Shown here piece by piece: positions 1 to 21,345 of a stretch of 21,345 bases of DNA. The position numbers and the translations under genes are program-made. A model generated the notes under the pieces. The model had not been told where the DNA came from, searched no databases, and saw only the letters and a program-made list of their open reading frames with translations. Source of the DNA: a virus. The stretch covers positions 1-21,345 of the IMG/VR virus record IMGVR_UViG_3300008952_000348; one strand, 5' to 3'. Each line of letters starts with the position of its first letter. Position 1 is the first letter of the stretch.

Positions 1-55
1 TAATATTTTTTATATAGCTTTTTAAAACCCAGTTTAATTCTTTATGTTCAATCAT
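1..55 (-). CDS. Partial hypothetical protein, cut by the window edge
   Basis: An open frame starts at an ATG at 53-55 and runs off the left edge, giving 18 codons that begin MIEHKELNWVLKSYIKNI. It is called because a good ribosome site (GAGG, six bases before the ATG) precedes it on the minus strand and it continues the leftward gene series. Nothing can be said of function. The rest of the gene lies outside the window. Confidence 0.5.
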   Translation of the reverse strand, partial: MIEHKELNWVLKSYIKNI

Positions 56-68
56 ATTTCCTCATTTT

Positions 69-152
69 TTAAAGATGAATAAAAACCTTTCTTTCTGTTT
101 TCCCAAGCTTTCTCCATATCTTCGTCGCTAGTTCTTTATTTTCTACTCTCAT
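69..152 (-). CDS. Possible 27-residue basic peptide
   Basis: This short frame starts at ATG 150-152 and ends at TAA 69-71, filling most of the gap between the 244-residue gene and the partial gene at the edge. The peptide is lysine- and arginine-rich (MRVENKELATKIWRKLGKTE...). There is no convincing ribosome site, only a GAAAG stretch, so it may not be translated. If it is not a gene, bases 56-181 are AT-rich intercistronic DNA with no other visible feature. Confidence 0.22.
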   Translation of the reverse strand: MRVENKELATKIWRKLGKTERKVFIHL

Positions 153-181
153 TGCGTTTCTTTCATTTGATTAGCTTCGTA

Positions 182-916
182 TTAAGGTAAGCCATCATCA
201 CCTACCCATCCGTTATTGATTGGGTCTTCAGATTCATCGTGGCGTTCACAAAAAATCTCCCAGACACTATTAGGTCCGGGTTTTTCCAGTTCACATTTCT
301 TCCCTTCATGTATCCATCCTGCTAACTCTTCTTGGTAACGATCACCCAGTTCCATTTCATCGGACCAACCTTTGATATCCTCTTGAGCTTTTTTGATGAT
401 TTCTTCGGCCCATTTTTCAGGGTTTTCGTCTTCATCAAACTTGATGGGGAATTTAACCTCGACTTCATCTTGATAAGTCATCCACCAACTGTCGCCATCC
501 CACTCCCCAGCAGAACTTAAACACATCACATTGTTCTCGGCATGCTCTAGATAAATATCTAGAATTTTCTGATAAATTTTATCATCTTCTTCGACATGTT
601 TCGGAACATTTAAAGAAACATCCTGCCCGACAAACGTCTTACCACCACGCACTGTAAATCTAACCGTAACCCCTTCGTGAGTAGAAGTGACACTTCCCAG
701 ACTCAAGCCTTGATGCCCGTGGGGCTCCAAATCAGCATCCTTTGAAGTCCAACAGTAGTCGATTACATCCCAATCCCACCTGCCTGAATTCCTATCATTC
801 AGAACCTTTTTAAGTTTCTGAAAGATTTCATCCTCATAGGCACGTTCGTCAGCATCATGATTATAGTAACGGTCTGGATCTAGATAGTCGTTGTGTATTC
901 TCGTTAAATTACTCAT
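182..916 (-). CDS. Hypothetical acidic phage protein (244 aa)
   Basis: I do not recognise this protein. It is strongly acidic, rich in D, E and W, with no signal peptide or membrane segment, so it is probably cytoplasmic. The N-terminal 50 residues contain many charged residues (DPDRYYNHDADERAYEDE), and the C-terminal third again carries acidic runs around KFDEDENPEKWAEEIIKKAQ. Several tryptophan-rich patches (WDWDVIDYCW, GEWDGDSWWM) suggest a compact fold. The start at 916 is supported by an AAGGAGAATTAA ribosome site. It is followed by an unrecognised short stretch and preceded, 15 bases upstream, by the 110-residue coiled-coil gene, so the two are probably co-transcribed. Function is unknown. 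Acidic DNA-mimic proteins are one family type with this composition, but that is only a compositional guess. Confidence 0.75.
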   Translation of the reverse strand: MSNLTRIHNDYLDPDRYYNHDADERAYEDEIFQKLKKVLNDRNSGRWDWDVIDYCWTSKDADLEPHGHQGLSLGSVTSTHEGVTVRFTVRGGKTFVGQDVSLNVPKHVEEDDKIYQKILDIYLEHAENNVMCLSSAGEWDGDSWWMTYQDEVEVKFPIKFDEDENPEKWAEEIIKKAQEDIKGWSDEMELGDRYQEELAGWIHEGKKCELEKPGPNSVWEIFCERHDESEDPINNGWVGDDGLP

Positions 917-931
917 TTAATTCTCCTTTGG

Positions 932-1264
932 TTAGCTTCGTATTTTATCCATTAAATCCTCGATCATCGTTTCGGTCTGCTCCAGCTCTGTCAGTTTCTC
1001 CGTCTTAAACCTATTATCCTTAAACTTCTCGTAGTCAAGCGCATCATTCTCCAGAAGAATCGCATGAAAGGCATCTCTGTTATCGAGAAGCTCGCACAAC
1101 TCTCTCGATAGTAAGCACAACTTGTCGTATTTAATCCGCAGAAACTTAAGCTCTCTAACTTGTTTTGCTTTACTTTCTGCGTCTTCCCTATACCCCTTAC
1201 AGGCTATGGACAACTCTGATGTTGCTTGAGATAATGCTTCGAGTGTTTGTTTTGCGATACTCAT
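932..1264 (-). CDS. Hypothetical coiled-coil protein (110 aa)
   Basis: This 110-residue protein is almost wholly predicted helix with heptad-like spacing of L, I and A: roughly residues 5-60 (TLEALSQATSELSIACKGYR) and 85-110 (TEKLTELEQTETMIEDLMDK). It contains two cysteine-bearing segments, LCLLSRELCELL, without a recognisable metal site. No signal peptide or transmembrane helix is seen. Its ATG overlaps the stop of the upstream 66-residue gene in an ATGA arrangement, which implies translational coupling. I do not recognise the family. A structural or oligomeric role is possible but unsupported beyond the coiled coil. Confidence 0.7.
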   Translation of the reverse strand: MSIAKQTLEALSQATSELSIACKGYREDAESKAKQVRELKFLRIKYDKLCLLSRELCELLDNRDAFHAILLENDALDYEKFKDNRFKTEKLTELEQTETMIEDLMDKIRS

Positions 1265-1461
1265 AGCGAGTCTTTAATAATGTTTAACTTGTTTCTTAAA
1301 GTTATGAGCTCTTTAACTTCTGCCCTTAATTCATCGGATGGTTCCTCTTCATAAAGGGTGCAGAAAAAGTCAAGAAGAAGGTCTTCAATTTCTTCATCAC
1401 TTGCACCATCTGCTTCCCATCGATCAAACCACTTAAATACTGGAACTATTCGGCTGGTCAT
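1261..1461 (-). CDS. Hypothetical acidic helical protein (66 aa)
   Basis: I place the start at ATG 1459-1461 (MTSRIVPVFKWFDRWEADGA), not at the longer in-frame ATG at 1503, because a GGGAG ribosome site lies just upstream and the longer version would run through the small membrane-protein gene at 1463-1591. The product is 66 residues, acidic (DEEIEDLLLDFF, EEEPSDELRAEVKELI) and mostly helical. Its TGA overlaps the ATG of the coiled-coil gene downstream (ATGA). Only one base separates it from the upstream gene's stop. The family is not recognised. The layout indicates that the four genes between 932 and 1828 form one transcription unit. Confidence 0.7.
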   Translation of the reverse strand: MTSRIVPVFKWFDRWEADGASDEEIEDLLLDFFCTLYEEEPSDELRAEVKELITLRNKLNIIKDSL

Positions 1462-1462
1462 G

Positions 1463-1591
1463 TCACTCCCTTTTTGCAGACTTTTTTCTAAAAATAATAG
1501 CATCGAAACGGTTGACTAAATACCAAACACCCACCATTCCACCAAGTAGAATTCCAAAATAGATGAGAAAAAATATAATTAATCCAGTCAT
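1463..1591 (-). CDS. Small single-pass membrane protein (42 aa)
   Basis: This frame starts at ATG 1589-1591 and ends at TGA 1463-1465. It has an excellent ribosome site (AAGGAGAG, spaced about six bases) on the minus strand. The peptide begins MTGLIIFFLIYFGILLGG, has one hydrophobic segment over about residues 3-26, and ends in a basic tail (FRKKSAKRE). That gives a predicted topology with the C-terminus in the cytoplasm. It sits between the 71-residue gene and the 66-residue gene with one-base spacing downstream, so it is part of the operon. Phages often carry such peptides as holin-like, superinfection-exclusion or membrane-modifying proteins, but nothing in the sequence chooses between them. 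Confidence 0.68.
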   Translation of the reverse strand: MTGLIIFFLIYFGILLGGMVGVWYLVNRFDAIIFRKKSAKRE

Positions 1592-1612
1592 AATATCTCT
1601 CCTTATTATACC

Positions 1613-1828
1613 TTAATTATACCTCTTTAGAGGGGTCCATTGCCTGTCGTAGTTTGGGATTCTGTCTGAGTATATAGCCCCCTTCCAACTCTTGGCACTC
1701 ATTAATGAATCAGTCCAAACTAAAATTTTGTCCGACTTCATTATATTCTGAATTTCCATTGCATAGAGTTTCCCCTTGCGCTCAACAACAGCGAACTTCA
1801 GTGAAAAAGATTTTTCTAATATATTCAT
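1613..1828 (-). CDS. Hypothetical protein (71 aa)
   Basis: This is a 71-residue protein that I do not recognise. It reads as a small alpha/beta or all-beta domain: alternating hydrophobic strands (SLKFAVVERKGKLYAMEIQ, DKILVWTD) are followed by a basic C-terminus (DRQWTPLKRYN). The ATG at 1826-1828 has a GGAG ribosome site. It lies 13 bases after the 159-residue gene and leads into the small membrane protein. A stretch overlapping the end of the upstream gene resembles the TTCGTTCGGGA promoter element found elsewhere, but its -10 box would abut the ATG, so it is probably not a promoter here. Confidence 0.65.
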   Translation of the reverse strand: MNILEKSFSLKFAVVERKGKLYAMEIQNIMKSDKILVWTDSLMSAKSWKGAIYSDRIPNYDRQWTPLKRYN

Positions 1829-1841
1829 ATTATAACTCCAT

Positions 1842-2321
1842 TTATCCCGAACGAACTATTTGCTTAGCCAGATCCCTAGCTTGTTCAAGTACGAACACCA
1901 AACTCTTGTAATTCAAAATGCCTTCTTCCAACATCTTTTGATTAACGAATCCGTTTGGTGCGAAATCAGACATATGGTTTGTATCAAACCCAATAACATA
2001 GTGATCTTCCCACCAGCCTGAATAAGTCAGCCCGCCGTGGGCATCATACGGAATCTTGTCATAGCGTACATTCTCGTACATGTGCCCAGATGGGAGGAAT
2101 GCATACCCATTCCAAGTCCCCCCGTCTTGCCGTATTGCGGTATATTCAACACCATCCCAGTTGATTGTTTCATCCCAAAAAGTAAGCGGATCTTTAAACC
2201 AAGGCAGGTGACTTCTAAATGGTTCTGGGAAGTTGTACCCAATCCATTCTTCTGAAGACTTTTTTATATGTTTTTCGTAATCAAAATCCATTTCTGATGC
2301 TGTTTTTGTTTTGCACGACAT
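1842..2321 (-). CDS. Hypothetical aromatic-rich protein (159 aa)
   Basis: This 159-residue protein has an N-terminal acidic and lysine-rich segment followed by a tryptophan- and tyrosine-rich core (PWFKDPLTFWDETINWDGVE, GGLTYSGWWEDHYVIGFDTN). The pattern suggests a compact beta-rich fold of a kind common in phage accessory proteins, with no catalytic motif I can name. The start at 2321 has a strong AAGGAG ribosome site, and only two bases separate it from the stop of the zinc-ribbon gene upstream, so the pair is almost certainly co-translated. No signal peptide or membrane segment is visible. Function is unknown. Confidence 0.72.
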   Translation of the reverse strand: MSCKTKTASEMDFDYEKHIKKSSEEWIGYNFPEPFRSHLPWFKDPLTFWDETINWDGVEYTAIRQDGGTWNGYAFLPSGHMYENVRYDKIPYDAHGGLTYSGWWEDHYVIGFDTNHMSDFAPNGFVNQKMLEEGILNYKSLVFVLEQARDLAKQIVRSG

Positions 2322-2323
2322 AG

Positions 2324-2701
2324 TTACTCCTTAGACAAATCACTATCATCATTTACAGTTTCGAGAATACGCTCAGTTATCTCATCAAGACATGCTCGAC
2401 AGATGACTTCCTTGCCACCTAAGCCAACACTTTTCTCGCCAATCTGCCACTTGTTTTCTTTTAAAAAACGCTTCATTGCTTTGCGTTTCTCTTTAACGTA
2501 ATATTCATTCCAACGACATTGTCCTTGATCAACTCGCTTATACCCGTACACAGTCCCTGTAGCTGTCAGTTCTTCTGCCTGAATTTCAGCCTTAGTTTTC
2601 TGAACGTATTTATACTTCTGATCCAAGGGGACATACTCGTCATGAAACCTACCGCATTTATCACAAGTCGCCCGAATCGTACCGAATTCTCTTATAGCCA
2701 T
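2324..2701 (-). CDS. Putative zinc-binding protein with CxxC pairs (125 aa)
   Basis: Two CxxC pairs, C13/C16 (ATCDKCGRFH) and C101/C104 (VICRACLDEI), bracket a basic helical middle (about residues 65-90, KEKRKAMKRFLKENKW). This is the arrangement of a zinc ribbon or zinc finger whose two knuckles are joined by a long insert. The protein is therefore likely to be a nucleic-acid- or protein-binding factor, but no specific family is recognised. The start at 2701 is supported by a GAGG site before CATATG. It follows the VWA-domain gene by 15 bases on the same strand, so it may be the next gene of that operon. Whether it works with the MoxR/VWA pair is inference from position. Confidence 0.68.
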   Translation of the reverse strand: MAIREFGTIRATCDKCGRFHDEYVPLDQKYKYVQKTKAEIQAEELTATGTVYGYKRVDQGQCRWNEYYVKEKRKAMKRFLKENKWQIGEKSVGLGGKEVICRACLDEITERILETVNDDSDLSKE

Positions 2702-2716
2702 ATGTACCTCGACTGA

Positions 2717-4000
2717 TTAGTTAACGTAGATCACCTTACCGAAAGGCGGGTTGAATGAAACAGAATCCCAAAGAACCCAGTAGACAGGGAAGTTGGGTTT
2801 CCAGTGAGTAGGGAACCGAGAGCAATGTCCATCAGTCGCATAGATACAGAAGTCGATACGCTTGCCCTTCATGTTCTCACGTATCCATCGGAACGCTCCC
2901 CGATAATTCGTACCACCACCACCTATCCACTTAGGCTTGAAACTCTGAGCATTGGTATGATTCATATGCTCGACATTCTTAACACCTGTATCAGCAGAAA
3001 TGACGGTGCATTCCCCTTCATGAGTTGAATACATGCCTTTCAATTCAGCATCTATCTCATTTGTAGTATGTATATCCACACTCCCAGATGTATCCGTAAT
3101 CCAGATCCCATTCCCAAGGGACTGCCCAACCATACTGGGCAGATGCATGCGCTTGTGGATAAACCTGCGGTTGCTGGGGAACCAAGCGTAGTTGCTACGG
3201 CTAGAACGTGAGATCAAGTTTGTGAGTAGCTTTGTCCATTTCAGTTTTGGTCGGAGCAAAGCTGTGATCTGCTTTTCCAGATCCCCAGATATAGTCCCTG
3301 CCAACAGCCCTGCGCTGAGTGCCTGAGCAATCTGTTTTTTATTCTCGTCAATCTTCTGCTGAATTTCCTCTGGGGAAGGGCCTTTGCCTGCCTTACCATC
3401 ATCTTCAGACTTGTCACCAGATGAGCCTTCACTGTTGTCATCACCCTCACCACTACCGTCACCCTCTGGTTCCCAAGGGATAACATCGCTATCCATTTCA
3501 TGTTCTGGAAGATCTGGCTTACCCTCTGGGTTAGGGTTATTCTCATCGCAATGGAACTGCTTGCCGATATATTCGTATGCTTGTGGCAATGACATCCTGC
3601 TGATCTTGAAGAAGTCATCAACCCCGGAAGGCCAGTTCGTGGGAAGGATCCCAGACTCTGGAAGAACTGCATTATCTGCTAGGCATTTAGCGTTGACGAT
3701 AACATCCATCGCTACGTTTGCCTGCTTATGATTTTTATAGAAGTCTGGGGATTCCCGAATACGAACGCTATGCTCTAACAAGTCATGATATGCTTCGTGT
3801 CGCTTGACACCTGCCTGCTCTGAACTTGTCAGAGAATCCAACCATTTCTCATTCCATACTGTCTTATTGCCATCAGTCCCAGCAGAAGGGACATCCTCAC
3901 TGAATAAGTCTGGGTGATAAGACATGAAGTGCCCAAGGAATGGTTCATCAAGAAGAAAGTTGATGCGAAGCTTCTGAAGCTTCTCAGGGATCTTGATCAT
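2717..4000 (-). CDS. HExxH metallopeptidase-like / VWA-like domain protein (DUF2201 type)
   Basis: This is a two-domain protein of 427 residues. The N-terminal domain (about 1-165) carries HEAYHDLLEH at residues 68-77, a HExxH zinc-site pattern with a further histidine. Together with the preceding DVPSAGTDGNKTVWNEKWL context, this matches the metallopeptidase-like domain of DUF2201-type phage and bacterial proteins. An acidic, glycine- and serine-rich linker follows (about 170-215). The C-terminal domain (about 295-427) is VWA-like, with a MIDAS-type DTSGS at 303-307, a conserved threonine in GGGGT (360-364) and ATDG ending at about 391. The ATG overlaps the stop of the MoxR ATPase gene by ATGA, a coupling typical of MoxR-VWA pairs, in which the ATPase and the VWA partner act together as a chaperone-like remodeller. 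The phage substrate is unknown, and peptidase activity is not demonstrated by the motif alone. Confidence 0.87.
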   Translation of the reverse strand: MIKIPEKLQKLRINFLLDEPFLGHFMSYHPDLFSEDVPSAGTDGNKTVWNEKWLDSLTSSEQAGVKRHEAYHDLLEHSVRIRESPDFYKNHKQANVAMDVIVNAKCLADNAVLPESGILPTNWPSGVDDFFKISRMSLPQAYEYIGKQFHCDENNPNPEGKPDLPEHEMDSDVIPWEPEGDGSGEGDDNSEGSSGDKSEDDGKAGKGPSPEEIQQKIDENKKQIAQALSAGLLAGTISGDLEKQITALLRPKLKWTKLLTNLISRSSRSNYAWFPSNRRFIHKRMHLPSMVGQSLGNGIWITDTSGSVDIHTTNEIDAELKGMYSTHEGECTVISADTGVKNVEHMNHTNAQSFKPKWIGGGGTNYRGAFRWIRENMKGKRIDFCIYATDGHCSRFPTHWKPNFPVYWVLWDSVSFNPPFGKVIYVN

Positions 4001-5028
4001 ATCAGTGCTCCGAATTTGTTTGTGAAGTCAACCATATGAATGTTCTCTACAAACTCGCTGTCAATCTTCTGGCATTGCCGAGCCAGTACGATTGCAAACT
4101 CTGGGGATAGCTTGAGAGAGTATCTGAGTATCCTGCCAGCCAGCTCAGGGTCTGCATCGAAATGCGATATCAGCCCAGCAACAACGGCCCACGTGACCGA
4201 CATTTCAGTCGGGACCTCACCCTCTTCTGGGTTGGATATAATTGCATTGATATTCGGCATTCTGCCGTGGCAGTCAAGATAGGCGATGAACTCTGTGCCT
4301 TCACCCTCACCTACAGCATTCTGTACGGTTTTGCGGAATAGTTCCGCTGGTTTACGGTGATCAATCACGCCATTAATATCTTCCCAAACATCGTACAACT
4401 TGCTCAGGTAAGTCCACGTTCGCATGCTACCGAATGCCATATCGGTGGCATCCCCTGAATATGAGAAGAGAAGTTCTGGGCGAAAGTAGAGAAACCCAAT
4501 CACTTCATCACGTATGTTAGTCCTATCGAAATCATCGACAGTTGGATCGACATGTACGTGGTTAGCAAAACGGTTAGCGTTCGGCGCAGGAACGTCGAAC
4601 GTAACACCGTTGTCTTCACTTCTGTTTCCGCATGCCCAGACAACCCAACCGTCTGGGAGTATGTAGTTTCCGATTCTTCTGTCAAACAGAAGCTGGTATA
4701 AAGAGCTTTGAACAGTAGGGACACCAGAGTTGAATTCATCCAACAGCAGGATGCCTTCCACGCCATCACGTTCTGCATCTGGGAAGCAGTCAAAGGGTCG
4801 CCACGTGGCAGAATCCCCATTGATATCGGGCAACCCACGTACATCGACAGGATCAAGCTGAGATACTCGCAGATCGATAAAGCCAATCTTGCGCTTCTCA
4901 ACAAAGCGATGAACCGTACTGGATTTAGCACTGCCCGAAGTGCCCCAGAAGAATACTGGAAGTTTTAATTTCCAGTAGACAGGAAGCAGGGAAGTAAGCT
5001 GGGATAAGGTTACGGATTGCATTGCCAT
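3997..5028 (-). CDS. MoxR-type AAA+ ATPase
   Basis: This 343-residue AAA+ protein has Walker A GTSGSAKSS (29-37), Walker B LLLDEFN (94-100), a sensor-1-like asparagine in WACGN (131-135) and a likely arginine finger near NRFAN (152-156). The segment after Walker B (SGVPTVQSSLYQLLFDRRIG, then LPDGWVVWACGNR) is the MoxR/RavA pattern. The expected product is a cytoplasmic ring ATPase that uses ATP to remodel a target together with a VWA protein. The VWA partner is encoded immediately downstream with an ATGA overlap. The ATG at 5028 lies in CATATG with AGGAAT upstream; M3 is an alternative start. The 323-residue gene lies upstream across a 71-base gap that contains a perfect palindrome and one copy of the AAACAAGTA element. 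The target in the infected cell is unknown. Confidence 0.9.
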   Translation of the reverse strand: MAMQSVTLSQLTSLLPVYWKLKLPVFFWGTSGSAKSSTVHRFVEKRKIGFIDLRVSQLDPVDVRGLPDINGDSATWRPFDCFPDAERDGVEGILLLDEFNSGVPTVQSSLYQLLFDRRIGNYILPDGWVVWACGNRSEDNGVTFDVPAPNANRFANHVHVDPTVDDFDRTNIRDEVIGFLYFRPELLFSYSGDATDMAFGSMRTWTYLSKLYDVWEDINGVIDHRKPAELFRKTVQNAVGEGEGTEFIAYLDCHGRMPNINAIISNPEEGEVPTEMSVTWAVVAGLISHFDADPELAGRILRYSLKLSPEFAIVLARQCQKIDSEFVENIHMVDFTNKFGALI

Positions 5029-5063
5029 ATGTAATTCCTATTTGAGTTGAGATGAGTTGATGC

Positions 5064-5082
5064 GATACGATTGCATCGTATC
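5064..5082. repeat. Perfect palindrome before the MoxR gene
   Basis: Eight-base arms, GATACGAT and ATCGTATC, flank a three-base centre (TGC). The site lies between the end of the 323-residue gene and the start of the MoxR gene, next to the AAACAAGTA element. No U-run follows on either strand, so it is not a standard terminator. It could be an operator, or an intercistronic hairpin that separates expression of the two genes. Confidence 0.65.
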
Positions 5083-5085
5083 TGT

Positions 5086-5102
5086 AAACAAGTATGCATT
5101 TA
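5086..5102 (+). promoter_or_regulatory. Repeated 17-base element, copy 1 (divergent)
   Basis: The sequence AAACAAGTATGCATTTA differs at two positions from the copy at 6336-6352. It is preceded by ATCGTATCTG, similar to the ATCGTATTTTTTATAG before copy 4. It overlaps the stop codon of the 323-residue gene and lies in the gap before the MoxR gene. All four copies are in this orientation although the neighbouring genes here are on the minus strand, so a role as an operator or processing site fits better than a plain promoter. Confidence 0.5.
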
Positions 5103-6071
5103 TGCTGATACTGGTTGTTTCTTTTTCGCTGGGCGATATGATGCGACAGCATCAAGAACCTTCTTGGAAGCAGATGCGACTTCCTTACGCTTTTTGGGAT
5201 CCTCACGTAAGACCTCATTATCCACATCCTTCAGCATATCTGCGACTTCATCGATGGTCTTCTGAAGATTTTTATCCCCATCGAAATTCATAGTAGGAAG
5301 TCTCTCGACAAGTGATTTCACTTTCGGGATCATTGTGTTACGGAAGATGGAACCCTTGCCTGAGCCGTGTTCAAGCGAACAGACATCAGCAATTTCCTTA
5401 ACAGACCCAACAAGCTCTTCCCAAAGATGTTGGTTGCCATACTCTCGAATCTTTCGATTCTGAACATCGATAGACTTGCTGATGGATGCAACATCTTCTG
5501 GTGACATGTATATACCACCAGACTGAATTGCTTCCTTTGTCGCAAAGGGTTCGACGTTGAAGTCAGTGATTGACTTGAATGCTTTTTCAAGCTTTTCCTT
5601 TTCAGGGAAGTTATCCCGATCATACTTGTCACCCAATCGATTCTGCTGTTGGGCATAAAATGCATCAGTTCCGTATTCACGCAGGAATTCGATAGCACCA
5701 TCCTTGACAGCTTGAAGCCTTTTATTAACTTCAGAGTTAAACTTGCTGTGACTCTGTTTTGTGATCATCCGAAACTTCTGTTTACCACTCCCAATAGGGA
5801 TGCTGTTATCAGTGAAGTATTGACGCAAATCCTTAATCGGATCGGTGTAGGTTTTAACTGATGACTTGTCCAGCAAGGTAATGTTCACCCGTACAGCACC
5901 ACTGTCCTGCATGTTGGATTCACGTACAATCTTGTCAGCGCCATCAGCATCTGGCATTGATTTGCGAAGTGGATCCTTGATCGATAAAGATACTTTGAAA
6001 CAAGTCTTGTCAAGTGAGAGTTCACCGAAAATCTTGTTTGGGTCTGAACTGTTTGCTTTGGTTTTACTCAT
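5100..6071 (-). CDS. Unrecognised partner of the phage MoxR/VWA cassette (323 aa)
   Basis: This is a soluble, charged, mostly helical protein of 323 residues. The middle region (about 80-180: DLRQYFTDNSIPIGSGKQKF, then long helices and EKEKLEKAFKSI) resembles, from memory, the unnamed protein that often precedes MoxR-type ATPase and DUF2201/VWA genes in phages (possibly DUF3150-like). That resemblance is recall, not a search. The C-terminus is lysine-rich (DPKKRKEVASASKKVL, RPAKKKQPVSA), suggesting nucleic-acid or protein contacts. It is the first gene after promoter copy A at 6115-6145 and has an AAAGGA ribosome site before CATATG. It probably supplies the adaptor or substrate-binding part of the three-gene cassette, by inference from position. 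Residues 71-79 (SVKTYTDPI) recur with identical DNA in the gene at 7003-7263. Confidence 0.8.
   Translation of the reverse strand: MSKTKANSSDPNKIFGELSLDKTCFKVSLSIKDPLRKSMPDADGADKIVRESNMQDSGAVRVNITLLDKSSVKTYTDPIKDLRQYFTDNSIPIGSGKQKFRMITKQSHSKFNSEVNKRLQAVKDGAIEFLREYGTDAFYAQQQNRLGDKYDRDNFPEKEKLEKAFKSITDFNVEPFATKEAIQSGGIYMSPEDVASISKSIDVQNRKIREYGNQHLWEELVGSVKEIADVCSLEHGSGKGSIFRNTMIPKVKSLVERLPTMNFDGDKNLQKTIDEVADMLKDVDNEVLREDPKKRKEVASASKKVLDAVASYRPAKKKQPVSA
5642..5659. repeat. 18-base exact repeat, copy 1
   Basis: TCTGCTGTTGGGCATAAA lies inside the 323-residue gene and recurs exactly at 6822-6839. The two copies are read in different codon frames (FYAQQQ here, FMPNSR there), so protein similarity does not explain the match. 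Confidence 0.8.
5835..5861. repeat. 27-base exact repeat, copy 1
   Basis: The 27 bases starting AATCGGATCGGTGTAGG are identical at 7024-7050. On the minus strand both copies are read in the same frame as SVKTYTDPI. Identity at synonymous positions implies recent copying at DNA level. This copy sits within the 323-residue protein at residues 71-79. Confidence 0.85.
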
Positions 6072-6114
6072 ATGATTTTCCTTTATTGGAAGTTGACGAT
6101 TTAACTATGGAAGT

Positions 6115-6145
6115 ATTATGATCCGAAACTTCCCGAACGGAATTT
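6115..6145 (-). promoter_or_regulatory. Promoter-like element, copy A
   Basis: Read on the minus strand: CGTTCGGGAAG, eight bases, then CATAAT as a -10 box. It lies 44 bases upstream of the ATG at 6071, the first gene of the MoxR/VWA cassette. The four copies share the CGGGAAG core and a TATAAT-like box 8-9 bases after it. The classical TTGACA -35 box is missing, so recognition probably needs an extra factor. Confidence 0.65.
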
Positions 6146-6179
6146 GTCTGACAATGTAAGCGATTGCGTACAAAGTCTG

Positions 6180-6224
6180 ACCTCTCAGACTCGCTGAATT
6201 GAACGATTCGGAGTCTCAGAAGGT
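6180..6224. other. Imperfect hairpin upstream of promoter copy A
   Basis: The arms ACCTCTCAGACTC (6180-6192) and GAGTCTCAGAAGGT (6211-6224) pair as 6 bp, one mismatch, 3 bp, one bulged A and 3 bp around an 18-base loop. No U-run follows on either strand. It lies in the 326-base gap between the genes ending at 6398 and starting at 6071. That gap also holds promoter copy A and repeated-element copy 2. A 76-residue frame (6064-6294) crosses these sites and is probably not a gene. Confidence 0.45.
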
Positions 6225-6335
6225 ATTTACCCAAGTCTGGGCGATTGATTGCGATAGCGTTCGTTCTGAACATTTTTTGTAGAATAGATATCATGTTGAC
6301 CTGTGTATTGAATATGATAACATATGTTTATAGAA

Positions 6336-6352
6336 AAACAAGTAAGTATTTA
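6336..6352 (+). promoter_or_regulatory. Repeated 17-base element, copy 2
   Basis: AAACAAGTAAGTATTTA is preceded by ATGTTTATAGAA. The block ATATGTTTAT-G-AAAACAAGT-AGTATTTAA is shared with copy 3 at 9612. It lies between two leftward transcription units (gene ending at 6398 and gene starting at 6071), in the non-coding gap. It is quasi-palindromic around a central TA. Confidence 0.55.
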
Positions 6353-6397
6353 AGCATTGATAATTGATATGTACCATAATATCCGTTTTGGTGCTGA

Positions 6398-6640
6398 TCA
6401 AAGTCTGATAAGTTTAAGATTTCCAACAGTTGGGTCCGCCTTCATAAGTTCGTCATAAGCGAGCATGACCCTTGACATAGGATCTATTTCGTTTTTCCTG
6501 AAAGCATCATGCAAAAGCAAATGTTCCTGCATGATCTGATCAACAACCATTAATGGATATTTTTTTGATCGGTTACGCATGAAATCAAGATATGAATTGA
6601 AGCCTAACCTTTTCCATTTCGGGATTCGTTTATATTTCAT
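6398..6640 (-). CDS. Hypothetical basic protein (80 aa)
   Basis: I take the start at ATG 6638-6640 (MKYKRIPKWKRLGFNSYLDF). A GAGGAAA ribosome site lies directly upstream within the end of the preceding gene, and the longer frame to 6790 would lie wholly inside that gene. The product is 80 residues with a basic N-terminus and a helical rest (KKYPLMVVDQIMQEHLLLHD, SRVMLAYDELMKADP). It overlaps the stop of the 127-residue gene by 11 bases, so translation is probably coupled. The family is not recognised. The basic start suggests nucleic-acid binding, which is a guess. Confidence 0.6.
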   Translation of the reverse strand: MKYKRIPKWKRLGFNSYLDFMRNRSKKYPLMVVDQIMQEHLLLHDAFRKNEIDPMSRVMLAYDELMKADPTVGNLKLIRL

Positions 6641-7013
6641 TTTCCTCTTCGAGGTGAGTTTTCCGATATTGATCGACAACCATATCGACATCGTCAATGT
6701 TAATAACCATTGCTTGGAGCAGAAGATCAACCAACATGCGATAGGCATCCAGTGCTGTCTTAGGATAATACTTGGATTGCCAATTGACATCTTGATTGAT
6801 TGGATGCCGACAGCTTACATATCTGCTGTTGGGCATAAAGCGAACGTCGTTGATATCAGCCCACGCCTGAAAATAATATTCGGGATGAGCAATGGTTCTT
6901 CTACGAACACAAAAGCTATTCTCTGAAAGTTGTTCGATAATGTATTTATAACTGACACCCCTGTAGGTATGTTTGTTATATTTTTTCATTGCATGTAATT
7001 GGTTAGGATTCAT
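6630..7013 (-). CDS. Hypothetical protein (127 aa)
   Basis: I do not recognise this protein. It begins MNPNQLHAMKKYNKHTYRGV, with a basic N-terminal region that reads as a short beta domain (GVSYKYIIEQLSENSFCVRR), a tyrosine- and tryptophan-rich middle and a helical acidic C-terminus (DDVDMVVDQYRKTHLEEENE). No ribosome site is clear for either candidate start, 7013 or 6989 (MKKYN). I prefer 7013 because it overlaps the end of the 86-residue gene and could be translated by coupling. The frame extends further to 7097, but that part lies inside the upstream gene. The 18-base exact repeat at 6822-6839 falls in this gene. Confidence 0.55.
   Translation of the reverse strand: MNPNQLHAMKKYNKHTYRGVSYKYIIEQLSENSFCVRRRTIAHPEYYFQAWADINDVRFMPNSRYVSCRHPINQDVNWQSKYYPKTALDAYRMLVDLLLQAMVINIDDVDMVVDQYRKTHLEEENEI
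6822..6839. repeat. 18-base exact repeat, copy 2
   Basis: This is identical to 5642-5659 but lies in another reading frame. Its distance to the 27-base repeat copy at 7024 (202 bases) is close to the distance between the partner copies (193 bases). Confidence 0.8.
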
Positions 7014-7263
7014 CAAAGACAAGAATCGGATCGGTGTAGGTTTTAACTGAATAGGATATTTCACCGAGAGTATGAGTCGTTGTAGAGTTTGTTGCATGCC
7101 AAACTATAGATTTTTTGACTACTGTTAAAACAGTATCAGCACATGCTTTCGGAAAGCCTTGTTTGCCTTTAGAGGCATGCTTATGAGCAAGTTTGACAGC
7201 TTGCATGAATGCTTTAAGTTCACTTGCTGGCATACGTATAACCACATCATTGAATTTAACCAT
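7003..7263 (-). CDS. Hypothetical small protein with a copied C-terminus (86 aa)
   Basis: The start at ATG 7261-7263 (MVKFNDVVIRMPASELKAFM) is chosen because AGGAT lies upstream; the longer frame to 7392 overlaps the previous gene. The product is 86 residues with an amphipathic helix at about 13-32 (ASELKAFMQAVKLAHKHASK), then a strand-rich half. Residues 72-80 (SVKTYTDPI) are identical to residues 71-79 of the 323-residue protein, and the 27 DNA bases encoding them are also identical. The family is not recognised. It overlaps the 73-residue gene by eight bases upstream and the 127-residue gene by 11 bases downstream, so it belongs to one operon with them. Confidence 0.62.
   Translation of the reverse strand: MVKFNDVVIRMPASELKAFMQAVKLAHKHASKGKQGFPKACADTVLTVVKKSIVWHATNSTTTHTLGEISYSVKTYTDPILVFDES
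7024..7050. repeat. 27-base exact repeat, copy 2
   Basis: This is identical to 5835-5861 and encodes SVKTYTDPI at the C-terminal end of the 86-residue protein. In the 323-residue protein this segment sits in the middle of what looks like a continuous domain, so that gene is the more likely donor. Confidence 0.85.
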
Positions 7264-7477
7264 TATTTTTAATCCTATGTTTGAGTTGATCCAGATAGGT
7301 GACGATATCATAGTGTTGCAAACTATAATTTGTATGCTTGATCGAATAGATATTATGATTAATAACAGCGAGAGATTCTTGATCAAACTCATCGATGATA
7401 ATCTTTATGACTTCATCGATAAGCTTCAGTTTTCTGCTGTCCATTTCGCCTTTCATGAGAGTGTCAATTTCAACCAT
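7256..7477 (-). CDS. Hypothetical protein (73 aa)
   Basis: This is a small acidic, helical protein. Its N-terminal half (KLKLIDEVIKIIIDEFDQES) is an amphipathic acidic helix, and its C-terminal half is rich in H, N and Y. The start at 7477 has no clear ribosome site. A shorter start at MDSRKLKLID, 33 bases inside, has AAAGG before it and is a real alternative. It overlaps the 86-residue gene downstream by eight bases. A 94-base gap with a long hairpin separates it from the gene upstream. Function is unknown. Confidence 0.52.
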   Translation of the reverse strand: MVEIDTLMKGEMDSRKLKLIDEVIKIIIDEFDQESLAVINHNIYSIKHTNYSLQHYDIVTYLDQLKHRIKNNG

Positions 7478-7505
7478 CTGTTATAACCATCTATTAGGTT
7501 AGTGA

Positions 7506-7544
7506 TTGGAACAGTTGAAGCTGGATTGCAACCAACTATTCCAA
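7506..7544. other. Intercistronic inverted repeat
   Basis: The arms TTGGAACAGTTG (7506-7517) and CAACTATTCCAA (7533-7544) pair at 11 of 12 positions around a 15-base loop. It sits alone in the gap between the genes ending at 7572 and starting at 7477. No U-run follows on the minus strand, so an operator or RNA-processing hairpin is more likely than a terminator. Confidence 0.5.
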
Positions 7545-7571
7545 CCATAAATCAAAATAAAATATATATAT

Positions 7572-7760
7572 CTATGATTTCGACTGCTTACAGCTCAAGA
7601 AATTCTGCACTTTTTTGTTGATGGATTGTCCACGTATGGATTCATATGTTCGCTTAGCATTCTCTAATTCCTCAGCAGTTTTCGATGTTGCAATCTTGCA
7701 AACCAGAGGATCATCACCGAATTCACGTATGAGAAATAATCTGAAATCTTTTTCAGTCAT
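7572..7760 (-). CDS. Hypothetical protein (62 aa)
   Basis: This is a short helical protein beginning MTEKDFRLFLIREFGDDPLV and ending in a basic tail (NKKVQNFLSCKQSKS). An in-frame ATG four codons earlier (7772) is possible; neither start has a ribosome site. It follows a pair of hairpins at 7794-7845 that probably close the preceding transcription unit, so it may depend on read-through. The family is not recognised. The one-helix-turn-one-helix look (TSKTAEELENAKRTYESIRG) fits a small protein-binding module, but that is not evidence of function. Confidence 0.5.
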   Translation of the reverse strand: MTEKDFRLFLIREFGDDPLVCKIATSKTAEELENAKRTYESIRGQSINKKVQNFLSCKQSKS

Positions 7761-7793
7761 AATCAGAAACATGTATGAGGTTAAACCCTAATC

Positions 7794-7817
7794 GATAGCA
7801 CTCAAATGAATGCTATC
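7794..7817. other. Hairpin beside the terminator-like stem
   Basis: Seven-base perfect arms GATAGCA (7794-7800) and TGCTATC (7811-7817) enclose a ten-base loop. It lies directly after (minus strand) the stronger hairpin at 7826-7845, so the two stand in tandem at the end of the 103-residue gene. Confidence 0.5.
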
Positions 7818-7825
7818 AAGTAGAG

Positions 7826-7845
7826 TCAGCCCCCGAAGGGGCTGA
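7826..7845 (-). terminator. UUCG-tetraloop hairpin after the 103-residue gene
   Basis: The eight-base perfect arms TCAGCCCC and GGGGCTGA close a four-base loop. On the minus strand the loop is C(UUCG)G, the exceptionally stable tetraloop often found in terminators and transcript-end hairpins. It lies six bases after the stop of the 103-residue gene at 7852. There is no strong U-tract after it, so it may stabilise or process the transcript end rather than terminate fully. Confidence 0.55.
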
Positions 7846-7851
7846 GCTTGA

Positions 7852-8163
7852 TTAGAGGTTGACTAGAAACCACTCGTTGTCATTCAGTTCAAACTTCTCA
7901 CCGTTATAGACTGCGAATTGTTCGTAATTACGCTGGAAGATATGGAAGTCAATTCCCAGTTCTCGCATGATCCCATTGATCCGCTCACGGGTAGTGGGAG
8001 TAGGCCAACCAGCCAATGTTACTAAAAATTTCCCAGAACTAACCCGATTGACAATTTTATTGCCGTGGAGCCAGACAGTTTCGCCATCGGTGACGGTGTT
8101 GCTGACTTTTTTCGGTTGGGAGTTTGCCAACGCATTTCCGATTTGCTCAGTTACTTTTCGCAT
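7852..8163 (-). CDS. Small phage protein with LHGNKI / AGWPT pattern (103 aa)
   Basis: This 103-residue protein has the pattern VWLHGNKIVNR, then LAGWPTPTTRERINGI, then a short C-terminal beta segment (YEQFAVYNGEKFELN). From memory this arrangement is shared by a family of small uncharacterised phage proteins with LHGN-I...AGW-T-TTRERLN. It is cytoplasmic with no catalytic motif I can name. The ATG at 8163 lies in CATATG with AAAGGAT upstream. Promoter copy B (8202-8230) is about 40 bases ahead, so the gene opens a transcription unit that ends at the UUCG hairpin and may be monocistronic. Confidence 0.7.
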   Translation of the reverse strand: MRKVTEQIGNALANSQPKKVSNTVTDGETVWLHGNKIVNRVSSGKFLVTLAGWPTPTTRERINGIMRELGIDFHIFQRNYEQFAVYNGEKFELNDNEWFLVNL

Positions 8164-8201
8164 ATGATATCCTTTGAATTGAATTGATATGATTTGACTA
8201 C

Positions 8202-8230
8202 AGTATGAACCGAATCTTCCCGAACGAATT
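8202..8230 (-). promoter_or_regulatory. Promoter-like element, copy B
   Basis: On the minus strand: TTCGTTCGGGAAG, eight bases, CATACT. It precedes the 103-residue gene at 8163 and overlaps the stop codon of the 73-residue gene at 8229. The leader that follows is G-poor and made of TCAATTCAA-like units. Confidence 0.65.
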
Positions 8231-8450
8231 AAAACCCTCTCAACTCATTGAGAATGAGCTGGGTCCGATTTATAACATCAGTTTTATTTATTTTTTGATC
8301 TTCAATATAAGTTTCTCTCCGGTTTTCCCAGTCGCCCCAAAACTTTTCCGATGATGCATAAGTCAACAGCTCAACAGCCATTTCCTCAGCTCGCTTGAGT
8401 TGATCCTGCAATTCTGTATTCTGAGTTTGCAATTGCTTGATATAGTTCAT
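8229..8450 (-). CDS. Small N-terminal coiled-coil phage protein (73 aa)
   Basis: The first 30 residues (MNYIKQLQTQNTELQDQLKR...) form a clear coiled coil. The rest contains a short hinge around KFWGDWENRRETY and a final helix (DVINRTQLILNELRGF). Proteins starting with this type of YIKQLQ-x-N-x-x-L coiled coil followed by a short helix are common unnamed small proteins in phages, in my recollection. The start at 8450 lies two bases from the stop of the gene upstream and has AGGCATG as a weak ribosome site. Its stop codon sits inside promoter copy B for the next unit. Function is unknown; dimerisation is likely. Confidence 0.65.
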   Translation of the reverse strand: MNYIKQLQTQNTELQDQLKRAEEMAVELLTYASSEKFWGDWENRRETYIEDQKINKTDVINRTQLILNELRGF

Positions 8451-8452
8451 GC

Positions 8453-8632
8453 CTATCCTATGATTAGGGTTTCAATTAAATCCCGCCGATTGATAATCTT
8501 TTTACTGAGTTGATCTTTGAGAATTCTGATATCCTCTGAGCAATCAGCTTCAGTTTTCATTTCCTGCTTTTTGACAAGCATTAAAACCAGCTCATTCCTG
8601 CTGATGCCTTTAAAATCATGCCAATGTTTCAT
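8453..8632 (-). CDS. Hypothetical protein (59 aa)
   Basis: I set the start at ATG 8630-8632 (MKHWHDFKGISRNELVLMLV). The longer frame to 8662 would start inside the -10 box of promoter copy C, so it cannot be on that transcript. The 59-residue product is helical, with mixed charge (KKQEMKTEADCSEDIRILKD) and a basic, hydrophobic end (INRRDLIETLIIG). No ribosome site precedes it. Its leader is a short G-poor stretch of TCAACTCA-like units. It forms a two-gene unit with the coiled-coil protein two bases downstream. The family is not recognised. Confidence 0.6.
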   Translation of the reverse strand: MKHWHDFKGISRNELVLMLVKKQEMKTEADCSEDIRILKDQLSKKIINRRDLIETLIIG

Positions 8633-8660
8633 ATGATTTGAATTGATATGAGTTGATAGC

Positions 8661-8691
8661 ATTATAGGTTCAAATCTTCCCGAGCGGATTC
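8661..8691 (-). promoter_or_regulatory. Promoter-like element, copy C
   Basis: On the minus strand: CGCTCGGGAAG, nine bases, then a perfect TATAAT. It stands about 30 bases before the start at 8632 and touches the 3' end of the 119-residue gene. It has the best -10 box of the four copies. Confidence 0.7.
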
Positions 8692-9049
8692 AAACAAAAT
8701 ACAACTCATTGTTCACAATCAATCCGATTGCTTCCTGCTGTAGTCGGGTTTTCATTTTGAGCGCATAGTCAATGACATCATCAATGTATTTTTCAAGCTT
8801 GTCAGAAGTCGTATAAGATTCGACGACTTTGACTTTTTCCCGAACCAATCCAAGATCATCCGAAACCCATGTGCCCAGCGCATTGCTTGATGTTGAGCCA
8901 CCGAATAGCACACCGAGAAAAGTCAAAGCATGATCGACTTCTAAATTGAATTCCGAATCATTCAGCGACTTGTCAACCGATACGGTTGAAGGAACTAAAA
9001 TTTTGATGTTGCTCGAAAGTTTGATTAGGTTTTTTAGCTTTGCACTCAT
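8690..9049 (-). CDS. Hypothetical alpha/beta protein (119 aa)
   Basis: The order of segments is: N-terminal strand (NIKILVPSTVSVDK), acidic loop, a glycine-rich stretch FLGVLFGGSTSSNALGTWVS, strand VREKVKVVESYT, two helices (DKLEKYIDDVIDYALKMKTR) and a final LQQEAIGLIVNNELYFV. The pattern GG-T/S...G-W...EKV-VVESYT...L-QEA-G--I-NELYF also occurs, as I recall, in uncharacterised small plasmid and phage proteins, so it is probably a conserved family with no assigned function. It is soluble, with no membrane segment. It directly follows the 141-residue gene, whose stop overlaps its start, so the two form one unit driven by promoter copy D. Confidence 0.68.
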   Translation of the reverse strand: MSAKLKNLIKLSSNIKILVPSTVSVDKSLNDSEFNLEVDHALTFLGVLFGGSTSSNALGTWVSDDLGLVREKVKVVESYTTSDKLEKYIDDVIDYALKMKTRLQQEAIGLIVNNELYFV

Positions 9050-9474
9050 TATTTAATCCTGAAATTGGTTCGAGAAAAGTCGCCAACATAGCGACTTGAT
9101 GAGCTGAAACCGATTGGAGCACCAGAAACTTTCCTGCGGGCTGTAATTCGATTTGCGACTTTCATTTCAGACTTAGCACCCCCGAGCACTTGATATGATT
9201 CATTTTTGTCAGCTTGACGATAAATAGATGAGTGCTTCGCAGAGCGACCCTTGTCGGGAAGATACCTTGCTAAGTCTGGAGGCGACAAAACAACTTGTCT
9301 ATTAGTTGGCTCAGTTGTTTCTGACGCATGCGGTGATGCGCTGAAAACAAGCTTTCGCTTTTTGGTTTTCGGACTCTTCGAAAGTTGCCAGCAATTCCGA
9401 AGATGAACATCGAAGTGAATCGAAGGATTCGAGCGGAATCGTGCCCAAGCCAACTGAAAGACAAGCTGTTTCAT
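9049..9474 (-). CDS. Hypothetical basic protein (141 aa)
   Basis: This 141-residue protein is rich in R, K and S. It starts MKQLVFQLAWARFRSNPSIH, a hydrophobic, aromatic and basic helix. From about residue 33 on it looks unstructured, with KTKKRKLVF and repeated serines. The most likely role is binding nucleic acid or partner proteins, but no family is recognised. It is the first leftward gene from the divergent control region. The ATG at 9474 follows a leader made of TCAATCAAT units with no ribosome site, and promoter copy D lies 58 bases ahead. Its terminal base overlaps the next gene start. Confidence 0.6.
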   Translation of the reverse strand: MKQLVFQLAWARFRSNPSIHFDVHLRNCWQLSKSPKTKKRKLVFSASPHASETTEPTNRQVVLSPPDLARYLPDKGRSAKHSSIYRQADKNESYQVLGGAKSEMKVANRITARRKVSGAPIGFSSSSRYVGDFSRTNFRIK

Positions 9475-9531
9475 ATAAATAATTGATTGAAAGTTAATTA
9501 GTTATGATCAATTGATTGATTGATCGTCGGC

Positions 9532-9562
9532 AGTATAGGGTTAAATCTTCCCGAACGAATTT
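9532..9562 (-). promoter_or_regulatory. Promoter-like element, copy D
   Basis: On the minus strand: TTCGTTCGGGAAG, nine bases, TATACT. It drives the leftward unit starting at 9474. It lies back-to-back with repeated-element copy 3 in the 159-base divergent gap (9475-9633), which also contains TTGATTTGATTTGATT repeats. Confidence 0.7.
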
Positions 9563-9597
9563 GAGTTGACTTGATTTGATTTGATTTATATATGTAT

Positions 9598-9628
9598 GTT
9601 ATCGTTTATGAAAACAAGTGAGTATTTA
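9598..9628 (+). promoter_or_regulatory. Repeated element, copy 3, before the packaging operon
   Basis: The core AAACAAGTGAGTATTTA (9612-9628) is preceded by TTATCGTTTATG, like copies 2 and 4. It ends five bases before the ATG of the terminase-small-subunit candidate, so if it is a promoter the transcript would be almost leaderless. If it is an operator, it would block that start directly. Confidence 0.55.
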
Positions 9629-9633
9629 ACAGA

Positions 9634-10200
9634 ATGCGGTCAAGAAAATATCGAAAGCTATCTGTGCGAAAGTTGAAACGCCTGCAAACCGAGTATTTGC
9701 AAGGGTTTAGCAGTATTTCTGCATTGGCGAAAAGATACGATATCAGTAGGGCAACAGTCTGGAAAATCGCTAAAGAAAATGATTGGCAGTATGGTTCAGA
9801 AAAGTCTGCTGAGTTGGAAAGATTCAATAAAATCAGCAAGATACGACTTGAAACCCAGCGAGTTGACAGCGTCGAGCAACATGCTCTAGAAATGCAGACT
9901 TGTCGTGAGATGTTGAATGAAATCAATACGTTAGCCGATGCTGAACTACTCGAAAAGAAGGTCGACATCCTAGCAAAATGCATTAAAGCAGAGCGTACAG
10001 CATACGGTTTACCTAATGATTTCAAGCAGTTAGAGACCAAAAATGAAACCACAATCCGAGTCGAAGACATGCTGAAGACCCTCGATGCGAAGAAAGTTGA
10101 ACTGATCGATTCAGCTTCATATGCCGTCCTCCCCCCACCCCCTGCAGATGGGGGGGCCGGGGCGCAGGCGCACCCACACACACATACACATGATTCCTAA
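9634..10200 (+). CDS. Terminase small subunit candidate (HTH protein, 188 aa)
   Basis: A helix-turn-helix spans about residues 27-51 (SSISALAKRYDISRATVWKI), in the usual N-terminal place of phage small terminase subunits, which bind the packaging site and hand DNA to the large subunit. A helical region follows (about 55-145) with KCIKAERTAYGLPND near residue 130, a pattern seen in such subunits. The protein ends in a low-complexity tail of P, G, A and H (PPPPADGGAGAQAHPHTHTH), encoded by a C-run and a G-run unlike the rest of this AT-rich genome. It opens the rightward operon, with three other genes between it and the large terminase. No strong ribosome site is visible (GTGAG only). A transcription regulator is the alternative. 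Confidence 0.7.
   Translation: MRSRKYRKLSVRKLKRLQTEYLQGFSSISALAKRYDISRATVWKIAKENDWQYGSEKSAELERFNKISKIRLETQRVDSVEQHALEMQTCREMLNEINTLADAELLEKKVDILAKCIKAERTAYGLPNDFKQLETKNETTIRVEDMLKTLDAKKVELIDSASYAVLPPPPADGGAGAQAHPHTHTHDS
10131..10162 (+). other. C-run/G-run hairpin at the end of the HTH gene
   Basis: CCCCCCACCCCC (10131-10142) and a run of seven G (10150-10156) face each other across a seven-base loop, forming a GC-only stem in an AT-rich genome. A one-base forward shift in the G-run would extend the frame to a TGA at 10217-10219 that overlaps the next gene's ATG. The run is also a place where sequencing or replication slippage is likely. Confidence 0.55.
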
Positions 10201-10215
10201 CTCATCTCCGCACAA

Positions 10216-10773
10216 ATGAGACAGCACGAATCTAACCTAGACCGCTGGTATCAAGAACGTGCGAGGAGCTTCCTTAACATAAGGACTCCCCCGTCTTCGA
10301 TGACACTGGAATATGTGAATAACCAACCTAATCACTTTGCGGACTGGAGTCTTTGTGACTGGGGAACGGTAGGGAATAGAGAGGTGAAAGGGTTAGCTGA
10401 GTACAAACGGAGAAATTTAAGGTCGGACGTTCCGTTTCTACAGACTGAAGGGGTGATGATCCCAGCCAGAAAGTTTCATGCATGCCGAATGGTATGCCTA
10501 AACCACAATATTACGTTTCAGTATTTCATCGAATTACATGACGGCTTGTTCATGTATGAAGAAGAAGATTTCAAGAGTAAAGGGATGAGACTGCCAGACT
10601 TCAAGGTTGTCTCTCGGAGGGGTGATCCTAACGATCAGAGTCATGTGGTAATGCTTGACTGGGATCATTTCCACAAAGTCGCAAATGTACAAGAAATGGA
10701 GGCGTATGCGCCCAATCAAAAAAGAGAAACACCGAATGAACAAAACAGAAGCCAAGTACGCAGAGCATCTTGA
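10216..10773 (+). CDS. PD-(D/E)XK-like nuclease family protein (185 aa)
   Basis: The core reads as a restriction-like fold: an acidic strand FADWSLCDWGTV, the motif REVKGLAEYKRRN (E-x-K with a following basic helix), the segment IPARKFHACRMVCLNHNIT as helix plus strand, and YFIELHDGLFMYEEEDF. The C-terminal RRGDPNDQSHVVMLDWDHFHKV resembles the GDP-D-EP-V---DF ending of a phage family with the same E-V-K core, in my recollection. It therefore probably cuts or binds DNA in replication, recombination or packaging. It lies in the packaging operon 15 bases after the HTH gene, with no ribosome site of its own. Its 3' end overlaps the next nuclease gene in another frame. Catalysis is inferred. Confidence 0.6.
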   Translation: MRQHESNLDRWYQERARSFLNIRTPPSSMTLEYVNNQPNHFADWSLCDWGTVGNREVKGLAEYKRRNLRSDVPFLQTEGVMIPARKFHACRMVCLNHNITFQYFIELHDGLFMYEEEDFKSKGMRLPDFKVVSRRGDPNDQSHVVMLDWDHFHKVANVQEMEAYAPNQKRETPNEQNRSQVRRAS

Positions 10774-11059
10774 ACTTCTGAAAACAAGCGGACAGATAAT
10801 CAACTACTCCTACGAGCCATTCGGGTTACGGTTGGCTGAGGAGAAGTGCTACTACCACCCAGATTTCTTAGTGGTGTACGAGGATCGGTTTGAGGTTCAT
10901 GAGGTTAAGGCGTTCAACCGTAAGGCAGGAGCCCCGCTGATTAAGGATGACGCTCATGTGAAGATTAAGGTGGCAAGTACCAACTTCGGGTTCTGGGTGT
11001 TTAAGATTTGTTGGTTTGACAGCAATGAGGGGATGTGGGACTACAAAACTGTGAAGTGA
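10706..11059 (+). CDS. DUF1064-type PD-(D/E)XK endonuclease candidate
   Basis: The protein carries NKTEAKYAEHLELLKTSGQI, a strand YSYEPFGLRLAE, then CYYHPDFLVVYEDRFEVHEV with K and a basic helix. This is the DUF1064 order: N-terminal helix, strand, PD in YHPDF and E-V-K. Such proteins are metal-dependent DNA nucleases of the restriction-like fold, often encoded by phages near replication or packaging genes. I use ATG 10706 (MRPIKKEKHRMNKTE), with GGAGG three bases upstream. ATG 10736 (MNKTEAKY) and ATG 10685 are alternatives. The start overlaps the preceding nuclease gene, giving two different restriction-fold proteins in tandem. The C-terminus (VFKICWFDSNEGMWDY) matches the expected final strand. 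Confidence 0.72.
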   Translation: MRPIKKEKHRMNKTEAKYAEHLELLKTSGQIINYSYEPFGLRLAEEKCYYHPDFLVVYEDRFEVHEVKAFNRKAGAPLIKDDAHVKIKVASTNFGFWVFKICWFDSNEGMWDYKTVK

Positions 11060-11073
11060 GGCAGAAACCCCAG

Positions 11074-11505
11074 ATGGTTGGGAAGATAAAAGGGACCAGA
11101 CTTACCGTTGTAAAATTCTCCCACAGGGATGACAAATATCGAAAGATCATGCTGTTTAGGTGTGATTGCGGGAATTACAAGAAGATAAGACTTCATCATG
11201 TGCAGAGATTAGAAATCAAAAGTTGCGGGTGTCTGCAGAAAGAATTCCAACATCAGCCTGACCATATGGAGAAGATGAGGGCTTCCCCTAAGAGACTGCC
11301 TAATTTGAGGAAGGTTAAGGCAAGCACCCCAAGCGAGAGGAAAGGCAAGATTAGAATAGAGGTCCCTGAAGGCAGTAGAAGGTATAAATACGTGACTGAG
11401 CAGGAGCTTTTTTCTATCTACTATGGGGTAGAGGTCGAGTCTTTAAGGCTAAAGCCACCATCACACAACAAAGGTAAGAAACTTGTTGACGGGGTGTATG
11501 CTTGA
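11074..11505 (+). CDS. Phage zinc-binding protein with CxC...CGC (143 aa)
   Basis: The start at ATG 11074 (MVGKIKGTRLTVVKFSHRDD) is preferred over 11035, which lies inside the nuclease gene; a GAGG stands 11 bases before it. The N-terminal 60 residues hold a four-cysteine site: C30/C32 (FRCDCGNYKK) and C51/C53 (KSCGCLQ), with GTRLTVV in front. This is the GxRLTV...C-CDCGN...SCGCL pattern common to phage zinc proteins related to the DNA-binding parts of homing endonucleases. No HNH nuclease motif follows. The rest is basic (RASPKRLPNLRKVKASTPSE), suggesting DNA or RNA binding. It overlaps the start of the large terminase by four bases. Confidence 0.65.
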   Translation: MVGKIKGTRLTVVKFSHRDDKYRKIMLFRCDCGNYKKIRLHHVQRLEIKSCGCLQKEFQHQPDHMEKMRASPKRLPNLRKVKASTPSERKGKIRIEVPEGSRRYKYVTEQELFSIYYGVEVESLRLKPPSHNKGKKLVDGVYA

Positions 11506-13301
11506 GTATGCAGGCCAATACACAGCAACTTCATGAATATTTTCAGAAGCTGGTAGGTGATGACGAGCTTTATTTCTACGAAGCCCTTAAAATAATTGAG
11601 TTCGGCACTAAGAAACTCATCCCATTCAGGCTGAACATTGTTCAGAAGATCCTTCACGACATAGCGAAACAGCAAATGCGTGAGGATGGACATGTCCGCA
11701 TCATAGTCCTTAAAGCCCGTAGGTTCGGGATCTCCACCTACATTCAAGCCCGTTTCTTTAAGAAGGCATCCACAGAGTTTAACAAAAGCGTTCACATAGC
11801 TACACATGATCGTGCGACAAGCGACACGATGTTCAGTATGGCTAGGGTGATGGAGCAGAACTACCCAAAGGTGATCAAACCAGATTTGATGTACTCAGGC
11901 AAGCGTGAGCTGACTTGGGCATCCGAGGACGGAGGTGGTTTGAACAGCAGATACAAGCTTTCTTCTGTTGCTGGGTCTGAAGTCCGTGGTGATGCGATAG
12001 ACTACCTGCACTGTTCCGAGGTGAGTTCGTGGGGCGAATCCGCTAGGAACTTCGCAGTGGGGTTACAAAACTGCGTACTATCGGGGTTCAATACGGAAGT
12101 CTGGCTTGAATCGACTGCCAAGGGGGTAGGCAACTTCTTTTATGATGAATTCTGGAGAGCGCACAGGGGCGAAAGCGGGTTTAGAAGTGTGTTCTTCCCT
12201 TGGTTTATCTTTCCAGACTATAGACGAAGTCTAACTACTGACGAGCTAGAAAATGACAAATTTATAAATTTATTAGGCAGTGAGAAGCGGTATGGCGGTT
12301 CAAACGAGGTGGACCTGCTGGGGTATAAGAAAGTGTACGATTTAGGGGATAGGCAGATAGAGTTCGAGGTTACAGCAGAGCATCTGAAGTGGCGAAGGCT
12401 AACCATTGATACACAGTGTCAGGGGGATATCCTTATGTTCAATCAAGAGTACCCAGTCACTGAGGAATCGGCGTTTATATCCTCTGGCAGGTCTGTATTT
12501 GATTTGAATGTATTAAGCCGTATGCAGTTGAGGATCAATGAAGCATATCAGTATAAACCCCCAGATATTTATCGAGTCCCAGTAAACGAATTCGGGATGA
12601 TGCACAACGGGGTCATTCGGGACCGGAAGATGAAGTATTATCTTGACCCAGATGATACGGGGGACTTTGAGATATGGGTTCACCCAGTTCCAGATCGGGA
12701 GTACCGCATAGGGGCTGATGTATCTGAGGGGATTGAAGTGAACAATAGAGATACAGACTATTCAGCAGTATGTGTTATTGATTCAGAAACATTGGAACAG
12801 TGTGCGTTGTGGCGTGGGAAGATAGATCCAGACCTTCTGGCGTGGGTTCTTTGCTCAATAGGGAAGTATTATAACGAGTCTCTGATAGGGGTGGAGAGAA
12901 ACAACCACGGCTTAACAACACTTACCTCTCTAAGGAATATACATCAGTACCCTAATATTTATTTTGAGAAAGTGTTGGATGAGAGGTCAAACAGAAGGCA
13001 GAAGAAGATAGGCTGGAATACCACACTGAAATCCAAACCAGTGCTGGTTAACAACCTGCGTGAATTGGTTAGGGAGGAAGACATAGAGATCCGCTCGAAG
13101 AATATCGTCAGTGAGCTGTCTTCATTTGTTCACCATCCAGACGGGAAGATGGGAGCCCAATCTGGGAACCACGATGATACGGTCATCGCTCTGGGGATCG
13201 CTGTGATGATGGCTCAACTACACCCGCCTAGTCGGCTCTCTTTGATGAGAAAACGGGAGAAACATCAAAAGAGCTATATACCCGTCATGTCATATCGTTA
13301 A
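11502..13301 (+). CDS. terL: Terminase large subunit
   Basis: This is the packaging motor: an N-terminal ATPase that drives DNA into the capsid and a C-terminal nuclease that cuts the concatemer. At residues 71-79 KARRFGIST is the Walker A-like loop in the variant form common in large terminases. At about 168-175 YLHCSEVS gives Walker B with E173. ESTAKG at 203-208 is the coupling motif. The RNase H-like nuclease has D406 in GADVSEG, E465 in GVERNNHG and D558/D559 in HDDT. The length of 599 fits. The first start is TTG 11502, overlapping the TGA of the gene upstream and seven bases after GGGG; ATG 11508 is an alternative. All catalytic residues appear present. Confidence 0.93.
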   Translation: MSMQANTQQLHEYFQKLVGDDELYFYEALKIIEFGTKKLIPFRLNIVQKILHDIAKQQMREDGHVRIIVLKARRFGISTYIQARFFKKASTEFNKSVHIATHDRATSDTMFSMARVMEQNYPKVIKPDLMYSGKRELTWASEDGGGLNSRYKLSSVAGSEVRGDAIDYLHCSEVSSWGESARNFAVGLQNCVLSGFNTEVWLESTAKGVGNFFYDEFWRAHRGESGFRSVFFPWFIFPDYRRSLTTDELENDKFINLLGSEKRYGGSNEVDLLGYKKVYDLGDRQIEFEVTAEHLKWRRLTIDTQCQGDILMFNQEYPVTEESAFISSGRSVFDLNVLSRMQLRINEAYQYKPPDIYRVPVNEFGMMHNGVIRDRKMKYYLDPDDTGDFEIWVHPVPDREYRIGADVSEGIEVNNRDTDYSAVCVIDSETLEQCALWRGKIDPDLLAWVLCSIGKYYNESLIGVERNNHGLTTLTSLRNIHQYPNIYFEKVLDERSNRRQKKIGWNTTLKSKPVLVNNLRELVREEDIEIRSKNIVSELSSFVHHPDGKMGAQSGNHDDTVIALGIAVMMAQLHPPSRLSLMRKREKHQKSYIPVMSYR

Positions 13302-13344
13302 CACAAATTAGTTAATCAAAGGGTAAGCGGTTAGCAGTCTTTCC

Positions 13345-13380
13345 TTATCGTATTTTTTATAGTAAACAAGTAAGTATTAT
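13345..13380 (+). promoter_or_regulatory. Repeated element, copy 4, before the head operon
   Basis: AAACAAGTAAGTATTAT (13364-13380) is preceded by TTATCGTATTTTTTATAG. It lies in the 208-base gap between the large terminase and the next gene and directly abuts the structured leader. In the plus-strand copies 3 and 4 the flank TTATCGT--TTTAT-G is shared. Confidence 0.58.
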
Positions 13381-13383
13381 GGA

Positions 13384-13487
13384 CGAGGGCTCGATGTGCA
13401 CAGTTGGTCTTTAACTAAGGCTGAGCTCAATTAACTCTGCATAGGTCGGGAAACCTAAGTGAGTCCTCGGTTCATTTCCAAGAACCG
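13384..13487 (+). ncRNA. Structured RNA leader candidate
   Basis: A branched fold can be drawn by hand. A closing stem of nine pairs joins 13384-13392 to 13461-13469 (one G-U). Inside it, 13395-13405 pairs with 13433-13443 (ten pairs, one mismatch) and encloses a hairpin, 13406-13411 with 13417-13422. A second hairpin is 13442-13446 with 13453-13457 around CGGGAA. After the closing stem comes CGGTTC/GAACCG (13468-13473 with 13482-13487). TTAACT occurs twice (13411 and 13431), so AGTT at 13402 can pair with either, which allows two conformations. The ribosome site AAGGAG lies 11 bases beyond the last stem. No known riboswitch or ribozyme was recognised. Confidence 0.5.
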
Positions 13488-13509
13488 TTCATAATCATAA
13501 GGAGATAAT

Positions 13510-14067
13510 ATGTCTGACATGAACGATGCCTTTTGGCATAAAGGCCAACGCAATATGGTTGGCAGTCGTTGCTACAGCAAGGGTACTCTTGCTATGCATG
13601 CAACGACAAAAAATGATGTTAAAACAGGTGGGGCAATAGCCTATTCGATTGCTGACACTGGTGTGATTTACAACAAGGCGATCGCCTCTTCAGTTGACAT
13701 TTCTGGGCTAGGTGGAGTACACGGGAACAATCCTAAGATTGAGTATTTTGATGATTCTCAAACAACAGCACGAATAACAAGACAAAGTGCTGTTGGTCTT
13801 TCAGTCGCTGATGATGAGCATGTATACATCCTCTTCACGCTTGACGCTAGTGGAACCGTTCGTGTCTACGCTGGAGAAATGGTTGGTATCACCGCTACAG
13901 CAAAAAGACCACAGTTGGATCTAAGTGACGAGGCTTGCTTTGGTCAGCTTTACCTCAAGAACGAGACTGGCAGTGCTTTTGTTTTTGGCAGTGCAAATCT
14001 TGATCTTACTACAGGTGACGGAGTGACCGCAACATTTACTGATCTCAGCTTTCCACCTTCTGACTGA
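13510..14067 (+). CDS. Probable virion protein, possible head decoration (185 aa)
   Basis: This 185-residue protein is rich in G, A, S, T and D with alternating strands (DEHVYILFTLDASGTVRVYA, then GQLYLKNETGSAFVFGSANL), typical of a beta-rich virion protein. It has one cysteine near the N-terminus and one in the middle, no signal peptide and no membrane helix. It has a strong AAGGAG site and follows a structured leader, so it is probably highly expressed. Its place between the large terminase and the portal suggests a head-associated or capsid-decoration protein. No family is recognised, so the role is inferred from composition and position. Confidence 0.6.
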   Translation: MSDMNDAFWHKGQRNMVGSRCYSKGTLAMHATTKNDVKTGGAIAYSIADTGVIYNKAIASSVDISGLGGVHGNNPKIEYFDDSQTTARITRQSAVGLSVADDEHVYILFTLDASGTVRVYAGEMVGITATAKRPQLDLSDEACFGQLYLKNETGSAFVFGSANLDLTTGDGVTATFTDLSFPPSD

Positions 14068-14077
14068 TTAGCTGAAT

Positions 14078-14132
14078 GGGGGTGAGGGTGTGCTTAGCCC
14101 CTTACCCTCCCGGCATGCCTGATCCCCCTTTT
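14078..14132 (+). terminator. Terminator-like G/C hairpin before the portal
   Basis: GGGTGAGGG (14080-14088) pairs with CCCTTACCC (14099-14107), nine pairs including one G-U, around a ten-base loop. An alternative outer pairing of GGGGG (14078-14082) with CCCCC ends in five T bases (14129-14133), which are followed at once by the portal ATG. This looks like a partial terminator or attenuator that limits portal expression relative to the gene before it. The portal ATG has no ribosome site. Confidence 0.45.
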
Positions 14133-14133
14133 T

Positions 14134-16188
14134 ATGACTGAAGACTTTACTGAAGTAACTGAATCGCCACCCGATGCCTTAGCTGAACTTGTTCATAGTT
14201 ATTTTGAGCAGGCTAAGGAATATCGAATCGATGAAGAAGTTGTCTGGATGGACGCATACGATGCTTATCGTGCGAACTACCCAGAGCGAGTTGATCGCAT
14301 AGTAGAGCTTGCGAAGACAAGGGGCATATTCATTCACCTCGTCAGAAGAAGGGTAAATTCAGCAAAGGTAAAGATCAGTTCTTTGCTGTTCGAGTCTGGG
14401 AAGGTTCCCTTTGAGGTTACCCCTAATCTTAGACCTAAGTTTATACACCCAGAGCTTCAACAGATTCCCTACGACCTTGCAGTTGAAGAAATCAAACAAC
14501 GTGCAGAACGTATGGAGTCCGAAATTAGGGATGTCCTCAGCAAATCTGATTACGTTGACATCATCAACGACACCATACTTGAGATGTGCCTGTATGGGAC
14601 TGGGGTTACAAAATCTATCGTTCTGAAGAAGCATAACTACCCAGTTTACAAAACAGCATCCCAAGATCCGAATGTACTACAAGCAGAAGATTTCATAGAA
14701 AGCGAATACATCCCTACTGTAGAGAACGTCAGTATCTGGGATATATTCCCAACACCTGAAGCCAAGTCCTTAGATGATTGTGACTGGATCATACACAGAT
14801 CGTTCTACTCCATCCAACAGCTTAGAGGATTGTCCTCACAAAACGGATTTATCGAAGAAGCAATTGAGGAGATTATTGAAACTGGCGAGGGCTCAGACGA
14901 AGGTACTGACCAAAGCGAGAACCCGTCACGTTATTTAAAACGAAGAGGTGACAGAGTTAAAGAATATGAGGTTCTGGAGATGTGGGGGGAGATCCCAGCA
15001 GAAGACCTCGAACCCTATATGGATATACCCGAAGGGGCAAAATTCAACCTTTCAGTGTGTGTAACCGTCTGTGGCGGGAAAGTATTACGAGCAGTCCTTA
15101 ACCCGTTTGACGGGAGGATACCGTTTGATCTCTGCTATTGGGAACGCAACCCAGACAGTATATGGGGAGATGGTATCTATTTCAGTATTCGGGATCTTCA
15201 AGACCTGACCAACTTCGCATTTGCACAAGTTGTTGAAGCAAAAGCTCTAGCATCCAATCCGATGTCTGTGATTGACCCGCAGGCATTTGACGAAGGAGAG
15301 GACGTTGAGACAGTTTACCCCGGCAAGATCATGCGTCTGCGTCCGGGCAACGATGTGAACTCAGCATATCGTCCAGTTATTATCCCAGATGTGTCAAACG
15401 GGCTGGTTGAGCTGATTAATATTATGGAACGGCAGGCTGATCTGGCTTCAGGCCAGTCGGCAATAGGGTTGGGAGAGTCATCCCCATACCAGACAAAAAC
15501 TGCCACAGGGATGAGCATTCTGCAGTCTAACGCCAACAAGCTTACGGCTGAAGTGGTCCGATCTGTGTCAAACATGATCTCACACAATGTTCAGGCGATT
15601 TATCACTGGATAATGGCTGACTCGCAGGATTCCAGTCTTAAAGGGGACTACGACTGCCAGAGCACTGGGTTTATGCAGTATGTCAGCAAGGAGGTACACA
15701 ACACCCAACTGTTGAACTTACTGAATATCATGAATCAGAACCCAGACTTACGTGAACATGTTCACGCAAACAAATTAGTTTCTCCGATATTCAGAGCTTT
15801 CAGCCTTGACCCTGAAGGGATCGTAATGACGCAAGAAGAAAAGGCGATGAAGGATCAAGAAAATCAGCAGATGGCTCAGCAAGCGATTATGGCTGAGATG
15901 GAAGCCAAGAACGACATGATGGAAAAGCAGGCTCTTCTGCAGGAGAAAATGTCAGTCTCTTCGGATCAGAGAAAGCAGGAAATGTCTGAGCGTGAAGAAT
16001 TGATGAAGCAGGGTAATACACTTACAGCACCACCAGTATTTGAAGACGATTCTATTTTAATTAGGGAGGAGAAAGAAGCTGAGTTGCAACAACAAATGAT
16101 GCAACAGCTTCAGGGCCAGCAAACTGATACAGATTTAGACCAAATCGAGCAGAACATAGCTGAAGAAGATGGAGTTGCACCAGTTTAA
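14134..16188 (+). CDS. Portal protein
   Basis: This 684-residue protein would form the dodecameric channel at the capsid vertex through which DNA is packaged and to which the tail joins. The N-terminal helical region (FEQAKEYRIDEEVVWMDAYD), MCLYGTGVTKSIVLKK at about 151-166 and the middle segment PFDLCYWERNPDSIWGDGIY are typical of podovirus- and siphovirus-like portals. The C-terminal 110 residues are rich in Q, M and E (KDQENQQMAQQAIMAEMEAK onward) and form a long helical barrel or coiled coil. The ATG at 14134 has no ribosome site and follows a G/C hairpin and T-run. No alternative start fits. The next gene overlaps its last 20 bases. Confidence 0.85.
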   Translation: MTEDFTEVTESPPDALAELVHSYFEQAKEYRIDEEVVWMDAYDAYRANYPERVDRIVELAKTRGIFIHLVRRRVNSAKVKISSLLFESGKVPFEVTPNLRPKFIHPELQQIPYDLAVEEIKQRAERMESEIRDVLSKSDYVDIINDTILEMCLYGTGVTKSIVLKKHNYPVYKTASQDPNVLQAEDFIESEYIPTVENVSIWDIFPTPEAKSLDDCDWIIHRSFYSIQQLRGLSSQNGFIEEAIEEIIETGEGSDEGTDQSENPSRYLKRRGDRVKEYEVLEMWGEIPAEDLEPYMDIPEGAKFNLSVCVTVCGGKVLRAVLNPFDGRIPFDLCYWERNPDSIWGDGIYFSIRDLQDLTNFAFAQVVEAKALASNPMSVIDPQAFDEGEDVETVYPGKIMRLRPGNDVNSAYRPVIIPDVSNGLVELINIMERQADLASGQSAIGLGESSPYQTKTATGMSILQSNANKLTAEVVRSVSNMISHNVQAIYHWIMADSQDSSLKGDYDCQSTGFMQYVSKEVHNTQLLNLLNIMNQNPDLREHVHANKLVSPIFRAFSLDPEGIVMTQEEKAMKDQENQQMAQQAIMAEMEAKNDMMEKQALLQEKMSVSSDQRKQEMSEREELMKQGNTLTAPPVFEDDSILIREEKEAELQQQMMQQLQGQQTDTDLDQIEQNIAEEDGVAPV

Positions 16189-16438
16189 TACTGGCGATGA
16201 AAAGAAGCTAATCGTTTCTCTGTGGAACGACCCTAGATGGATGGCATTCAAAAAATGGATGCATAGTCAAATTGAGGAACGAAAAGAGATTCTTTCATCA
16301 CATTCAATTATTGGTGATGAAGATACTGCGAAAGCCAACAATCTCATAGGGGAAATAAAAACTCTGAGAGAAATTGCAGAGTTTCCGCAGAAATTAGCAT
16401 CTAAAGGCGTAAGAGGGCCATTTCTGGGAGAGGAGTAA
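16169..16438 (+). CDS. Small helical protein between portal and scaffold (89 aa)
   Basis: This small, mostly helical protein starts MELHQFNTGDEKKLIVSLWN with a tryptophan-rich helix (NDPRWMAFKKWMHSQIEERK), followed by a second helix rich in K and E (LIGEIKTLREIAEFPQKLAS). It overlaps the portal gene by 20 bases in a different frame, so it is probably translated by coupling. A short unnamed gene commonly separates portal and scaffold in phages of this type. It may assist assembly or mediate a portal-scaffold contact, but this is inference. A small hairpin (GAGGAGTAATCCTC) surrounds its stop codon. Confidence 0.65.
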   Translation: MELHQFNTGDEKKLIVSLWNDPRWMAFKKWMHSQIEERKEILSSHSIIGDEDTAKANNLIGEIKTLREIAEFPQKLASKGVRGPFLGEE

Positions 16439-16466
16439 TCCTCACCCCAACTTAGGGAGGTAATCT

Positions 16467-17354
16467 ATGGAAGAGCAACAAGCTCAAGAAGAGCAAATTG
16501 CAGAACAGCCAACTTGGGATGACACTCCTGAGTTTGGTGAAGAAACAAAATCGGAACAGCAGACCGCACCTGAAGAAACTCAGAACGAGCCTGAAGAAGA
16601 ACCGATTGAGGAAGAGGTAGCTACTGAAGAGGAGCCACCTCAAACAAATTGGGAAAAACGCTATAAGGATCTTGAAGCGTCACATTCTCGAAGGGGTAAT
16701 GAAGTTCACTCACTTAAGCAAGAAAGAGATGATCTTCGCCTTCAAAAGATTGAGATGCAACAGCAGATGGCTGAGCTTAATAAGCTTAAGTCTGAACTGA
16801 AGCAAGCACCTAAGCAATCAGAACCTGACCCTTTCGAGGATGAGCGATACTGGAGTGATGATGAGAAAGAGATTCTCAAAGAATACCCAGAGATCGTTCA
16901 GGTTGCTGAAAAACTCGCAAAACGTGAAGCGGTAAAAGCTGAGCGTAAGCTCAAAACATCTACACCCAAGTATGACGATAAAATCGGAGAACTTGAGAAG
17001 AAGATCCAAGAGCAGAACGAGTATATTGCCCAACAACAGGCTTATGCAAAACTTGACTCACTCGTGGGTCCAGCTTGGCGGGATGTTGATACAGACCCTG
17101 AGTTTCACGAGTTTGTTAATGGGTCAAAGATGCGTTACAGGACTATGGTTTCAGGAGACTTGGAAGAGAAGGCTGAGGTTTTCCAAAGCTATTTGGAGAC
17201 AAGAAAAGTGAAAGACTCATCCTCCCCTGCTCCACCCCAAGGCGACAACCGCAGAAAAGCCGTTCAAGGAATAATGAAGGGACAGACACCCAAAGAGAAA
17301 CCGAAGGGGGAACTCTCCATCGATGAACTCTGGGCTTCTATTCCAGATCAATAA
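16467..17354 (+). CDS. Scaffolding protein candidate
   Basis: This is an extremely charged, glutamine- and glutamate-rich helical protein. About residues 1-60 are acidic and disordered-looking. Then come long coiled-coil segments (HSLKQERDDLRLQKIEMQQQ, around 80-115, and KYDDKIGELEKKIQEQNEY, around 165-190) and a basic end (KEKPKGELSIDELWASIPDQ). The composition, length and position just before the major capsid gene are those of phage capsid scaffold proteins, which form an inner core for shell assembly and are then removed. The start is fixed by AGGGAGG seven bases before the ATG. There is no protease domain. The basic C-terminal part is where such scaffolds bind the coat protein. Confidence 0.78.
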   Translation: MEEQQAQEEQIAEQPTWDDTPEFGEETKSEQQTAPEETQNEPEEEPIEEEVATEEEPPQTNWEKRYKDLEASHSRRGNEVHSLKQERDDLRLQKIEMQQQMAELNKLKSELKQAPKQSEPDPFEDERYWSDDEKEILKEYPEIVQVAEKLAKREAVKAERKLKTSTPKYDDKIGELEKKIQEQNEYIAQQQAYAKLDSLVGPAWRDVDTDPEFHEFVNGSKMRYRTMVSGDLEEKAEVFQSYLETRKVKDSSSPAPPQGDNRRKAVQGIMKGQTPKEKPKGELSIDELWASIPDQ

Positions 17355-17374
17355 CAATCCATTAGGAGCACGAT

Positions 17375-18490
17375 ATGGTAGCTTTTACAAATGGAACTGC
17401 TGGTGGCACTGGTACTCTGCAATCTACCTCTGGTTATGGGGCGAAATATGGGGAACTTAGTACCGCTGATGCGTTCACTATTCAAAAGAAATTTTTAAAC
17501 ATCAGCAAAAAGCTGATCACAATGAACCGCTTTGCACAGAAAGATGTGAAGCCTTTGAACGAAGGAAAAGACGTTCGCTTTCGCAGGTATGAAAGGTTCA
17601 ACGTAGAGACTTCCACAATTTCAGAGGGCGTAACTCCTATGAGCGATACACTGCGCCAGACCACCATCAAGGTGACTTTGGAGCAGTACGGAAGTTGGGT
17701 TCCCGTAACCGATCTGATGTTGGCTCTCTCAACCGATCCGCTCGTTCAGCAAATCACCGAAAGGCAGGCCATTCAGATGGCTGAGCAGATGGATACCATC
17801 GCTTACAATGCCTTCGTAGCAGGGACCTCAGCGTTCTATTCAGATGGTGCTGACTATGACGACTCTACCGATGTTAAAGAGACAATCGCTGGGCATACTG
17901 CCTATCAAGCGTCTGGTGGAGCTAATGTAAACGCAAAGCTTCTTTCGGCTGTTGTCCGTTTTCTTGAAAGCAAGGACTCGATGAAGATTTCTTCAGTTGT
18001 TAAGCCAGCTTCTGCATACAACACCGAACCTGTGGCTGAAGGCTACTTTGCCATCACCCACCCTGACACTCGTGCTGATATCGAAGCGATCCCCGGCTTT
18101 ACCCCTATTGAGAAGTACGCCAACTACGGTGCAGTTCTCTCTGGTGAGATCGGAAAGGTAGGCTTGATGCGATTCATCACCACCACTCTGGCAACAACCT
18201 CAACTAGCAATGGCGGGTCTTCAAACTCGGCAAATCTTAAAGAGTTGAGCAGTGGGGTGGCTAAAATCTATAGAACTCTTGTGTTCGCACAAGACGCTGT
18301 AGGTTGTGTGAGCTTGTCTGGGCAAGACTCGGTAGTCCCGAAGGTTGTGACACCCGCTCCGACATCCGAGGACCCCCTTGGACAGAGAGGAAGTGTGGGC
18401 TATAGTTACATGTATGGGTGTACTATATTGCAGGAAAACAACCTCGTGCGTATCGAACATGCTGTTTCTAACATCTCTGCGCTTGCGTAA
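17375..18490 (+). CDS. Major capsid protein (N4-gp56 family)
   Basis: This 371-residue protein matches the N4-gp56 major capsid family. It has an N-terminal G- and T-rich arm, then DAFTIQKKFLNISKKLITMN, the segment GKDVRFRRYERF, then LEQYGSWVPVTDLMLALSTD and ERQAIQMAEQMDTIAYNAFV, followed by GYFAITHPDTRADI and GEIGKVGLMRFITT. These form the HK97-type shell subunit that builds the icosahedral head. The AGGAG site seven bases before the ATG is strong, as expected for the most abundant virion protein. It follows the scaffold by 20 bases. Its stop overlaps the next gene's ATG by one base (TAATG). No truncation is visible. Confidence 0.92.
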   Translation: MVAFTNGTAGGTGTLQSTSGYGAKYGELSTADAFTIQKKFLNISKKLITMNRFAQKDVKPLNEGKDVRFRRYERFNVETSTISEGVTPMSDTLRQTTIKVTLEQYGSWVPVTDLMLALSTDPLVQQITERQAIQMAEQMDTIAYNAFVAGTSAFYSDGADYDDSTDVKETIAGHTAYQASGGANVNAKLLSAVVRFLESKDSMKISSVVKPASAYNTEPVAEGYFAITHPDTRADIEAIPGFTPIEKYANYGAVLSGEIGKVGLMRFITTTLATTSTSNGGSSNSANLKELSSGVAKIYRTLVFAQDAVGCVSLSGQDSVVPKVVTPAPTSEDPLGQRGSVGYSYMYGCTILQENNLVRIEHAVSNISALA

Positions 18491-18906
18491 TGGATGAATA
18501 TGTTGGGGAGAGGATTGTTATTGTAGACAACCAATCCCCTTCATACAGACTCAAATCGGTGATATTTGAGGACTTGTTTAAGGATGGAGAGAACGTAAAC
18601 CCGATAACCACATTCGATGTTGAGTTCCCGATTTACGTTCTCCCTTCAACAGTACGAGTGGCCTGCACCGAACCCTTCGGGGAAATGGTGCATTTCAGCG
18701 TAGACAGGGTTTCAAAAGGTGAAGAAAGGGGATTCTATATACCAGAGAAGGATTTATCTGAGACTAATATATGGAATGCTTTACCACAGAAACTGTATGC
18801 GCCACTCGATACTAAATATAAACGGATGAGACTTACTATGTACTGCAAAGAAAAACCAAAACAGGGGCATCTTTGGTGGCACGTTGAGTTTCGATACCCA
18901 ACATAG
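18490..18906 (+). CDS. Probable virion protein after the capsid gene (138 aa)
   Basis: This 138-residue protein is rich in strands (ERIVIVDNQSPSYRLKSVIF, ITTFDVEFPIYVLPSTVRVA) and in tyrosine, with an ending YKRMRLTMYCKEKPKQGHLW that suggests one beta sandwich. It starts at TAATG, overlapping the capsid stop, so its level depends on capsid translation. No family is recognised. Position suggests head decoration or a neck component. There is no signal sequence or membrane segment. Confidence 0.62.
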   Translation: MDEYVGERIVIVDNQSPSYRLKSVIFEDLFKDGENVNPITTFDVEFPIYVLPSTVRVACTEPFGEMVHFSVDRVSKGEERGFYIPEKDLSETNIWNALPQKLYAPLDTKYKRMRLTMYCKEKPKQGHLWWHVEFRYPT

Positions 18907-18915
18907 GGAGGTTTT

Positions 18916-19335
18916 GTGCAGGAAAAACACGTAGATAAAACATTAGGGCTGGAGTTCAAAATACCTCTTGGTGAAGAGCTTGCTATTGAGGTAGATAGAG
19001 ATTTAAAAGCACCCGAAGGTTATGCTGTAATAATGCTAGGGTACGGTGATCAAGCAGGTGACATGTACCCACACCCGGTTTCAGCAGGCGGGAGAACAAT
19101 CTGGATACCCAGAGGGACAAGACGGGCAATCCCAATTACCCATTTGAATGTTCTTCTCGATGCGAAGCACAAAAAAATAATTCAACCGAAGCCGGGAGTG
19201 CCCGGAGTCGAGATAGAAACGAATCGGTTTGATGTTCAGGTTCTTAAATTACCGACAGGCAATGCTAAAGGTATTAAGAACAAATTAGAGGGCATTAGAG
19301 AGAGGGCAGAACGTCAGCAGATTCATATTGATTGA
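18916..19335 (+). CDS. Probable virion protein, GTG start (139 aa)
   Basis: The start is GTG 18916, chosen because GGGAGG stands five bases upstream and it is the first start after the preceding stop. The 139 residues read as a strand-rich domain (LGLEFKIPLGEELAIEVDRD, then GYAVIMLGYGDQAGDMYPHP) with a basic ending (KNKLEGIRERAERQQ) that is probably helical. No family is recognised. It sits between the capsid and the head-tail adaptor, so a head or neck role is the working guess. The next gene follows after 21 bases of TGATTTGATATGA-like sequence. Confidence 0.62.
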   Translation: MQEKHVDKTLGLEFKIPLGEELAIEVDRDLKAPEGYAVIMLGYGDQAGDMYPHPVSAGGRTIWIPRGTRRAIPITHLNVLLDAKHKKIIQPKPGVPGVEIETNRFDVQVLKLPTGNAKGIKNKLEGIRERAERQQIHID

Positions 19336-19356
19336 TGTGATTTGATATGAATCGAA

Positions 19357-20364
19357 ATGACACGCAAAGAATTACGACAGAGAGTCGAAAGGCTTCTTCA
19401 GGACTCTGACAACAAGCGTTGGGCAGATTCTGAGTTAAACGAATACCTTGACGATGCACAGTTAGACTTCTGTCGCATTGCCAAGAACCCCAAAAAGTCT
19501 GTATCGCAAAATCTAGTCGATGTTGCGAAACGATACACAGGTGCTTCCCTTTCCATATCAAGCAAAACAGCAACTGTAACTCTTGCTGGGTCTGATACCC
19601 ACACATTATCTGAAGACTCGTCTGTACTTATATCTGGCAGTTCAACTGCTCAGAGGAACGGAGGACATGTTGTTATTTCTGCAACATCTGGCAGTAATAC
19701 TTTTAGCTACCTTCTCGATAATGCTGATTCTGGCACTGAGTCTAATATCACTGTTCAAGAGACTGGCCCTACAGTATCTAAGCCGTCAAGCATTCTTGAA
19801 ATCACCAGTGTTTCGCTGGATGGGAAGGAACTCGCAATCTACACAGAATCAGACTTGAATAACGCTTCAAACCGACACTATTCATCTACAATGTACTTGC
19901 AGTTGAATATGTCCAAAGCCCTTCCTTATTTCAAAAATACGACCTTCTCAGCACCTCAATGGAGGAAGTCTGACGGACAGATTGAATCAGTAGTATTCAG
20001 TGAAAGATCAGCTTCATCTTTTCGCATATTCCCTCTCCCAAGTGATGACGAGTATGTGTATATCGATAAAGACGCATCCTCAAAGGTTTCACAGAAGCTC
20101 GTCATTCAAGGTGTGCTAAGACCTGACAGCTTGTCTACAGATACATCAGTGCCTCAGATCCCAGAAGCGTTTCATGAAGCTCTTATCTATGGGTCACTCG
20201 AAAGAGCCTATCTGAAAGAAACACAGCTCAGAAATGTGGATAAAGCTCAATCCTACAGGATGCGTTTCTTTGAGATGGCATCCGAAGCCTTAAGAAATGA
20301 AGGTCTTAACAGCGCAACACTTGGGTTGGGTAGAAACAAAGCATCAATGAGAGTCTTTAGATGA
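19357..20364 (+). CDS. Head-tail adaptor with an inserted beta domain
   Basis: The N-terminal 45 residues (LRQRVERLLQDSDNKRWADS, then ELNEYLDDAQLDFCRIAK) and the part after residue 140 (SKPSSILEITSVSLDGKELA, then SGQ-type strands and PEAFHEALIYGSLERAYLKE near the end) match phage head-tail adaptor proteins that follow N4-gp56-type capsid genes. These proteins connect the portal to the tail. Between about residues 66 and 135 lies a T/S-rich all-beta segment (ATVTLAGSDTHTLSEDSSVL, then NTFSYLLDNADSGT) that I read as an inserted beta domain. The ATG at 19357 has no ribosome site and lies in a TGAT-rich leader. Its stop overlaps the next gene. Confidence 0.75.
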   Translation: MTRKELRQRVERLLQDSDNKRWADSELNEYLDDAQLDFCRIAKNPKKSVSQNLVDVAKRYTGASLSISSKTATVTLAGSDTHTLSEDSSVLISGSSTAQRNGGHVVISATSGSNTFSYLLDNADSGTESNITVQETGPTVSKPSSILEITSVSLDGKELAIYTESDLNNASNRHYSSTMYLQLNMSKALPYFKNTTFSAPQWRKSDGQIESVVFSERSASSFRIFPLPSDDEYVYIDKDASSKVSQKLVIQGVLRPDSLSTDTSVPQIPEAFHEALIYGSLERAYLKETQLRNVDKAQSYRMRFFEMASEALRNEGLNSATLGLGRNKASMRVFR

Positions 20365-20777
20365 GTGCTGGGAAATACAACATCACGATTGAGCAAGGAT
20401 CTACATTTCAGATGTCGATCACTTATAAAGATTCTACTGGTGCTGTAGTGCAGATGCGTACCCCTGCATCTGGGTATACAGTTGACATGAAGATAAAAGA
20501 GTCAGCCGATGGTGATCTTATTGACACGTTCACTGGGACTTATTCTGGGGATATTGTTACATTCCCTACTGATTCAATTATCAGACTATATGGTGATACC
20601 GTTAACCCATCAACATCTGACAACATAGTTCTGATTGTTAACGCTAACACTACAGACGCATACAACTTTGACAATGCATTCTATGATATTGAGGTCAAGA
20701 CTCCGCAAGGTTCTACCTATGATGTTACTAGGATACTGGAAGGCAAAGTTAAGCTGAAGAAGAGTATTACGAGATGA
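20361..20777 (+). CDS. Beta-sandwich virion protein (138 aa)
   Basis: This small beta-rich protein begins SAGKYNITIEQGSTFQMSIT, then YTVDMKIKESADGDLIDTFT, and ends DIEVKTPQGSTYDVTRILEG plus a basic VKLKKSITR. The pattern of an IEQG-T opening and a YDLEV--P-G-VTRLLEG ending is shared by a family of unnamed phage neck or tail proteins, in my recollection. It probably sits on the neck or tail as part of the virion. It overlaps the adaptor stop by four bases (ATGA) and its own stop overlaps the next start by four bases, so it is translationally coupled on both sides. No enzyme motif is visible. Confidence 0.68.
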   Translation: MSAGKYNITIEQGSTFQMSITYKDSTGAVVQMRTPASGYTVDMKIKESADGDLIDTFTGTYSGDIVTFPTDSIIRLYGDTVNPSTSDNIVLIVNANTTDAYNFDNAFYDIEVKTPQGSTYDVTRILEGKVKLKKSITR

Positions 20778-21247
20778 GCAATATATCGGTAACGGTAACA
20801 GAAGAAAACAATACTGTAACCATATCTCAACCCGGACCAGTAGGCCCGCAGGGGTATGGTTTCCCAACATACACAGATGAGACTGATGATGCTGTCAGCC
20901 CCGGACATGTTATGTACAAGAAAAGTAACGGAAATCTGGGTAAAGCCATAGCCGATGGATCGGTTATTCCTCGTGTTGCGGGGATTGTCGTTACGGGAGC
21001 GCCACAAGGCGGTGGTGCGGAATATAAAATGGAAGGCATCATAGATGGGATTTCAAATTGGAGTGCATTTACTGATCAAGGTAATGCGAATTTATCAGAG
21101 GGTAGTTTTTATTACATCTCTCCCACTAATGCTGGGAAAATAACAACGTCTGCTCCTACTACGGTAGGTCAGTATGTAGTTCAAGTAGGGTATGCACAGA
21201 GCAACACTTACTTGAATTTACAAATTCAACCGCCAATAAAACTATAA
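20774..21247 (+). CDS. Decoration or fibre-like protein with a collagen triplet
   Basis: A short N-terminal strand segment (SNISVTVTEENNTVTISQ) runs into PGPVGPQGYG, a collagen-like triplet often seen at trimeric phage fibre stalks. The remainder (GHVMYKKSNGNLGKAIADGS, GIIDGISNWSAFTDQG, then EGSFYYISPTNAGKITTSAP and TTVGQYVVQVGYAQS) follows the pattern of phage capsid-decoration and fibre domains in which a GK-A-AD segment is followed by LTPG-YYLS--AGK-TT-APTT-GQYVV-VG. It is probably an exposed, trimeric virion protein. It is coupled to the gene before it by an ATGA overlap. The next gene follows after ten bases. Confidence 0.72.
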   Translation: MSNISVTVTEENNTVTISQPGPVGPQGYGFPTYTDETDDAVSPGHVMYKKSNGNLGKAIADGSVIPRVAGIVVTGAPQGGGAEYKMEGIIDGISNWSAFTDQGNANLSEGSFYYISPTNAGKITTSAPTTVGQYVVQVGYAQSNTYLNLQIQPPIKL

Positions 21248-21256
21248 GGAGTAAAT

Positions 21257-21345
21257 ATGGCAAGAATTTTAAAACCTCTGGTCATCGATGCTGGGCAAGT
21301 AAGACAGCTAGGGACAGGGGAAACATTAGACGCTGTTGTCAGCGC
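21257..21345 (+). CDS. Start of a probable tail-fibre or fibre-like gene (partial)
   Basis: The frame opens at ATG 21257 behind a strong AAGGAG ribosome site and runs off the right edge. The first residues are MARILKPLVIDAGQVRQLGT, then GETLDAV. The -Q-x-x-GETLDA start is like the N-termini of phage fibre or tail proteins that follow a collagen-triplet protein. With only about 29 residues, identity is a guess. Confidence 0.5.
   Translation, partial: MARILKPLVIDAGQVRQLGTGETLDAVVS

Follow-up and report, generated by a model that had tools for sequence, protein, structure and literature searches.

The gap between the large terminase gene (terL) and the head operon of a phage genome fragment from IMG/VR (the window, that is, the whole 21,345-nt stretch analysed) carries a conserved, strand-specific RNA fold whose position in the genome is constant, at the start of the head operon. 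It belongs to a well-supported RNA family of uncultured phages that is absent from both Rfam and the cultured-phage collection searched. We tentatively favour the view that it is a cis-acting structured 5' leader of the head-operon mRNA, which would shield the 5' end of the message and keep the ribosome-binding site beside a fixed fold. The original prediction had proposed an unrecognised branched RNA at this position and listed a cis-regulator of the virion operon among its possible roles; of these, a cis-acting leader is the reading that best fits the results below.

A three-way junction RNA between terL and the head operon

The interval from the end of terL (13301) to the ATG of the next gene (13510) was folded and compared with its counterparts in related phages. 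Positions 13376-13495 of the plus strand form a three-way junction in which an outer stem (P0), the P1 arm and the P5 hairpin meet with no unpaired junction bases (Table 1). The 104-nt stretch singled out originally (13384-13487) is the interior of this larger junction. All of the elements claimed for it are present, the nine-pair closing stem being P1, the inner ten-pair stem P3 together with its extension, the second hairpin P4 and the trailing hairpin P5; P2 and the outer stem P0 were missed, however, and the extent was drawn too short. The fourth copy of the AAACAAGTAAGTATT repeat, after which the RNA was said to begin, is indeed there but overlaps the first 3 nt of P0. At the other boundary the structure does end just before a ribosome site, as described, with 3 nt between P0 and the Shine-Dalgarno sequence, and the spacing from P0 to the start codon is nearly fixed (12-17 nt).

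Folding energies agree with this extent. The 104-nt stretch has a predicted energy of -32.9 kcal/mol (z -2.26), a value equalled by 3 of 200 shuffles, and with P0 added the fold of the window reaches -39.3 kcal/mol (z -3.1; 0 of 200 shuffles), so the structure passes the comparison with shuffled sequence that had been put forward as a check. Leaders of the relatives give z-scores of -3.5 to -5.3, the range for all full leaders tested being -3.1 to -5.3. In 12 of 12 cases the plus strand folds more stably than its reverse complement, and G-U pairs occur within P0 and P1.

Table 1. Features in and around the gap between terL and the head operon (window coordinates).
Feature	Position	Strand	Pairing and remarks
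Large terminase (terL), upstream	11502-13301	+	Terminase_6C (just under the cut-off) and PHROG terminase matches
AAACAAGTAAGTATT repeat (copy 4)	13364-13378	+	Covers the -10 site expected from P0; candidate operator or promoter
P0 outer stem, 5' strand AUUAUGGAC	13376-13384	+	Pairs with 13487-13495; 93% of cells paired (13 versions, 8 pairs counted)
P1, 5' strand GAGGGCUCG	13385-13393	+	Pairs with 13460-13468
Inner domain (P2, P3 and extension, P4, conserved bulge GAGCU, loop CGGGAA)	13394-13459	+	Optional
P2, 5' strand	13395-13400	+	Pairs with 13438-13443
P3, 5' strand AGUU	13402-13405	+	Pairs with 13433-13436; A-U to G-C in L003
P3 extension hairpin	13406-13422	+	13406-13411 with 13417-13422; U-A to A-U in L003
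P4 hairpin GGU-CGGGAA-ACC	13444-13455	+	Invariant among all long forms
P1, 3' strand UGAGUCCUC	13460-13468	+	Covariation
P5 hairpin GGUUC...GAACC	13469-13486	+	Stem 13469-13473/13482-13486; nearly invariant, 1 of 13 versions broken at one pair
P0, 3' strand GUUCAUAAU	13487-13495	+	Fold and covariation
Shine-Dalgarno AAGGAG, first head-operon gene	13499-13504	+	Sequence; 3 nt past P0
Gene 1 of head operon (185 aa, ..AFWHKGQR..)	13510-14067	+	Follows the leader in every relative; hypervariable

Conservation of the pairing in related phages

Relatives were collected from IMG/VR by TerL searches (66-92% identity) and by pattern searches. Wherever the gap is intact, the leader directly precedes the same gene (gene 1), whose product of 175-203 aa carries the ..FWHKGQR.. 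motif, and there is a single leader copy per contig, including one contig of 58 kb. Covariation was assessed on 13 distinct scaffolds aligned with the inner domain excised. Standard pairs occupy 97.1% of the cells in these 13 versions as against 86.1% after shuffling (0 of 500 shuffles), and changes on both sides of a pair are seen in 38 cells as against 12.4 (0 of 500), shuffle counts which are not probabilities since the aligned sequences are related. A control that keeps this relatedness, in which the pairing was slid, falls to 31-47%. P1 is 100% paired, and in 7 of its 8 pairs both bases have changed, while P5 and the 3' strand of P0 hardly vary, so that covariation cannot test P5. The expectation that homologous gaps would preserve the pairing is thus borne out, with covariation.

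An optional inner domain

The leaders come in two forms. In the window, L003/L013, L007, L009 and L012 (long forms) P1 carries the inner domain, whereas in L004-L006, L028, L030-L032, L045 and L060 (short forms, ~57 nt) P1 is a plain hairpin. The ~70-nt domain is thus carried by two clades and replaced by a plain hairpin in two others, a distribution that requires two changes on the TerL tree. Between the window and L009 the domain is identical at 63 of 70 positions despite 33% identity at TerL fourfold sites, and it is therefore either strongly constrained or recently exchanged; the fourfold sites are saturated between phages whose inner domains are ~90% identical. The window's domain matches those of L007 and L009 at 62-63 of 70 positions and that of L003 at 53 of 69, though the window TerL is 92% like that of L003, and this closeness to L007/L009 suggests some exchange between phages.

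Within the domain, a hand alignment shows three compensated pairs (P3 pair 1, P3-extension pair 6 and P2 pair 6), the last of them broken in L003 and L012. The invariance of P4 leaves no covariation with which to test it, and the unpaired bases GAGCU and CGGGAA are likewise invariant. Both copies of TTAACT lie where the original prediction located them (13411 and 13431), but the two-state switch built on their competition is contradicted by L003, in which the partner at 13402-13405 and the downstream copy covary (AGUU/AACU to GGUU/AACC) and the upstream competitor is lost, so that the two competing pairings are not both conserved. The boxA-like GGUCUUUAAC in P3 is also lost in L003 and was ruled out. 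We regard as coincidence the TCGGGAA common to the P4 loop and to the minus-strand CGYTCGGGAAG repeats, which are essentially absent from relatives. The inner domain probably serves as a module at which a protein or a ligand docks. It is possible, if doubtful, that phages gain, lose or swap it as an insert in the P1 arm of an otherwise standard leader; it would then be a phage RNA module of a new class, acting as an aptamer or as the binding site of a virion protein or of RNA polymerase, and would give modular control of virion production.

Putative promoters and repeats at the leader

Sigma70-like promoters are recognisable in most of the relatives: scoring 9-11 of 12, they place the expected transcription start at P0 in L007, L009, L012, L028, L030-L032 and L045, and the same promoter was seen by eye in L060. 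In the window, L003 and L004-L006 no -35 box of sigma70 type can be recognised (6-7 of 12), and for this reason the window's own start site is a prediction only. When up to 3 mismatches are allowed, the AAACAAGTAAGTATT repeat is matched five times in the window (0.87 expected). The copies at 5086, 6336 and 9612 (plus strand) are reversed relative to the leftward genes there, that at 13364 overlaps the expected late -10/+1 region, and L007 has a copy at its leader; the repeat may act as a common promoter or operator at these sites. A different repeat, CGYTCGGGAAGWTT, occurs on the minus strand at 6126, 8213, 8673 and 9544, between leftward genes and followed by TATAAT-like boxes. These copies are probably phage-specific promoters, and the repeat is essentially absent from the relatives examined.

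Other signals at the leader were considered and discarded. A leaderless mini-ORF from an ATG/GTG in P0 (13379) has neither a conserved length or peptide nor a Shine-Dalgarno sequence, and the constant presence of its start codon is explained by the pairing. Pairing between the P5 loop and the Shine-Dalgarno sequence is possible in the window and impossible in L045 (loop UAAU). No intrinsic terminator (a G+C stem followed by a T run) was found at the leader.

The leader and the hypervariable gene 1

Gene 1 behaves as a hypervariable cassette in the window and in L003, L013, L005, L006, L030, L031, L032 and L060. L031 and L032 agree at every position of the 420 nt upstream and at 99% of the 500 nt downstream, yet their gene 1 proteins are only ~32% identical, and the same swap pattern recurs for L005/L006 and L031/L060, the left border of the exchange being the leader. 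In phages that are otherwise near-identical, the leader shows exactly where, on the left, the exchange of gene 1 alleles stops. Gene 1 has no cultured-phage match; its modelled structure is beta-rich at low confidence (pLDDT 67.5), and it has a strong structural match to one uncharacterised phage protein only.

The TerL protein scores just under the cut-off for Terminase_6C, matches a PHROG terminase and resembles classical nuclease-type terminases. In more distant TerL relatives (48-54% identity) promoter-like TTGAC boxes are often kept after terL; these phages show neither a match to the leader model nor an FWHKGQR gene, and the leader therefore tracks gene 1 within this clade. Roseobacter phage CRP-7, ctuNt529 and Vibrio phage douglas 12A4 lack it. 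The more distant relatives L115, L116, L133 and L136 have different hairpin-rich leaders in the gap after terL, so structured leaders may have evolved repeatedly at this site.

Searches for known families

The absence of a known riboswitch or ribozyme motif, noted originally by eye, held in a search of 4227 Rfam families at gathering and permissive thresholds, in which the window, L009, L003 and L030 returned chance scores far below the gathering cut-offs. The tRNA/tmRNA search gave no hit, and Blast of the leaders against cultured phages gave short chance matches only. In bacterial and archaeal genomes the exact core was not found, and the P5/P0 pattern had 11 matches, about the chance number, with model E-values of 0.01 or worse. 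Relaxed P4 patterns in IMG/VR recovered the known loci only, plus L050, L157 and L158, which were judged to be chance. Literature searches turned up no account of this RNA. Structured 5' leaders are known as a kind of element; this family is absent from the libraries searched (Rfam and cultured phages).

Possible functions of the leader

If the RNA is a 5' leader, transcription would start at, or a few bases from, P0, and P0, the outer helix of a compact three-way junction, would lock in the 5' end of the message with its triphosphate paired. In bacteria, paired 5' ends resist or slow RppH and RNase E (PMC3997798). Pairing at P0 may likewise deny single-stranded ends to 5'-end-dependent decay, with the ribosome site held just outside, next to the fixed fold, and the outcome favoured would be a long-lived and well translated late mRNA. 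In two clades the extra conserved domain on P1 would tune the leader, probably by docking a protein or ligand. The RNA shares with ompA-type 5' stem-loops, which stabilise bacterial and phage mRNAs, a predicted 5' end in or near a conserved stable helix and a ribosome site just after it; it differs in being a perfect three-way junction with a near-invariant P5 and an optional conserved inner domain, and stabilisation is here predicted. The explanation is incomplete, because a simple end-protecting hairpin needs neither the near-invariant P5 nor the conserved inner domain. The family offers a testable case of phage control over the 5' end of a head-operon message, and its natural long and short forms amount to a built-in experiment.

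That P5 and the 3' strand of P0 are nearly invariant, while P1 accumulates compensated changes, is what base-specific recognition predicts, and would fit autoregulation, in which the product of gene 1 or of some other virion gene binds P5/P0 (and the inner domain in long forms) and represses gene 1 translation when abundant. The same idea would account for the leader that always precedes gene 1, for the invariant unpaired GAGCU and CGGGAA, and for the mere 3 nt from the end of P0 to the Shine-Dalgarno sequence. We consider it unlikely, as an invariant site is ill matched to a hypervariable gene 1 product (30-40% identity beside near-identical leaders), no RNA-binding family was found, and the Shine-Dalgarno sequence lies outside the fold. 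A new riboswitch, with the inner domain as an aptamer that alters P1/P0 and hence gene 1 translation, would draw on the identity of that domain (62-63 of 70) where TerL fourfold sites are 33% identical, on its conserved unpaired bases and on a junctional shape in a 5' leader like that of riboswitches and protein-binding mRNA leaders. Unlike those, the RNA has no conserved expression platform or conserved alternative pairing; moreover, no Rfam aptamer matches, and two clades dispense with the domain and function with a plain hairpin, which makes ligand sensing distinctly improbable. Retention of the stretch as a shared left boundary for gene 1 allele exchange, the fold being secondary, is improbable too: the leader is indeed the point at which otherwise near-identical phages swap alleles (e.g. 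L003 and L013), and the most invariant part, GAACCGTTCATAA, adjoins the swap, but DNA homology needs no base pairing, and the compensated changes in P1 and the plus-strand bias would be left unexplained.

It is quite unlikely that the fold is a nascent-RNA antiterminator which binds host RNA polymerase as it emerges and makes it read through terminators of the long head/tail operon, like HK022 put, an RNA that suppresses termination through the beta' zinc-binding domain. Both are phage RNAs just downstream of a promoter, the leader is near in size to the two-armed put RNA (~70 nt; PMC9378689), of which putL measures ~60-70 nt, and the L009 operon is unidirectional for roughly 38 kb. However, the window has no excess of terminator-like sites (6 found against 10.4 expected, with 1 on the plus strand within the operon). 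putL serves early operons and has bulged stems, a triple helix and no closing outer helix, whereas this leader belongs to the head operon and is a perfect, closed junction which lacks the two bulged stem-loops with put features (PMC9378689) and has no sequence match to put. The packaging-associated role suggested originally is very unlikely. The compact, near-closed fold adjoins terL, and the phi29 pRNA, also a phage RNA linked to head genes, contains a three-way junction as well; but pRNA works with a phi29-type ATPase, while TerL here is of the classical nuclease type, the sequence is placed as an mRNA leader, no curated pRNA or other Rfam model matches, and more distant TerL relatives do without the leader.

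Elsewhere in the window, positions 2717-5028 of the minus strand hold paired genes, also present in L077 and L079, for a DUF2201 VWA/metallopeptidase-like protein and a 343-aa protein without a Pfam family. The two ends of the L009 contig each hold part of the DUF2201 gene, which suggests that this genome is circular or permuted.
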